Origin: Plantimonas leprariae
GTDB lineage: Bacteria > Pseudomonadota > Alphaproteobacteria > Rhizobiales > Rhizobiaceae
Length of the DNA stretch: 64,000 bases
Assembly: GCF_008802405.1 (NCBI RefSeq)
Contig: NZ_VZDO01000002.1
Location: 248,001-312,000 of the forward strand
Reading direction: 5' to 3'
In this document: in pieces, positions 1 to 64,000 of the stretch
Layout of the letters: the number at the start of each line of letters is the position of its first letter
Position numbering within the stretch: position 1 is the first letter of the stretch
Program-made: the position numbers and the translations under genes
Notes under the pieces: model-generated
The model's database searches: none
Told to the model about the DNA's origin: nothing
What the model saw: the letters and a program-made list of their open reading frames with translations, nothing else

Positions 1-1
1 C

Positions 2-778
2 ACGCGGGCGAAGCGGCGGGCGAAGCTCTGGTTCGTCTCGAACCGGCGCATCCACGGCCTCTGGCAGTCGACGATCCCCTCGCGCTTCCTCGACGAACTG
101 CCGGAAGACCACGTGGAGGTGAAGGAGGCCAGCAACTCCTACGGCGGCTACGGCCGCGGCGGCATGGGCGGCTACGGCGCGTCGCGCTGGGATGCGGACG
201 CTTTCTCGACCACGTCCTACCAGACGCCCGGCTGGCGGCGCGCCCAGGCGGCGCGCGCCGGCCAGACCGCGCCGGATACGGCCTGGGGCTCGCGCTCAGG
301 CCACAAGGAGCGCTCGATCAACTATGGCGAGAGCGGCGCTTCCGGCCCGGATGTCCGGCGCTCGTCGCGCGACGAGGAGATCGCCGCCAAGGCCGATCGC
401 TACGCGCGGGAAAGCGAAGCGAAGGCGACCGGCCGGCCGGCGGAGGGACCGGCGAACGGTTTCGCCGGCCGGATGGAACGCTCCGGGCGGAACGTCTACG
501 AACCCTCGTCCGGCAACGGCCGCGGCAGCAACCGCCCGCCGAGCCGCGGTCTCGGCTTCAACGCCGCGGCGCGCGACGGTGGCCCGCGCGAGATCGAAGG
601 CACCCTCGTCGCGAAATCGGTCGCGACGGAGGAGAGCCGCTTCAAGGTCGGCGACCGGGTGTTTCACATGAAGTTCGGCAACGGCTCGGTCGCCGCCGTC
701 GAAGGCAACAAGCTGACCATCGACTTCGATCGCGCGGGTCAGAAACGCGTGCTGGAAGGCTTCGTGCAGGTGGTTTGA
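2..778 (+). CDS. uvrD: ATP-dependent DNA helicase UvrD/PcrA, C-terminal part
   Basis: This is the 3' end of a UvrD/PcrA superfamily 1 helicase, which unwinds DNA in nucleotide excision repair and mismatch repair. The frame is open from the left edge of the window. It opens with TRAKRRAKLWFVSNRR and continues with LWQSTIPSRFLDELP, the end of helicase domain 2B/2A of this family. A Gly/Arg-rich linker of about 150 residues follows. The last 45 residues (VGDRVFHMKFGNGSV then KLTIDFDRAGQKRV) match the small Tudor-like C-terminal domain of PcrA/UvrD, known to contact RNA polymerase. The start and ATPase motifs lie outside the window. It ends 3 nt before the convergent antitoxin gene. Confidence 0.93.
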   Translation, partial: TRAKRRAKLWFVSNRRIHGLWQSTIPSRFLDELPEDHVEVKEASNSYGGYGRGGMGGYGASRWDADAFSTTSYQTPGWRRAQAARAGQTAPDTAWGSRSGHKERSINYGESGASGPDVRRSSRDEEIAAKADRYARESEAKATGRPAEGPANGFAGRMERSGRNVYEPSSGNGRGSNRPPSRGLGFNAAARDGGPREIEGTLVAKSVATEESRFKVGDRVFHMKFGNGSVAAVEGNKLTIDFDRAGQKRVLEGFVQVV

Positions 779-781
779 GGC

Positions 782-1063
782 TCAACTCCCCACGTATTTG
801 TGGAGGATCGAGTTGATCAACGTCTGATAGGGCATGCCCTCCTCGGCCGCCCGCGTCTTCAGCTTCGCGAGATCGCGCTCGGGGATCGAGATCGATATGC
901 GCCGACGCTCGCCGTCGAGAGTCCCGCGTGCCAGCGAAGCCCATTTCTGCTTCTGTTCGCGCAGGTCGCCCTCGGGCTTCCATTCGCCCTCGTCGCTCGT
1001 CGTATAATCGTCCCGCTCGTCGTCGTGGACGATCGCACGCGGGTCGGAATGCCTTGGCTTCAT
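782..1063 (-). CDS. Ribbon-helix-helix antitoxin of a BrnT-type toxin-antitoxin pair
   Basis: A 93-residue protein whose last 45 residues carry a ribbon-helix-helix pattern: RRISISIPERDLAKLK gives the DNA-binding strand, then the helices AAEEGMPYQTLINSILHKY. This matches antitoxins paired with BrnT/DUF497-type toxins. The charged N-terminal half (residues 1-45) is probably the toxin-neutralising arm. The start codon overlaps the toxin stop by 4 nt (ATGA), so the two are translationally coupled with the toxin first, as in brnTA. By family rule it should bind the toxin and repress the shared promoter. The family is clear; activity is inferred. Confidence 0.85.
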   Translation of the reverse strand: MKPRHSDPRAIVHDDERDDYTTSDEGEWKPEGDLREQKQKWASLARGTLDGERRRISISIPERDLAKLKTRAAEEGMPYQTLINSILHKYVGS

Positions 1064-1341
1064 TGCCTCTCTCCGAGAAACTCTTTGGTGGCGCGACGGC
1101 TCGGGAACATCGTCTTGAGAAAGACGCCGGCGTCACCTTCGACGAAAGGGACGACCCAGGCATAGCGGTCGATCTCGACGACCAGTTGACCTTGATGGGC
1201 ATAGCGTTCGCGGTTGGGATGCCGGCGGACGGCGAGGAGATCACCGTCGGCAAGCGCGACGAGAACCCGTTCGAAGCCGAAGCCATAGCGCGTCCGCAAC
1301 GAGGCGTTCTTTTCGGATCCCCAATCGATCGCCTCTCGCAT
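1060..1341 (-). CDS. BrnT/DUF497-like toxin
   Basis: A 93-residue protein, first gene of the two-gene toxin-antitoxin operon. The stretch HPNRERYAHQGQLVVEI followed by YAWVVPFVE, FLKTMFPSRRATKEFL is characteristic of small BrnT/DUF497-related toxins with a RelE-like ribonuclease fold. The conserved C-terminal PSRKAT-type segment (here PSRRATKEFL) is intact. The ATG at 1341 is chosen because an in-frame stop lies four codons upstream. No good Shine-Dalgarno sequence precedes it, so the transcript may be nearly leaderless. RNase activity is inferred from the family. Confidence 0.82.
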   Translation of the reverse strand: MREAIDWGSEKNASLRTRYGFGFERVLVALADGDLLAVRRHPNRERYAHQGQLVVEIDRYAWVVPFVEGDAGVFLKTMFPSRRATKEFLGERQ

Positions 1342-1346
1342 GGAAG

Positions 1347-1365
1347 CGATATATCACCGATATAT
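1347..1365. promoter_or_regulatory. Direct repeat at the toxin promoter, probable autoregulatory operator
   Basis: Two copies of CGATATAT (1347-1354 and 1358-1365) lie 11 bp apart, one helical turn, ending 5 bp upstream of the toxin start codon. This AT-rich patch stands out in a GC-rich genome. Spacing of one turn is what tandem ribbon-helix-helix dimers use, so this is a plausible operator for the antitoxin. The minus-strand TATATAT within it could also be the -10 element. Confidence 0.5.
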
Positions 1366-1425
1366 ATACGCGAAAAGCGTGGCGCCCCTTGCCTCGCTGA
1401 GCTGGGACGCGAGAAAGGTAGCTAG

Positions 1426-2529
1426 ATGAACCCATCCGGGCTGGTGAGATTGGCTGCCGCGTGGGGCACGGTCGCGTTCTTTCTCCTGTTCGGAAACGCC
1501 TTGCTGCCGGGCGCGGGCAACCCGTTCCTGGCGTCTTTCCTGTTCGTCTGGCTGCTCGGCGTCATCGTCTGGTCGGCCTTCGGCGTGGTGCACGAAGCGG
1601 AGGAGCTCGCCGAGCTTCTGGGCGAGCCGCTCGGCACCCTCATCCTCACGCTCGCGATCGTCATCATCGAAGTCGCGCTGATCGCCGCCGTCATGCTTGG
1701 GGCGAAGGAAGCACCGACGCTCGGCCGCGACACGATGTTCGCCGTCCTCATGATCGTCTTGAACGGCGTCGTCGGGCTCGGCCTGCTGATCGGCGGCCAG
1801 CGGCATCACCAGCAGTCCTACAACCTGCAGGGCGCGTCGGCCTATCTCGCGGTGATCATCCCGCTCACCGTCATCAGCCTCGTTCTGCCGAACTTCACCA
1901 TCTCCACTTCGGACGGCAGCCTGACGACGCTGCAGGCCATCGCCTTCTCGATCTTCACCGTCGCGCTCTACGCGATCTTCCTCGTGCTGCAGACCGGCCG
2001 TCACCGGGAGTTCTTCATCTATCCGATCCCGGACGGAACGGCGGCGGGCGACGACCCGCATGTGCCGGGACACGGCCTCGGCGTCCTGCCGCACACCCTC
2101 CTGTTACTCGCCGCGATCCTTCCGATCGTGATCCTTTCGAAGAGCTTGGCGTCCCTGCTCGACTACGGCATCGCCGCGCTCGGGGCGCCGCAGGCCCTCG
2201 GCGGCATCATCATCGCGATGATCGTCTTCACGCCCGAGGGCATATCGGCGCTCCGCGCCGTCGCGGCGAACGAGTTGCAGCGCGCGATCAACCTCTGCCT
2301 CGGCGCCGCGACGTCCACCGTCGGACTGACGGTGCCGGCCGTGCTGTTCATCGGCCTTCTCACCGGGCAGCCGGTCATCCTCGGCCTGTCGACGACAAAC
2401 ATGGCGCTTCTGGCGACGACGCTGGTGCTTTCCACCCTCACCTTCTCCGGCGCCAAGACGACGGTGCTGGAAGGTGCGGTGCATCTCCTGATGTTCTTCG
2501 TCTTCCTCGTTCTGGTGTTCAGCCCGTGA
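1426..2529 (+). CDS. chaA: Ca2+/H+ antiporter, ChaA family
   Basis: A 367-residue integral membrane protein with about 11 hydrophobic segments. It has the two inverted CaCA-family halves: N-terminal VVHEAEELAELLGEPLGTLILTLA with the acidic ion-binding residues, and C-terminal IVFTPEGISALRAVAANELQRA with the second Glu/Asn set. Length fits ChaA (about 365). It should extrude Ca2+ (possibly Na+/K+) across the inner membrane in exchange for protons. A GAAAGG Shine-Dalgarno sequence lies upstream of ATG 1426. It is divergent from the toxin-antitoxin operon; the promoters share about 80 bp. Confidence 0.9.
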   Translation: MNPSGLVRLAAAWGTVAFFLLFGNALLPGAGNPFLASFLFVWLLGVIVWSAFGVVHEAEELAELLGEPLGTLILTLAIVIIEVALIAAVMLGAKEAPTLGRDTMFAVLMIVLNGVVGLGLLIGGQRHHQQSYNLQGASAYLAVIIPLTVISLVLPNFTISTSDGSLTTLQAIAFSIFTVALYAIFLVLQTGRHREFFIYPIPDGTAAGDDPHVPGHGLGVLPHTLLLLAAILPIVILSKSLASLLDYGIAALGAPQALGGIIIAMIVFTPEGISALRAVAANELQRAINLCLGAATSTVGLTVPAVLFIGLLTGQPVILGLSTTNMALLATTLVLSTLTFSGAKTTVLEGAVHLLMFFVFLVLVFSP

Positions 2530-2654
2530 AGCGGACCGCGAAACCGGAGTTCAGGACTGCGCTTTTCACGAACGCATGATCGCCCGGACATTGTGGTGGG
2601 AATTCCACGGCTTGCGACCATCTTCCTCGCAGGGACATGTCTGGAGGACTCTCG

Positions 2655-3146
2655 TTGAAGCTGTTCAAATCATTAGGCGGTCGCATCCTCGCCGTCGCCC
2701 TGGCCTTCACCTTCGTGCCGGCGGCGATGCCGGAGGGGACCCCGATCGTCGGCGTCTCGCAGGCGGAAGCGCAGGCGCGCTACCTCGGCCACGGGGACGG
2801 CTACCATGGCCATCGCCGGTTCTATGGCGGTGGACGCCATTATGGCGGCCCGCGCGGCTACTACGGCGGCCGGCGCTACTACGGGGGTCGACGCTACTAC
2901 GGTGGCCGGCGCTATTACGGCGGGCGCCGCTACTATCGCCGGCATAACGACGGCGCGGCCATCGCCGCTGGCATCATCGGTCTCGGAGTCGGTGCGGCGA
3001 TCGCCAGCTCGGCCCGGCCGCGCTACTACGACGGCCCGCGCTACGGCAGCGCCCATGCCCGCTCCTGCGCCGCCCGCTACCGGTCCTACGATCCCTATAG
3101 CAACACTTACCAACCGTATAACGGACCGCGGCGAATCTGCCGCTAG
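2655..3146 (+). CDS. BA14K-family secreted protein with Gly-Tyr-Arg repeats
   Basis: The start is set at TTG 2655: GGAGGA at 2643-2648 sits 6 nt upstream, ideal spacing, whereas ATG 2637 has AGGGA only 1 nt away. The product is 163 residues. An N-terminal signal peptide (MKLFKSLGGRILAVALAFTF) ends near an A-Q-A cleavage region. A repeat zone of YGGRRYYGGRRYY units follows (DNA about 2838-2940), then a hydrophobic AAIAAGIIGLGVGAAIA segment. The C-terminal BA14K-like domain has two cysteines (SCAARYRSYDPYSNTY ... RRIC). BA14K proteins are known in Brucella and rhizobia as immunoreactive envelope proteins with lectin-like activity; the exact role here is unknown. Confidence 0.82.
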   Translation: MKLFKSLGGRILAVALAFTFVPAAMPEGTPIVGVSQAEAQARYLGHGDGYHGHRRFYGGGRHYGGPRGYYGGRRYYGGRRYYGGRRYYGGRRYYRRHNDGAAIAAGIIGLGVGAAIASSARPRYYDGPRYGSAHARSCAARYRSYDPYSNTYQPYNGPRRICR

Positions 3147-3169
3147 GAACGGCAGTTCTGCATAACTCG

Positions 3170-3200
3170 AAGGCGGGTCGACAGCGGCCCGCCTTTGCTT
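3170..3200 (+). terminator. Intrinsic terminator after the BA14K gene
   Basis: An 8-bp stem AAGGCGGG / CCCGCCTT with a 10-nt loop, starting 23 nt after the stop codon and followed by a short T-rich stretch (TTTGCTT). Confidence 0.6.
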
Positions 3201-3329
3201 ATAACCGTTGTAAGACGAGCACAGCCAGGATGTGGGAACCAGCCATGCGTTTTCGCGCATGGTGGAGTCGGAAGCGAGGAGGCATATCGGGATCGGGAGA
3301 ACCGACAGAGGAAGACCCGGAGCCTTTCC

Positions 3330-3542
3330 ATGACCATCCGCTACGCCGACCGCGCAACGCGCAACCATTCCCGGCAGAAGGGCCTCGGTTCCGAAAGCTT
3401 CGATCGCTTCATGGACAGCCGCGAGCGCCGTTCACCGCGTCGCGGCCTGCGCGCGGCCTTCACCTTCGGCGGTGCGTTCGGGGAACTCGCCGAGATCGAG
3501 CGGCGGTCCCTGCTCGACACCTTCGCTCCCGTCCGGAGCTGA
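3330..3542 (+). CDS. Small basic hypothetical protein, 70 residues
   Basis: An ORF of 70 residues starting MTIRYADRATRNHSRQ, with a GGAG motif about 8 nt upstream of ATG 3330. It is Arg-rich in its first half and has a short amphipathic C-terminal part (FGELAEIERRSLLDTF). It lies between the BA14K terminator and the convergent prmA, 15 nt from the prmA stop. I do not recognise a family. Its position and ribosome-binding site make it a plausible gene; no function is proposed. Confidence 0.5.
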   Translation: MTIRYADRATRNHSRQKGLGSESFDRFMDSRERRSPRRGLRAAFTFGGAFGELAEIERRSLLDTFAPVRS

Positions 3543-3557
3543 GGCGCCCAGCCGGCC

Positions 3558-4430
3558 TCAACGAGTGAGGTGCAACGTCACCCACTCGTCCCGCCGGATC
3601 GTCCGGCGGTGGAACAATCCCTGGATCCGGTAGGCGGCCAGAACCGCGTCGCGCTGGCGGGCGAGAATGCCCGACAGGACGATGTCGCCGCCCGCCGCCA
3701 AGTGATGTCGCATCGACGGCGCGAGCCGCATCAGCGGCCCGGCGAGGATGTTCGCGACGATGAGGTCGAACGGCGCGGCGCGCAACACGGCCGGCCCCTG
3801 CAGGCCCATCGCCACCGCCGTCCGGACGAAACCGCTCGCGCGGTTCAGCTCGATATTGCTGCGTGCGACCGCGACGGCAACCGGGTCGATGTCCGTCGCC
3901 AGTACCGGCGCGCGGACGAGCTTCGCCGCTCCGATCGCCAGGACCGCGGTGCCGGTGCCGAGATCGAGCACGTTTTGGGGCCGTCGCCGGCGCGCGATCC
4001 GGTCGATCATCTCCAGGCAGCCGGCCGTCGTGCCGTGGTGTCCCGTGCCGAAGGCTTGACCGGCCTCGATCTCGATGGAGATCTCGTTCGGGCGCACGGA
4101 GGCCCGATCGTGCGATCCGTGGACGACGAAGCGCCCGGCGCGTACCGGCTTCAGGTCGGCGAGCACCTGCGCCATCCAGTCCGTATCGGGAATGTCTTCG
4201 CGTGATACCGACGCTTCGGACGCGGCCTTCGCCGCCTCGCGCACTTCGGCTTCCCGTTCCGGATCGGCGTCGCCGTCGAAATAAACGGACACCTCATGAA
4301 TGTCGGCCGCCTCGTCGATCTCGATGACGCCGACCGGCGCACCCTCCTCCTCGAAGGCGCGATCCCAGGCATCGAAGATACCGCCGGCCTCGACCCTGCC
4401 GGCGCGCGTGAAGAAACGGGTCTGCGGCAT
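3558..4430 (-). CDS. prmA: Ribosomal protein L11 methyltransferase
   Basis: A 290-residue SAM-dependent methyltransferase that trimethylates ribosomal protein L11. Residues 1-110 form the substrate-recognition domain. The Rossmann domain follows with motif I DLGTGTAVLAIGA, an acidic end of strand 2 (ATDIDPVAV), and the catalytic-site motif IVANILAGPL (NxLxxPL). The substrate loop EAGQAFGTGHHGTT is intact. The ATG at 4430 gives the expected N-terminus MPQTRFF. It lies 13 nt downstream of the SCO1 gene and may share its transcript. Confidence 0.95.
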   Translation of the reverse strand: MPQTRFFTRAGRVEAGGIFDAWDRAFEEEGAPVGVIEIDEAADIHEVSVYFDGDADPEREAEVREAAKAASEASVSREDIPDTDWMAQVLADLKPVRAGRFVVHGSHDRASVRPNEISIEIEAGQAFGTGHHGTTAGCLEMIDRIARRRRPQNVLDLGTGTAVLAIGAAKLVRAPVLATDIDPVAVAVARSNIELNRASGFVRTAVAMGLQGPAVLRAAPFDLIVANILAGPLMRLAPSMRHHLAAGGDIVLSGILARQRDAVLAAYRIQGLFHRRTIRRDEWVTLHLTR

Positions 4431-4443
4431 AGGGTGTGGCGCC

Positions 4444-5043
4444 TCAGCTCGTCGCCGCGAGGCGTTCGAGCTTCTCCTTTGCCGTCTTCGAATCCTCGTC
4501 GTAGGCGATCGTGCCGGCGAAGCTGCCGCGCGCATCGAGCAGGAAGGTCGTGGCCGTGTGGTCCATCGTGTAGTCCGGTCCGTCGCCGACCTTCTTCCAG
4601 TAGACCCCCCAGCCCTTCAGCATCGCCTCCAGCCGATCCTTCGGACCGGTGATCGCCACGACGTCGGGCGAGATCGCACCGACGTAGTTCTTCAGCACTT
4701 CAAAGGTGTCGCGGTCGGGATCGACCGTCACGAAGACGATCTGGAAATCCTTGCCGCTCTTCTTCAGCTCCTCGCGGTAGGCGCCGAGTTCGGACAGTGT
4801 CGTTGGACAGACTTCGGGACAGTTGGTGAAGCCGAAGAACAGCGCGGTCGGCTTGCCCTGGAAGACCTTCTCGGTGATCGGCGCACCGTTGGCGTCGGCA
4901 AGCTGGAAGGGCGTGCCGTAGGGCGCATCCGCGCTTGCCGTCGCGGAGGGCGCGTTGCGCATCGCCACGACGGCGAGCGCCGCCCCCGCGAATAGCGCCA
5001 CGGCGGCCCAGACCACGAGCCGAAATACGGCCAGCCTTCTCAT
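4444..5043 (-). CDS. SCO1/SenC family copper chaperone
   Basis: A 199-residue protein with an N-terminal membrane anchor (residues 8-27) and a periplasmic thioredoxin-like domain. The Cu-binding CxxxC motif is at C75 and C79 (NCPEVCPTT), and the partner histidine is H162 (YTMDHTATTFLL). SCO proteins deliver copper to the CuA site of cytochrome c oxidase subunit II. ATG 5043 is preceded by GGAG at 9 nt. It lies in a minus-strand run MFS - small ORF - SCO1 - prmA with short gaps. Confidence 0.93.
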   Translation of the reverse strand: MRRLAVFRLVVWAAVALFAGAALAVVAMRNAPSATASADAPYGTPFQLADANGAPITEKVFQGKPTALFFGFTNCPEVCPTTLSELGAYREELKKSGKDFQIVFVTVDPDRDTFEVLKNYVGAISPDVVAITGPKDRLEAMLKGWGVYWKKVGDGPDYTMDHTATTFLLDARGSFAGTIAYDEDSKTAKEKLERLAATS

Positions 5044-5068
5044 TCTGTCGATCTCCAAGCTCGCTTCG

Positions 5069-5212
5069 TCATAAACAGTTCGCCCAGGCGGCTTCCGCCA
5101 TGCGCAGAAAGATGGTCTCGCCGCGGCTCGCCCAGCCGCCGACGGCCGCAGCGGACAGCAGCAGGAGACAGACGAAGGCGAGGCCGCCGAGGATACGAGG
5201 CCGCGTGAGCAT
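5069..5212 (-). CDS. Possible 47-residue single-pass membrane protein
   Basis: A short ORF in the 184-bp gap between the MFS and SCO1 genes: MLTRPRILGGLAFVCLLLLS followed by AAAVGGWASRGETIFLR and ending AEAAWANCL. Residues 8-27 form one strong transmembrane helix after a basic N-terminus (positive-inside orientation). A second in-frame ATG lies at 5221. It begins 16 nt after the MFS stop and ends 25 nt before the SCO1 start, so it fits an operon. No convincing Shine-Dalgarno sequence is seen, so it could be a chance ORF. No family is assigned. Confidence 0.5.
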   Translation of the reverse strand: MLTRPRILGGLAFVCLLLLSAAAVGGWASRGETIFLRMAEAAWANCL

Positions 5213-5227
5213 GCGGCACATATATGG

Positions 5228-6445
5228 TCAGCGCGCCGCTGACGCCACCGGCGCGTCACGCTCGGCGAAGATCGCATAGAGGAGCGCCAGCGACGGGAAG
5301 CCGATCCCCATCGCGCAGACGCCCGGCCAGCCGAACTGGTCCAGCACCGGGCTGGTCAGCGCCGAGCCGAGCGCACCGCCGGCGAAGAACGTCGCCATGT
5401 AGACGGCGTTCAGCCGGTTGCGAATCGCCGGATCGAGCTGGAAGATCTCGCGCTGGCCGATCACGAGGTTCGCCTGGACCCCGAGGTCGACGAGGATGCC
5501 TGCGACGACCAGCGCCGCGACCGAGTGCGCGCCCGCAAGAGCCAACGCGAAACCGAGGATGACGCAGCCCATCGCGAGCAGCGTGCCGCGCCGCGAATGG
5601 CCGCGGTCGGCGAGCCGCCCGGCCACCGGGGCGGCGAAGACGCCGAGCACGCCGGAAAGCGCGAAAAGCGCGATGCCGTTCTGCGTGAACTCGAAGGGCG
5701 GCCGCAGCAGGACGATCGGCGCGCCCGTCCAGAACAGCGAAAAACCGGCGAACATCGCGGCGTGGAACAGCGCCCGGCGACGGAGGACCGGTTCGGTGAC
5801 GAACAGCCGCCCGAGCGAGCTGACGAGCTGGCCGTAGCTTTGCCGGTTCTCGGATTTCCGCCGCGGCAGGATCGCGACCGACACCAGCCCGAGCGCGACC
5901 ACGGCGGCGGCCGAGGCAAGGAAGACGCCGCGCCAGCCGATGAGCTCGGACAGGAAGCTCGCGAGCGGTCGCGACAGGAGGATGCCGGCGAGAAGCCCGC
6001 TCATGACGTTGCCGACGACCCGGCCGCCCGCATCCGGGGGCGCGAGATGCGCCGCCAGCGGCACGATCATCTGCACCGCGGTCGACGTGATGCCGACGAG
6101 CAGCAGGGCGACGAACAGCAGGGCGAGGTTCGGTGCGAGCACGAAGCCGACGAGGCTCACCGCGTTCGCCGCCATGGTCGCGAGGATCAGCGTCCGGTTC
6201 TCGACCACGTCACCGAGCGGCACGAGCGCGACGAGCCCGAGCCCGTAGCCGATCTGCGTGGCGGTGACGATTGCGCTTTCCGCCGAGACGCCGAGCCCGA
6301 CGTCCCGAGCGATCGGCGCGACGAGCGGCTGGGCGTAGTAGAGGTTGGCGACGAGCACGCCGCAGGCGAGCGCGAAGAACGCCGTCAGGCCGAAGCCGAG
6401 CCCGGCCTTCCCGCCGCTCGCGAGCGCTTGATTGGATGTCGACAT
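5228..6445 (-). CDS. Major facilitator superfamily transporter
   Basis: A 405-residue polytopic protein with 12 predicted hydrophobic segments and the MFS motif-A-like loop PLGDVVENR after TM2. It has the composition of drug-efflux-type MFS permeases of the YgaY/EmrB-like group (proton-coupled exporters). Substrate cannot be read from sequence. The ATG at 6445 gives MSTSNQALAS and a normal TM1. It is divergent from the Tim44-domain gene across 138 bp and may be the first gene of the SCO1/prmA run. Confidence 0.88.
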   Translation of the reverse strand: MSTSNQALASGGKAGLGFGLTAFFALACGVLVANLYYAQPLVAPIARDVGLGVSAESAIVTATQIGYGLGLVALVPLGDVVENRTLILATMAANAVSLVGFVLAPNLALLFVALLLVGITSTAVQMIVPLAAHLAPPDAGGRVVGNVMSGLLAGILLSRPLASFLSELIGWRGVFLASAAAVVALGLVSVAILPRRKSENRQSYGQLVSSLGRLFVTEPVLRRRALFHAAMFAGFSLFWTGAPIVLLRPPFEFTQNGIALFALSGVLGVFAAPVAGRLADRGHSRRGTLLAMGCVILGFALALAGAHSVAALVVAGILVDLGVQANLVIGQREIFQLDPAIRNRLNAVYMATFFAGGALGSALTSPVLDQFGWPGVCAMGIGFPSLALLYAIFAERDAPVASAAR

Positions 6446-6583
6446 GGCGGCGTTGCTAGGCTCGTCGCGCCGGGCGCGCAAGTCGATGCGACGCCGCGGC
6501 AACCATATTGGCGGCGAGCCCTTCGCAAGGCGGAGCCTCGTCCCCATATCGAGGCAGGAAAACCAGGAGGCAACGGACCTGAG

Positions 6584-7552
6584 ATGATCACCACCCGCAA
6601 GACACGGCTGTTTTCGGCGCTCGCCGCGCTGGCCGTCGCCTTCACGATGGTGACGGTGGATGCGGCCGACGCCCGGCGTGGCGGCTCGTTCGGCAGCCGC
6701 GGCGGCCGCACGTTCCAGTCCGTGCCCTCCACCTCGACCGCGCCGAGCGTCGCCCCGGTGCAGCGCTCGATGACGCAGCCGGGCATGGCTGCATCCCGCC
6801 CGGCGGCGGGCGCCGCCTCGACGTTCAATCGCCCGAGTTTCGGCGGTTCGCTGATGCGCGGCCTGATGATCGGCGGCCTGATCGGCCTCTTGTTCGGCGG
6901 CGGCTTTGGCGGGCTCGCCGGCATGTTCGGCTTCATCATCCAGGCGTTGATCATCGCGGCCCTCGCGATGCTGGCGTTGCGCTTCTTCCGCTCGCGCCAG
7001 CAGGGTCCCGCGACGGCTGGCGGTCCGCAGGCCATGCATCGTTCCGGCTACGACGAGCGGCCGCAGAACGGGGGGCTGATGGGCGGCATTCCCGGTATCG
7101 GCTCGCGCCTCGGCGACGGCGGCAGTGGGCGGCGTACTGGCAACCCGGACGAGATCGGCATCGGCCAGCGCGACCTCGACATCTTCGAACGGCGTCTCGC
7201 GGAACTACAGGATGCCTATTCGCGCGAGGACTACGGCACGCTCCGCCGCATCACGACGCCGGAGATGATGGGCTACCTGTCTGAGGAACTCGGCCAGAAC
7301 GCCTCGAAGGGCCTCCGGAACGAGGTATCGGACGTCCGGCTGCTCCAGGGCGATGTCGCGGAGAGCTGGCGCGAGGGTTCGAGCGACTACGCGACGGTCG
7401 CGATGCGCTACTCGTCCCGCGATGTGACGCGCGAGCGGAGTTCCGGCCGGGTGGTGCAGGGCGACGAGAGCCCGAGCGAATCGACCGAGCTCTGGACCTT
7501 CGTGCGCGAGCGCGGCGGCGACTGGACGCTTTCGGCGATTCAGGAGGCGTAA
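6584..7552 (+). CDS. Tim44-domain membrane protein
   Basis: A 322-residue protein. A signal peptide-like N-terminus (LFSALAALAVAFTM) precedes RRGGSFGSRGGRT, low-complexity Ser/Pro sequence to about residue 80, a Gly-rich hydrophobic segment (LMIGGLIGLLFGGGFGGLAG and a following helix, about 88-130), and a C-terminal Tim44/MRPL45-like domain (about 190-322; ISMTPEMM-type core, here ITTPEMMGYL, ending ELWTFVRERGGDWTLSAIQ). Tim44-like domains bind lipids or peptides; the bacterial role is unsettled. An AGGAGG sequence lies about 13 nt upstream. Confidence 0.87.
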   Translation: MITTRKTRLFSALAALAVAFTMVTVDAADARRGGSFGSRGGRTFQSVPSTSTAPSVAPVQRSMTQPGMAASRPAAGAASTFNRPSFGGSLMRGLMIGGLIGLLFGGGFGGLAGMFGFIIQALIIAALAMLALRFFRSRQQGPATAGGPQAMHRSGYDERPQNGGLMGGIPGIGSRLGDGGSGRRTGNPDEIGIGQRDLDIFERRLAELQDAYSREDYGTLRRITTPEMMGYLSEELGQNASKGLRNEVSDVRLLQGDVAESWREGSSDYATVAMRYSSRDVTRERSSGRVVQGDESPSESTELWTFVRERGGDWTLSAIQEA

Positions 7553-7573
7553 GCCCCATCGCCGTCGAACAGG

Positions 7574-7605
7574 AACACGGGCGCCTCGCGGCGCCCGTGT
7601 TGTTT
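7574..7605 (+). terminator. Strong terminator hairpin between the Tim44 gene and fdhA
   Basis: A perfect 12-bp stem (AACACGGGCGCC / GGCGCCCGTGTT) with loop TCGC, followed by GTTTG. It lies 22 nt after the Tim44-gene stop and 11 nt before the end of the convergent fdhA, so it can serve both transcripts. Confidence 0.75.
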
Positions 7606-7615
7606 GCGGAAAAGC

Positions 7616-8803
7616 TCAGGCGGCGCGCAGCATATCGTGCGGGTCGAGCACGTACTTCACCGCCGCGCCCTTGTCGAAGTTCTGGTAGCCGGACGGCGCT
7701 TCGTCGAGCGAGATGATCTTGGCGTTGACGATATCGGCGATCGGCAGACGACCGTGCAGGATCGCCATCATCAATTGCCGATTGTAGCGCAGCACCGGTG
7801 TCTGGCCGGTGTGGAAGGACTGCGCCTTCGCCCAGCCGAGTCCGAGCCGCAGCGACAGGCTGCCGACCTTCGCCGCCTCGTCCACCGCGCCGGGGTCTTC
7901 GGTCACGTAGAGGCCGGGAATGCCGATCGAGCCGGCGGCACGCGTGATCTCCATCATCTGGTTGAGGACGATCGCCGGCTGCTCGCCGCCCGAATGGCCC
8001 CTCGCCTCGAAGCCGACCGCGTCGATGGCGGCATCGACTTCCGGCACGCCGACGACCTCGGCGATCATCTCGCCGAGCCGGTCGTGCTTCGAAAGGTCGA
8101 CCGGCACGAACCCCATCTTTTCGGCATGGGCCAGCCGCTCGGCATTGAAGTCGCCGATCATCGTCACCGCTGCGCCGAGAATCTGGCAGGAGGCCGCCGC
8201 GGCCAAGCCGACCGGGCCCGCGCCGGCGACATAGGCGACCGAGCCGACGCCGACGCCGGCCTTGATCGCGCCGTGGAAGCCTGTCGGCAGGATGTCGGAG
8301 AGCATCGTCAGGTCGCGGATCTTCGCCAGCGCCTGATCGCGGTCCGGGAACTTCAGGAGGTTGAAATCGGCATAGGGCACGGTGACGTAGCGCGCCTGCC
8401 CGCCGATCCAGCCGCCCATGTCGACATAGCCGTAGGCGCCGCCGGCACGCGAATCGTTGACGTGGAGGCAGACACCGGTATCGCCCGACTTGCAGGTGCG
8501 GCAGCGCCCGCAGGCGACGTTGAACGGCACCGAGACGATGTCGCCCTTCTTCAGCATCTCGACATCTGCGCCCGCCTCGATCACCTCGCCGGTGATCTCA
8601 TGCCCGAGCACCAGTCCGGCGGGGGCGGTCGTGCGCCCGCGCACCATGTGCTGGTCGGAGCCGCAGATGTTCGTGGAGACGACCTTCAGGATCACCGCGT
8701 GCTCGATCTTGCGGCCGTGCGGATCCTCGAATTTCGGATCGTCGATGTCCTGCACCTCGACCTTGTTCGGCCCGAGATAGACGACGCCTCTGTTGCCTGC
8801 CAT
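7616..8803 (-). CDS. fdhA: Glutathione-independent formaldehyde dehydrogenase
   Basis: A 395-residue zinc-dependent medium-chain dehydrogenase, close in length and motifs to Pseudomonas putida FdhA, which oxidises formaldehyde to formate with tightly bound NAD. Catalytic zinc ligands are C47 (STNICGSDQH) and H68-E69 (GHEITGEV). The structural zinc lobe has C98, C101, C104 and C112. The Rossmann motif VAGAGPVGLAAA is intact. The long insert and the ending VKYVLDPHDML match FdhA rather than ordinary alcohol dehydrogenases. It may also act on other aldehydes by dismutation. It is a stand-alone gene. Confidence 0.9.
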   Translation of the reverse strand: MAGNRGVVYLGPNKVEVQDIDDPKFEDPHGRKIEHAVILKVVSTNICGSDQHMVRGRTTAPAGLVLGHEITGEVIEAGADVEMLKKGDIVSVPFNVACGRCRTCKSGDTGVCLHVNDSRAGGAYGYVDMGGWIGGQARYVTVPYADFNLLKFPDRDQALAKIRDLTMLSDILPTGFHGAIKAGVGVGSVAYVAGAGPVGLAAAASCQILGAAVTMIGDFNAERLAHAEKMGFVPVDLSKHDRLGEMIAEVVGVPEVDAAIDAVGFEARGHSGGEQPAIVLNQMMEITRAAGSIGIPGLYVTEDPGAVDEAAKVGSLSLRLGLGWAKAQSFHTGQTPVLRYNRQLMMAILHGRLPIADIVNAKIISLDEAPSGYQNFDKGAAVKYVLDPHDMLRAA

Positions 8804-8941
8804 GTGGTGGCCCTCCCGTTTGATGCGTTCCGCCCGGCTTCATCTCCCGAACGAAGCGCGGATCGGGGGAGACTGTCAGCTTCGATTGCGGCGAAACGTC
8901 CATTCGGCGACAGCGGATGTCGGCAGGCGGATATGCTTCGC

Positions 8942-9238
8942 TCAGAAGCCCAGTGCGCGCATGCCGGCGACGAAGGCGGCCGACCCGAAGATGACGGCGA
9001 TGTGCGGCAGGCGCAGCGCGGCGACGCCCGCCGCCACCAAGGTCAGCCGTTCCAGCCAGGTCCCGTCGACGAAACCCGGCACCGCCAGCGTGATCAGCAC
9101 GGCCGCCGGCACCGCTTCCAGCGCCCGCTCGACGCGCGGCGGCAGCCTCTCGAAACGCGCCACCGCGAGATAGCCGCCGATCCGCGTGGCATAGGTCAGG
9201 ATCCCGCCGCCGAGGATGATCCACCAGATCTGGCTCAT
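8942..9238 (-). CDS. azlD: AzlD family branched-chain amino acid exporter subunit
   Basis: A 98-residue protein with three or four hydrophobic helices and the family pattern ILTYATRIGGYLA then AVPAAVLITLAVPGFV. AzlD pairs with AzlC to form a branched-chain amino acid (or analogue) exporter. Its ATG overlaps the end of azlC by 4 nt, showing translational coupling. Substrate is inferred from the family only. Confidence 0.9.
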   Translation of the reverse strand: MSQIWWIILGGGILTYATRIGGYLAVARFERLPPRVERALEAVPAAVLITLAVPGFVDGTWLERLTLVAAGVAALRLPHIAVIFGSAAFVAGMRALGF

Positions 9239-9927
9239 CGCTCGGTCTCCGGCTCGGGCGTCTTCGGGTCGACGATCGCCGCATAGGCGATCCCGGCGAG
9301 GCCGCCGAAGGTCACGTGCCAGGGCGGGCCGACCGTGAGGTAGAGAGCGGCCGACGTCGCGGCGCTGATCGCGGCGACCGGCAGGAAGTTGGCACGCTTG
9401 CGGAAGTCCACGACGAGCGCCAGGAAATAGACCGGCAGGATGAAATCGAGACCGAGGGCGTGCGGGTCCTCGATCAGGCGGCCCGAGGCGTAGCCGAGCC
9501 AGCACGATAGGACCCACGCCACGTAGAGAATTACGGCGTAGATGAAATAGAAGGTCTTGGTGAGCGTCTTCTCCGCCGCCCGCGCTTCCGCCGCCGCGAA
9601 GGCCGGGTCGACCAGCAGGAAGAAGGCGGCAGCCTTCTGCAGCGGCGAGAATCGCGTCAGCAGCCGGCCGATCGAAGCGGAATAGAGCACGTGGCGAAAG
9701 TTCACCGCCACGATCGACAGGAGCACCACCCAGAGCGGCGCGCCGATCGCCACCATCTGCACCGCCGCGAGCTGGCTGGCCCCGGCATAGAGGAACGCGC
9801 TGAAGCCGAGGGTCTGCACCAGCGTCAGCTTGGCCTGGAAGGCGATCGTGCCGAAGACCGCGCCGAACGGCACGATCACGACGACGATCGGCAGAACCTC
9901 GCGCAGACCGGCGCGCGCTTCGTGCAT
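9235..9927 (-). CDS. azlC: AzlC family branched-chain amino acid exporter subunit
   Basis: A 230-residue membrane protein with the AzlC signature VPFGAVFGTIA ... AFLYAGASQLAAVQM and NFRHVLYSASIGR. ATG 9927 (MHEARAGLRE) is preferred over the in-frame TTG at 9936; neither has a clear Shine-Dalgarno sequence. It forms a two-gene exporter operon with azlD, the pair being known for azaleucine resistance and branched-chain amino acid efflux. In related genomes the lolD neighbourhood usually continues into dnaE, so azlCD marks a local rearrangement. Confidence 0.9.
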   Translation of the reverse strand: MHEARAGLREVLPIVVVIVPFGAVFGTIAFQAKLTLVQTLGFSAFLYAGASQLAAVQMVAIGAPLWVVLLSIVAVNFRHVLYSASIGRLLTRFSPLQKAAAFFLLVDPAFAAAEARAAEKTLTKTFYFIYAVILYVAWVLSCWLGYASGRLIEDPHALGLDFILPVYFLALVVDFRKRANFLPVAAISAATSAALYLTVGPPWHVTFGGLAGIAYAAIVDPKTPEPETER

Positions 9928-9962
9928 GGATGACAAGGGAGGACCGGAGGCAGGAGAGACTT

Positions 9963-9979
9963 GCCCGCTTCTAGCGGGC
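9963..9979 (-). terminator. Possible hairpin downstream of lolD
   Basis: A 6-bp GC stem (GCCCGC / GCGGGC, 5-nt loop) 28 nt beyond the lolD stop. No T-run follows, so termination here is uncertain. Confidence 0.3.
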
Positions 9980-10006
9980 GCGCCTGCCGCGGTCGAGCCT
10001 CGCGGC

Positions 10007-10698
<692 letters not shown>

Positions 10699-10702
<4 letters not shown>

Positions 10703-12003
10703 TCGTAACGCAGCGCCTCGACCGGATCGAGCTTCGAGGCCTTCCAGGACGGCAGGATCGTCGCGAGGAAGCTGAGACCGAGCGCCATGCCGATGACGGA
10801 GACGACCTCGGTGAAATCGATCTCGGCCGGCAGCTTCGACAGGAAATAGAACTGCGGGTTGAACAGAACGGTGCCCGACAGCCACGAGAAGAACTGCCGG
10901 ATCTCCTCGATGTTGAGGCAGAACACGACGCCGAGCACGAAGCCGGCCAGCGTGCCGCAGACGCCGATCGACGCACCGGTGATGAAGAAGACGCGCATCA
11001 CCGAGCCGCGCGTCGCGCCCATCGTGCGCAGGATGGCGATATCGCGCCCCTTGTCCTTCACCAGCATGAACAGACCGGAGATGATGTTCAGCGCCGCGAC
11101 GAGGATGATCAGCGTCAGGATGATGAACATGACGTTCCGCTCGACCTGCAGGGCGGAGAAGAAGGCCTGGTTGTCGGTCTGCCAGGTCGAGGTGTAGTTC
11201 GGCCGCTTCGCCGCCTCCTCGATCGGGCCCTGCAGGTCCTTCACGTCGTCCGGATGGTCGGTGAAGATCTCGATCGATGCGGCGCGCCCCTCTTGATTAA
11301 AGAAGAGCTGCGCCTCCGACAGCGGCATGTAGACATAGGCAGCGTCGAAGTCGGACAGGCCGATCTCGAAGATCGCCGTCACCGGATAGGCCTTGATGCG
11401 CGGCGTCGTGCCGAGCGGCGTCACGTCACCGTCCGGCGAGATGATGGTGATCTGGTCGCCGAGCTGCAGCCCCAACCCCTGCGCCAGCCGCGTGCCGATG
11501 GCGACGCCGCCAGCCTGATCGAAATCGTCGATGGTGCCGATCTTGATGTTCGAGGCGACGGGCTTCAGCTTCTTCAGGTCCTCGCCGCGAACGCCCTTCA
11601 CGAGGCTGAACGACTTCACGTCCGACGGACCGGTGACGAGCACCTGACCGTCCACCACCGGCATCGCGAAGGAAACGCCCGGCACCTTCGACACGCGGTC
11701 CGTGACCTCGGCGTAGTCGGTCAGCGGCGTATCGATGTCGCGCAGCACGATGTGGCCGTTGACGCCGAGGATGCGGGTCTGCAGCTCGGCGCGGAAGCCG
11801 TTCATCACCGACATGACGATGATCAGCGCCGCGACGCCGAGCATGATGCCGACGAAGGAGAAGCCGGCGATGACCGAGACGCCGGCATCGCGCCGCCGCG
11901 AGCGCAGATAGCGGGTGGCGAGCATCCACTCGAAGCGCGAGAACGGCTTGGTCTTCGGTGCGCCGCTGCCCGCGACCGCCGCGTCGAGGGTCGCGGTCGT
12001 CAC
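10699..12003 (-). CDS. lolC: Lipoprotein-releasing system permease (LolC/LolE/LolF type)
   Basis: A 434-residue FtsX/LolE-fold permease: TM1 near residues 45-70 ([23 protein letters not shown] written in part), a large periplasmic domain, then three TM helices from about 295. The start is GTG 12003, which forms GTGA with the proS stop; ATG 11925 would lose the short N-terminal cytoplasmic region. The dimer with LolD extracts mature lipoproteins from the inner membrane. Only one permease gene is present, so it probably works as a homodimer, as in alphaproteobacterial LolF-type systems. Confidence 0.92.
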
Positions 12004-13322
12004 GCGGAGAGCCGCCGGACGACGTCGCCGAGCGGCAGCGTCTCGCGGTCGCCGGTGGCGCGGAATTTCAGTTCCGCCTCGCCGGCCTTCGCGCCGCGCG
12101 GGCCGACGATCACCTGCACCGGCAGGCCGATGAGGTCCATCGTCGCGAACTTCGCGCCAGCTCGAGTGTCCTCGTCGTCGAGCAGCGGATCGAGCCCGGC
12201 GGCGACGCACTCGGCGTAGAGCTTGTCGCAGGCCGCGTCGCAATCGGCATCGCCCGGCTTCATGTTGACGATGCCGACATCGAAGGGCGCGACCGACTTC
12301 GGCCAGACGATGCCGGCCTCGTCGTGGCTCGCCTCGATGATCGCGGCGATGAGCCGGCTCGGCCCGATGCCGTAGGAACCCATGTGCACCGGCATTTGCC
12401 GGCCGTCCGGACCGGTCACTGTGGCGCCCATCGGCTCGGAATACTTCGTGCCGAAATAGAAGATGTGCCCGACCTCGATGCCGCGCGCCGCCAGCTTCTC
12501 GTCGTCCGGCACCGCGTTCCAGGCGGTCTCGTCGTGCATCTCGTCCGTCGCCGCGTAGGGGGTCGTCCAGGCGGTGACGATGTCCTGAAGCTGCGTCTCG
12601 TCGTGGAAATCGATGTCCTCGCCCGGCACCTGCAGCCCGAGATAGTCGCGGTGGCAGAAGACCTCGCTTTCGCCGGTGGAGGCGAGCACGATGAATTCGT
12701 GGCTGAGATCGCCGCCGATCGGCCCGGTATCGGCCCGCATCGGGATGGCCTGGAGGCCGCAGCGCTGGAAGGTGCGGAGATACGCGACGAACATCCGGTT
12801 GTAGGCGGTGCGGGCCGACTGCTGGTCGATGTCGAAGGAATAGGCATCCTTCATCAGGAACTCGCGGCCGCGCATGACGCCGAAGCGCGGGCGCACCTCG
12901 TCCCGGAACTTCCACTGGATGTGGTAGAGGTTCAGCGGCAGGTCCTTGTAGGAGCGGACGTAGGACCGGAAGATGTCCGTCACCATCTCCTCGTTCGTCG
13001 GCCCGTAGAGCAGGTCGCGGTCGTGCCGGTCGTTCAGCCGCAGCATCTCCTTGCCGTAGTCGTCGTAGCGGCCGCTCTCGCGCCAGAGATCGGCCGACTG
13101 GATCGTCGGCATCAGGATCTCCAGCGCGCCGGAACGGTCCTGCTCCTCGCGCACGATCCGGCAGACCTTGTCGAGCACGCGCTTGCCGAGCGGCAGGAAC
13201 GAGTAGATGCCGGCCGACTGCTGGCGGATCATGCCGGCGCGCAGCATCAGCCGATGCGAGACGATCTCGGCTTCCTTCGGCGTTTCCTTCAGGATCGGCA
13301 GGAAATATTGCGACAAACGCAT
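12000..13322 (-). CDS. proS: Prolyl-tRNA synthetase, short type
   Basis: A 440-residue class II aminoacyl-tRNA synthetase. Motif 2 [24 protein letters not shown] (written in part) and PTNEEMV are clear, and [13 protein letters not shown] is motif 3. It lacks the 180-residue INS editing domain of E. coli ProS, the normal state of alphaproteobacterial ProS, so Ala-tRNA-Pro editing must be done in trans or not at all. It ends in a GTGA overlap with the lolC-type gene and is the first gene of that operon. Confidence 0.95.
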
Positions 13323-13539
13323 CGTCGGAGATCGGCCTTCGGCAACCGGCGTTCGAGCCGGTCCTAGACCGGCAAGATGGCGCGGAAATGGAACGCGCCC
13401 GGCGAACGGTCGCCGGGTCTCCGGCTCTTAGCGACTGCGGCCGCGAATGGAAAGCGATGCGGATGCGCCGAATCGTTGGGCACGGGTTGCCGAAGGTTTA
13501 ACCGTCTTCGCTCACACCATCTCCGCTGCGAAAAACTTC

Positions 13540-13568
13540 GTGACAAGACACCGGTCCGCCATTAGGGT
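13540..13568 (+). promoter_or_regulatory. Tentative promoter of a plus-strand small RNA
   Basis: GTGACA at 13540-13545 and TAGGGT at 13563-13568 are separated by 17 nt, which would place the start near 13575. The -10 match is weak. It is proposed only because a plus-strand terminator lies about 150 nt downstream with no ORF between. Confidence 0.25.
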
Positions 13569-13574
13569 CCGGCC

Positions 13575-13726
13575 CCAGAACAAGGCGCAAAACGCGCGGC
13601 TTCAACGGTCTTGGCTTGGGAGGGCGCGGTTTCCGGCGCAGCTCACGCTGCTGCCCTGGACATTGTTCCGGTGTGAAACCCGGACCGGAAATTCACGATG
13701 CAAGGCTTCGGCCTTGCATTTTTTTT
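13575..13726 (+). ncRNA. Candidate small RNA in the proS-DUF1467 gap
   Basis: The 426-bp gap between proS and the DUF1467 gene holds no convincing ORF, but it carries a strong plus-strand terminator although both neighbours are on the minus strand. The predicted transcript is about 150 nt and can fold. CCAGAACAA (13575-13583) pairs with TTGTTCCGG (13663-13671) with one mismatch, enclosing AGGGC (13621) / GCCCT (13653) and the hairpin GCAGC-TCAC-GCTGC (13638-13651). A terminator hairpin follows. One long hairpin with an open centre resembles 6S RNA, but I see no diagnostic sequence, so the identity is open. The 5' end is a guess. Confidence 0.45.
13698..13726 (+). terminator. Intrinsic terminator, UUCG tetraloop and eight U
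   Basis: A 9-bp stem ATGCAAGGC / GCCTTGCAT closed by a C(TTCG)G tetraloop and followed by eight T (13719-13726). It is among the best intrinsic terminators in the window and functions only on the plus strand. Confidence 0.88.
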
Positions 13727-13748
13727 GCGCAGTCCGTCGCGAACCGCC

Positions 13749-14018
13749 CTACCCGGCGTGCGGGAAGAGCGTCGGGATGCTGTCGATGCCGAAGCCCAGC
13801 GTCTCGGTCACGAAGTAGTATGCGGCGAAGATCACGGTGGAGACCACCGTGGTCCAGAACGCCTTCCGCCAGAAGCTGAAGCTCGCCGGCGCGCCGTGAT
13901 CGGTGCCGAGCACGACGTCGTTCTCTTCGGTCTGGGAGCGGACGCCGATCGGCAGGATGGCGAACAGCGCCGTCCACCAGATGATGAAGTAGATCGCGAG
14001 GGCGGTGATCCAGCCCAC
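13749..14018 (-). CDS. DUF1467 family membrane protein
   Basis: An 89-residue protein with two transmembrane helices (about 4-24 and 56-76) joined by a charged loop IGVRSQTEENDVVLGTDHG, the conserved pattern of DUF1467. The start is GTG 14018, 4 nt after the RNase J stop. Function is unknown; the family is almost confined to alphaproteobacteria and is usually found at this site next to proS. Confidence 0.88.
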   Translation of the reverse strand: MGWITALAIYFIIWWTALFAILPIGVRSQTEENDVVLGTDHGAPASFSFWRKAFWTTVVSTVIFAAYYFVTETLGFGIDSIPTLFPHAG

Positions 14019-14022
14019 CGCT

Positions 14023-15702
14023 TCAGCTCCGCGCGAGGAATACGGTCACGAGTGGCTTCTTCCCCCAGGCGCTGTTGGCGGCAGCCCGCACGGCGCGGCG
14101 GGCCGCTTCGCGCACGACGTCGTCGTCCTTGCGGCGCTGCCGAGGGATGCTTTCGATCGCGCCGGCGACCGCGTCGATCAGCAGTTCCTCGAAATCCTCG
14201 CCCTGCGCGTCCGTACGCGGCATGCCCACGCAGACGACGTCCGGATCGTCGGCGAGTTCGTTGTTGGCGGCGAGTTGCAGCAGCACCGTCGCGTGGCCGG
14301 CATAGGAGAAGCGCCGCCGCTCGGCAATGCCCATCTCCTCCTCGTTGCCGATCAGCATGCCGTCGCGATAGATCCGTCCGACCGGCACCTCGTCGACGAC
14401 CTCCGCCGCGCCGGGAGCCAGCTTCAGCATCCGTCCGTCGCGGATTTCGACCACCTGCCCGACGCCGAGCGTCTTGGCGAGTTCGGCATGGGCGCGAAGG
14501 TGCGCGCTCTCGCCGTGGACCGGAACCGCGATCCTCGGCTTTATCCACTCGTACATCTGGCGCAGTTCCGCGCGCCGCGGGTGGCCGGAGACGTGCACCA
14601 GCGCATCGCGATCCTCCAGGATGTCGATGCCGCGGCCGATCAGCATGTTCTGGATGTCGATGATGCCGCGCTCGTTGCCGGGAATGGTTCGGGAGGAGAA
14701 GATCACGAGATCGCCCTTCGAGAAGGCGATCTGCGGATGGTCGTCGCGCGCGATGCGGGCGAGCGCGGCGCGCGGCTCGCCCTGGCTGCCCGTCAGGAGG
14801 ATCACCGCCTTGTCGCGCGGCAGGTAGCCGAACTCGCTCTCGTCCACGAATGGCGGCACGCCTTCGAGATAGCCGAGCTCGCCCGCGACATCGACCACGC
14901 GGCGCATCGAGCGGCCCATGATCAGCGTCTGCCGCCCCGCCGCAGCGGCGGCCAATGCCACGGCCCTCACCCGGCCGACATTGGACGAGAAGGTGGTGAT
15001 GGCCACCCTCCCCGGCGCCTGCCGGATGATCTCCGTCAGCGAAGCGCCGACCTCGGACTCGGACGGCGACACGCCTTCGCGCATGGCGTTCGTCGAATCG
15101 CAAACGAGTGCGAGGACGCCTTCCTCGCCGATCTGGCGAAGGCGCGCCTCGTCGGTCGGCTCGCCGAGCGCCGGATGGTGGTCGATCTTCCAGTCGCCCG
15201 TATGGAGCACCGTGCCGAGCGGCGTGCGAATGGCGAGCGATACCGGCTCGGGGATCGAGTGCGTGACGTTGATCGCCTCGAGCGAGAAGGGCCCGACATC
15301 GAAGCGGTCGCCAGCCCGGAAGATCGTGACCGGGATCTTCGGCGCGCCCGGCTCGCCCTCGCGCTTCGACTGCAGCATGCCGGCGGTGAACGGCGTCGCC
15401 CAGACCGGCACCTTCAGGCGCGGCCACAGGCTGAGCAGCGCGCCGTAATGATCCTCGTGCGCGTGCGTGATCACGATGCCGAGAAGGTTCGCGCGCTCGG
15501 CTTCGAGAAAGGAGATGTCCGGCAGCACGAGTTCGACGCCGGGGAACTCCGGCCCGGCGAAGGAGACGCCGCAATCGATTGCGAGCCACTGCCGCTGATG
15601 CGGCGGCCCGAAACCGTAGAGGGCGAGATTCATGCCGATCTCGCCGACGCCTCCGAGAGGCAGAAATACCAGTTCGTTCAAGTCGAGGTCACTTCGGTTC
15701 AA
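14023..15702 (-). CDS. rnj: Ribonuclease J
   Basis: A 559-residue metallo-beta-lactamase/beta-CASP ribonuclease with 5'-3' exonuclease and endonuclease activity in rRNA maturation and mRNA turnover. The metal site HAHEDH is at residues 80-85, the later His/Asp residues lie in LHTGDWKIDHHP, and the beta-CASP segment includes SGHPRRAELRQM. The N-terminus LVFLPLGGVGEIGMN is intact. The longest frame starts at TTG 15702; a second TTG at 15681 (MNELVFLPL) is equally possible, and neither has a strong ribosome-binding site. It lies between birA and the DUF1467 gene. Confidence 0.94.
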   Translation of the reverse strand: MNRSDLDLNELVFLPLGGVGEIGMNLALYGFGPPHQRQWLAIDCGVSFAGPEFPGVELVLPDISFLEAERANLLGIVITHAHEDHYGALLSLWPRLKVPVWATPFTAGMLQSKREGEPGAPKIPVTIFRAGDRFDVGPFSLEAINVTHSIPEPVSLAIRTPLGTVLHTGDWKIDHHPALGEPTDEARLRQIGEEGVLALVCDSTNAMREGVSPSESEVGASLTEIIRQAPGRVAITTFSSNVGRVRAVALAAAAAGRQTLIMGRSMRRVVDVAGELGYLEGVPPFVDESEFGYLPRDKAVILLTGSQGEPRAALARIARDDHPQIAFSKGDLVIFSSRTIPGNERGIIDIQNMLIGRGIDILEDRDALVHVSGHPRRAELRQMYEWIKPRIAVPVHGESAHLRAHAELAKTLGVGQVVEIRDGRMLKLAPGAAEVVDEVPVGRIYRDGMLIGNEEEMGIAERRRFSYAGHATVLLQLAANNELADDPDVVCVGMPRTDAQGEDFEELLIDAVAGAIESIPRQRRKDDDVVREAARRAVRAAANSAWGKKPLVTVFLARS

Positions 15703-15758
15703 GCGGCGGTCCGGCGCTTCGCGGAGGCGATGCGGCGGACCACCGAAACGGTTCGCGG

Positions 15759-16553
15759 CTACTGCGCCGCCACATGTCCATAGGTAGATGCGGCGTCGGC
15801 CGACGCCAGCGGAAAAACGTCGCCGGCTGAGATGGTGCGAACCGAGCCGCTCGGCTCCTTCAGCACCAGACGTCCGGCTTCATCGAGATCGGTAAAGGTC
15901 CCGTCGATCGAGCGGTCGGCGAGATTGACCCGGCAGGGTGCCCCGAGGCCGGCGGCATACTGCAGCCAGGCGAGACGGATGGCGGCGAAGTTCCGGCCGC
16001 GATCCCAGAGCGACAGCGCGGCCTCCAGCCCTTCGGCGACGCAGCCGAAGACCGCCGCGAGGTCGGCGCGGCAGCCTTCCTGCGCGAGGCTCGTCACCGG
16101 GTACGGCGTATCGGATGGGCAAGAAGCGACGTTGACGCCGATCCCGACGACGACAGCCATTCGGCCGCTCGGCAGTCGCTCGCTCTCGATGAGGATGCCG
16201 ACTGCCTTCCGGCCGGAGACCAGCACGTCGTTCGGCCATTTGATCGCGATTGCCGGCTTCGTCGCATAGGGCAGAGCCGCCAGACCGTTGCGCACGCCGA
16301 GAGCCGCAACGAGCGGCAGGTTGCCGAGCGCGTCAGCCGGAGCGGGATCGATCAGAGCGACGCTCGCGAAAAGGTTGCCCGGCTCGGAAACCCAGCTCCG
16401 CGACCGCCGCCCCCTGCCGGCCGTCTGCCGCGCCGCCGTGATCCAGAGCGGGCCTGGATCGCCCGCCCGCGCGGCTTCCATCGCGACCGTGTTCGTCGAG
16501 CCGACCTCTTCGAACGCGAGGTGACGCCGGGACTGACGAGCGGTCGCCGTCAC
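15759..16553 (-). CDS. birA: Biotin--[acetyl-CoA-carboxylase] ligase, class I
   Basis: A 264-residue biotin protein ligase without an N-terminal helix-turn-helix domain, so not a repressor. Motifs: STNTVAMEAA, the biotinoyl-AMP loop TAGRGRRSRSW, IKWPNDVLV and RKAVGILIE. It biotinylates carboxylases such as acetyl-CoA carboxylase. GTG 16553 follows the nuoN stop with only one base between, so it is translated from the distal end of the nuo message. This nuoN-birA-rnj linkage is common in rhizobial relatives. Confidence 0.92.
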   Translation of the reverse strand: MTATARQSRRHLAFEEVGSTNTVAMEAARAGDPGPLWITAARQTAGRGRRSRSWVSEPGNLFASVALIDPAPADALGNLPLVAALGVRNGLAALPYATKPAIAIKWPNDVLVSGRKAVGILIESERLPSGRMAVVVGIGVNVASCPSDTPYPVTSLAQEGCRADLAAVFGCVAEGLEAALSLWDRGRNFAAIRLAWLQYAAGLGAPCRVNLADRSIDGTFTDLDEAGRLVLKEPSGSVRTISAGDVFPLASADAASTYGHVAAQ

Positions 16554-16554
16554 T

Positions 16555-17994
16555 TCAGAAGAAGCTGCGCGCCGCGACCTGCGCCGCCGCCAGCATCGGT
16601 CCCGCGACGAAGATGTAGGCCGGGAAGACGAAAAGCGTCGAAACGGCGAGGACGCCGCGCAGTTCGATGCTCGCCGGCACGAACGCATGGCTCGGCTCGT
16701 CGAACCACATCACCTTCACGATGCGAAGGTAGTAGAACAGGCTGACGACGGAGGTGACGACGCCGATGATGGCGAGCGGCCAAAGCCCGGCACCGACTGC
16801 GGCCATGAAGACGTAGTACTTCGCGATGAACCCGCCGAGCGGCGGCAGGCCCGCAAGCGACAGCATCATCACCGTCAGCGCCAGCGCCAGCGTCGGGTTG
16901 GACTGCGACAGGCCGTTCAACTCGTAGACGTCCTCGGTCATCTCGTCGCCGCGCCGCATCGACATGATCACCGCGAAGGTGCCGAGCGACATGATCATGT
17001 AGATCGCCATGTAGATGGCGACGCCGCGCACGCCCGCCTCGTCGCCGGCGGCGAGGCCGACCAGCGCGTAGCCCATGTGGCCGATCGAGGAATAGGCCAT
17101 CAGCCGCTTGATGTTGCGCTGCCCGATCGCGGCGAAGGCGCCGAAGGCCATCGACAGGATCGAGATGAAGACGATCACCTGCCGCCAGTCGGCCACGAAC
17201 GGCTCGAACGCGCCCATGAGGAAGCGCGTCAACAGGCCCATTGCCGCGACCTTCGAGGCGGAGGCGAAGAAGGCCGTGACCGGCGACGGCGAGCCTTCGT
17301 AGACGTCCGGCGTCCACATATGGAACGGCACGACAGAGAGCTTGAAGGCGAGGCCGGAGATGACAAAGACCAGACCGACGAGCAGACCGACCGAACGCGT
17401 CTCCGTGGTCAGCACCGATGCGATGGCGTCGAACTGCGTCTGGCCGGTGAAGCCGTACACCATCGACGCGCCGTAGAGCAGGATGCCGGACGAGAGCGCG
17501 CCGAGGATGAAGTATTTCAGCCCGGCCTCCGTCGACTTGATGGAGTCGCGGTTGAAGGCCGCGATGACGTAGGACGACAGCGAGAGCAGCTCCAGGCCCA
17601 TGTAGAGGACGATCAGGTCGCCGGCCGAGACCATGACCATCATGCCAACCGTCGCCAGGCAGACCAGCACCGGAAACTCGAAGCGCGCGAAGCGCGGCGT
17701 CTCGGAATAGCCGACCGTCAGGATCAGCGAGGCGATCGAGCCGACGATCACCAGGATCTTCATGAAGCGGGCGAAGGCGTCGAGTTCGAAGGTGCCGTCG
17801 AAGGCCACCCCGTTCGGCGCACCGACGATGAGCCATATCGCGGTCAGGATCAGCAGTCCGACGCCGAGCGAGGTCATCAGCCGGGCGCTGCGCTCGCCGG
17901 CGAAGGCGCCGAACATCAGAAGCAGCATGGAGCCGACGCCGAGGAAAATCTCCGGCGCGACGATGGACAGGCTGGCGGAAAGGGCTTCGTTCAT
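16555..17994 (-). CDS. nuoN: NADH-quinone oxidoreductase subunit N
   Basis: A 479-residue antiporter-like proton-pumping subunit of respiratory complex I with about 14 transmembrane helices. Key charged residues are in GLELLSLSSYV (TM5 Glu), KLSVVPFHMWTPDVYEG (TM7 Lys and its partners) and SSIGHMGYALVG. Length is usual for NuoN. It is the last nuo gene, 13 nt after nuoM. Confidence 0.96.
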   Translation of the reverse strand: MNEALSASLSIVAPEIFLGVGSMLLLMFGAFAGERSARLMTSLGVGLLILTAIWLIVGAPNGVAFDGTFELDAFARFMKILVIVGSIASLILTVGYSETPRFARFEFPVLVCLATVGMMVMVSAGDLIVLYMGLELLSLSSYVIAAFNRDSIKSTEAGLKYFILGALSSGILLYGASMVYGFTGQTQFDAIASVLTTETRSVGLLVGLVFVISGLAFKLSVVPFHMWTPDVYEGSPSPVTAFFASASKVAAMGLLTRFLMGAFEPFVADWRQVIVFISILSMAFGAFAAIGQRNIKRLMAYSSIGHMGYALVGLAAGDEAGVRGVAIYMAIYMIMSLGTFAVIMSMRRGDEMTEDVYELNGLSQSNPTLALALTVMMLSLAGLPPLGGFIAKYYVFMAAVGAGLWPLAIIGVVTSVVSLFYYLRIVKVMWFDEPSHAFVPASIELRGVLAVSTLFVFPAYIFVAGPMLAAAQVAARSFF

Positions 17995-18007
17995 CGTCGG
18001 GAAACCC

Positions 18008-19516
18008 CTACTTCGCTTCGGCGACCTTGGAAGCGGCGTCGACCGCCGCCGAATAGTTCTGCACCACGGCCTGCACCGACGCTTCGGTGACGTGGAAGAC
18101 CGGCATCGGATAGACCCCGTAGAACACGGTCAGGATCGCCAGCGGATAGAGTAGCGCCTTCTCGCGAGGGGACAGGTCCAGGATGTCTTTCAGGTTCTCC
18201 TTGGTCAGCGCCCCGAAGACGACGCGGCGGTAGAGCCACAGCGCGTAGGCTGCGGACCAGACGACGCCGGTCGCAGCGAAGATCGCGACCCAGGTGTTGA
18301 CCCGGTAGACGCCGAGCATCGTCAGGAACTCGCCGACGAAACCGCTCGTGCCGGGCAGGCCGACATTCGCCATCGTGAAGATCAGGAAGGCCGCCGCATA
18401 GCCCGGCATGCGGTTGACGAGACCGCCATAGGCATCGATCTCGCGGGTGTGCATGCGGTCGTAGACGACGCCGACGCAGAGGAACAGCGCCCCGGAGACG
18501 AGGCCGTGGCTCAGCATCTGGAAGATCGCGCCCTGGATGCCCTGCTCGTTGGCCGAGAAGATGCCCATCGTCACGAAGCCCATATGGGCGACGGACGAGT
18601 AGGCGATCAGCTTCTTCATGTCGTCCTGCATCATCGCCGTCAGCGACGTGTAGATGATCGCGACGACCGACAGCGTGAACACGAAGGTGGAGAAGTACTC
18701 GGACGCGAGCGGGAACATCGGCACCGAGAAGCGCAGGAAGCCATAGCCGCCGAGCTTCAGGAGGATGCCTGCGAGGATCACCGAACCCGCGGTCGGCGCC
18801 TCGACATGCGCGTCCGGCAGCCAGGTGTGCACCGGCCACATCGGCATCTTCACCGCGAAGGAGGCGAAGAAGGCGAGCCACAGCCAGGTCTGCATGGAGG
18901 CCGGGAACTTGTACTGCAGCATGTCCGGGATCGAGGACGTGCCGGCGGTCCAGTACATCGCCATGATGGCGATGAGCATCAGCACCGAGCCGAGGAAGGT
19001 GTAGAGGAAGAACTTGTAGCTGGCGTAGACGCGCCGCTTGCCGCCCCAGACGCCGATGATCACGAACATCGGGATCAGGCCGCCCTCGAAGAAGATGTAG
19101 AAGAGGACGATGTCGAGCGCGCAGAACACGCCGATGACCAGCGTTTCCAGGATCAGGAACGCGATCATGTAGCTCTTGACGCGCTTCTGCACCGACTCCC
19201 AGCTCGCCAGGATGCAGATCGGCATCAGGAAGGTCGTCAGGATGACGAACAGCATGGAAATGCCGTCGACGCCCATGCGGTAGCCGATGCCGCCTTCGCT
19301 CATCCAGGCGACGTTCTCCGTCATCTGGAAGCCGGCCTGCGTCTTGTCGAAGCCGATCCAGATGAACAGCGAGACGACGAAGTTGAAAGCGGTGGTGATC
19401 AGCGCGATGCGCCGGATGTTGGTGCGGCCGAGTTCGGTCTCGTCGCTGGTGAAGGCGATGAGCGCGACGCCGACCAGCGGCAGGAAGGTGACGAGGGAAA
19501 GGATCGGGAAGTCCAT
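18008..19516 (-). CDS. nuoM: NADH-quinone oxidoreductase subunit M
   Basis: A 502-residue antiporter-like membrane subunit of complex I. The TM5 Glu region reads [17 protein letters not shown], the TM7 Lys lies in [20 protein letters not shown], and [12 protein letters not shown] marks the second half. ATG 19516 is 6 nt after the nuoL stop. It pumps protons in series with NuoL and NuoN. Confidence 0.96.
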
Positions 19517-19521
19517 CGCCT

Positions 19522-21492
19522 TCAGCGGCCTCCGACCATCATCAGCGTGACGAGGGCCGCGATGCCGATGAGCATCGCGAAGGCATAGTGGTAGAGGTAG
19601 CCGGACTGGATCCGCACGACCCGGTCGGTGACGTCGAGGACGCGCGCCGAAATGCCGTCGGGTCCGAGCCCGTCGATGACCTTCTGATCGCCGGTCTTCC
19701 AGAAGAAGCGGCCGAGCGCCTTCGCCGAGCGCACGAACACGACGTCGTAGAGCTCGTCGAAGTACCATTTGTTGAGGAGGAAACGGTACAGACCCGGATT
19801 CGTCGCGGCCGTCCGAGCCGGAAGGCTCTGCGAGCGGATGTAGAAGATCCAGGCGACGATGAAGCCGCCGGCCATCGCCAGGAACGGCGCGATCTTGATG
19901 AGGAACGGCGCCTCGTGCATCTCGTGCAGCACGTGGTTCTCCGCACCCGTGACGAGCGCGGCCCGCCAGAACTCGCCGTAGCCCTCCCCGATGAAGAAAT
20001 GCTCAAACAGGATGCCGGCAAGCAGCGCGCCGGCGCCGAGCACGTAGAGCGGCACGAGCATCACCGGCGGCGACTCGTGGATGTGATGCATCACCTCATG
20101 GCTGGCCCGCGGCTTGCCATGGAAGGTCATGAAGATCAGGCGCCAGGAGTAGAAGCTGGTCAGCGCCGCGGCGATGATTGTCAGCCCGCAGGCGTAGACC
20201 GCGAAGGCATTGTCACCGGCCCAAGTCGACTCGATGATCGCGTCCTTCGAGTAGTAGCCGGCGGTGAAAGGGAAGCCGGTCAGCGCCAGCGTGCCGATGA
20301 CCATCATCCAGTAGGTCTTCGGGATGTGCTTCCTGAGGCCGCCCATGTTGCGCATGTCCTGCTGGTCCGAGACGGCATGGATCACCGAGCCGGCGCCGAG
20401 GAACAAGAGCGCCTTGAAGAAGGCGTGGGTGAAAAGGTGGAAGATCGCCGGGCCGTAAGCGCCGACGCCGAGAGCGGCGAACATGTAGCCGAGCTGCGAA
20501 CAGGTCGAATAGGCGATGACGCGCTTGATGTCGTTCTGCACGAGGCCGATCGTCGCCGCGAAGAACGCGGTCGTCGCGCCGATGAAGGTCACGAAGGTCA
20601 GCGCCGGGTGGCTGAGCTCGAAGATCGGCGACATGCGGGCGAGCATGAAGACGCCGGCCGTCACCATCGTCGCGGCGTGGATCAGCGCGGAGACCGGGGT
20701 CGGGCCTTCCATCGCGTCCGGCAGCCAGGTGTGGAGGCCAAGCTGCGCCGACTTGCCCATCGCGCCCATGAACAGTAGCAGGCAGATCGCGGTGACGAAG
20801 CCGCCGGTGGAGAGCGTGTAGTTCGCGAAATGGAACATCGGCGCGGCCGCCGCCTCGCCGCCGCCCTCGCCGAGCTTCGTCGCGAGATCGGCCGCGCCGG
20901 CGAAGATCGTGTCGAAATTCACGGAGCCGAACAGGACGAAGATGCCGAAGATGCCGAGCGCGAAGCCGAAGTCGCCGACGCGATTGACGATGAAGGCCTT
21001 CATCGCGGCGGCGCTGGCCGAGGGCTTCTTGTACCAGAAACCGATCAGCAGGTAGGAAGCGAGACCGACGCCTTCCCAGCCGAAGAACATCTGCACGAGA
21101 TTGTCCGACGTCACCAGCATCAGCATGGCGAAGGTGAACAGCGACAGGTAGCAGAAGAAGCGCGGCCGATGCGGGTCGTGGTGCATGTAGCCGATCGAGT
21201 AGACGTGCACGAGCGCCGAAACGGTGTTGACGACGACGAGCATCACCAGCGTCAGGCGGTCGATGCGCAGCGACCACGATACGTCAAGGCTGCCCGCCTG
21301 CATCCACTGCAAGATGGCATGGCTCTGCGGGGCTTCCGGCGCGAGGAACAGGAACGCGATCCAGGACAGGACGGCGGCGACGATCATCAGTCCTGACGTC
21401 ACATATTCGGACGCCTTCGCGCCGATCGAGTTGCCGAGGAAGCCGACGATCAGGAAGCCGGCGAGCGGCAGAAGAACGATGAGGGCGTACAT
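19522..21492 (-). CDS. nuoL: NADH-quinone oxidoreductase subunit L
   Basis: A 656-residue distal antiporter-like subunit of complex I. The core motifs [38 protein letters not shown] and [10 protein letters not shown] are intact. The C-terminal part contains the long lateral helix that braces the membrane arm (about 520-600) and a final TM helix. It begins 8 nt after nuoK. Confidence 0.96.
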
Positions 21493-21499
21493 GCGTCCG

Positions 21500-21808
21500 T
21501 CAGCCTTTCATCGTGGACACGTCGTCCACCGCGATGGAGCCGCGATTGCGGAAGAACACGACGAGGATCGCCAGCCCGATCGCGGCTTCCGCCGCCGCGA
21601 CGGTCAGGATGAACAGCGCGAAGACCTGCCCCGCCAGATCGTGCAAGAAGGCCGAGAACGCCACGAGGTTGACGTTGACCGACAACAGGATCAGCTCGAC
21701 CGACATCAGGATCGTGATGATGTTCTTGCGGTTGAGAAAGATGCCGAAGACGCCCGTGACGAAGAGGATCGCGCCGACGGTGAGGTAGTGCCCGAGACCG
21801 ATGACCAT
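21500..21808 (-). CDS. nuoK: NADH-quinone oxidoreductase subunit K
   Basis: A 102-residue subunit with three transmembrane helices. The two conserved glutamates of the proton channel are in [12 protein letters not shown] and [12 protein letters not shown]. It starts 10 nt after nuoJ. Confidence 0.96.
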
Positions 21809-21818
21809 TTGCCGTCCC

Positions 21819-22436
21819 TCAGATGCCCTGCCCGCTCTTGACCTTGCGGATTTCGATCGCCGTCGCCGGATTGCGTGCCACCTGCTGCGGGATCGACTGC
21901 CGGCGCGTCTTCGCCGAGTGGCGAAGCGTCAGCACGATCGCGCCGACCATCGCGACGAAGAGGATGAGGCCCGCGAGCTGGAAGAGCAGGATGTAGCGCG
22001 TGTAGAGCACGTGCCCGAGCGCCTCGATGTTCGTCACCTGATCGATCGGCGGCGTCGGCATGGCCGTCACGATGCTCGGCCCCGGCGTGTAGTAGTTGCC
22101 GGACACGGCGATGACGAGTTCGGCGAAGACCACGAGACCGATAATCGCGCCGACAGGCGCGTAGTTCAGCGCGCCGCGCTTCAGTTCCTTGAAATCGACG
22201 TCGAGCATCATGACCACGAACAGGAACAGGACGGCGACCGCGCCGACATAGACGACGATCAGCAGCAGCGCGAGGTACTCGGCTCCGGTCAGCAGGAACA
22301 GGCCTGCCGCCGCGACGAAGGTGAGGATCAGGAACAGGACGGAGTGGACCGGGCTGCGCGAGAACACGACCATCAGCGCGGAGCCGACCGCGATGAAGGC
22401 GAAGATGTAGAAGAAGAGCGCCTGCAGGCCGAGCAT
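21819..22436 (-). CDS. nuoJ: NADH-quinone oxidoreductase subunit J
   Basis: A 205-residue membrane subunit with five TM helices. The conserved pi-bulge helix [16 protein letters not shown] that forms part of the E-channel is intact. The C-terminal tail after the last helix ([14 protein letters not shown]) is basic. ATG 22436 gives [10 protein letters not shown]. It is separated from nuoI by 98 bp, one of the larger gaps of the operon. Confidence 0.95.
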
Positions 22437-22534
22437 CGCCGGTGTCCTAGGAAGCGTTGTTCCGGGGCGAGCCCGGAGAGCGGCGGGTAACGGACAGCGC
22501 GCCGGCCGCGAAGGACCGGCGCGATATCGGCGGC

Positions 22535-23026
22535 TTAGCGGTAAGGCGCATCCAGCGCAATGTTCCGCGCGAGCTCCCGCTCCCAGCGGTCGCCGTTCGC
22601 GAGGAGCTTTTCCTTGCTGTAGTAGAGCTCTTCGCGGGTTTCCGTCGAGAACTCGAAGTTCGGCCCTTCGACGATCGCATCGACCGGGCAGGCTTCCTGG
22701 CAGTAGCCGCAGTAGATGCACTTCACCATGTCGATGTCGTAGCGGACCGTGCGACGCGTGCCGTCGTTGCGCCGCGGACCGGCCTCGATGGTGATCGCCT
22801 GCGCCGGACAGATCGCCTCGCAGAGCTTGCAGGCGATGCAGCGCTCCTCGCCGTTCGGATAGCGGCGCAGCGCGTGCTCGCCCCGGAAGCGCGGACTGAC
22901 CGGCCCCTTCTCGAACGGATAGTTGATCGTCGCCTTCGGGGCGAAGAAGTAGCGCATCGTCAGTTTGATCGCGGCGAGGAACTCCGCGAGAAACAGCGAC
23001 CGGACGGTCTGGGAAATGGCATTCAT
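22535..23026 (-). CDS. nuoI: NADH-quinone oxidoreductase subunit I
   Basis: A 163-residue peripheral subunit carrying the two 4Fe-4S clusters N6a and N6b, with motifs [12 protein letters not shown] and [12 protein letters not shown]. These pass electrons from NuoG toward NuoB. Length and N-terminal amphipathic region are typical. Confidence 0.96.
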
Positions 23027-23066
23027 GGGTGGCCTTGAACGGTTCGAGGCTTGGGCGACGGCCGGA

Positions 23067-24113
23067 TCAGCCGGTCGCCCCCGTGAGTTTGACGACGAAG
23101 GCGGTGATCACGACCATCGCGATGGAGATCGGCAGGAAGACCTTCCAGCCAAGGCGCATCAACTGGTCGTAGCGGTAGCGAGGCACGAAGGCCTTCACCA
23201 GCGCGAACATGAAGAAGACCAGCGCGACCTTCAGCAGGAACCAGATCACACCCGGTACCCAGGTGAACGGCGCGAAGTTGAACGGCGGCAGCCACCCCCC
23301 AAGGAAGAGGATGGTGGTGAGGCAGCACATCAGGGTGATGGCCGCATACTCGCCGAGCATGAACATCATGTAGGGGGTCGAGCCGTATTCCACCATGAAG
23401 CCGGCGACGAGCTCCGACTCCGCTTCCGGCAGGTCGAACGGCGGCCGGTTCGTCTCGGCAAGCGCCGAGATGAAGAACACGATGAACATCGGGAACAGCG
23501 ACAGCCAGTGCCAGTCGAGGAAGGTGTTCGGCAGGCCGACCATCGTCCCGATGCCGGTCTGCTGCGCCAGCACGATATGGGTGAGGTTCAGCGAGCCGAC
23601 GCAAAGCAGCACGGTGACGATCACGAAGCCGATCGAAACCTCGTAGGAGACCATCTGCGCCGCCGAGCGGAGCGCGCCGAGGAAGGCGTATTTCGAGTTC
23701 GACGCCCAGCCGCCCATGATGACGCCGTAGACCTCGAGCGACGAGATGGCGAAGATGTAGAGGACGCCGATATTGATGTCGGCGATCACCCAGCCGTTCG
23801 CGACCGGCACCACCGCGAAGGTCGCGAGCGCCAGCGTCACGGCGACGAGCGGGGCCAGCAGGAACACCGGCTTGTCGGCGGTGGCCGGGATCACCGGCTC
23901 CTTCAGGACGAACTTCAGGAGATCGGCGAAGGACTGGAACAGGCCGAACGGCCCGACGACGTTCGGGCCGCGCCGCATCTGCACCGCCGCCCAGATCTTG
24001 CGATCGGCGAGCAGGATGTAGGCGATCAGGACGAGGAGGACGACGAGGAACAGGACGCTTTGGGCGAGGATGACGATCGCCGGCCAGACGTAGAACGAGA
24101 AGATGTCGGTCAT
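23067..24113 (-). CDS. nuoH: NADH-quinone oxidoreductase subunit H
   Basis: A 348-residue membrane subunit forming the quinone-access chamber. Conserved loops are [18 protein letters not shown] and [14 protein letters not shown] with the E-channel acidic residues. About eight TM helices. ATG 24113 gives [11 protein letters not shown]. It starts 10 nt after nuoG. Confidence 0.96.
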
Positions 24114-24123
24114 GGTCCCGTCC

Positions 24124-26211
24124 CTACTCCGCCGCTTCCACGGCTTCCAGATGCTCGCGGCTGGCAAGCTTCGAGCATTCCGCCATGACCTTCGAGGCGC
24201 GGGCGATCGGGTTCGTCAGGTAGAAGTCGGCCACCGACGAGGCGAAGGTCGTGCCCTTCCCGGCATCCGCGCCGCGATCCGCGATGCCGCGCAGCACCGA
24301 CGCGTCCGCCGCCACGACGGCATCGGAGCGATAGTTCGGATGTTCGGCGTAGACCTCGCGCCGCAGCGCACCCAGCGAGTCGAAGGGCAGCGTCTTGCCG
24401 AGCACGGCCGACAGCGCCCGGAAGATCGCCCAGTCCTCCTTGGCATCGCCGGGCGGAAAGGCGGCGCGACCGCCGGTCTGCGCCCTGCCCTCGACGTTCA
24501 CCCAGGTGCCGGACTTCTCCGTATAGGCGGCGGCCGGCAGGATGACGTCGGCGCGGTGCGCGCCCTTGTCGCCGTGCGTGCCGACGTAGACCACGAACGA
24601 GCCGGCCGCGATCTCGATCTCGTCCGCCCCGAGGTTGAACAGGACGTCGACGCCGCCAACCGCCATCTCGGCGGCGGTCTTGCCGCCGTCCTGCGGCACG
24701 AAGCCGATGTCGAGGCCGCCGACCCGCGATGCCGCGGTGTGAAGCACGTTGAAGCCGTTCCAGCCGTCCGCCACCGCGCCGACATCGTGCGCGAGCCGGA
24801 GCGCCGCGCCGAGCACGCCCGCGCCGTTCTCGCCGCTCAGCGCGTTGCCGCCGACGATGATCATCGGCTTCGCGGCACCCTTCAGCGCGTCGTAGAATTG
24901 CCGGCTGGAGCCGGCGACATCCGAGAGCGTATCGATGCCGGCGCCGAGATAGAGCGTCTCGTAGCGAAGGTTCGCGTTTTCGCCTATCACCGCGACCGGG
25001 AAATTACCCTGCCGCCAGCGGCGGCGGATGCGGGCGTTCAGGACCGAGGCCTCGAAGCGCGGATTGGCGCCGACGATCAGCAGCGCGTCGGCATCTTCGA
25101 TGCCCGCTATCGAGGTGTTGAACAGGTAGGAGGCGCGCCCGTCCGCCGGATCGAGCTTGGAGCCGTCCTGCCGGCAGTCGAGATTGCCGCTGCCGAGCGA
25201 CTGCACCAGCCGCTTCAGCGCCCACATGTCCTCGACCGCCGCTAGATCGCCGGCGATCGCGCCGATGCGCTCGCCCGCCGTTCCGTCGACCTTCGCCTTG
25301 ATCGCGGCGAAGGCCTCCGGCCACGAGGCCGGCCGCAGCCGGCCATTCTCGCGGATATACGGCTTGTCGAGGCGCTGGGTGCGCAGGCCGTCCCAGACGA
25401 AGCGGGTCTTGTCGGAGATCCACTCCTCGTTGATCGCCTCGTTGGTGCGCGGCAGGATGCGCATGACCTCGCGGCCGCGCGTGTCGACGCGGATCGAGGA
25501 GCCGACCGCATCCATCACGTCGATCGTCTCGGTTTTCGTCAGCTCCCATGGCCGCGCCTGGAAGGCATAGGGACGCGAGGTCAGCGCGCCGACCGGGCAG
25601 AGGTCGATGACGTTGCCTTGGAGCTCCGACGTCATCGCCTGTTCGAGATAGGTCGTGATCTCGGCATCCTCGCCGCGACCGACGAGGCCGAGCTCCGAGA
25701 TGCCGGCAACCTCGGTGGTGAAGCGGACGCAGCGCGTGCAATGGATGCAGCGCGTCATGATCGTCTTCACCAGCGGGCCGATATACTTGTCCTCGACGGC
25801 GCGCTTGTTCTCGCGGTAGCGCGAGGACGAGACGCCGTAGGCCATCGCCTGGTCCTGCAGGTCGCACTCGCCGCCCTGGTCGCAGATCGGGCAGTCGAGC
25901 GGATGGTTGATCAGCAGGAACTCCATCACGCCCTCGCGGGCCTTCTTCACCATCGGCGTGTCGGTGAAGATCTCCGGCGCCTCGCCGTTCGGGCCGGGGC
26001 GCAGGTCCTTGACGCCCATCGCGCAGGACGCCGCCGGCTTCGGCGGCCCGCCCTTCACCTCGATGAGGCACATGCGGCAGTTGCCGGCGATCGACAGCCG
26101 CTCGTGGAAGCAGAAGCGCGGCACCTCGGCCCCGCCCGCCTCCGCCGCCTGCAGCAGCGTGAAGTGGTCCGGAACCTCGATCTCGTTGTTGTTGACCTTG
26201 ATCTTGGTCAT
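24124..26211 (-). CDS. nuoG: NADH-quinone oxidoreductase subunit G
   Basis: A 695-residue Fe-S subunit. The N-terminal 2Fe-2S ferredoxin fold ([22 protein letters not shown] in part) is N1b, [18 protein letters not shown] gives the His-ligated N5 cluster, and [12 protein letters not shown] ... [10 protein letters not shown] is N4. The rest (from about 215) is a molybdopterin-oxidoreductase-like domain without cofactor cysteines, normal for this short alphaproteobacterial form. It directly follows the pentapeptide-repeat gene, one base apart. Confidence 0.96.
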
Positions 26212-26212
26212 C

Positions 26213-26524
26213 TCAGTTCATGCCCCGCTTGGCCGTCGCGCCGATGCCGATCAATGCAGCGATATCGACGCCGTTGATCACCAGCCCTTCGACGACCGCA
26301 TTCTCGAACCGCACGTTCGTCAGGTCGACATTCGCGAACTTGGCATCGCTGAGGTCCGCGTTCGTGACTGCAATCTCTGCAAGATCGACGTTGTCGAGCT
26401 CCGAGCCCGAGAGATCGACGTTCGCGAACCGCGCTTCCGACAGATCGCAATCGGAAAAGAGCGAGCTCGACACGTCCGACTTCTGGACGGTCAGGATTTC
26501 AGCCCGGCCGATGATCTCCACCAT
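26213..26524 (-). CDS. Pentapeptide-repeat protein inside the nuo operon
   Basis: A 103-residue protein. After a short N-terminus ([18 protein letters not shown]), residues about 16-88 fit roughly 14 pentapeptide units of the A(D/N)LXX kind (for example [30 protein letters not shown]), which fold into a right-handed square beta-helix. The C-terminal [16 protein letters not shown] is a hydrophobic cap. It lies 5 nt after nuoF and one base before nuoG, so it is made with complex I. Function is unknown; a chaperone or subunit-protecting role is only suggested by position. Confidence 0.9.
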
Positions 26525-26529
26525 CCGCC

Positions 26530-27846
26530 CTACTCCGCCGCTTCCAGCATCGTCGGCGCGTTGACGCGCGGCGTGGCGTTGCGGCTGTAGTCGTCGATCC
26601 GCTTCTCCACCTCGGCGCGGAAGTGGCGGAAGAGGCCCTGGATCGGCCAGGCCGCAGCATCGCCGAGCGCGCAGATCGTGTGGCCTTCCACCTGCTTCGT
26701 CACGTCAAGCAGCATGTCGATCTCGCGCTTCTCCGCGTTGCCGACGACCATGCGCTCCATCACGCGCCACATCCAGCCGGTGCCCTCCCGGCACGGCGTG
26801 CACTGGCCGCAGCTCTCGTGCTTGTAGAAGTAGCTGAGGCGCGCGATCGCCCGGACGATGTCGGTAGACTTGTCCATGACGATCACCGCCGCCGTGCCGA
26901 GCGAGGTCTTGATCTCGCGCAATCCGTCGAAGTCCATCGGCGCGTCGATGATGTCCTTCGCCGGCACGACGGGCACCGACGCACCGCCGGGGATGACGGC
27001 GAGAAGGTTGTCCCAGCCGCCGCGAATGCCGCCGCAGTGCTTCTCGATCAGCTCGCGGAAGGAGATGCCCATCGACTCCTCGACGGTGCAGGGCTTCTCC
27101 ACATGGCCCGAGATGCAGAAGAGCTTGGTGCCGGTGTTGTTCTGCCGGCCGATGCCGGCGAACCACGCGCCGCCACGGCGCAGGATGGTCGGCGCGACCG
27201 CGACCGACTCGACGTTCGCCACCGTCGTCGGGCAGCCGTAGAGACCCATGTTCGCCGGGAACGGCGGCTTCAGGCGGGGCTGGCCCTTCTTGCCTTCGAG
27301 GCTTTCGAGCAGCGCCGTCTCCTCGCCGCAGATATACGCGCCCGCGCCATGGGACACGATCACGTCGAAGTCCCAGCCGCACTTGTTGTCGAGCCCGAGG
27401 ATGCCGGCGTCGTAGCACTCGTCGATGGCGAGCTGCAGCGCCTCGCGCTCGCGGATGTATTCGCCGCGCACATAGATGTAGGCAGCATGCGCACCCATGG
27501 AGAAGCCGGCGAGCAGGCAGCCCTCGATCAGCGTGAACGGATCGTTCCGCATGATCTCCCGGTCCTTACAGGTGCCGGGCTCCGACTCGTCGGCGTTGAC
27601 GACGAGGTAGTGCGGGCGCTCGCCGACTTCCTTCGGCATGAACGACCATTTGAGTCCGGTCGGGAAGCCGGCGCCGCCGCGACCGCGGAGGCCCGACGCC
27701 TTCATCTCGTTGATGACCCAGTCGCGGCCCTTGCCGACGATGTCCTTGGTACCGTCGAAATGGCCGCGCGACATCGCGCCCTTCAGGCTCTTGTCCTTCA
27801 GGCCGTAGATGTTGGTGAAGATGCGGTCCTTGTCCTCAAGCATCAT
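26530..27846 (-). CDS. nuoF: NADH-quinone oxidoreductase subunit F
   Basis: A 438-residue flavoprotein that oxidises NADH. The FMN/NADH site motifs are [13 protein letters not shown] and [19 protein letters not shown]. The N3 4Fe-4S cluster ligands are in [12 protein letters not shown] plus the later [12 protein letters not shown] cysteine. ATG 27846 is 12 nt after the nuoE stop. Confidence 0.97.
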
Positions 27847-27858
27847 GCCGCTCCCGCC

Positions 27859-29418
27859 TCACCCGCGCTCGCCGGAACGGCCGGCCGCGAGGTCCTTCGC
27901 CTGCTCGATCCAGCGGTCGCGCAAAGCCCGGCCATGGAAGTTGATATGATCGTCGACCCAGACAAGCTCTTCGACCGACCATGCGGCGATCTGCCTGAAA
28001 TGGAAAACGCCGATCTCGTTCAAGGTCTTCTCGATCACCGGGCCGATGCCGCGGATAGCCTTGAGGTCGTCCTTCTCGCCATCCGGCTGCTCCAGCAGAC
28101 CGGCCGGCTTCTGGCCGATCGGCTTTGGCCCGCTCGTTTCCAGCGTTCCCTCGACCGCCGGCGAGGCTTCGCGCTTCTGCGCTTCGGCTTCGGCGTTGGT
28201 TTCGAGGACGTCCGACGCCGCGGGACCGGCGGGGACCACGTCGTCGGTCACCCGCTTCGCTTCCACCGGCGGCGCGATGTCCTCGGCCGCCCGCGTTCCC
28301 TCGGGCGCATCCGGCAAGCCATCGGAGGACTTGCCGGCCCGATGTGCGTCGCCCGCCGGTACGCCGTGGTCCGACGCGTGATCCACCGGATCGACCTTTT
28401 TGTGATCCTGGACGACCGCCTCGTCGTCGGCCTGCCCCTTCGCGCCGAGCGGGCCATCGCGTCGGACGGTATCGGCATCCTTCGACGCCGAACCCCGATC
28501 GAGCGCGTCCTTGTCCTTATCGAGCGCGCCGGTCGGCCCCTGCTGCGTACCGCCGGTCTCGCCATTGCCCGGTCGGTCCGCACCTTCCGCCACGTCGATC
28601 TTGTGGCTCGCCTCGACCTGCTGCGGCACGTTGCCGTTCGTCGCCTTGCCGGGGGCCGACATCGAAGCGTCCGTCTCGGGCGCATGCGTGTCGGGGCGTG
28701 CGGCCTGCGATTCCGGACCGACCGCACCGCCGGACCCGCTGCCTTGGTGCGGAGCGCCTTCGGCGGCAGGACCTGAATCGGCTCCCGCCTGCGTGCCCTG
28801 CGATCCCTCTTCGGACAACAGCGTCGTGGGCCCGCCGATCGGCGCCGAGAGATGCCGGTCGATCTGCGGGCCGGCCGGGACGCTCGGCCCCTCCCCGCGC
28901 GCGAAGGCATCAATGATTTCTTCCAGCCGTTCCGGCGTCAGATCCTCGTAGGTATCCTTGAAGATCATCACCATCGGCGCGTTCACGCAGGCGCCCAGGC
29001 ACTCGACCTCTTCCCACGACAGGGTTCCGTCGTCGTTCGTATGGAACTGGTCGTGATGGATCTTCTTGCGGCAGACTTCCTTCAGCGCGTCCGAGCCGCG
29101 CAGCATGCACGGCGTCGTACCGCAGACCTGCACATGCGCCCTGGTGCCGACCGGCTTCAACTGGAACTGCGTGTAGAAAGTCGCAACTTCGAGGACGCGG
29201 ATCAGCGGCATGCGGAGCTTGTCGGCGACGTGCTCAATCGCCGCCTTCGTCACCCAGCCTTCCTGCTCCTGCGCCCGCATGAGCAGCGGGATCACCGCGG
29301 ACTGCTGGCGGCCTTCGGGAAAGCGGTCGATCGTCTTTTCGGCCCAGGCGCTGTTCTCGTCGGTGAAGGCAAAGCGCGCCGGCTGGACGGCATCTTCCGC
29401 GAGGCGTCTGACGGACAT
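27859..29418 (-). CDS. nuoE: NADH-quinone oxidoreductase subunit E with long C-terminal extension
   Basis: A 519-residue protein, about three times a minimal NuoE. Residues 1-180 are the standard thioredoxin-like 2Fe-2S (N1a) subunit with ligands C99, C104, C140 and C144 (VCGTTPC and ECLGACVNAP). Residues about 180-445 are a low-complexity, Asp/Glu/Gly/Ala/Pro-rich linker with no predicted fold. Residues about 448-510 form a helix-hairpin-helix-like domain (LKAIRGIGPVIEKTLNEIGV, then FRQIAAWS and the WVDDHINFHGR segment). Shorter tails of this kind occur in other rhizobial NuoE; the linker here is unusually long. No frameshift is needed to explain it. Confidence 0.94.
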   Translation of the reverse strand: MSVRRLAEDAVQPARFAFTDENSAWAEKTIDRFPEGRQQSAVIPLLMRAQEQEGWVTKAAIEHVADKLRMPLIRVLEVATFYTQFQLKPVGTRAHVQVCGTTPCMLRGSDALKEVCRKKIHHDQFHTNDDGTLSWEEVECLGACVNAPMVMIFKDTYEDLTPERLEEIIDAFARGEGPSVPAGPQIDRHLSAPIGGPTTLLSEEGSQGTQAGADSGPAAEGAPHQGSGSGGAVGPESQAARPDTHAPETDASMSAPGKATNGNVPQQVEASHKIDVAEGADRPGNGETGGTQQGPTGALDKDKDALDRGSASKDADTVRRDGPLGAKGQADDEAVVQDHKKVDPVDHASDHGVPAGDAHRAGKSSDGLPDAPEGTRAAEDIAPPVEAKRVTDDVVPAGPAASDVLETNAEAEAQKREASPAVEGTLETSGPKPIGQKPAGLLEQPDGEKDDLKAIRGIGPVIEKTLNEIGVFHFRQIAAWSVEELVWVDDHINFHGRALRDRWIEQAKDLAAGRSGERG

Positions 29419-29514
29419 CGAACTTGGTTCGCTTCTAAACCGCGATTGCTGCGCCGCGTTCTAACACAGGCTTTTCAAAAGGCCAGTGGTGGAAAGGCGC
29501 ACGGCAGGCCTGCG

Positions 29515-30108
29515 TCAGATGGTGGACGGCCGGAACGTTTCGTCTTCGAAGAACGACGAAACAACGACGCTGAAACCCGGCGGAGAGAGCTCGATTTCGC
29601 CTTCCTCGACAATCCGGGTCGCGATGTCGCGACTCGAAGCTTTACGCTGATGATGAACGACCGTGCGCCGCTCCGGGTAGACGAGCAGATAATGCTCAAC
29701 GCTAGGGAGGCCGAAATACTCTATCAGCTTATCGCGACCATCCCGCGTGACACTGCCACGCGAAACCACTTCGACCAGGACGATAGGCGCGGTCAGCCAG
29801 ACGGCATCGTCATCCATCGGTTCGCATTGCACCGATACGTCCGGAATGCGGGACGTGTACTCGCCGATCTTCGTGCCGACACCGTCCAGAAATGCCCTGC
29901 ATGACAGGCCTGCCGTTGCGATCGCACGCCTGAACTCGTTCCAGATGAAGCCCTTTGCATCCGTATGCCGCGGCGTCTGCGGCGCCATCATTCTGACGGG
30001 AACACCGTCGACCAGTTCCCACCGTTCGTCGTCGTCCCGCGCAGCACACCATTCGACGAACTCGTCGACGGTCATGTTTGGCTTGTTCGGTTTCGGTAGC
30101 GCGCTCAT
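29515..30108 (-). CDS. Uma2 family (DUF820) putative endonuclease
   Basis: A 197-residue protein of the Uma2/DUF820 family with a PD-(D/E)xK nuclease fold. The pattern is RWELVDGVPVRM, then IPDVSV with D90, IVLVEVVS with E113, and RDKLIEY with K127, so the catalytic residues look intact. Uma2 proteins are abundant in cyanobacteria and scattered elsewhere; their biological role is unclear. It sits in the nuoD-nuoE interval on the same strand, 41 bp after nuoD and 96 bp before nuoE, so it is probably read through from nuoA. It looks like a later insertion. Confidence 0.88.
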   Translation of the reverse strand: MSALPKPNKPNMTVDEFVEWCAARDDDERWELVDGVPVRMMAPQTPRHTDAKGFIWNEFRRAIATAGLSCRAFLDGVGTKIGEYTSRIPDVSVQCEPMDDDAVWLTAPIVLVEVVSRGSVTRDGRDKLIEYFGLPSVEHYLLVYPERRTVVHHQRKASSRDIATRIVEEGEIELSPPGFSVVVSSFFEDETFRPSTI

Positions 30109-30149
30109 GCCATGACCTTAGCACAGAAGCCGTACATACCGGATCCGGA

Positions 30150-31340
30150 TTACCGGTCTACCTCGCCGAACACGATGTCGAGGGAGCCGAGAATGGCGGA
30201 GACGTCGGCCAGCATGTGGTGACGGCACATGAAGTCCATCGCCTGCAGATGCGCGAAGCCCGGCGCGCGGATCTTGCAGCGGTACGGCTTGTTGGTGCCG
30301 TCCGAAACGAGATAGACGCCGAACTCGCCCTTCGGTGCCTCGACCGCCGCATAGACCTCACCGGCCGGCACGTGGAAGCCTTCGGTATAGAGCTTGAAAT
30401 GGTGGATCAGCGACTCCATCGAGCGCTTCATCTGCGCCCGCTTCGGTGGCACCACCTTGCCCTTCGGCGAATTCAGCGGTCCGGCACCTTCCGGCCCGCG
30501 CAGCTTCTCCACGCACTGCTTCATGATCTTCGCGGACTCGCGCATCTCGACCATGCGGATCAGGTACCGATCGTAGCAGTCGCCGTTCTTGCCGACCGGA
30601 ATGTCGAAATCCATCTCGGAATAGCACTCGTAGGGCTGGCTCTTCCGCAGGTCCCAAGCCGCGCCGGAGCCGCGCACCATCACGCCCGAGAAGCCCCGCG
30701 CCCAGCATTCGTCCAGCGACACGACACCGATATCGACGTTGCGCTGCTTGAAGATGCGGTTGTCGGTCAAAAGGCCTTCGATGTCGTCGCAGGTTTTCAG
30801 GAACGGATCGCACCATGCACCGATGTCGTCGATCAGTTCCGGCGGCAGGTCCTGATGGACGCCGCCCGGCCGGATGAAGGCCGCGTGCATGCGTGAACCG
30901 GAAGCGCGCTCGTAGAAGACGACGAGCTTCTCGCGCTCCTCGAAGCCCCAGAGCGGCGGGGTCAGCGCGCCGACGTCCATCGCCTGCGTCGTGACGTTCA
31001 GGAGATGCGACAGGATGCGGCCGATCTCGCAAAACAGGACGCGCACGAGCTGGCCGCGCTTCGGCACTTCCAGCCCCAGCAGCTTCTCGATGGCAAGGCA
31101 GTAGGCGTGGTCCTGGTTCATCGGCGCCACATAGTCGAGGCGGCCGAAGTACGGCGTGCCCTGCACGAAGGTCTTCTGCTCGAGGAGCTTCTCCGTGCCG
31201 CGGTGGAGGAGGCCGATATGCGGGTCTACCCGCTCGACCATCTCGCCGTCGAGTTCCAGCACGAGGCGCAGCACGCCGTGCGCCGCCGGATGCTGCGGGC
31301 CGAAATTGATGTTGAAGTTGCGGACGTCGACCTCGGCCAT
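30150..31340 (-). CDS. nuoD: NADH-quinone oxidoreductase subunit D
   Basis: A 396-residue quinone-site subunit, the homologue of the hydrogenase large subunit. The N-terminal [20 protein letters not shown], the quinone-binding His, and the terminal DIVFGEVDR are conserved. ATG 31340 is 2 nt after the GFA-family gene. It acts at the NuoB-NuoD interface in the peripheral arm. Confidence 0.97.
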
Positions 31341-31342
31341 GC

Positions 31343-31762
31343 TCAGGCCCCTTCTCCGGCCACGGACGCGAGGAACTCGCTCCCGGTCATTTTTCTGGTA
31401 TCGTTGGCGAAAGCGTAGGTCGCCGGCTTCTCGTCGATGTAGATCTCGCTCGTGAACCTGAAGCGAGAAGGATCGTCGAAGGCCGAAAGGCATGCCGCGA
31501 CGTGGCTACCGTCCTGCATGCGCCAGAACAGACTTGAGCCGCAGGTGCGGCAGAAGACGCGTTCGCCGTATTCCGAGGACCGATAGACGCCGAGCGCGGC
31601 TTCGTCGCCGATCTCGAGCGACTCGCACTCCACCGCCATGAAGACGCCGCCGCTCCACCGCCGGCACATGCCGCAGTGACAGACGCCCATCTCATCGTTC
31701 TTCGGAACGGCGGTGAAGCGCACCGAACCACAAAGACAACCGCCGGGAAGACCCTCGCTCAC
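31343..31762 (-). CDS. GFA family zinc-binding protein inside the nuo operon
   Basis: A 139-residue protein of the GFA (glutathione-dependent formaldehyde-activating enzyme-like, CENP-V) family. Zinc cysteines are C9, C11 ([10 protein letters not shown]), C28, C30, C33 ([12 protein letters not shown]) and C71, C74 ([12 protein letters not shown]), the full family set. Members are often annotated as formaldehyde-glutathione ligases, but that activity is disputed. The start is GTG 31762, 10 nt after nuoC; the gene ends 2 nt before nuoD. It therefore interrupts the usually contiguous nuoC-nuoD pair without breaking transcription. Confidence 0.9.
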
Positions 31763-31772
31763 CGTGTCGGCC

Positions 31773-32366
31773 TCAATTCGCCTTCGACTTCTCGTCGCCC
31801 GGCAGCACGTAGTCGGTGCCCTCCCATGGCGACAGGAAATCGAAGTTGCGCATCTCCTGACGAAGCTGGACCGGCTCGTAGACGACCTGCTTCACCGCCT
31901 CGTCGTAGCGGACTTCGACGAAGCCCGTCATCGGAAAGTCCTTGCGCAGCGGATAGCCGTCGAAACCGTAGTCGGTCAGGATGCGGCGCAGGTCCGGGTG
32001 GCCGGAGAACAGGATGCCGTAAAGGTCGAACGCCTCGCGCTCGTACCAGTCCGCCGCCGGGAAGACAGGCGTCGCGGAAGGCACCAGATCGTCCTCGCCG
32101 GCCATCACCTTCACGCGGATGCGCTGGTTCCGGTAAGGCGAAAGCAGGTGATAGACGACGTCGAAGCGCTGCTCGCGCTCCGGATAGTCCACGCCGCAGA
32201 TGTCGATGAACGACACGAAGCGCAGGCTCGGGTCGTCCCGGAGCCGGCGCAAGGTCTCCACCAGCGCTCCGGCCGGAACGGTCAGCGTCAGCTCGCCGTA
32301 GCGGATCGCATGGTTCGCGGTGTCTTCGCCGAGGACGCGGCGGACTTCGTTGGACAATTCTTCCAT
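31773..32366 (-). CDS. nuoC: NADH-quinone oxidoreductase subunit C
   Basis: A 197-residue peripheral-arm subunit of complex I. The family block [21 protein letters not shown] (in part) followed by [20 protein letters not shown] is intact. It is a separate gene from nuoD, as in most alphaproteobacteria. ATG 32366 is 37 nt after nuoB. Confidence 0.96.
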
Positions 32367-32403
32367 GGGATCGGCCGTTCCTGCGTAGTACGTGCGAAGC
32401 CGC

Positions 32404-32988
32404 TCAGCGCTCGATCGTGCCGGTGCGACGGATCTTCTTCTGCAGGAGAAGGATGCCGTAGACCAGCGCCTCCGCCGTCGGCGGACAGCCCGGCACGTAG
32501 ATGTCGACCGGCACGATGCGATCGCAGCCGCGCACCACCGAATAGGAATAGTGGTAGTAACCGCCGCCATTGGCGCAGGAGCCCATCGAGATGACGTAGC
32601 GCGGTTCCGGCATCTGGTCGTAGACCTTGCGGAGCGCGGGCGCCATCTTGTTGGTCAGCGTCCCGGCGACGATCATCACGTCCGACTGGCGCGGAGAGGC
32701 GCGCGGCGCGAAGCCGAAGCGCTCCAAATCGTAGCGCGGCATCGATGCCTGCATCATCTCCACCGCGCAGCAGGCGAGACCGAACGTCATCCACATCAGC
32801 GAGCCCGTGCGCGCCCACTGGATCAGGTCTTCCGTCGAGGTGACGATGAAGCCCTTGTCGGCCAGCTCGTCGTTGACCTCGGTCAGGAACGGATCGGCAG
32901 CCGGCTTCACCGTCAGCGGTTGCGCCGAGCCGAGATCCGTCATCTGCGCGCGCAGGAGCGACGCCTCGAATCCGTCCTTCAGTCCCAT
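32404..32988 (-). CDS. nuoB: NADH-quinone oxidoreductase subunit B
   Basis: A 194-residue subunit binding cluster N2, the final electron donor to quinone. Cysteine ligands are in [11 protein letters not shown] (tandem Cys), [10 protein letters not shown] and [12 protein letters not shown]. The first 25 residues are a variable extension. It overlaps nuoA by 10 nt. Confidence 0.96.
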
Positions 32989-33344
32989 TCCAGGGCACCC
33001 TTCTTCCATTCGTAGACGAAGCCGACCGTGAGGACGCCCAGGAACACCATCATCGACCAGAAGGCATACCAGCTGATCGTGCCGAACGTCGCCGCCCACG
33101 GGAACAGGAAGGCGACTTCGAGGTCGAAGATGATGAACAGGATCGAGACGAGATAGAATCTCACGTCGAACTTGATGCGCGAGTCGTCGAAGGCATCGAA
33201 ACCGCACTCGTAGGCCGACAGCTTCTCGTCGTCCGGTGCCTTGAAGGCGATGAGGAACGGCGAAACCAGCAGCGCACAGCCGATGAGCAGCGCGACGCCG
33301 ACGAAGATCACGATCGGAAGATAGGATCCGAGCAGTTGGGACAT
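32979..33344 (-). CDS. nuoA: NADH-quinone oxidoreductase subunit A
   Basis: A 121-residue membrane subunit with three TM helices. The conserved loop [20 protein letters not shown] contains the quinone-site Cys-Gly-Phe. ATG 33344 is the first codon of the nuo operon. The upstream 213-bp gap to the XRE gene must hold the operon promoter, but I see no clear -35/-10 pair. Confidence 0.96.
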
Positions 33345-33557
33345 GGGTCGTTTTCCGGACGCGTCTCGCGCGGGGTCGAGCCGCCGGAAACGCAATAGCC
33401 GGCTCGATGCCGCTTCGACAACTCTTTCGTGGAGATACGTCGAAAAGAACCGGAATCAATGCGTCCGAAAGCCGCCCATGAAAGCAGGCGCCCGCTTCTG
33501 CCCAGGCGCACGATCGGAAACGGCGCGCCCATCCGCTGGCGGCGGACAGGACGAACG

Positions 33558-33857
33558 TCAGGCTCGGTCGGCGGCCCGCGCTCCCTGCGCGTTTCGAGCG
33601 CTGGAGGCGGCCGGCTCCGCAACGCTGGCTTCGTCCAGATCCTCGAAGAAGTATGCGGGACCGACGCCGAGGTGCCGCGCCAGCAGATACAGCCGGCTGG
33701 CACTGATCCGGTTCATCCCGGTCTCGTATTTCTGGATCTGCTGATAGCTGACCGCCACCGAAGCGCCGAGCTCTTCCTGCGTCAGCCCCTTGTCCAGGCG
33801 AAGTGAACGGAGCCGCTGTCCGACGTGAACATCGATGGGATTGCTCTTGAGAGACAC
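33558..33857 (-). CDS. XRE-family helix-turn-helix transcriptional regulator
   Basis: A 99-residue protein with a Cro/cI helix-turn-helix over residues 13-67 ([20 protein letters not shown], then [16 protein letters not shown]). The C-terminal tail is Ala-rich. It resembles the short rhizobial XRE regulators of the SinR/NtrY-like group. The start is GTG 33857, with no clear Shine-Dalgarno sequence. A GTAT/ATAC inverted pair lies just upstream (about 33867-33882) and could be a self-binding site. It precedes nuoA on the same strand; whether it regulates nuo is unknown. Confidence 0.85.
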
Positions 33858-34074
33858 AAGCTTACCCGTATCAAAGACAATACCGTCTCTTTAATTCAAT
33901 CCCGAGTCTCGTATACCCACCAAAGGTTGCGCGACCACATTCTTCGGCTATTCCACGCCTTCGAATGCCCAAAGCACATATGCTGCGCCCGGCCTCGATC
34001 CGCAACGAATGCGTCTCGGCACGAAAACGCGAGCAACCGCGTGAGGATTCGATCGGATAATGGGCATGGCTCAA

Positions 34075-34151
34075 TGGCGCGAGTGACGGGGCTCGAACCC
34101 GCGACCTCCGGCGTGACAGGCCGGCACTCTAACCGACTGAGCTACACCCGC
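34075..34151 (-). tRNA. tRNA-Asp (GTC)
   Basis: A 77-nt cloverleaf on the minus strand. Acceptor GCGGGTG pairs with CACTCGC (one G-U), the anticodon arm is CCGGC-CTGTCAC-GCCGG with anticodon GTC, the T arm contains GGTTCGAGCC, the discriminator is G, and CCA is encoded. Confidence 0.97.
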
Positions 34152-34356
34152 GCTTGGCTCGCGAACCGTTCCGGCTCGCGGCGTGAGGGGTGTCTACGGG
34201 ACGCCATTTTTGCTGTCAAGCGAGCTCGCGCGCCATTCGTGCGAACCGACGCGGAAAAGCCTGCGACAGTGCGCGCGCCGATGCGGCGCATGGCTCGATA
34301 CCGGCCTATCAACCTTGTTTTCCCGCTGCGAACGGCCTATCGAGGACAGCGCAGGC

Positions 34357-34432
34357 GGGCGATTAGCTCAGTTGGTAGAGCGCCTCGTTTACACCGAGGA
34401 TGTCGGCGGTTCGAGTCCGTCATCGCCCACCA
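34357..34432 (+). tRNA. tRNA-Val (TAC)
   Basis: A 76-nt cloverleaf on the plus strand. Acceptor GGGCGAT / ATCGCCC, anticodon loop TTTACAC with anticodon TAC, T-loop GTTCGAGTC, discriminator A and an encoded CCA. It faces the HU gene. Confidence 0.97.
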
Positions 34433-34520
34433 CTTTTCGGCGATTCGTAGGCCGGCCGGGCCGAGGCGGCCGTGAGGCGACGGTCGGATACGGTACCCGT
34501 GCAGTTCCGCCCTTTGCGGC

Positions 34521-34549
34521 AAGCGACGGTTCGGCCGGAACCGTCGCTT
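34521..34549. terminator. Long hairpin between tRNA-Val and the HU gene
   Basis: A perfect 12-bp stem AAGCGACGGTTC / GAACCGTCGCTT with a 5-nt loop, between two convergent transcription units (tRNA-Val plus, HU minus). There is no strong T-run on either side, so it is read as a bidirectional or RNA-stabilising hairpin. Confidence 0.6.
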
Positions 34550-34581
34550 CAGCAGGCTGCGTTCGGGACTCGGAGGATTAC

Positions 34582-34866
34582 TTACTTGCCCGCTTTGTTC
34601 ACGGCATCCTTCAAGGACTTGCCAGGCGCGAAGCGCGGAACGTTGCGAGCCGGAATATTGACCTCGGCGCCAGTCGACGGGTTGCGGCCCTTGGACGCCG
34701 CGCGATGCGAAACCGAGAACGTTCCGAAACCGACGAGGCGAATGTCGTCCCCTTTGCCGAGGGCGGTCTGCAGGGCGTCGAACACCGCGTCGACCGCCGA
34801 CGTCGCCTGCTGGCGCGACAGTTCGGTCTTGTCGGCGACCTGGGAAACGAGCTCGTTCTTGTTCAT
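34582..34866 (-). CDS. hup: DNA-binding protein HU
   Basis: A 94-residue nucleoid protein. Helices MNKNELVSQVADKTELSR and the beta-arm region VGFGTFSVSHRAASKGRNP ending in NIPARNVPRFAPGKSLKDAV are the HU/IHF signature. A GGAG sequence precedes ATG at 8 nt. It follows lon, the usual order in proteobacteria. Confidence 0.97.
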   Translation of the reverse strand: MNKNELVSQVADKTELSRQQATSAVDAVFDALQTALGKGDDIRLVGFGTFSVSHRAASKGRNPSTGAEVNIPARNVPRFAPGKSLKDAVNKAGK

Positions 34867-34983
34867 GCGTCCATCTCCTGACCAAGTGCAAACGGCTGCA
34901 CGGGGCCGGGACGATGGTCGACTATCAAAATCGGCGCAAGTGCGGATAAGAACAAAAGCGCCGCAAAACAGGCCTTTGCCAAC

Positions 34984-35010
34984 AAAAATGCCGCTCCTGA
35001 CGGAGCGGCA
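34984..35010 (-). terminator. Intrinsic terminator of lon
   Basis: A 9-bp stem TGCCGCTCC / GGAGCGGCA with a 4-nt loop, followed on the minus strand by five T (34988-34984). It begins 26 nt past the lon stop codon. Confidence 0.88.
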
Positions 35011-35035
35011 CCCTGTTTTCAGCCCGTTTTTGTAA

Positions 35036-37450
35036 TCAGTGAGCGACTGCCGCCGACTCGCCGTCGGCCGGCACCGCCGCCACCAGCGCCTCCTCTTCCG
35101 ACCATTCGGTCGGCTCGGGCGAGCGTATCAAGGCCTTCGAGAGAACCTCGCCCATCCGCGACACCGGGATGATCTCGAGATTGTTCTTCACGTTGTCCGG
35201 AATGTCCGCGAGATCCTTCGCGTTCTCCTCCGGGATCAGCACGGTCTTGATGCCGCCGCGCAGCGCCGCGAGCAGCTTCTCCTTCAAGCCCCCGATCGGA
35301 AGCACCCTGCCCCGCAGCGTGATCTCGCCGGTCATGGCGATGTCGCGCCGCACGGGAATGCCCGTCATCACGGAGACGATGGCGGTCGCCATGGCAGTAC
35401 CGGCCGACGGACCATCCTTCGGCGTCGCGCCTTCCGGCACGTGGACGTGGATGTCCCGCTTGTCGAACAGTGGCGGCTTGATGCCGAAGTCGATCGCGCG
35501 ACTGCGGACGTAGGACGCCGCGGCCGAGATCGACTCCTTCATCACGTCCTTGAGGTTGCCCGTGACCGTCATCTTGCCCTTGCCGGGCATCATGACGCCT
35601 TCGATGGTCAGCAGTTCGCCGCCGACCTCAGTCCAGGCGAGCCCAGTGACGACACCGACCTGATCGTCCGATTCGGCCTCGCCATAGCGATAGCGCGAGA
35701 CGCCAAGGTAGTCGGCGATATTGGCGGCGGACACTTCCACCGTCGTCGCCTCGCCCTTCAGGATCTTCGTCACGGCCTTGCGCGCGAGCGTCATCAGTTC
35801 TCGCTCGAACGAGCGGACGCCGGCTTCCCTCGTATAGCGCCGCGCGATCTCCTGCAGCGCGTCGGTGCCGACCGAGAACTCCTCCGGCTTCAGGGCATGA
35901 TCGCGAATCGCCTTCGGCAGAAGATGGCGCCGCGCGATCTCGACCTTCTCGTCCTCGGTATAACCCGCGATGCGGATCAACTCCATGCGGTCGAGAAGCG
36001 GACCCGGAATGTTCAGGGTGTTCGCCGTCGTCACGAACATCGTCGGCGACAGATCGTACTCGACCTCGAGGTAGTGATCCATGAAGGTCGCGTTCTGCTC
36101 GGGATCCAGCACTTCGAGCAGCGCCGAGGACGGATCGCCGCGGAAGTCCTGACCCATCTTGTCGATCTCGTCGAGGAGGAAGAGCGGATTGCTCTTCTTC
36201 GCCTTCTTCATCGACTGGATGATCTTGCCGGGCATGGAGCCGATATAGGTGCGCCGATGCCCGCGAATCTCAGCCTCGTCGCGAACGCCGCCGAGCGCGA
36301 CACGCACGTATTCGCGGCCGGTCGCCTTGGCGATCGACTTGGCGAGCGAGGTCTTGCCGACGCCGGGCGGGCCGACGAGGCACAGGATCGGACCCTTCAG
36401 CTTCGCCTGCCGGCTCTGCACCGCCAGATACTCGACGATCCGCTCCTTGACCTTCTCGAGACCGTAATGCTCGGCTTCGAGGATGGCCTCGGCCTGGTTC
36501 AGGTCGATCCTGACCTTCGAGCGCTGCCCCCAGGGCAGGCCGAGCAGCCAGTCGAGGTAGTTGCGCACGACCGTCGCCTCGGCGGACATCGGGCTCATCT
36601 GCCGAAGCTTCTTGACCTCGGCCTGAGCCTTCTCGCGGCCTTCCTTCGACAGCTTGGTCTTCTTGATGCGCTCCTCGATCTCGGCGACCTCGTCGCGGCC
36701 TTCCTCGCCGTCGCCGAGTTCCTTCTGGATCGCCTTCATCTGCTCGTTGAGGTAGTACTCGCGCTGCGTCTTCTCCATCTGGCGCTTGACGCGCGAGCGG
36801 ATGCGCTTCTCCACCTGAAGCACCGAAATCTCGGCCTCCATGAAGCTCAGCGCCTTCTCCAGCCGCGCCCGCACGCTGACGAGACCCAGCATCTCCTGCT
36901 TCTCGGCGATTTTGATCGCGAGATGCGAGGCGACGGTGTCCGCAAGCTTGGAGTAGTCGTCGATCTGCCCAGCAGCACCAACGACTTCCGGCGAGATCTT
37001 CTTGTTCAACTTGACGTAGTTCTCGAACTCGGAAACGACCGAGCGCGCCAGCGCTTCGAGCTCGACCTGATCCTCGTCGGCGGTCGGCACGATCGAAGCC
37101 GACGCCTCGTGCCATTCGGTGCGCGGCGAGAAGCTGGTGATGCGCGCCCGCGTCATGCCCTCCACCAGCACCTTCACGGTGCCGTCGGGAAGCTTCAGGA
37201 GTTGCAGCACGTTCGCGACGGTACCGAGGTCGTACATCGCCTCGGCGGTCGGGTCCTCGTCGCCGGCGTTCTTCTGGGTCAGCAGAAGGATCTGCTTGTC
37301 GGCGCCCATCACCTCTTCGAGCGCCTTGATCGACTTCTCGCGGCCTACGAACAGCGGCACGATCATGTGCGGGAAAACGACGATGTCGCGAAGCGGCAGA
37401 ACCGGATACAAAGTCGCGCCGGACTGATCCTCGTTGGTCTTGTTCGACAT
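35036..37450 (-). CDS. lon: ATP-dependent protease Lon
   Basis: An 804-residue LonA protease: N-terminal substrate domain (about 1-210), coiled coil (about 215-320), AAA+ module with Walker [13 protein letters not shown] and Walker [14 protein letters not shown], and a C-terminal Ser-Lys protease domain with [14 protein letters not shown]. It degrades misfolded and regulatory proteins such as DnaA and CcrM in Caulobacter. A 222-bp gap separates it from clpX, so it probably has its own promoter. Confidence 0.97.
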
Positions 37451-37672
37451 GAATGTCCTTTCTGCGGCCGATCAGCCGCGGGCGGCCATTCCCTTCGAGC
37501 CCCGATCGGGCACTCCCAGCGAACGCCAGTCGATCATGTGGTCGTCGTCGCCCGAGGCTTCAATGCACGCTGCCTGCGTTTCTAGCCCGGCCGGCTTCCC
37601 GGCTGGACCTCGACGCCGGACGACGGGCGATCCGCCCGCCGAGCATCCGGCGCGGTCGCGAGACCCCCGGCC

Positions 37673-38938
37673 TCAGGCGCTGACGTTTTCCTTCTCGTCT
37701 TTGCGCTCAGCGTAGATGTAGAGCGGCCGGGCGTTGCCCTCGATCACCTCGTCGGAGATGACCACTTCCTGCACGCCTTCCAGCGTCGGCAGGTCGAACA
37801 TCGTGTCGAGCAAAATCGCCTCCATGATCGAACGGAGGCCGCGCGCGCCGGTCTTGCGTTCGATCGCCTTACGAGCAATCGCGCGCAAGGCGTTCTCATG
37901 GAACGTCAATTCGACGTTTTCCATCTCGAACAGGCGCTGGTATTGCTTCACCAGGGCGTTCTTCGGCTCGACGAGGATCTGGACGAGCGCCGGCTCGTCG
38001 AGGTCCTCCAGCGTCGCCAGCACCGGCAGCCGGCCGACGAACTCCGGGATGAGCCCGAACTTCAGGAGGTCTTCCGGCTCGACCTTGCGGAAGAGCTCGC
38101 CCGTCCGCCGGTCTTCCGGCGAGGAGACGTTCGCCGCGAAGCCGATCGACGTCTTGCGTCCGCGGTCGGAGATGATCTTGTCGAGGCCCGCGAAGGCACC
38201 GCCGCAGATGAACAGGATGTTCGCCGTATCCACCTGCAGGAACTCCTGCTGGGGATGCTTGCGCCCGCCCTGCGGCGGCACGCTCGCCACGGTGCCTTCC
38301 ATGATCTTCAACAGCGCCTGCTGCACGCCCTCGCCCGACACGTCGCGGGTGATCGAGGGGTTGTCGGACTTGCGGCTGATCTTGTCGATCTCGTCAATGT
38401 AGACGATGCCGCGCTGGGCGCGCTCGACATTGTAGTCGGCCGACTGGAGCAGCTTGAGGATGATGTTCTCGACGTCCTCGCCGACGTAACCGGCTTCCGT
38501 CAGCGTCGTGGCGTCGGCCATGGTGAACGGCACGTCGAGGATGCGGGCGAGCGTCTGGGCGAGCAGCGTCTTGCCGCAGCCGGTCGGGCCCATCAGCAGG
38601 ATGTTCGACTTCGCCAGCTCGACGTCGTTGTTCTTCTGCGCGTGCGCGAGCCGCTTATAGTGGTTGTGGACCGCGACGGAGAGCACTTTCTTGGCGAAGC
38701 TCTGGCCGATCACGTAATCGTCGAGGACCGAAATGATCTCTTGCGGGGTCGGAACGCCCTCGCGAGACTTCACCATCGAGGATTTGTTCTCCTCGCGAAT
38801 GATGTCCATGCAAAGCTCGACGCATTCGTCGCAGATGAACACGGTCGGGCCCGCGATCAGCTTGCGCACCTCGTGCTGGCTCTTTCCGCAGAAAGAGCAG
38901 TAGAGCGTGTTCTTGGAGTCGCCGCTCACTTTGCTCAT
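37673..38938 (-). CDS. clpX: ATP-dependent protease ATPase subunit ClpX
   Basis: A 421-residue AAA+ unfoldase. The N-terminal zinc-binding domain has C14, C17, C36 and C39 ([17 protein letters not shown]). Walker A is [13 protein letters not shown], Walker [11 protein letters not shown], and the ClpP-binding loop IGF is in [12 protein letters not shown] 38938 gives [11 protein letters not shown]. It feeds substrates such as CtrA into ClpP in alphaproteobacteria. Confidence 0.97.
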
Positions 38939-39253
38939 ACGAATTTCCTTCCGGCCCGATGGCGGCTGTCGCAAAGCGCGGCAACCGCCCATCTCGCCTT
39001 ATGTTATGCCGCGTCGCAACGAATGCAACTGCGGCTCCCCCGCGGCCCGAATGCGCCGCATATGACAATCCTGCGACCTGCCTTATGCTCAGTCGACAAG
39101 CTTGAGCGACCCTGACCGGACGACTCGCAGCCCCGATGATGACCGCGAATTCTTACCGATCTGCTCTGACCTAGCGGCAACCTCTTCGTGAGGCATGCCG
39201 TTCGGACTGAACGCGTCAAACCGCCGCCGCGTTGCGCGGCGAGGCGTCGCGCC
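38939..39253. other. 315-bp clpP-clpX intergenic region
   Basis: No ORF is supported here. Near the clpP end is a 7-bp stem CGCCGCG / CGCGGCG (39225-39241, 3-nt loop) followed on the minus strand by GGCGGTTTG, a weak terminator candidate. The rest should hold the clpX promoter; I see no clear heat-shock consensus. Confidence 0.4.
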
Positions 39254-39892
39254 TCAGGAGCCGGACTGGAGCTGCGACTCGAGCGCCTCGCGGGACGAGT
39301 AGACCCGGTCGATCAGGCCGAACTCCTTCGCCTCGTCCGCCGTCATGAAGTGGTCGCGGTCGAGCGTCTTCTCGATCGTCTCGTAGTCCTGGCCCGTGTG
39401 CTTCACGTAGACCTCGTTCAGGCGGCGCTTCAGCTTGATGATATCCTGCGCGTGCCGTTCGATGTCGGAGGCTTGGCCCGAGAAGCCGCCGGAGGGCTGG
39501 TGGACCATGATGCGGGCGTTCGGCGTCGCGAAGCGCATGTCCGGATGGCCGGCGCAGAGCAGCAGCGAGCCCATCGAGGCCGCCTGTCCGATGCAGAGCG
39601 TCGAGACGGCCGGCTTGATGAACTGCATCGTGTCGTAGATCGCCATGCCGCTGGTCACGACGCCGCCCGGCGAGTTGATGTAGAGGGCGATCTCCTTCTT
39701 CGGGTTCTCGGCCTCAAGGAACAGGAGCTGCGCGCAGACCAGCGTCGACATGCCGTCCTCGATCGGCCCGGTGATGAAGATCACGCGCTCCTTCAGGAGG
39801 CGGGAGAAGATGTCGTAGGCCCGCTCGCCGCGGTTCGTCTGCTCGACGACCATCGGCACGAGGTTCATCGCTCTTTCGACGGGATGCGTCAT
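39254..39892 (-). CDS. clpP: ATP-dependent Clp protease proteolytic subunit
   Basis: A 212-residue serine protease subunit forming the ClpP tetradecamer. The catalytic triad is S106 ([11 protein letters not shown]), H131 (MVHQPSGG) and an Asp near 180 (TLDRDHFM). ATG 39892 is the likely start; a second ATG (MNLVPMVVE) eight codons on resembles the processed N-terminus. It partners with ClpX, and probably ClpA elsewhere. Confidence 0.97.
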
Positions 39893-40050
39893 GGTTCGCG
39901 CTTTCGATTGGAGCGGCGGCGGGAACCGTCGCGGGAGAATCGGGTGGCCGGAGCCCAGGGCGTAGATAGGACCGCGCGGCTGGCCTTCGCAAGACTCGCG
40001 CACGCCGACTTCCAGCCCGGGTCCAGCGTCCTTTCCCGGGCCCGAAGACG

Positions 40051-40076
40051 AAAAAGGCCGGCGGGACGCCGGCCTT
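40051..40076 (-). terminator. Intrinsic terminator of tig
   Basis: A 10-bp stem AAGGCCGGCG / CGCCGGCCTT with loop GGA, followed on the minus strand by TTTTT (40055-40051). It lies 25 nt after the tig stop codon. Confidence 0.88.
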
Positions 40077-40100
40077 CGCTTCTGAAAAAGAGAAGGAAGT

Positions 40101-41459
40101 TCAGGACGCGAGCGCCAGCGGCTCCTCGTCCTCCTTCATCAGCTCTTCCTTGGTGACGGTCTTGTCCGTCACGTCGATCTTCGTCAGCAGCCAGTCGACG
40201 ACCTTCTCCTCGTAGAGAGGCGCGCGCAGGCTCGCCACCGCTTCCGGGTTCTTCTGGTAGTACTCGTAGATCTGCTGCTCCTGGCCGGGGAAGCGGCGCA
40301 CCTGGTCGAACAGCGCGCGCTGCATCTCCTCGTCCGAGATCTGGACGCCCGCCTTTTCGCCCATCTCGGACAGCACGAGCCCGAGACGCACGCGGCGCTT
40401 GGCGAGCACGAGGTATTCCTCGCGCGCCTTCTCTTCCGTCGTCTCCTCGTCCTCGAACGACTTGCCGGCGCTCTTCAGCTCCTGCTGCACCTGCGCGAAG
40501 ATGTTGTCGAACTCGGCCTGCACCAGCCGTTCCGGCAGCTCGAAGTCGTAGTCCTTGTCGAGGGCGTCGAGGAGCTGGCGCTTCACCTTCTGGCGGGTGG
40601 CGAGGCCGTACTGGCTCTCGATCTGCTCGCGCACGACGGTGCGAAGCCGCTCCAGGGATTCGATGCCGAGGCGCTTCGCCACCTCGTCGTCGAGCTCCAG
40701 CTCCGCCGGTCGGGCGACGGCCTTCACGGTCACGTCGAAGGTGGCATCCTTGCCGGCGAGGTTCTCCGCGCCGTAGTCGGCCGGGAACGTCACGTCGACC
40801 GCCTTCTCGTCGCCGGCCTTCGCGCCGAGGAGCTGGTCCTCGAAGCCGGGAATGAACGTCTTGGAGCCGAGCACGAGGTTCTGGTCGGCAGCGGTGCCGC
40901 CATCGAAAGCCTCGCCGTCGACCTTGCCGACGAAATCGAGGGTCACGCGATCGCCGTCCTGCGCGCCTTCCTCGGTCGGCTCGTAGCTGCGGGCGTTCTC
41001 CGCGATGCGCTTGACCTGATCCTCGACCTCTTCCTCGGGCACCTCGACGACCGGGCGCTCGACCTTGATGCCGGCTGTGTCCTTGAGGTCGAACGCCGGC
41101 AGCATCTCGTAGGAAATCTTGAAGCGGAAATCCTCCTTGCCGCCGAGAACCTTCTCGGCTTCGCCGGCATCCTCGCTCATCTCGATCTCGGGCCGCATGG
41201 CGGACCGCTCGTTGCGCTCCGCGATCACCGAGCGCGGCGTCTCGTTCAGGATCTGGTTGATGATCTCGGCCATCATCGAGCGGCCGTAGGTCTTGCGCAG
41301 GTGCGCCAGCGGCACCTTGCCGGGGCGGAAGCCCTTCAGACGCGCTTGATCCTTCGCCTCGTGCAGGCGGGTCTGCAGCCGGGCCTCGAGGTCGGACGCC
41401 GGGATCACGACCTCGATGACTCGCTTCAGGCCCTCGGCCGTGGTTTCCTTGACCTGCAT
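40101..41459 (-). CDS. tig: Trigger factor
   Basis: A 452-residue ribosome-associated chaperone and prolyl isomerase. The ribosome-binding signature is GFRPGKVPL in the N-terminal domain (about 1-140). The FKBP-type PPIase domain covers about 160-245 ([20 protein letters not shown] in part), and the C-terminal chaperone arms run to about 440. It heads the tig-clpP-clpX-lon order typical of the phylum. Confidence 0.97.
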
Positions 41460-41632
41460 CGCTTCTCAGTCCTCTCATGCCGGTCGCCGCGCATCATGCG
41501 GCCGCCGGCCTTGTCTCGTTGGCGGCATGCGGACCGGCCCTCTACGATGCGGATACATCGTCGGGCCGGCTGCATGCCAGGAATAGGTACCGCCCGAAAC
41601 GGACGGTTTCCGGCAGCCGCACGATCGGCAAC

Positions 41633-41716
41633 TGGTGCGGGCGGAGGGACTCGAACCCCCACGCTTTCGGCGCCAGAACCTAAATCTGGTGCGTCTACCA
41701 GTTCCGCCACGCCCGC
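41633..41716 (-). tRNA. tRNA-Leu (TAG)
   Basis: An 84-nt tRNA with a long variable arm. Acceptor GCGGGCG / CGCCCGC, anticodon stem CCAGA / TCTGG with loop TTTAGGT giving anticodon TAG, T-loop GTTCGAGTC, discriminator A and an encoded CCA. Confidence 0.96.
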
Positions 41717-42074
41717 CGAACCCTGCCGAGCGGCTGCCGGGAAGGCGCCTCCATAACACCAGTTAACGAGGGGGAAAAGAACAAAGGCCGCCGATCGGGC
41801 CTCCGGATCGGAATGCCCGCGCAAGCTCGCCGCAAGGTCGGCTTGAATGCCAAAGCCGGATCGGGCCTTCTCGATCACCGTGGCGATCACACCGCCAGCA
41901 CGCCGCCGGAACCCTCGACGAGACGTGCTGCGAAACGATTAATGCTGCGATGCACAAAGCGCATCTCAGCCATGCGCATTCCGTTCTGGTGCTCAGTGGG
42001 CGCCTCTCTTACCTTCAAGCTCAACGGAGCCGAGAGGAATAGGTCCGAGGGCTCCGGTCCGAAGGAAGAGGGCA
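41717..42074. other. 358-bp gap: leader and promoter region of the DUF1127-small RNA locus
   Basis: No supported ORF. The distal part should hold the promoter of the DUF1127 gene. An inverted repeat CGGAGCC (42025-42031) / GGCTCCG (42050-42056) lies just upstream of the ribosome-binding site; CCTCTC (42003) can alternatively pair with GAGAGG (42032-42037), so the leader may switch between two folds. I cannot fix a -35/-10 pair. Confidence 0.4.
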
Positions 42075-42218
42075 ATGAATATCGCTCGGTCGTACCAGAA
42101 CTGGCGCCGTTACCGCGAGACCTGCAACGAGCTGAATCGCCTCTCGCACCGCGAGCTGGCCGATCTCGGAATTTCGCGCTCGGACATCCCGAACGTAGCC
42201 CGGAAGGCAATCGGCTGA
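42075..42218 (+). CDS. DUF1127 small arginine-rich protein (CcaF1-like)
   Basis: A 47-residue basic protein: MNIARSYQNWRRYRETCNEL followed by NRLSHRELADLGISRSDIP, the complete DUF1127 motif (YRxTxxELxxLSxRELxDLGIxRxDI). AGGAAGAGGG precedes the ATG. DUF1127 proteins are alphaproteobacterial; in Rhodobacter sphaeroides such a protein (RSP_6037, CcaF1) binds RNA and is co-transcribed with the CcsR1-4 small RNAs. In Agrobacterium, DUF1127 proteins influence phosphate and carbon metabolism. Four hairpins follow directly here, so the same arrangement is present. RNA binding by this protein is inferred from that relative. Confidence 0.93.
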   Translation: MNIARSYQNWRRYRETCNELNRLSHRELADLGISRSDIPNVARKAIG

Positions 42219-42262
42219 CCTTGCGAGGTTGCCAACCGCTAAGCCGATGAACAGATAGAGAT

Positions 42263-42299
42263 TTCGCGCGAGCTCACCTCCTCCCAGAGCGAGCGCGAA
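42263..42299 (+). ncRNA. CcsR/cuckoo-type small RNA hairpin 1
   Basis: The stem TTCGCGC / GCGCGAA, a symmetric GA/GA internal loop, and an inner stem GCTC / GAGC present an 11-nt loop with CCTCCTCCC at 42277-42285. It begins 45 nt after the DUF1127 stop. The loop resembles the anti-Shine-Dalgarno end of 16S rRNA and can pair with GGAGG sites. Confidence 0.8.
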
Positions 42300-42301
42300 T
42301 G

Positions 42302-42333
42302 GAGCCTGCGGATCCTCCTCCCACTGCAGGTTC
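42302..42333 (+). ncRNA. CcsR/cuckoo-type small RNA hairpin 2
   Basis: An 8-bp stem GAGCCTGC / GCAGGTTC with one G-U pair and a 16-nt loop containing CCTCCTCCC at 42314-42322. It starts 3 nt after hairpin 1. Confidence 0.78.
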
Positions 42334-42336
42334 GGA

Positions 42337-42365
42337 GGCCTTCGAACCTCCTCCCATCGAAGGCC
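42337..42365 (+). ncRNA. CcsR/cuckoo-type small RNA hairpin 3
   Basis: A perfect 9-bp stem GGCCTTCGA / TCGAAGGCC with an 11-nt loop that is exactly A-CCTCCTCCC-A (motif 42347-42355). It starts 4 nt after hairpin 2. Confidence 0.82.
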
Positions 42366-42373
42366 GTCAAACG

Positions 42374-42403
42374 ACACCCGCCGGTTCCTCCCCCGGCGGG
42401 TGT
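42374..42403 (+). terminator. Fourth hairpin of the small RNA array, also the terminator
   Basis: An 11-bp stem ACACCCGCCGG / CCGGCGGGTGT with loop TTCCTCCC (CCTCCC at 42387-42392), followed by TGTCGTTTCT. It carries a shortened version of the motif in the three hairpins before it and ends the transcript 34 nt before the trmFO start. Confidence 0.75.
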
Positions 42404-42436
42404 TGTCGTTTCTGCGGACGTGCTAGACCGACGGCC

Positions 42437-43855
42437 ATGCAGAACGATCCAATTCACGTTGTCGGCGGCGGCCTGGCAGGCTGCGAAGCCGCGTGGCAGA
42501 TCGCCGAACGGGGTATCCCGGTAGTCCTCCATGAGATGCGTCCCGTGCGAGAGACGGCCGCGCACAAGAGCGGCGACCTCGCCGAACTGGTCTGCTCGAA
42601 CTCGTTCCGATCCGACGATGCCGCGACGAACGCGGTCGGGGTGCTCCACGCCGAGATGCGGCTGGCGGGCTCTCTCATCATGCGGTCGGCCGACGCGCAT
42701 CAGGTTCCGGCCGGCGGCGCGCTCGCCGTCGACCGCGAGGGCTTCGCCGCCCGCGTCACCACCGAGATCGAGCGGCATCCGCTGATCGATATCCGCCGCG
42801 AGGAAGTCTCGGGCCTGCCGCCGCGCGAGTGGGGAGCGACGGTCATCGCCACCGGTCCGCTGACCGCGCCGGCGCTCGCCGAAGCGATCCGGGCGGAGAC
42901 CGGCGCGGACGCCCTGGCCTTCTTCGATGCCATCGCGCCGATCGTGCACTTCGACACGATCGACATGGGCATCGCGTGGTTCCAGTCGCGCTACGACAAG
43001 GTCGGACCGGGCGGCAACGGCGAGGATTACGTCAACTGCCCGATGAACCGCGACGAGTACGAGCGCTTCATCGCCGAACTGCTGGCGGGCGAGAAGACGA
43101 CCTTCAAGGAATGGGAGCACGTCCCCTATTTCGACGGCTGCCTGCCGATCGAGGTCATGGCGGAGCGCGGGCCGGAAACGCTGCGGCACGGCCCGATGAA
43201 GCCGATGGGCCTGACCAACCGGCACAAGCCGGACGAGAAGGCTTACGCGATCGTGCAGCTTCGACAGGACAACGCGCTCGGCACGCTCTACAACATGGTC
43301 GGCTTCCAGACGAAGCTGAAATATGCCGAGCAGGTGCGGGTGTTCCGCACGATTCCCGGCCTGGAGAATGCCGAGTTCGCACGCCTCGGCGGGCTGCATC
43401 GCAACACCTACCTCGATTCGCCCCGGCTGCTCGACGGATCGCTGCGTCTGCGCTCGCGTCCCGACATCCGCTTTGCCGGCCAGATCACCGGCTGCGAGGG
43501 CTACGTCGAATCCGCCGCGATCGGTCTCCTCGCCGGACGCTTCGCCGCCGCCGAGGCGATGGGCGAGGCCGCGGAACCGCCGCCGGAGACCACGGCGATG
43601 GGCGCGATCCTGCGCCACATCACCGGTGGCCACCTTTCGGTCGAAGAGGAAGGCGGCAAGCGCTCGTTCCAGCCGATGAACGTCAACTTCGGCCTGTTTC
43701 CGCCGATCGAGGCGCCGCGCAGCGAGGGCAAGCGGATGCGCGGCAAGGAGAAGACGCTGGCGAAACGCCGCGCCCTGTCGGCGCGCGCCCTCGCCGATTG
43801 CGGCGCCTGGCTCGGCTTGCCGCCGGTCTCAGCGCTGCCCGCCGCCGCCGAGTGA
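42437..43855 (+). CDS. trmFO: Folate/FAD-dependent tRNA (uracil-54) methyltransferase
   Basis: A 472-residue flavoprotein that makes ribothymidine at position 54 of tRNA using methylene-tetrahydrofolate. The FAD dinucleotide motif is [15 protein letters not shown] (residues 9-23). Other family blocks are [20 protein letters not shown] (in part), the Cys in [11 protein letters not shown], and [16 protein letters not shown]. It is found in Gram-positives and alphaproteobacteria in place of TrmA. It overlaps the convergent DUF4153 gene by 27 bp at the 3' end. Confidence 0.95.
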
Positions 43856-45640
43856 GGCGGAGGCCGGCCATTCGGCTCGGCGCAAGGCGAGATCGAAGGA
43901 CAGGCTGACGCCGCCGAGCGTCGCCGGATCGAACGATGCCGAGCGGACGAACAGGCGCAGGGAGCGGCCGTCGCGTGTGCGGATGTCGGCGACGAACGGC
44001 GCGACAGCTTCCGGCGACGCTCCGCCGACGTCCGGCAGCGAGCGAACCGCGGCGGCGGCGTCGAAACGATCCGTGACGCCCTGCCAGCGCAGCGTGATCT
44101 CGCCGTTCTGCGTGACGAACTGCGGCGGCGCGTCGGTTGCGACCGTTCCGGAAAACTCCGACGCGTAGGCACCGAGGTTCGTGAAGAACGTGTCGTAGCC
44201 GGTGACGTCGAGAGCGACAGGCTTCTGCCCGGCAAACGAGCGATACTGCGGCGACGGCGTGCCGTAGCCGAGCCCGAGCCGATCGAGCAGCACCGTCAGT
44301 TGCCGGTCTTCCTCGAGACCGGCCACGGCGTTCCGGTCCTCGTCGCCGAGATGCGGCATCAGCGCCGGCAGCGCGCCGACCGCAGCTATTGCCTGCAGGC
44401 GCGTGCGCGCCGCTTCCCGTCGTTCTTCCGTCAAGGCATCGACCTTATCCCCGTCTCGTCCGAGGCTCGGATAGTCGCGAAGAAGCCGGTCGATCTGGCT
44501 GCGGGCGACGGTCTGGGCAACGCCCCACGGACCGAAGGCCGAGAGCGCCAGGAGCAGCACCGGCACCGCTGCCATAAGACGGATGTCGCCACGAAGCCGA
44601 GGGAAGACTTGAGCGAGCACGATTGCGCCAGCCGACACGGCGGCGAGGCCGAGATAGTAGCGCTCGCCGGTGACGCCTTGATCCGAAATCCGCAGCCAGA
44701 GCCCATAAGCGAGGAGCAGGAGCGGCAGCACGAGCGTCGCCGTCCAGATGCGTCCGAACAGGCGTGTGGCAACGCCGCCGCGCGTCAGGAACGGATGCGC
44801 GGCGACCCGCACGGTCAACGCGAACAGCGCGAAGCTGCCGACGATCCAGCCGATCTGGTTCTTCGGCAACTCGCCCGTCAACACGATCTTCGCCGCATAG
44901 GCGTGCAGCACCAGCGCTACCGCCAGCGCGAGCGGCGCCGCGATCCAGTCCTGCAGCGTGCCGAGACCGGAACTCAACCGATCCTCTGCCGGAGCGGCGA
45001 TCACCGCCTCTTCGAAGAGATCGCGCGGGATGCGGCCGAGCGCGAACAGCGGACCGACGAAGGCGCATGCGACGACATAGAGATGTTCGTAGGCGCGCTG
45101 CGGAATGCCGACGTCGAACAGGTAGCGGACCATCTCCAGGATCGCCGTCACGCCGAGGACGAAGAGCAGCACCGATACGAAGGCGAGCGCCGCTCCGAAT
45201 GCACCCCAGTGCAGGAAGGTCCAGAAGCGAAGGGAATTGGAGGTGAACAAATGTGGCGCGAGGGGCACGGCAAGGCAGAGGGCGGCGATCAACGGCGGCG
45301 CGAAGACGCCGAGTTGCCGCCCAAAGAACACGGCGCAACCGGCGATGATCGCCGCGGCGAGGGACATGGCAAAGCGCAGGCCGCTCGACCAGCCGCGCGA
45401 TTCGCCGAACAGCGCGGCGGCGGCCGCGACGGCTCCAGCGCCGACCAGCGCCGACTGCGCCCGCAGCCAAGCCGCATCGTCGAACGGATGGAAATCTTCG
45501 ATCGCCAAGCTGAGAAGGCTCGCGAAACCGGCGATCGCAAGCGCAGTGACCGGAAAGCGCGCGACGGCGAGACCGATTCCTTCCGCGAAAGCGGCGGTGA
45601 ACCGGCTGACGCGTCCGCGTCTAAGGACACCCGTCGTCAC
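43829..45640 (-). CDS. DUF4153 domain membrane protein
   Basis: A 603-residue protein with about 12 TM helices in its first 370 residues (including [20 protein letters not shown] between helices, typical of DUF4153) and a soluble C-terminal half (about 375-603). GTG 45640 overlaps the preceding gene by 4 nt (GTGA), placing it at the end of the yajC-secD-secF run. Function is unknown. Confidence 0.87.
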
Positions 45641-46467
45641 CGCCGCATCGCCCGCCAGTAGGAGAAGAGACGCCGCAACGGCGCGGCGCGGCCGAGCGTC
45701 GGACCCGGAGAGTTCGCGCGGCGCAGCGACGTCTCGATCGGGTCGAGCGTCAGAAAGACCGGCTTCAGCGACCTAGGCAGTGCCGCCGCTGCCGCTCTCG
45801 CCTTAGCCGCGTGATCGAGGCCGAAGGCCGCCATCGCGGCGACCGCGCGCCGCCGCTCTTCGTCATCGCCCGACAAGGCTTCTCGCGCGCAGCCGACCGC
45901 GTCGAGAATGTCGGTGGGAAAGAAGATCTGCGCGTGGGCCGGACGGCGGTCGAGCAGCGTGACGGCTTCCGCCACGACCCGCGTGACACCCGCATGTCCC
46001 GCGGCTTCGGAAGCGGCGGATGCGCCCTCGCGGTCGAGAACCATCGCCGCCAGCATCAGCACCGCCGACGCGGTCTCGCCGGCATAGGCTTCGAGCTCGG
46101 CCCGCCCCGGCATCGGATCGTCGTAGAGGTCGAAGATGCGGGCATCGAGCAAGGTTTCGAAGGCGGACGCCGGCAGGTCGCAGGTCGCGATGGTCTCCAG
46201 CAGCGCCGCCGCGACCGGACTGCCCTGCCCGCTGGCCTCCAGCGGATCGGCCGCATGCGCCTCGATCCGATCCCGCCACCATTGCAGCCGGATTTCGCCC
46301 GGCAGCGGCTGACTGACGATCTGCCGGATGCGCGCCGTCTCGATATCGAAAGCGTAGAGCGCGTTGAGATACGGCCATCGGTCGCGCGCCGCGAAGGCGA
46401 CGGCCACGGCGCGGTCGGGATCGTCGCGCCGGACGAGCGCTTCGCATTCGGTGAAGCCGTCCGGCAT
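45637..46467 (-). CDS. Squalene/phytoene synthase-like protein, NDUFAF6 homologue
   Basis: A 276-residue all-helical protein of the squalene/phytoene synthase superfamily. The catalytic aspartate-rich motifs are degraded: the first site reads ALYAFDIETARIRQI (D41 only) and the second region is YAGETASAVLMLAAMVLD without DxxxD. That pattern matches the non-enzymatic branch to which the human complex I assembly factor NDUFAF6 belongs. Key retained features are EIRLQWWRDRI and the HAGVTRVVAEAV helix. No carotenoid or hopanoid genes are nearby. It lies in a tight run after secF and the Mth938-like gene. A complex I role here is inferred. Confidence 0.82.
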   Translation of the reverse strand: MPDGFTECEALVRRDDPDRAVAVAFAARDRWPYLNALYAFDIETARIRQIVSQPLPGEIRLQWWRDRIEAHAADPLEASGQGSPVAAALLETIATCDLPASAFETLLDARIFDLYDDPMPGRAELEAYAGETASAVLMLAAMVLDREGASAASEAAGHAGVTRVVAEAVTLLDRRPAHAQIFFPTDILDAVGCAREALSGDDEERRRAVAAMAAFGLDHAAKARAAAAALPRSLKPVFLTLDPIETSLRRANSPGPTLGRAAPLRRLFSYWRAMRR

Positions 46468-46474
46468 CGCTCCG

Positions 46475-46864
46475 CTACTCGATCGCGACGAGAGCCGCCG
46501 CGACCGGGCGCTCCTCGGACAGCATGACGTTTAGCGTCCGTACCGCCGCGCCGGTCGACATGGCGTCGCAAGACAGGCCGAGGCTGCGGAAGCGCTCGAC
46601 CAGCGGCTTCGGCAGCCGCCGGAGTTCGAGACCCGTGCCGAACAGGAAGAATTTGAAGCTGTCGGCCTCCTCGAAGACCTTCAGGAGCCGCTTCCCCGAG
46701 AAGGGCGCAGTTTCCGTCGCCTCCCAGCCGTAGATGCCGGACGGCAGGCACAGCAGCGAGCCGCGATGCGACATGCCGGCGAAGCGAAAGCCGCCGTTGC
46801 CGTATGCCTCGATCGGCGCGCGCCCCGGAAAGTGCGCCTGCCGAACCTCGATGCCGGAGGACAC
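46475..46864 (-). CDS. Mth938-like (DUF498/DUF598) protein, NDUFAF3 homologue
   Basis: A 129-residue single-domain protein: IEAYGNGGFRFAGMSHRGSL in part, a central FFLFGTGLELRRLPKPL, and a C-terminal STGAAVRTLNVMLSEERPVAAALV. This is the Mth938/DUF498 fold, the family of human NDUFAF3, a complex I assembly factor. The start is GTG 46864, 4 nt after the secF stop. In alphaproteobacteria this gene is regularly next to secDF; I recall that linkage being noted when NDUFAF3 was described. Biochemical function is unknown. Confidence 0.88.
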   Translation of the reverse strand: MSSGIEVRQAHFPGRAPIEAYGNGGFRFAGMSHRGSLLCLPSGIYGWEATETAPFSGKRLLKVFEEADSFKFFLFGTGLELRRLPKPLVERFRSLGLSCDAMSTGAAVRTLNVMLSEERPVAAALVAIE

Positions 46865-46868
46865 GCGA

Positions 46869-47843
46869 TCAGCCCGCGCGCGCCGGCGTCTTGGCGGGAA
46901 CGGTGCCGGCCGGCTTCTTCACCTCTTCCTTCTTCGCCTCGTCCTTCGGCGCGCGGATGTTGAAGTAGATCAGGATCGGGCCGCCGATGAAGATCGAGGA
47001 AGCGGTCGCGACGATGATGCCCCAGATCATCGCGGCGGTGAACGAACGGATCACCGGGCCGCCGAAGACGTAGAGCGAGAGCAGTGCCAGGAGCAGCGTC
47101 AGCGACGTCATGATCGTACGCGCGAGCGTCTGGTTCGTCGCGAGGTCGATCACGTCGCGGATCGGCATCTGCTTGTATTTGCGCAGGATCTCGCGGATGC
47201 GGTCGAAGATCACCACCGTGTCGTTCAACGAGTAGCCGATGATCGTTAGAATCGCGGCGAGGCTCTGCAGATTGAAGTCGATCTGCGTCGCGGCGAAGAA
47301 ACCGACGGTCAGGATCGCGTCGTGCACCAGCGTCGCGACCGCGGCGACGCCGAACTGCCATTCGAACCGCACCCAGATATAGGCCATGATGCCGGCGATT
47401 GTGAACAGCACGGCCAGCGTGCCGGTACGCGCCAGTTCGCCCGACACGCGCGGACCGACCGTCTCGACGCGGCGGAAATCGTAGTCCGCTGCCCCGAGCG
47501 TGTCGCGGACGCGCTGCGCCGCGGCCTGATCGGCCTGCGCGCCGTCCGGCTGCGCCGCGACGCGGATCAGCACCTCGTTCGGCGACCCGATGGTCTGGAT
47601 CTGCACCTCGCCGAGCGCGAGTGCATCGAGTTTGGAACGGATGTCCGCGATGTCGGCCGTCGGCTGGTGGCTGTGCACCTCGATGACGGTGCCGCCCTTG
47701 AAGTCGATGCCGGCATTGACCCCGACCGCGAAGAACAGCGCGAAGGACACGAGGATCAGGACGATCGATACGGGCGTGCGGACCTTAGCCCATTTCATGA
47801 AGGGCAGGTTCGTGTCGTCCGGGATGAGGCGGATGTGTTTCAT
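46869..47843 (-). CDS. secF: Protein translocase subunit SecF
   Basis: A 324-residue RND-like subunit with six TM helices and a small periplasmic P1-like domain (about 35-135). Family blocks are GIDFKGGTVIEV and SLNDTVVIFDRIRE. The C-terminal tail is Lys/Glu-rich (APKDEAKKEEVKKPAG). With SecD and YajC it uses proton-motive force to pull secreted proteins through SecYEG. It starts 10 nt after secD. Confidence 0.96.
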   Translation of the reverse strand: MKHIRLIPDDTNLPFMKWAKVRTPVSIVLILVSFALFFAVGVNAGIDFKGGTVIEVHSHQPTADIADIRSKLDALALGEVQIQTIGSPNEVLIRVAAQPDGAQADQAAAQRVRDTLGAADYDFRRVETVGPRVSGELARTGTLAVLFTIAGIMAYIWVRFEWQFGVAAVATLVHDAILTVGFFAATQIDFNLQSLAAILTIIGYSLNDTVVIFDRIREILRKYKQMPIRDVIDLATNQTLARTIMTSLTLLLALLSLYVFGGPVIRSFTAAMIWGIIVATASSIFIGGPILIYFNIRAPKDEAKKEEVKKPAGTVPAKTPARAG

Positions 47844-47853
47844 GGAATTCGCC

Positions 47854-49461
47854 TCAGAGCGGCAGGGCCTTCGGACGCGACTTTCGCGCCCAGAGCGCGA
47901 CGATCAGCCGGGTCACGAGATAGGACGTGAAAAGCGTCGAGATGATGCCGATGGCGAGCGTTACCGCAAAGCCGCGCACCGGCCCGGAGCCGAGCGAGAA
48001 CAGCGCGATGGCGGCGATCAGCGCCGTCAGGTGCGAGTCGATGATGGTCGCGAAGGCGCGGCGGAAGCCGTGGTCGAGCGCGACGATCACCGAATTGCCG
48101 GCCTTCCCCTCCTCGCGGATGCGCTCGTAGATCAGGACGTTGGCGTCCACCGCCATGCCCATCGTCAAGACGATGCCGGCGATACCAGGCAAGGTCAGCG
48201 TCGCGCCGAGCGCGGTCAGGATGCCGATCATCAGCGCGTTGTTCGCGATGAGCGCCAGGTCGGCGAAGAAGCCGAGCAGGCCGTAGCAGGCGACCATGAA
48301 GATCGCGATCGCGACTGTCGCGACGATCGAGGCGATCAGACCGGCGCGGATCGAGTCGGCGCCGAGGCTCGGGCCGATCGTGCGCTCTTCGTCGATGATC
48401 AGCCGCGCCGGCAGCGAGCCCGCCCGCAGCAGGATCGCCAGATCGTTGGCCGACTGCGAGGTGAAGCTGCCGCTGATCTGGCCCGTCCCTTGCAGGATCG
48501 GCTCGCGGATCGTCGGGGCGGAGATGACCTTGTCGTCGAGGACGATGGCGAAGGGCCGGCCGACGTTCTGCTGCGTGACGCGACCGAACTTCGACGTGCC
48601 GGCGGAGTTGAGCTGGAACGAGACGATCGGCTCGTTGGAGCGCTGGTCGAAACCCGAGGACGCGCCGCTGAGGTCCTGCCCGGTCAGAAGCGGAGCGTCG
48701 TCCACGACGAAAGCGACGCCGGGATTGTCCTTCGACGGCAGCACCTGCACGCCCGGCTTGCGGTTCGCCTCCGCTTCGCTGGCGGGAATCTGGTTCTGGA
48801 CGAGATGGAAGGTGAGCTGCGCGGTCTGCCCGATGAGGTCCTTCAGCCGCGCGGGGTCGGTCAGGCCCGGCACCTCGACAAGGATGCCGTCGTCGCCCTG
48901 CCGCTGGATCGACGGCTCGACGGTGCCGAGCTGGTTGATGCGCTGCTCGATCACTTCGATGGACTGCTGCGCGATCTCGCCGACGCGACGCGACAGCCCA
49001 GCTTCGGCATAGGTGAACTGCGCCGCGCCGTCGTCGGAAACGTTGAGATCGAACTCGTTCACGGCGGTGCCGCCGAACACGGAGGAGTTCATCGGGTTGC
49101 GCAGCGCCTCCAGGCGCCTGCGCGCCTCCGCCACCTGCGACGGGTCGCGCAGGCGAAGCTGCACGCTCTGCCCCTGCACGCGGAGGTTCGTGTAGCCGAT
49201 GCGCGGGTTCTGCTGCAGCGCATTGCGCACGTCGCCGACGAGGCTGAGCAGGCGGCGCTGCGCGAAGTCCTGCCGATCGATCGTGTAGAGCAGATAGACG
49301 CCGCCCTGGAGGTCGAGGCCGAGCACCATCTGCCGCTTCGGCAGCCAGTTCGGCATCGAATCCAGCACCGAACGGGGAATCATGTTCGGCGAGGCGAAGA
49401 GCGCCCCGACGAACACCACCGCCCAGATCAGGATCACTTTCCAGCGTTCGAAGTAGAGCAT
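47854..49461 (-). CDS. secD: Protein translocase subunit SecD
   Basis: A 535-residue partner of SecF, with a large periplasmic P1 domain between TM1 and TM2, and TM2-6 from about residue 360. The motifs LGLDLQGGVYLLY, the D and R residues of the TM4 proton path, and GMAVDANVLIYERIREE are conserved. It lies 102 bp downstream of yajC and is transcribed toward secF. Confidence 0.96.
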   Translation of the reverse strand: MLYFERWKVILIWAVVFVGALFASPNMIPRSVLDSMPNWLPKRQMVLGLDLQGGVYLLYTIDRQDFAQRRLLSLVGDVRNALQQNPRIGYTNLRVQGQSVQLRLRDPSQVAEARRRLEALRNPMNSSVFGGTAVNEFDLNVSDDGAAQFTYAEAGLSRRVGEIAQQSIEVIEQRINQLGTVEPSIQRQGDDGILVEVPGLTDPARLKDLIGQTAQLTFHLVQNQIPASEAEANRKPGVQVLPSKDNPGVAFVVDDAPLLTGQDLSGASSGFDQRSNEPIVSFQLNSAGTSKFGRVTQQNVGRPFAIVLDDKVISAPTIREPILQGTGQISGSFTSQSANDLAILLRAGSLPARLIIDEERTIGPSLGADSIRAGLIASIVATVAIAIFMVACYGLLGFFADLALIANNALMIGILTALGATLTLPGIAGIVLTMGMAVDANVLIYERIREEGKAGNSVIVALDHGFRRAFATIIDSHLTALIAAIALFSLGSGPVRGFAVTLAIGIISTLFTSYLVTRLIVALWARKSRPKALPL

Positions 49462-49563
49462 GTCGATCCCGACCGGTCCGCAGCCGGCGCCGTCGTCCCG
49501 ACGGAGCGCCCGCTGAAATCAGATTTTACGAACTCATCAGCCGTGCGCGGGCACGGCGCGAAG

Positions 49564-49911
49564 TCACTTGGCGTTCGCGGCCTGCGGCTCGCCTTTCACG
49601 CGCACCTCCGTGACGGTCGCCTGCAGCACGCGGATCTTCACCTGTTCCGCGATCTGCACTTCCAGTTCGCCGTTCTCGAGCACCTTCGTCACTCGGCCGA
49701 CGATGCCGCCGCCGGTGATCACCGTATCGCCGCGGCGGATGTTGCGGATCATCTCCTCGCGCTTCTTCAGCTGCGAGCGCTGCGGCCGGATGATCAGGAA
49801 GTACATGATCGCGAACACGACCACGAATGGCAGGATCGTGATCAGAATGTCGTTCGGTCCCCCTCCGCCGACCGCGGTCTGCGCTTGCGCCAAGGCCGGC
49901 GTGACGAACAT
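49564..49911 (-). CDS. yajC: Preprotein translocase subunit YajC
   Basis: A 115-residue protein with a single TM helix (FVVVFAIMYFLIIRPQ) followed by the family block QLKKREEMIRNIRRGDTVIT. ATG 49911 gives MFVTPALAQAQT. It is the first gene of the yajC-secD-secF operon and divergent from the DUF815 gene across 103 bp. Confidence 0.95.
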   Translation of the reverse strand: MFVTPALAQAQTAVGGGGPNDILITILPFVVVFAIMYFLIIRPQRSQLKKREEMIRNIRRGDTVITGGGIVGRVTKVLENGELEVQIAEQVKIRVLQATVTEVRVKGEPQAANAK

Positions 49912-50014
49912 CCGAAAACTCCCGAGGATCAGAATCGCGAGCCGTGCCGGCCCTTTACGAAGTGCGCGAAATATACGAACGGTCCTCTCCAATGCAACAT
50001 ACGCCTTCGCACGG

Positions 50015-50914
50015 ATGGTCGCGGTGACGGCCCCCTCCTCCACGCTTCCCCACGATCTCGCGCCGCTGCTCGAACGGGTGGCCGCGGCGCTGGAGCGACT
50101 GGCACCGCCGCCGATACCACCGCTCGACTTCGAGGCGGCCGACTGCTTCGTGTTCGAGCCGCCCGGCCGCCTCGTCCCGGTGCGACGGGTGAACCGCGTT
50201 CCGATCGGGCTGCTGCAAGGCATCGACCGCTCGCGCGACATCCTTCTCGACAACACGCGCCGCTTCGCGACTGGGCTACCGGCGAACAACGCCCTCCTCT
50301 GGGGCGCGCGGGGCATGGGTAAGTCGTCGCTGGTGAAGGCGGTGCACGCCGAAGCCAACGCCGGACGCGCCGAAAGCCAGCCGCTTCTCAAGCTGATCGA
50401 GATTCCGCGCGAGGACATCGCGCACCTGCCCGAACTGATGAACGCGCTGCGCGACGCGCCCTTCCGCTTCGTGCTGTTCTGCGACGACCTGTCGTTCGAC
50501 GGGGGCGACGCGTCCTACAAGTCGCTGAAGGCGGCGCTCGAAGGTGGCGTCGAGGGACGGCCGGCGAACGTCCTCTTCTACGCCACGTCGAACCGGCGGC
50601 ACCTTCTGCCGCGCGACATGATCGAGAACGAGCGGGCGACCGCGATCAATCCCGGCGAGGCGGTCGAGGAGAAGGTCTCGCTGTCCGACCGGTTCGGGCT
50701 CTGGCTCGGCTTCCACAATTGCAGTCAGGACGACTATCTCGCGATGGTCGGCGGCTATCTCGCGGCGCTCGGCATCGAAGCCGGGGCGGAAATCGTCCGC
50801 CGGGAGGCACTGGAATGGTCGGTGACGCGCGGCAGCCGCTCGGGGCGCGTCGCGTGGCAGTTCGTGCAGGACTTCGCCGGCCGGCTCGGCCGCGCGGTCG
50901 ACCTCATCGCATGA
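50015..50914 (+). CDS. DUF815 family ATP-binding protein
   Basis: A 299-residue AAA-like ATPase with Walker A LLWGARGMGKSSLVKA, Walker B FRFVLFCDDLSF, and a sensor-like LFYATSNRRHLLPRDM. This is the full DUF815 pattern. Start ATG 50015 is chosen by homologous length; GTG 50024 is possible. The family is widespread and often annotated only as AAA family ATPase; function is unknown. Confidence 0.88.
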   Translation: MVAVTAPSSTLPHDLAPLLERVAAALERLAPPPIPPLDFEAADCFVFEPPGRLVPVRRVNRVPIGLLQGIDRSRDILLDNTRRFATGLPANNALLWGARGMGKSSLVKAVHAEANAGRAESQPLLKLIEIPREDIAHLPELMNALRDAPFRFVLFCDDLSFDGGDASYKSLKAALEGGVEGRPANVLFYATSNRRHLLPRDMIENERATAINPGEAVEEKVSLSDRFGLWLGFHNCSQDDYLAMVGGYLAALGIEAGAEIVRREALEWSVTRGSRSGRVAWQFVQDFAGRLGRAVDLIA

Positions 50915-50915
50915 T

Positions 50916-50948
50916 GAGGCCCGCCGCCCCGGTCGGGCGGCGGGCCTC
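50916..50948. terminator. Convergent terminator hairpin between the DUF815 gene and nlpD
   Basis: A perfect 14-bp stem GAGGCCCGCCGCCC / GGGCGGCGGGCCTC with a 5-nt loop, right after the DUF815 stop and 18 nt before the nlpD end. No T-run; probably blocks both convergent messages. Confidence 0.65.
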
Positions 50949-50966
50949 GTCGCGCTCCGGACCGGC

Positions 50967-52547
50967 CTACTGGAGGTACTTGCCGGGATCGACGGGCGCG
51001 GAGTTCTTGCGGACCTCGAAGTGCAGCATCGGAGCCTGCGCGTCGCCCGACATGCCGGCCGTCGCGATCTCCTGACCGCGCTTCACGGTCTCGCCGCGCT
51101 TCACCTTCAGGTCGTCGGCATGGCCGTAGACGGTGACGAGGCCGTTGTCGTGCCGCACGAGCACGGTGTTGCCGAACTCCTTCAGGCCGTCGCCGGCATA
51201 GATCACGACGCCGTTCTCGGCGGCCTTCACCGGCGTGCCACGCGGCACTGAGATGTCGAGGCCGTCGTTGCGGCGCGTGCCATCCTTGTCGCCGAAGCGC
51301 TTCAGCACCCGGCCCTGCACCGGCCAGCGGAACTGGTCGATGCCCGTGGAGGACGGCGCGGCGGCCGCTTCCTTCGTCTCCTCGTCGGCGATGGTCGTTG
51401 CCGGCGCAGCCTCCTTCACCGGAGCCGCGGCCACGGTCTCCTCCTTGGCCGACGCGGCGGAGGCCACGACCTTCGGCTGGGCGGCGGGCTTGGTTTCGGT
51501 CGCCGGCGCCTTCGCGGCGGCCTTCTCCTCGGCCGGCTTCTGAACCGCCGGCGCCTGATACGGCTTCGGCTGCTTCTCGGCCGTCTCGGCGACGGCCTTG
51601 GCGGCCGGCTTCACCGCAGGCTTCGACGCCATGCCTTCCCGCGGATCGAGCGAGGCGACGCGCTTCGGCTCCATCGCGCCGCCCGGCAGCGTCAGCTTCT
51701 GGCCGATGCGGACGGAGTCGCCGGTCATGCCGTTTGCGGCTTTCAGTTCGGCGACCGTGACGCCCGAGCGGCGCGCGATGCCCATCAGTGAATCGCCGCT
51801 CTCGACGATCACGTGGCCGGGCGTCGCGGCGGCAACGCTTCGCGAAGCGGAGGGCGCACGCAACGTCTGCGGCGGCGCGCCGAGCTGCTGCGCGCCACCG
51901 GCATCGGCGACGGCTCTCGCTGCCGGCCGCTCGCCGTAGGAATAGGTCGGGATGGCGATCTGTCGGCCGGCGACGGCGTCAGAGGCGCTGGTTAGGCCGT
52001 TCGCCGACATCAGTGCCTTCACCGGCACGCCGTAGCGGTTCGAGATCGTATCGAGCGTCTCGCCCTCGCGTAGCGTCACGGTGTTGCCGCTCGCGCTCCA
52101 GCCCGCCTTGGCCGGCGCAGCCGACGCGGCGCGGACGGGCGCGGGTTGCTCCATCGCGGCTGCCGGCGGCGTATAGGGGCGCGGCTGCGCGGCGGAGGCA
52201 GTGACGGCGGACGGCGCGGACGGCGGCGCGAGCGTGGCGCGCTGGATCGAACCGCCCTGGTTCCCGCCCTGCGGATAGTTTTGGCCGTAGTCCTGCGAAG
52301 CCGGCGGCAACGACCCCGACGAGCCGTCGTAGAGCGGCTGGCGGGCGTTCTGGCCAACCGAACCGGTGCTCGTCTGGTCGATCCCGCCCTGCGGCACCGG
52401 ACGCTGCGGCTGCGGCACCGCGCCGGTATAGAAGCTGTCGAACCGAGTGGCGTCCGCGCTGCAGCCCGCACCGAGGGCGGTGAGCGCGACGAGCGCGACC
52501 GTTCGGGCAAAACGCAGCCGTCCGGTCTTCAGCACCTCACTACGCAT
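50967..52547 (-). CDS. nlpD: NlpD-like LysM/LytM (M23) protein, probable amidase activator
   Basis: A 526-residue envelope protein with a signal sequence and a Cys at 29 (LGAGC, an imperfect lipobox). LysM domains lie at about 156-202 and 244-289, then an Ala/Lys/Glu-rich linker (295-400), and a LytM domain at 405-526. The zinc site is degraded: N427 replaces the first His of HxGxD (NDGLD) and M507 the first His of HxH (MLHFEV). The D431, H476 and H509 positions remain. Loss of these ligands is how E. coli NlpD became an activator of cell-separating amidases, so the same role is likely. The surE-pcm-nlpD order supports it. Confidence 0.9.
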   Translation of the reverse strand: MRSEVLKTGRLRFARTVALVALTALGAGCSADATRFDSFYTGAVPQPQRPVPQGGIDQTSTGSVGQNARQPLYDGSSGSLPPASQDYGQNYPQGGNQGGSIQRATLAPPSAPSAVTASAAQPRPYTPPAAAMEQPAPVRAASAAPAKAGWSASGNTVTLREGETLDTISNRYGVPVKALMSANGLTSASDAVAGRQIAIPTYSYGERPAARAVADAGGAQQLGAPPQTLRAPSASRSVAAATPGHVIVESGDSLMGIARRSGVTVAELKAANGMTGDSVRIGQKLTLPGGAMEPKRVASLDPREGMASKPAVKPAAKAVAETAEKQPKPYQAPAVQKPAEEKAAAKAPATETKPAAQPKVVASAASAKEETVAAAPVKEAAPATTIADEETKEAAAAPSSTGIDQFRWPVQGRVLKRFGDKDGTRRNDGLDISVPRGTPVKAAENGVVIYAGDGLKEFGNTVLVRHDNGLVTVYGHADDLKVKRGETVKRGQEIATAGMSGDAQAPMLHFEVRKNSAPVDPGKYLQ

Positions 52548-52596
52548 CGATGTCCCCGTGCAATTCTGGTTTCGGGAACATTCAAACCCCGCAGGG

Positions 52597-52611
52597 TTAC
52601 TTCCCGGTTAA
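52597..52611. promoter_or_regulatory. Candidate CtrA box upstream of nlpD
   Basis: TTAC-N7-TTAA (minus strand TTAA-N7-GTAA) lies 50 nt upstream of the nlpD start, one base off the alphaproteobacterial CtrA consensus TTAA-N7-TTAA. CtrA controls division and envelope genes in this class, so regulation of nlpD is plausible; it rests on sequence alone. Confidence 0.35.
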
Positions 52612-52655
52612 CTGCAAGAGGTCACTCGATAAAATTCGTTAGGCTTGTTGAATCG

Positions 52656-53324
52656 CTAAAGCTTGCGAGCGATCCCCTGCGCGAGCGGCTGGTAACGGAC
52701 CGGGCGCAGATCCTCGCGTTCGAGCCGGCTTCCCACCTTCTGCAGCCGCACCAGCGTCTGCTGACCCTGCCCCGGTCCGAGCGCGGCGATGATCTGGCCG
52801 TGCTGCGCGAGCTGATCGAGGAAGACGCGCGGCATCGTCTCCATCGAGGCGTGCAGGATGATGCGATCGTAGGGGGCGGCGTCGCGCCACCCTTCCCGCC
52901 CATCCTCCTGGACGAACTGCGCGCCGGGCACGCCGCAGGTCTTCAGCCGCTCCTCGGCGGCGTCGATCAGCGTCCGGTAGCGTTCCAGCGTCGTCACCCG
53001 GCCAGCGAGCTTCGCGAGCAGCGCGGTGACGTAGCCGCTACCCGTACCGATCTCCAAGACGCGGCTCGTCGGCTCGACGCGAAGGTCGGCGACGAGCGCG
53101 ACGGCCGCCATCGCGCTCGGCATGGTCTCGCCGCAGTCGATCGGGAACGACGAATCCGCATAGGGTTCGACGATGTTGCCGCGCACGAACTGGCGCCGCG
53201 GCACCGCCTCCACCGCCTGCTGCAGGCGCTGGTCGGCGAACCGGGCGGAGCGCAGCCGGAGCAGGAAGGCCGCGATCTCCTCGCGGTCCCGTTCGCTCAT
53301 GTTCGGCAAGACACCCTGCATCAT
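52656..53324 (-). CDS. pcm: Protein-L-isoaspartate O-methyltransferase
   Basis: A 222-residue SAM methyltransferase that repairs isoaspartyl residues in aged proteins. Motif I is [16 protein letters not shown], the substrate loop [15 protein letters not shown] (variant of the usual isQP loop), and motif III EDGREGW. ATG 53324 forms ATGA with the surE stop; a second ATG lies one codon later. It is co-translated with surE. Confidence 0.94.
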
Positions 53325-54079
53325 GACCGGAAGAAGTCGCGCAACTCCTCGCGGAGCACGTGCTCGGTGAAGTCGAGCTTCATCGGCGTCACCGAGATGC
53401 GCCCGGCGGCGAGCGCGCCGATGTCGGAATTCTCCATCTCGGCGCCCACCTGCCGCCCGAACTTCAGCCAGAAATACGGAAAGCCGCGGCCGTCCTTCCG
53501 CTGTTCGAGGTCGAGGTTGTATTCGAGCTTGCCTTGCCGCGTGACCTCGACACCCTCCACCTCGTCCGGCCGGACTGCCGGAAAATTGACGTTGAAGAAG
53601 ACGCCCGGCCGGTAGTCCGCCGCCATCAGCTTCTCGATGATCGGCGCAGCATGGCGCTCGGCAGTCTCCCAGAGCGCCTCGCGGTCGGTGTCCGGCGTGT
53701 GCGCTTGGCTCAGCGCGATCGACCGGAAACCCAGCATCGTGCCCTCGATCGCGCCGGCGACCGTGCCCGAATAGGTGACGTCGTCGCAGACGTTCTGGCC
53801 GGCATTGATGCCGGAGAGCACGAGATCCGGCGGTTCCGGCATCAGGTGCCGGACGCCCATGATCACGCAGTCCGTCGGCGTGCCGCTGAGTGCGAAGCGC
53901 GTCTCGTCCAGCTTGCGCAGGCGCAGCGGATGGTAGAGCGTCAGCGAATGCGACAAGCCGCTCTGGTCGGTTTCCGGCGCGACGATCCAGACGTCGTCGG
54001 ACAGCGCCCGCGCGACGCGCTCCAGAACCGCCAGCCCTTCCGCATGGATGCCGTCGTCGTTGGTGATGAGGATCCGCAA
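53321..54079 (-). CDS. surE: 5'-nucleotidase SurE
   Basis: A 252-residue metal-dependent 5'/3'-nucleotidase. The metal site is [15 protein letters not shown] (D8, D9 type) with the Ser in [10 protein letters not shown] and Asn in SGINAGQNV. The start codon is TTG 54079, 4 nt after the serS stop; no in-frame ATG would keep the NDD motif. The surE-pcm-nlpD order is conserved through proteobacteria. Confidence 0.94.
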
Positions 54080-54083
54080 CGGT

Positions 54084-55367
54084 TCAGGCCGCCTTCCCGA
54101 CGATCTCGATGCCGCCCATGTAGGGCCGCAGCGCTTCGGGCACCGTCACCGTGCCGTCCTCGTTCTGGTAGTTCTCCAGGACGGCGATCAAGCAGCGGCC
54201 GATGGCGACGCCCGAGCCGTTCAGCGTGTGGACGAAGCGCGTCTGCTTCTCGCCGGCGACCTTGTAGCGCGCGGCCATGCGGCGGGCCTGGAAGTCGCCG
54301 CAGTTCGAGCAGCTCGAAATCTCGCGATACGCGTTCTGCCCGGGCAGCCAGACTTCGAGGTCGTAGGTCTTGCGCGCCCCGAAGCCCATGTCGCCAGTGG
54401 AAAGCACCATCGTACGGAACGGCAGCTTCAGCCGCTTCAGCACTTCCTCCGCACAGCGCGTCATTCGCTCGTGCTCATCGGCGGAAGCTTCCGGCGCGGT
54501 GATCGAGACCAGTTCGACCTTGTAGAACTGGTGCTGGCGCAGCATGCCGCGCGTGTCGCGCCCGGCCGAGCCGGCTTCCGAGCGGAAGGACGGCGTCAGT
54601 GCCGTATAGCGGAGCGGCAGTCGCGCCGCATCCAGCGTGGTCTCGCGCACAAGGTTGGTCAGCGGCACCTCGGCGGTCGGCACCAGCCAGCGACCGTCCG
54701 TCGTGTGGAACAGGTCTTCGCTGAACTTCGGCAGTTGCCCGGTGCCGAACATCGCTTCGTCGCGGACGAGCAGCGGCGGCACCACTTCCTCGTAGCCGTG
54801 CTCGACCGTGTGGAGGTCCAGCATGAACTGCCCGAGCGCCCGTTCCAGCCGGGCGAGGCCGCCCTTCAGCACCGTGAAGCGCGAGCCGGCGATCCGACCC
54901 GCCTGCTCGAAGTCCATCAGGCCGAGTGCTTCGCCGATCTCGAAGTGCTCTTTCGGATCGAAGGCGAAATTGGGAAGGCCGCCTTCCCGACGGATCTCGA
55001 CATTCGCCGCCTCGTCCGCGCCGACCGGCACGTCGTCCAGCGGCGTGTTCGGAATGCGCGCGAGAACGTCGGTGATCGCTGCCTCGATACGGCGCTCGGT
55101 CTCCTCGCCGTCCTGGATCGCGTGTTTGATCTCGGCGACCTCGGCGATCACCGCTTCGGCCCGGGCCGCATCGCCCGATGCCTTCGCCTTGCCGATTTCC
55201 TTCGACGCCTCGTTGCGGCGGTTCTGCAAGTCCTGCAGGCGACGAAGGTGGTCGCGCCGCTCCTCGTCGAGCCGCACGATCTCGGCGGACGCAAGCGCCG
55301 CCCCGCGCCGGCTCAGCGCTTCGTCGAGCGCTTCAGGATTTTCCCGTATCCACTTGATATCGAGCAT
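54084..55367 (-). CDS. serS: Seryl-tRNA synthetase
   Basis: A 427-residue class II synthetase with an N-terminal tRNA-binding coiled coil (about 28-105) and class II motifs, including [20 protein letters not shown] (motif 2) and [19 protein letters not shown] (motif 3). ATG 55367 ([10 protein letters not shown]) has GGAAGG 4 nt upstream and is preferred over the adjacent in-frame TTG. It sits 48 bp after tatC. Confidence 0.96.
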
Positions 55368-55415
55368 CAACCTTCCCGTTTCCGAAGAACCGGAAAGGCT
55401 GACAGAGGACCCCGC

Positions 55416-56234
55416 TCAGCGGTCGCTCGCAGCCTCGCTGTCGCCCGGTTCCTCGGCCCGTTTGCGTTCGATCATCCGCGCCGCGATGATCGAAACCTCG
55501 TAGAGAAGGACGCCCGGCACCGCAAGGGCGATCTGGGACGTCGGGTCGGGCGGCGTCAGCACCGCCGCTACGACGAAGGCGAGCACGATCGCCCACTTGC
55601 GCTTGCCCTTCAGGCTGTCCGAGGTGATCATCCCGGCACGCACCATCAGCGAGGTCACGACCGGCATCTGGAACACGAGGCCGAAGGCCAGGATCAGCGC
55701 CATGATCGTCGAGAGATACTCGGTCATCACGTTCAGGAAGTTGACCGACACCTCATCGGGCGAGGCCGCGACGCGCACGAAGCCGAGCGAAAACCACATC
55801 AGCATCGGCATGGCGACGAAATAGACGAGCAGCGCGCCGAGGAAGAACAGCACCGGCGAAGCGATCAGGAACGGCAGGAAGGCGCTGCGCTCGTTCTTGT
55901 AGAGCCCGGGCGCGACGAACTTGTAGAGTTGCGTCGCCGCCACCGGGAACGACAGGAACATGCCGCCGAAGGCGGCGATCTGCAGGTAGGTGGAGAACGC
56001 GCCGAGCGGGCTCGTGTAGTTGAAGCCGGCCGGACCCATGTCGAGATGCCGCCAGCGCGCCGCGCGGAGATAGGGCTGCGCCAGGATGTCGAAGATGTGC
56101 GCCGAGAAGATGTAGCAGAGCACGAAGGCGCCGAAGAACGCCAGCAACGACCAGATCAACCGCCGGCGCAGCTCGATCAGATGGTCCATCAGCGGCGCCG
56201 AGGATGCGTCGATGTCGTCCTGGCCTGCTCGCAT
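55416..56234 (-). CDS. tatC: Sec-independent protein translocase TatC
   Basis: A 272-residue core receptor of the twin-arginine export pathway with six TM helices. The N-terminal PLMDHLIELRRRLIWS and the first periplasmic loop with FNYTSPLGAFSTYL are conserved. ATG 56234 overlaps the tatB stop by one base (TGATG). Confidence 0.96.
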   Translation of the reverse strand: MRAGQDDIDASSAPLMDHLIELRRRLIWSLLAFFGAFVLCYIFSAHIFDILAQPYLRAARWRHLDMGPAGFNYTSPLGAFSTYLQIAAFGGMFLSFPVAATQLYKFVAPGLYKNERSAFLPFLIASPVLFFLGALLVYFVAMPMLMWFSLGFVRVAASPDEVSVNFLNVMTEYLSTIMALILAFGLVFQMPVVTSLMVRAGMITSDSLKGKRKWAIVLAFVVAAVLTPPDPTSQIALAVPGVLLYEVSIIAARMIERKRAEEPGDSEAASDR

Positions 56235-56722
56235 CAGCGACGGGCCTCGTCGGCGACGGCGGACTCGCGGGTGGCGGCCTCCTCCGGCGGCGAGGCCTGC
56301 GGCACGGGTATCGGCTTGTCCACGTCCGCCGGCGCTTCCGGCGTCCCGGTGGCGGACGCTTCGGGCGTCACCGGCCGCATCTCATCGTCGCCGACAACGG
56401 AGGGTCGGGGGTCCGGCGCCTTCGTCGCCGTGCGCAGCGAGGAACGGATTTCGTCGCCGACGGCCCGGATCGGGTTCAAGGCGTCGCGGACGTGGCTGCG
56501 CGGATCGATGCGGCTGATGTCGCGCACGGTATCGCGAACCTCGTCGAGCTCGGCCTCGCGGATTGCCTCGTCGAACTGGCGGCGGAAGTCGCCGGCCATG
56601 CGTCGCATCTGCGACGTCGCCTTGCCGAACGTTCGGAGCATGCGCGGCAGATCCTTCGGACCGACCACCACGATCAGCACGACGCCGATCACGAGAAGTT
56701 CAGACCAACCGACTTCGAACAT
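56234..56722 (-). CDS. tatB: Sec-independent protein translocase TatB
   Basis: A 162-residue protein: an N-terminal TM helix MFEVGWSELLVIGVVLIVVV, the VGPKDLPRMLRTFG hinge and amphipathic helix, then a long disordered acidic/Pro-rich tail. It couples substrate binding on TatC to TatA pore formation. The gap to tatA is 102 bp. Confidence 0.94.
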   Translation of the reverse strand: MFEVGWSELLVIGVVLIVVVGPKDLPRMLRTFGKATSQMRRMAGDFRRQFDEAIREAELDEVRDTVRDISRIDPRSHVRDALNPIRAVGDEIRSSLRTATKAPDPRPSVVGDDEMRPVTPEASATGTPEAPADVDKPIPVPQASPPEEAATRESAVADEARR

Positions 56723-56824
56723 CGACAACTTCCGGGGAAACGATGACCAGCGCACGCGAGCGCCGCCGGCAATGCACCGGCGAGCCGACGCTTGGCCGCG
56801 CCGGCTTCGCCGCTGCGAGAGTCG

Positions 56825-57055
56825 TCAGATCGTGGTCTTCTCGGCCTGCGGATCGCGGCGGACGGCGTCGCCTTCGCGATGGTCCAGCGAGCGGCGCTCC
56901 TGCGCCACCGGCGCGTCCTCGTCCGACATGCCCTTCTTGAAGTTCTTGATACCCTTGGCGACGTCGCCCATCAGCTCGGGAATCTTGCCGCGGCCGAACA
57001 GAAGCAGCACGACGGCGAGCACGATGAGCCAGTGCCAGATGCTTAAGCTACCCAC
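56825..57055 (-). CDS. tatA: Sec-independent protein translocase TatA
   Basis: A 76-residue pore-forming Tat subunit: [20 protein letters not shown] with the conserved [12 protein letters not shown] hinge, then an amphipathic helix and a charged tail. GTG 57055 (MGSLSIWHW) is preferred: GGGAG lies 8 nt upstream, whereas ATG 57061 is only 2 nt from it. Confidence 0.94.
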
Positions 57056-57198
57056 AACCATTCTCCCTTTGCCGCCGGGCGGCAGGACTGCCCGTTCCGA
57101 ACCGCGCCGGTCGCAGCCGTCCCGGACGAATCCGTCGAAGGCTTCCGCGCGGCGATGTGCCGACGAACCTAAGCTTCCTCGCGCGATTGTTCAAATCC

Positions 57199-57231
57199 AT
57201 CCTCGGGGCGAAAGCGTCGAACCCTGAGGAT
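57199..57231 (-). terminator. Hairpin downstream of nagZ
   Basis: The stem ATCCTC-G-GGG / CCC-T-GAGGAT (one mismatch, 13-nt loop), followed on the minus strand by TTTG. It is a moderate terminator candidate for the argS-SPOR-nagZ message, in the 270-bp gap where scpA-scpB are usually found. Otherwise I see nothing in this gap. Confidence 0.4.
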
Positions 57232-57325
57232 GTTCAGAGATTTGGGGCGAACAGCCGCACGGGGTCGCGATCAGCTTCGTCTAAGCCGCGATCGTGGCGG
57301 AAGGTGGATACGGCGCCGCGCCCGC

Positions 57326-58351
57326 TCAGGCGACCGGTGGCCCCATGATCGCCTCGTACTCCGCCCGCAGCGTCCGCTCGTCGGCCGGCTGCAGATGCGT
57401 CGGCCCGTAGGCCTCGGCCGCCAGCGCCCGCATCGCGGAAACGCCTACGAGTTCCGGCACGCCCGCCGCCACCGCCCGCATCTCGGCCATGTCGCCGTTG
57501 CAGTGAAGCGCGATGTCGCAGCCGGCTTCGATGGCGCGCCGTCCGAGATCGCGCATCTCGCCCTGCAACGCCTTCATCGACATGTCGTCGGTGAGGAGCA
57601 GGCCGCCGAAACCGAGACGCCCCCGGATGACATCGGCGATCACGATCGGCGAGAGCGTCGTCGGCTGATCCGGATCGATGTCGCGGAACAAGATGTGCGC
57701 GGTCATCGCGGCCGGCAGGTCCGCCAGCGCCCGGAACGGCTGGAAGTCGCTGGCCTCTAGCTCGGCGCAGGACGCCTCAACGACGGGCAGCGAGAGATGG
57801 CTGTCGGCATTGCCGCGGCCGTGGCCGGGCATGTGCTTCATCACCGGCAGGAGACCGCCCGCCGCGAGGCCGGCGGCGGCGGCGCGGCCGAGCTTCGCCA
57901 CGACCTCGGGCGAGGAGGAGTAGGCGCGGTCGCCGATCACCGAGTTCGCGCCCGCGACCGGCACGTCGAGGCAGGGCAGGCAATCGACGGTGAAGCCATA
58001 GGCGGCGAGGTCGAAGGCGAACAGCCGCCCCGTCAGCCACGCGGCGCGCTCGGCTGCCTCCGGATCGCTATCGTGCAGTTCGCCGAGTCGCGCCGAAGCC
58101 GGGTAGCGCGGGGCGAGCGGCGGGCGCAGGCGCTGGACCCGGCCGCCTTCCTGGTCGACGAGGATCGGCGTCGTCTCGCGGCCGCCGGCCTCGCGCAGTT
58201 CGGCGACGAGGTCGCGCAGTTCCGCCGCCTCGCCGACATTGCGGCCGAAAAGGATGAAGCCCCAGGGGCGCTCGTCGGCGTAGAACGCCTTCTCGTCGGG
58301 GCTGAGACGCTTGCCGGCGCAGCCGGCGATCCAGGCCTTCTGTTCGCTCAC
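57326..58351 (-). CDS. nagZ: Beta-N-acetylhexosaminidase NagZ
   Basis: A 341-residue cytoplasmic glycoside hydrolase family 3 enzyme of peptidoglycan recycling, removing GlcNAc from anhydromuropeptides. The family motif KHMPGHGRGNADSH carries the flexible-loop His, and the nucleophile Asp is in LLLTDDMSMKAL. NagZ products can induce AmpC-type beta-lactamases. The start is GTG 58351, 7 nt after the SPOR-protein stop. Confidence 0.95.
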   Translation of the reverse strand: MSEQKAWIAGCAGKRLSPDEKAFYADERPWGFILFGRNVGEAAELRDLVAELREAGGRETTPILVDQEGGRVQRLRPPLAPRYPASARLGELHDSDPEAAERAAWLTGRLFAFDLAAYGFTVDCLPCLDVPVAGANSVIGDRAYSSSPEVVAKLGRAAAAGLAAGGLLPVMKHMPGHGRGNADSHLSLPVVEASCAELEASDFQPFRALADLPAAMTAHILFRDIDPDQPTTLSPIVIADVIRGRLGFGGLLLTDDMSMKALQGEMRDLGRRAIEAGCDIALHCNGDMAEMRAVAAGVPELVGVSAMRALAAEAYGPTHLQPADERTLRAEYEAIMGPPVA

Positions 58352-58358
58352 GACCGGA

Positions 58359-59939
58359 TCAGCGCGTCACGAAGCAGCTTGCGCCGGCGCTCTTCAGCTT
58401 CGAGCAGAGGCCGGACGCCTCCTCCTTCGTATTCGCCGCGACGCGGACGCGCCAGTAGGTTCCCTTGCCGGCGACTTCGGCCGACTGGATACCGACCTGC
58501 CGGCCGCCGACGACGGAGCCGTACTTGCTGCCGAAGGAGCGCATCGACTGCTGCGCCGCCGCTTCCGACGGCTGGGAAGAAACCTGCACGAAGAACGCGC
58601 CGACCGGCATGGGAGCCGCAACGGCGGCGGGTTCCGCCGCGGGCTCGGAAACCATTGGCGCCGCGGGCCGGATCGGAGCGACGGCCGCCACTTGGATCGG
58701 GTCGGCGGCCTGCGGCTCGGCCGCGGACTTGGTGGCGGCAGCGTGGACGGGCGCAGCGGGCTTCGCTGCCGGTGCGGCATCCGCCTGGATCAGCCTGCCG
58801 TCGGCGCCGACCGAAAGGGTGCGGACCTTGCGGGGCTGCAGCACCGGTTCGCCGGAGGCCTCCGCCGTCTCGGTCGCGGCGGTCACGCGGGTTTCGTCCT
58901 TGCCCTCGTCCTCGGCCGTCGTGTCGCCGATCTCGACGCCGGGAAGATCGTCGTAGCTCCGCTCCTCTTCCTTCGGCAGATCCATCGGCTCTTCGGCGGT
59001 CTTCAGCAGCGCATGCTGCGTCGGCGTCTCGTCCACGGTCTTGCCGGGCGCGGCGACGCGGTCGTAGACGGCCTTGTTCTGGTTCGGATAGGCGCGCCCG
59101 CCCGGGTCTTTCGGCGCGACCTTGTACGGCTCGGCGTCCGCCTTGATCAGCAGCGGCTCGTCGCCGACTCCCGGCACGACCGAGCCGCCCTTCCACATGC
59201 TGAAGCCGAGGCCGGCCACCAGCACGAGCGCGGCAGCGCTGACGCCGGTGACGAGCGCCTTCTTCATGAAGCCGCCGCGCGGCGCGGCGGAGCAATAGTC
59301 GTCGTCCGCCGCGTAATCGTCGGCGATATAGGACTCCGGCTGCGGCGCTTCGGCGAGCCGCTCCGGCCGGCGCTGCGAGGCCGCCGCGGCCGGGCGGATC
59401 ACCGCGAGCTCGCTGCGGATCAGTTCCTCGAACTCGTCCATGTCGGCCTGCGGCGGCGAGGGCAGACGCTCCTCCTCCGGCCGCTCGGGCGCGAAGGATT
59501 GCGTTTCGACGACGATCCGGCCGCGTGGCCGCGCCGGGGCGCTGAGATTGCGCAGGACGGCGTCGAGTTCGTCGTCGATCTCCTCGTCCGTCAGGTGGGT
59601 CGGGCGGCCCTGCGAAGCTTTCGCTGGCTCAGCGCGGCCGGCGGCCTTCGCCGTGGCGCGGCCGTTGTAGCGGGTCTCGTAGCTGGGCATCGTCGCTGGG
59701 CGTGCGCTCCTCGCGGCCGCCAGATCGTGCTCGAACGCCGCTTCGAACTCGCGGTCCATGCCGTCCGGCTGACGACCGGCGGGCGCGGCCCGAGCAGGCG
59801 CGGGCTCGTCGGCGAAACGCGGATCGAACCGCAATTCGGATTCGAAGATGTCGGCCAGTTCGGCGAAGGGATCGTCCTCGACGGGCGCACCGCTCCTCGC
59901 GACGGTCAAGCCGCGGGTCTGGCTGTTCACGTTACCCAT
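58359..59939 (-). CDS. SPOR domain membrane protein
   Basis: A 526-residue bitopic protein: a long acidic cytoplasmic N-terminal region (1-245, including DDPFAELADIF and DEEIDDELDAVLRNL), one TM helix (ALVTGVSAAALVLVAGLGF), a variable periplasmic linker, and a C-terminal SPOR domain (about 445-526, GAFFVQVSSQPS ... YWRVRVAANTKEEA). SPOR domains bind denuded glycan at the septum, so a division role is likely. ATG 59939 is preferred because GAGGG precedes it; ATG 59999 is also in frame. It sits between argS and nagZ, as in most relatives. Confidence 0.9.
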   Translation of the reverse strand: MGNVNSQTRGLTVARSGAPVEDDPFAELADIFESELRFDPRFADEPAPARAAPAGRQPDGMDREFEAAFEHDLAAARSARPATMPSYETRYNGRATAKAAGRAEPAKASQGRPTHLTDEEIDDELDAVLRNLSAPARPRGRIVVETQSFAPERPEEERLPSPPQADMDEFEELIRSELAVIRPAAAASQRRPERLAEAPQPESYIADDYAADDDYCSAAPRGGFMKKALVTGVSAAALVLVAGLGFSMWKGGSVVPGVGDEPLLIKADAEPYKVAPKDPGGRAYPNQNKAVYDRVAAPGKTVDETPTQHALLKTAEEPMDLPKEEERSYDDLPGVEIGDTTAEDEGKDETRVTAATETAEASGEPVLQPRKVRTLSVGADGRLIQADAAPAAKPAAPVHAAATKSAAEPQAADPIQVAAVAPIRPAAPMVSEPAAEPAAVAAPMPVGAFFVQVSSQPSEAAAQQSMRSFGSKYGSVVGGRQVGIQSAEVAGKGTYWRVRVAANTKEEASGLCSKLKSAGASCFVTR

Positions 59940-60039
59940 CAAGCCCTCGCACTGCCCCACCCGCGCGGCAAGCTCGAACCCGAGCGCCGAAGCGGGCATC
60001 GAAGTCGTTAGCCGGCGATGTTGACCAAAGCGTGTTCGA

Positions 60040-61794
60040 TCAGCGCATCTCTTCCGGCGCGGCCGCCCCGATCAACTTGAGACCGGAAGCAACGACCAGC
60101 GCGACACCCCTCACGAGGCCAAGTCTGGCTAGGGTCATTCTTGTATCGTCAAGGTTAACAAAGCGTAAGTCCGGCACATCGCGGCCGCGATTGTATTGGG
60201 CGTGAAAAAGCTGAGCCAGGTCGTAAAGGTAGAAGGCCAGGCGGTGTGGCTCCTTCGCCGCCGCCGCGGCCGCGACCAGTCGCGGATATTCGCCGAGCTT
60301 GCGGATGAGGCCGAGTTCGCCCTCGTCCGTCAGCGCCTCCAGCCGGCCGGGATCGCCGAGCTCGGCGTCGGAGGGAACCTCTACGCCCCCCGCCACCGCC
60401 TGCCGCACGACGGAGGCAGCGCGGGCATGCGCGTACTGCACGTAGAAGACCGGATTGTCCTTCGACTGCTCCGTCACCTTCTGGAAGTCGAAGTCGAGCG
60501 GCGCGTCGCTCTTCCGGTACAGCATCATGAAGCGAACCGGATCGCGCCCGACCTCCTCCACCACTTCCGCAAGCGTGACGAAGTCGCCGGAGCGCTTCGA
60601 CATCTTCACGGGCTCGCCATCGCGGAACAATTTGACGAGCTGGCAAAGCAGAACGTCGGCCTCGGCCGTTCCGCCGGACACCGCCGCCGCCACCGCTTCC
60701 ATCCGCTTCACGTAGCCGCCGTGGTCGGCGCCGAGCACGTAGACCATCTCGGTGAAGCCGCGGTCGAACTTGTCCTTGAAGTAGGCGACGTCGGCGGCGA
60801 AGTAGGTGTAGGCGCCGCTCGATTTCACCAGCGGCCGGTCGATGTCGTCGCCGAACTCGGTCGAGCGGAACAACGTCTGCTCGCGGTCCTCCCAGTCTTC
60901 CGGCACCTGCCCCTTCGGCGGCGGCAACGAGCCTTGGTAGACGAGGTTCCGGCTTCTGAGGCCGTCGATCGCGTCGCCGATCCGGCCGCCGTTGTCGGCG
61001 TGGAGGGTCCGCTCGGAGAAGAAGACCTCGTGCTCGATCCCGAGCAGCTTCAGGTCGTCGCGGATCATCAGCATCATCGCGGCGATGGCGTGGTCGCGCA
61101 CGATCGGCAGCCACTCGGCCTCGTCCATCGCGAGGAGCGAGTCCTTGCGCAGGATCGCAAGGGACGCTCCCACCGGCTTCAGGTAATCGCCGGGATAGAG
61201 GCCGGCCGGAATCTCGCCGACCGTCTGGCCCAACGCCTCGCGGTAGCGGAGGAAGACCGAGCGGGCGAGCACGTTCACCTGCTCGCCGGCGTCGTTGATG
61301 TAGTACTCCTTCACCACCTCGTCGCCGGAGAAGGCGACGAGGTTGGCGAGCGTGTCGCCCACCACCGCGCCCCGGCAGTGCCCGACATGCATCGGGCCGG
61401 TCGGGTTCGCCGAGACGTATTCGACGTTGACGCGCCGGCCGGTCGGCTCGCCCCGGCCGTAGTCCTCGCCCTTCGTCAGCACGTTCGCCAGGAGACCGGT
61501 CCAGTAGATGGGCGTCAGGCGCAGGTTGATGAAACCGGGACCGGCGACGCTCGCCTCCATCACGTCGGGATCGGAGCGCAGGGCGTCCGCGATCGCCTCG
61601 CCGAGTTCGCGCGGCTTCGCGCCGAGCGGCTTCGCCAGCACCATCGCCGCATTCGTCGCGAGATCGCCGTGGCTCGGATCACGCGGCGGCTCGACCGCGA
61701 CGCGCGAGAGGTCCAGACTACCCGCAGCCTCGGGACCGATCGCCTTGGAAACGGCTTCGCGGACGCGCGCCTCGAAATCGGAGAAGACGTTCAT
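60040..61794 (-). CDS. argS: Arginyl-tRNA synthetase
   Basis: A 584-residue class I synthetase. The HIGH motif appears as HVGH in [20 protein letters not shown], and KMSKRSG is the second signature. The N-terminal additional domain 1 and C-terminal DALR anticodon-binding domain are present. ATG 61794 gives [11 protein letters not shown]. Confidence 0.96.
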
Positions 61795-61875
61795 GAATGT
61801 CCTGACGGCGGCCGGGATGCGCGAAACGGGCGCGGCCACGGCCGCTTCCAGCGCCGCGGCGGGTGACGGGCGCGC

Positions 61876-63147
61876 CTAACGCAAATCCGGAGTCGCGTCA
61901 AACAGGCGCCGGTGCTCGGCGATGGCGTAGGAGTCCGTCATTCCCGCCAGATAGTCGGCGACGCGCCGGGCCCGCTTCTCGGGCGCGGCGAGATCCATCG
62001 CCTCGCTCCACTCGTTCCGCATCTCGCGCGGCTCCGCGACGTAACGGTTGAAGAGGTCGGCAACGATCGCCTCCGCCTTCCGGCTCATCTCCATCAGCCG
62101 GTCAGTGCGATAGACCCGCGCGAACAGGAAGCGCTTGGTCTCAGCCTCCATCGCCCGCATCGCCGGCGAGAAGGCGACCATCGTCTGCCCTGCCCCACGG
62201 ACCGCATCGGCGTGGCCGGGTCGCAGCTCGGCGATGTTGGCGAGCGTCGTCGCGATCACGTCCTCCACCATGCGCGTGATATGGCGACGCATGACCTCGT
62301 GGATCAGCCGCGAGCGTTCGAGGTTCGGATAAAGCCCTTCGACCTCGCGCAGGATGTCGCCGGCGAGCGCGAGGCCGCGCAGGTCGTCCACCTCGATCAT
62401 CCCGGCGCGCAGCGCATCGTCCATGTCGTGGGTGTTGTAGGCGATGTCGTCGGAGATCGCGGCGGCCTGCGCTTCGAGGCTGGCGAAGCGGTCGAGATCG
62501 AGTGGATAAAGGCGGTCGAAGTCGAGCACCGGCCGCGGCACTTCCGGGCAGGTGGCGTGCGGCCCGGCAAGCGGCCCGTTGTGCTTCACCAGCCCTTCCA
62601 GCGTTTCCCAGGCGAGGTTCAGGCCGTCGAACTCGGCGTAGCGCTGTTCCAGCGCGGTGACGACGCGAAGCGCCTGCGCATTGTGGTCGAAGCCGCCGAA
62701 GCCCCGCATTTTCGCATCGAGCGCCCGCTCACCCGCATGACCGAACGGCGTGTGGCCGAAGTCGTGGACGAGCGCCACCGCCTCGGTCAGGTCCTCGTCC
62801 AGCCGAAAGGCGCGCGCGAAGGCCCGGGCGATCTGCGACACCTCAATCGTGTGCGTAAGACGCGTGCGATAGTGGTCGCTCTCGTCGTGCGCTAGGAACA
62901 CCTGCGTCTTGTGCTTCAGGCGACGGAAAGCGGCCGAGTGGACGATCCGGTCGCGGTCGCGCTGGAACGGCGTCCGGGTCGCGCTCGGCGGCTCTGGAAA
63001 CAGCCGGCCGCGGCTGTCGGCCGGATGGACGGCGTAGGGCGCCCGCTCGCCGCCGCCGAAGCCGATCGCGTATCCGGATGCGTCCGCGCCTGCCAAACTC
63101 GTTCCTCGCTGGAGAGCCGCGTCGCGATTGACGGGTATTTCGGCCAT
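61876..63147 (-). CDS. dgt: Deoxyguanosinetriphosphate triphosphohydrolase-like protein
   Basis: A 423-residue HD-domain phosphohydrolase. Metal ligands are in [12 protein letters not shown] (His) and [16 protein letters not shown] (His-Asp). [11 protein letters not shown] is the allosteric/dNTP-binding block. Such proteins split dNTPs to the nucleoside and tripolyphosphate; the alphaproteobacterial forms are less studied than E. coli Dgt. It is divergent from erpA, 73 bp apart. Confidence 0.94.
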
Positions 63148-63220
63148 GCATACTTAAGGCGAAGCAAGCGCCAAAGGAGAGGACGGCACCGGCGAACCCG
63201 ATGCCGCACCGTCGACTCGC

Positions 63221-63559
63221 ATGAGCGAATCCACCCCGATCACCGTATCCGACAGCGCCGCCCGGCGCATCGCCACCATCGTCGCCAAAGGCGGCGGGGA
63301 CGGAGACGCCCTCCGCGTCTCCGTCGAGGGCGGCGGCTGCTCCGGCTTCTCCTACAAGTACGATCTGACCGCGGCGCGCGAGCCCGACGACCTCGTCATC
63401 GAGAAGGACGGTGCGACCGTGCTCATCGACCCGATGTCGCTGCCCTACATGGAAGGCGCGGTGATCGACTTCGTCGACGACCTGATGGGTCAGTCCTTCC
63501 AGATCCGGAACCCGAACGCCGTCGCGTCCTGCGGCTGCGGCACCAGCTTCTCGATCTAG
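63221..63559 (+). CDS. erpA: Iron-sulfur cluster insertion protein ErpA
   Basis: A 112-residue A-type Fe-S carrier. The three cluster-binding cysteines are in GGCSGFSYKY and the C-terminal CGCGTSFSI. It delivers clusters to apo-enzymes, and in E. coli to respiratory dehydrogenases including complex I. The dgt-erpA-xth arrangement is standard in alphaproteobacteria. Confidence 0.94.
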   Translation: MSESTPITVSDSAARRIATIVAKGGGDGDALRVSVEGGGCSGFSYKYDLTAAREPDDLVIEKDGATVLIDPMSLPYMEGAVIDFVDDLMGQSFQIRNPNAVASCGCGTSFSI

Positions 63560-63576
63560 CCGCCGTCCGTCCGCGC

Positions 63577-64000
63577 GTGCTCGTCGCCACCTGGAACCTC
63601 GCCGGCGTCAAGGCACGCCTCGAAACGCTGCTCGCCTGGTTGGAGGAACGGCAGCCGGACATCGTTGGCCTGCAGGAAACGAAGTCGGTCGACGAGGCTT
63701 TCCCGCGCGCCGCGGTGGAGAAGCTCGGCTATCACGTCGAACTGCACGGGCAGAAGGGTTTCAACGGCGTCGCCCTCCTGTCGAAGACGCCGCCGAAATC
63801 CGTCTCGCGCGGCCTGCCCGGCGACACGACCGACGAGCAGGCGCGATACATCGAAGGTGTCTGGGACGTCGGTGGAAGCACCCTGCGCTTCGTCTCGCTC
63901 TATCTGCCGAACGGCAATCCGATCGGCACCGAGAAGTTCGACTACAAGCTCCGCTGGATGGCGCGCCTCGAAAGGCATGCCCGCAAGCTTTTGGCGGCTG
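63577..64000 (+). CDS. xth: Exodeoxyribonuclease III, N-terminal part
   Basis: The first 141 residues of an ExoIII-type AP endonuclease/3'-5' exonuclease. Conserved pieces are VATWNLAGVKAR (metal-site Asn), DIVGLQETK (catalytic Glu), GFNGVALLSK and LYLPNGNP. The start is taken as GTG 63577, 17 nt after erpA, giving MLVATWN; no ATG fits. The gene runs off the right edge of the window. Confidence 0.93.
   Translation, partial: MLVATWNLAGVKARLETLLAWLEERQPDIVGLQETKSVDEAFPRAAVEKLGYHVELHGQKGFNGVALLSKTPPKSVSRGLPGDTTDEQARYIEGVWDVGGSTLRFVSLYLPNGNPIGTEKFDYKLRWMARLERHARKLLAA

Follow-up and report, generated by a model that had tools for sequence, protein, structure and literature searches.

A cuckoo RNA family, or CIN1 locus, was reportedly described by Reinkensmeier and Giegerich in 2015. 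As defined in papers that cite it, this locus comprises adjacent hairpins that each carry CCUCCUCCC and are linked to a DUF1127 gene. The αr14/NfeR1 RNA (Smr14C2; Rfam RF02344) of Sinorhizobium meliloti likewise consists of consecutive CCUCCUCCC-loop hairpins with variable stems, is present in several copies per genome and has an LsrB-type box upstream. According to the published account of NfeR1 (PMC10746234), this RNA is activated by LsrB, and it silences mRNAs at the ribosome-binding site through three anti-Shine-Dalgarno (aSD) loops that are redundant with one another. In Rhodobacter sphaeroides, the ccaF1-CcsR1-4 cluster also begins with a DUF1127 gene, which is followed by hairpins that share the loop motif and end in a terminator-like structure; the CcsR RNAs are described as being cut from the ccaF1 3' UTR with the involvement of RNase E and CcaF1 (PMC8625941, PMC10253847). 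Going by its description, SmelA099 of S. meliloti has four hairpin loops with CCUCCUCCC-like motifs (PMC3927594). AbcR1 and AbcR2 have aSD motifs as well, and AbcR1 is under LsrB/VtlR; however, they are described as three stem-loops with two such motifs, and no DUF1127 link figures in that published description (PMC7143759).

In this study, we analyzed a locus in a window of 64 kb, by which we mean the whole stretch of DNA at its full length (bases 248001-312000 of contig 22 in a genome of 4.77 Mb in 39 contigs). The locus is a four-hairpin αr14/'cuckoo' RNA at a DUF1127 gene. Loci of this kind are already known, and the window holds a further copy that is itself ordinary. It differs from NfeR1 in having four hairpins rather than three, and in that the array lies directly 3' of a DUF1127 gene; for NfeR1, the published account gives a promoter of its own (PMC10746234). 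The difference from ccaF1-CcsR1-4 is that an LsrB-type box is present where RpoHI/RpoHII are described as driving the R. sphaeroides promoter (PMC10253847), and that a single four-hairpin unit, missed by the CcsR1 model, takes the place of four RNAs.

Layout and family assignment of the locus

The features of the locus, all on the forward strand, are as follows.

41951..41964, +: exact LsrB/VtlR-type box TGCA-N6-GCAT, TGCACAAAGCGCAT (from the consensus as published in PMC10746234 and PMC8844928, and from its recurrent position in relatives)
42010..42015, +: -10-like element TACCTT (columns +59 to +64 counted from the box start, aligned with a TA..T element conserved in relatives)
42075..42218, +: gene of a DUF1127 small protein of 47 aa (PF06568 profile match)
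42263..42299, +: hairpin 1, CCTCCTCCC in the loop, extra relative to the three-hairpin αr14 model (fold)
42302..42333, +: hairpin 2, CCTCCTCCC in the loop (fold and αr14 match)
42334..42368, +: hairpin 3, core 42337-42365, CCTCCTCCC in the loop (fold and αr14 match; co-variation seen in the penultimate hairpins of arrays in relatives)
42371..42406, +: hairpin 4, resembling a terminator, TTCCTCCC in the loop and a weak T-run after it (fold and αr14 match)
42295..42408, +: match to Rfam αr14 (RF02344), model positions 1-123 of 123 (covariance-model search)
42437..43855, +: trmFO, folate/FAD-dependent tRNA U54 methyltransferase (NF003739, 678 bits; TIGR00137, 539 bits)

A profile search assigned the 47-aa protein to DUF1127 (PF06568, 60.5 bits, cut-off 23.3), which agrees with the gene that the earlier note had placed ahead of the hairpins. 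Among the best 80 of at least 585 matches, the TrmFO protein of the window showed 81% identity (best segment) with that of Aureimonas flava and 70-79% with those of the other Hyphomicrobiales listed, and the organism was accordingly assigned to this order.

The αr14 covariance model matched hairpins 2-4 over its full length with 75.1 bits, well above the gathering cut-off of 58.8. As in αr14, CCUCCUCCC was unpaired in the loops of three hairpins with divergent stems, the last loop being shortened to TTCCTCCC, and, as in the cuckoo locus defined by the citing papers, adjacent hairpins with a loop motif lay beside a DUF1127 gene. Thus, the cuckoo-type RNA proposed in the earlier note is well founded. 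The same note had also seen a copy of the R. sphaeroides CcsR1-4 arrangement here, which did not hold: the CcsR1 model (RF02791) reached 28.8 bits against a cut-off of 65.3. That weak similarity (E 2.1e-5 in a 241-nt search), together with a gene order and loop motif like those described for ccaF1-CcsR1-4 (PMC10253847), would be expected if the locus were an RpoH-driven cluster of stress RNAs, matured by RNase E together with the DUF1127 protein and acting on C1 and pyruvate metabolism, an explanation that the missed cut-off makes unlikely and to which the promoter region also speaks (see below).

A match below threshold to 6C RNA (RF01066; 36.4 bits, cut-off 47) was seen at 42333-42411 on the + strand; the likeness to this RNA of two hairpins with C-rich loops is probably a convergent shape. 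Elsewhere in the window, positions 13575-13725 (+) matched αr9 (RF02343), an alphaproteobacterial sRNA, with 46 bits (cut-off 45).

Fold of the array and its loop motif

The minimum-energy fold of 42219-42415, from whose dot-bracket string the hairpin limits were placed, held all four hairpins (-88.7 kcal/mol, z -5.07, none of 200 shuffles as good), together with a 7-bp helix that surrounds them and a small 5' stem. The four hairpins previously proposed after the DUF1127 gene were therefore recovered, CCTCCTCCC was located at 42277, 42314 and 42347 and the loop of hairpin 4 carried CCTCCC, exactly as stated before, and the reading of these loops as aSD sequences was judged right. Only the spacing needed correction, from 2-8 nt to 0-2 nt in the fold, or 2-5 nt if hairpin 3 is reduced to its core. 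The shortened loop of hairpin 4 had counterparts in five of the six other copies in the genome (TCCTCC or TTCCTCC forms). The T-run after hairpin 4 was only 3, and a terminator scan of the window locus did not call this hairpin.

On both strands of the window, CCTCCTCCC occurred three times in all, on one strand and within 79 nt. The expectation for the whole window was 0.85, and three matches were also reached by 6 of 100 shuffles, a control that takes no account of clustering. Across the genome the motif showed no enrichment (68 matches versus 80 for the reversed control), so the signal lies in its clustering within hairpins.

The frame of trmFO can be extended in frame through the hairpins, with two loops read as Pro-Pro-Pro in an open frame of 62 codons. 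In eight of 12 relatives this extension was no longer than 16 codons; two congeners had 29-30, and L102 and L033 had 84-87. The coding reading was set aside as chance.

Arrays near trmFO in relatives

We compared 114 trmFO loci (L numbers), comprising the best 80 of at least 585 matches, 30 from a family sample of 61 genomes (the window's included) and 4 of the genus. Identical sequences were present (L018/L099 and L042/L121), and L121 was left out of the T-run test below, all other counts using the full set. In 36 of the loci (class A), a DUF1127 gene was directly followed by an array ending within 260 nt of trmFO; in 18 (class B), such a pair lay farther away within 1.6 kb. Both elements were present in another 21 loci with the array not directly 3' of the gene, five loci had an array only, and 15 had neither element within 1.6 kb, including L019, L020 and L027, in which the pair was found about 2 kb away. 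Our literature search on trmFO together with DUF1127, LsrB, NfeR1 or VtlR found no published link of DUF1127 or LsrB with trmFO.

The class A arrangement, the weak T-run and the gap of only 30 nt between hairpin 4 and the trmFO start are what one would expect of an attenuator, in which the last hairpin gates read-through from the DUF1127 promoter into trmFO. We regard this as very unlikely, as the pair is more distant in the class B loci and neither element is nearby in the 15 loci mentioned above, and as a TAGACT-like element just 5' of trmFO, in the window and in three of four congeners, suggests that this gene has its own promoter. The element is at 42424-42429 in the window and also in L159, L160 and L161, about 5-8 nt before the trmFO start; judged by sequence, it might serve as the -10 of a promoter from which trmFO would be transcribed with almost no leader.

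Array length varied considerably among relatives. The 106 hairpin clusters had between 2 and 12 detected hairpins (three in 55, two in 25, four in 6 and at least six in 20); the finder misses some, detecting 3 in L158 and 2 in L161 where folding gives 4 and 3. By folding, the genus has four hairpins in the window and L158, and three in L159, L160 and L161. Near trmFO, between 7 and 12 hairpins per array were detected in L038, L042, L092, L102 and L109, including Aurantimonas and Pleomorphomonas, and in Aurantimonas (L038) a unit of about 137 nt was repeated six times. Among the arrays with at least six hairpins, 18 of 20 could be scored for T-runs. The T-run of the last, terminator-like hairpin exceeded the mean of the internal ones in 18 of 18, and every internal one in 16 (exceptions L102 and L122), with means of 3.94 and 2.05, respectively (Wilcoxon p 9e-5, uncorrected for relatedness). 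This pattern suggests that a long array is one transcript with weakened internal terminators. More generally, the hairpins of the relatives seem to multiply in the manner of interchangeable parts and often to share a promoter signal.

Co-variation of the stems

Stem conservation was assessed in 21 penultimate hairpins of arrays near trmFO, not all of them directly 3' of a DUF1127 gene. These rows were hand-picked for equal loop geometry from 82 (one empty) that had passed a stem-score filter, and they include close relatives (L159/L160, L041/L051, L050/L068 and L019/L020); the window's own hairpin, with a loop two bases shorter, lies outside the set. The loop TCCTCCTCCC was invariant in all 21, while the ten-pair stem varied on both sides. 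Double-sided changes were found in 63 cells versus 17.7 in shuffles, and the co-variation score was 0.849 versus 0.304, a value that no shuffle out of 500 attained; the signal was lost once the partner was shifted by one to three columns. Changes on both sides were seen in all 10 pairs, a bare count matched by 42 of 500 shuffles. Paired cells amounted to 91.9% versus 64.9% in shuffles, and since the stem-score filter favors pairing, the weight rests on the co-variation counts and not on this percentage. The previous claim that the loop is kept while the stems change thus gains quantitative backing from related hairpins. In an arm-swap test of the seven arrays of the genome, own arms averaged -21.3 kcal/mol versus -13.3 for swapped arms; the own 3' arm ranked first as a partner in no more than 11 of 23 hairpins, and the co-variation count is the stronger test.

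Copies in the genome and their association with DUF1127

The genome contained seven αr14 matches at E 0.001, six of them over the cut-off. Ten DUF1127 genes were present, of which five, all of one close type, were directly followed by an array and five were not. Five of the seven αr14 matches were thus directly 3' of a DUF1127 gene, in line with the association proposed earlier. The same preference would be expected if the hairpins acted in cis, protecting or timing the decay of the DUF1127 mRNA or binding the DUF1127 protein, with no targets in trans. This is quite unlikely in our view: two arrays (C4:155053 and C3:92597) have no adjacent DUF1127 gene, an invariant aSD loop is needless for protection or for a terminator, and the loops of NfeR1 are described as required for silencing in trans (PMC10746234). 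The two matches concerned extend over C4:155053-155172 and C3:92597-92711. In the latter case the nearest DUF1127 gene is about 1.2 kb upstream, and four loop motifs follow in a row as in the window, the second hairpin folding poorly.

Across 60 genomes from genus to order, an αr14 match at E up to 0.001 was found in 43 and over the cut-off in 35; there was no match in 14 control genomes. In the genus, trmFO was found in four of the five other genomes searched, and an αr14 match lay just 5' of it in all five of the six genomes, the window's included, in which the gene was found. The earlier note had counted relatives with the DUF1127 gene but no hairpins as evidence against its reading. The four other genus genomes keep both, but at 19 of the 114 trmFO loci (class D) a DUF1127 gene has no array within 1.6 kb; because of such array-less genes, the link is not universal. 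In some Rhizobium/Sinorhizobium loci (for example, L041, L048 and L081), arrays were located 5' and not 3' of DUF1127 genes, and a second DUF1127 type (LSN.ALSDIGI) adjoined trmFO without hairpins.

Promoter box and candidate regulator

Two LsrB consensus patterns have been described: TGCA-N6-GCAT, the LsrB/VtlR motif of the NfeR1 promoter with the box at -72 (PMC10746234), and GCAT-N3-TG-N3-T, matched in PabcR1 (PMC8844928). The window has an exact match to the first about 72 nt before the presumed transcription start, which we infer to be near 42023 from the -10-like element and the NfeR1 spacing; a sigma-70 consensus search of 41700-42600 gave no match. The last four bases of the box open GCAT-N3-aG-N3-T, one mismatch from the second pattern. 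With three exact TGCA-N6-GCAT matches in the window versus 1.2 expected, the box by itself proves little.

The recurrence of the box in relatives was more informative. At the 114 loci the gene start was located by tblastn; five of them (L025, L108, L109, L111 and L116) have less than 1.45 kb upstream. The loci contained 153 DUF1127 genes upstream of trmFO, 148 of which had enough upstream sequence. In 52 of the 148, the exact box stood equally far from the coding core, versus a mean of 0.34 for 575 permuted patterns, the largest of which (28) were parts of the same element. Half-sites TGCA/GCAT recurred in the same stretch at gaps of 5 (37 genes), 11 (21 genes) and 8 (14 genes), so gaps other than exactly 6 are kept as well, and these recurring spacings speak for a composite element of repeated half-sites. 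In a first count of 54 box-bearing genes, the T, G and T of GCAT-N3-TG-N3-T outside the box were conserved at 0.83, 0.85 and 0.94, and a TA..T element was conserved 59-63 nt past the box start. At that place, 22 of 58 DUF1127 genes with an array and 45 of 95 without one carried either published pattern. Control positions gave 0 and 0 when shifted upstream by 100 nt, and 0 and 3 on the downstream side. Of the 57 loci with a DUF1127-array pair, 36 had either pattern at some DUF1127 gene. On the other hand, 36 of the 58 array-bearing genes, including those of congeners L159-L161, had no exact published pattern there (near matches by eye), and exact TGCA-N6-GCAT was absent within 300 nt upstream of the four other array-linked DUF1127 genes of the genome. 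About 30 kb downstream, a DUF1127 gene of another type (C22:320077-320184, +) had an exact box 100 nt before its start and no hairpins.

The presence of an LsrB-type box at this recurrent place, with no RpoH-type promoter evident by eye at the presumed start, argues further against the RpoH-driven cluster considered above. Since the box occupies a position that is frequent for it in relatives, RpoH-dependent induction by heat or singlet oxygen would not be our first expectation here, but it retains some probability.

The genome also has the order trxB, LysR-type gene and AbcR-like RNA candidate, and the order trxB, LysR gene and AbcR RNA is described for vtlR (PMC12595884). Of the 25 NCBIfam families listed for the LysR gene, none that names a particular regulator scored over its cut-off, so its identity as LsrB rests on gene order. 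The intergenic RNA candidate 3' of it (L169 2150-2310, +) contains CCTCCTCCC and TTCCTCCC and a strong terminator, and is possibly AbcR1. Published AbcR family models were tried at this locus and none exceeded its cut-off (best SorX, 35.4 of 46.6 bits); the label 'AbcR-like' therefore rests on position and motif.

Discussion

The most likely function of the locus, by analogy with its studied relatives, is that of a 3'-UTR-derived sRNA pairing with Shine-Dalgarno sequences and repressing mRNAs in which these are strong. We consider it probable that an LsrB/VtlR-type promoter, the DUF1127 gene and a 3' UTR αr14-family sRNA acting in trans form one transcription unit. The promoter would give one transcript through the DUF1127 gene and its 3' UTR, which would be, or be processed into, the four-hairpin RNA with its terminator-like end. 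Each exposed CCUCCUCCC loop would then pair in trans with Shine-Dalgarno regions of mRNAs and block their translation, the loops being redundant with one another, and the DUF1127 protein may, like CcaF1 in R. sphaeroides, aid processing or pairing. The fold, αr14 match and DUF1127 domain of the locus were computed here, as were the co-variation in related hairpins, the recurrence of the box at one place and the LysR gene after trxB, and it is the studied relatives that lead us to expect transcription, processing, LsrB control, target repression and a role for the protein. Counted against this reading are the weak T-run, the one mismatch to GCAT-N3-TG-N3-T and the other DUF1127 proteins described as acting via protein contacts (Agrobacterium PhoR and Salmonella YjiS; PMC12501420). 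In addition, the window copy may be silent, because only one of six copies in S. meliloti is described as reliably detected by northern blot (PMC7143759).

A target search for GGAGGAGG-N2-10-ATG gave 64 sites versus 11 for the reversed control, the excess that one would anticipate from strong Shine-Dalgarno sites. From these, 30 sites were taken, giving 29 rows, 18 of them with a frame of at least 80 aa; they formed a mixed set in which no class stood out by eye.

A broader and rather doubtful extension of this reading is that aSD hairpins are interchangeable modules, their number tuned by head-to-tail duplication after DUF1127 genes with loss of internal T-runs, yielding one long multivalent RNA, often under LsrB, and that DUF1127 is the missing partner of αr14/NfeR1. 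If this were true, loop dose would set the strength of repression across many mRNAs. The multi-unit arrays of relatives form a natural series for asking whether repression becomes stronger with loop number.

The locus is a clear example joining two systems that have been studied separately, NfeR1/LsrB in rhizobia and CcaF1/CcsR in Rhodobacter. NfeR1 is described as Hfq-independent, the account leaving open which RNA chaperone, if any, assists it (PMC10746234). With five DUF1127-αr14 pairs in one genome, DUF1127 becomes a testable candidate for the chaperone of an NfeR1-type RNA.
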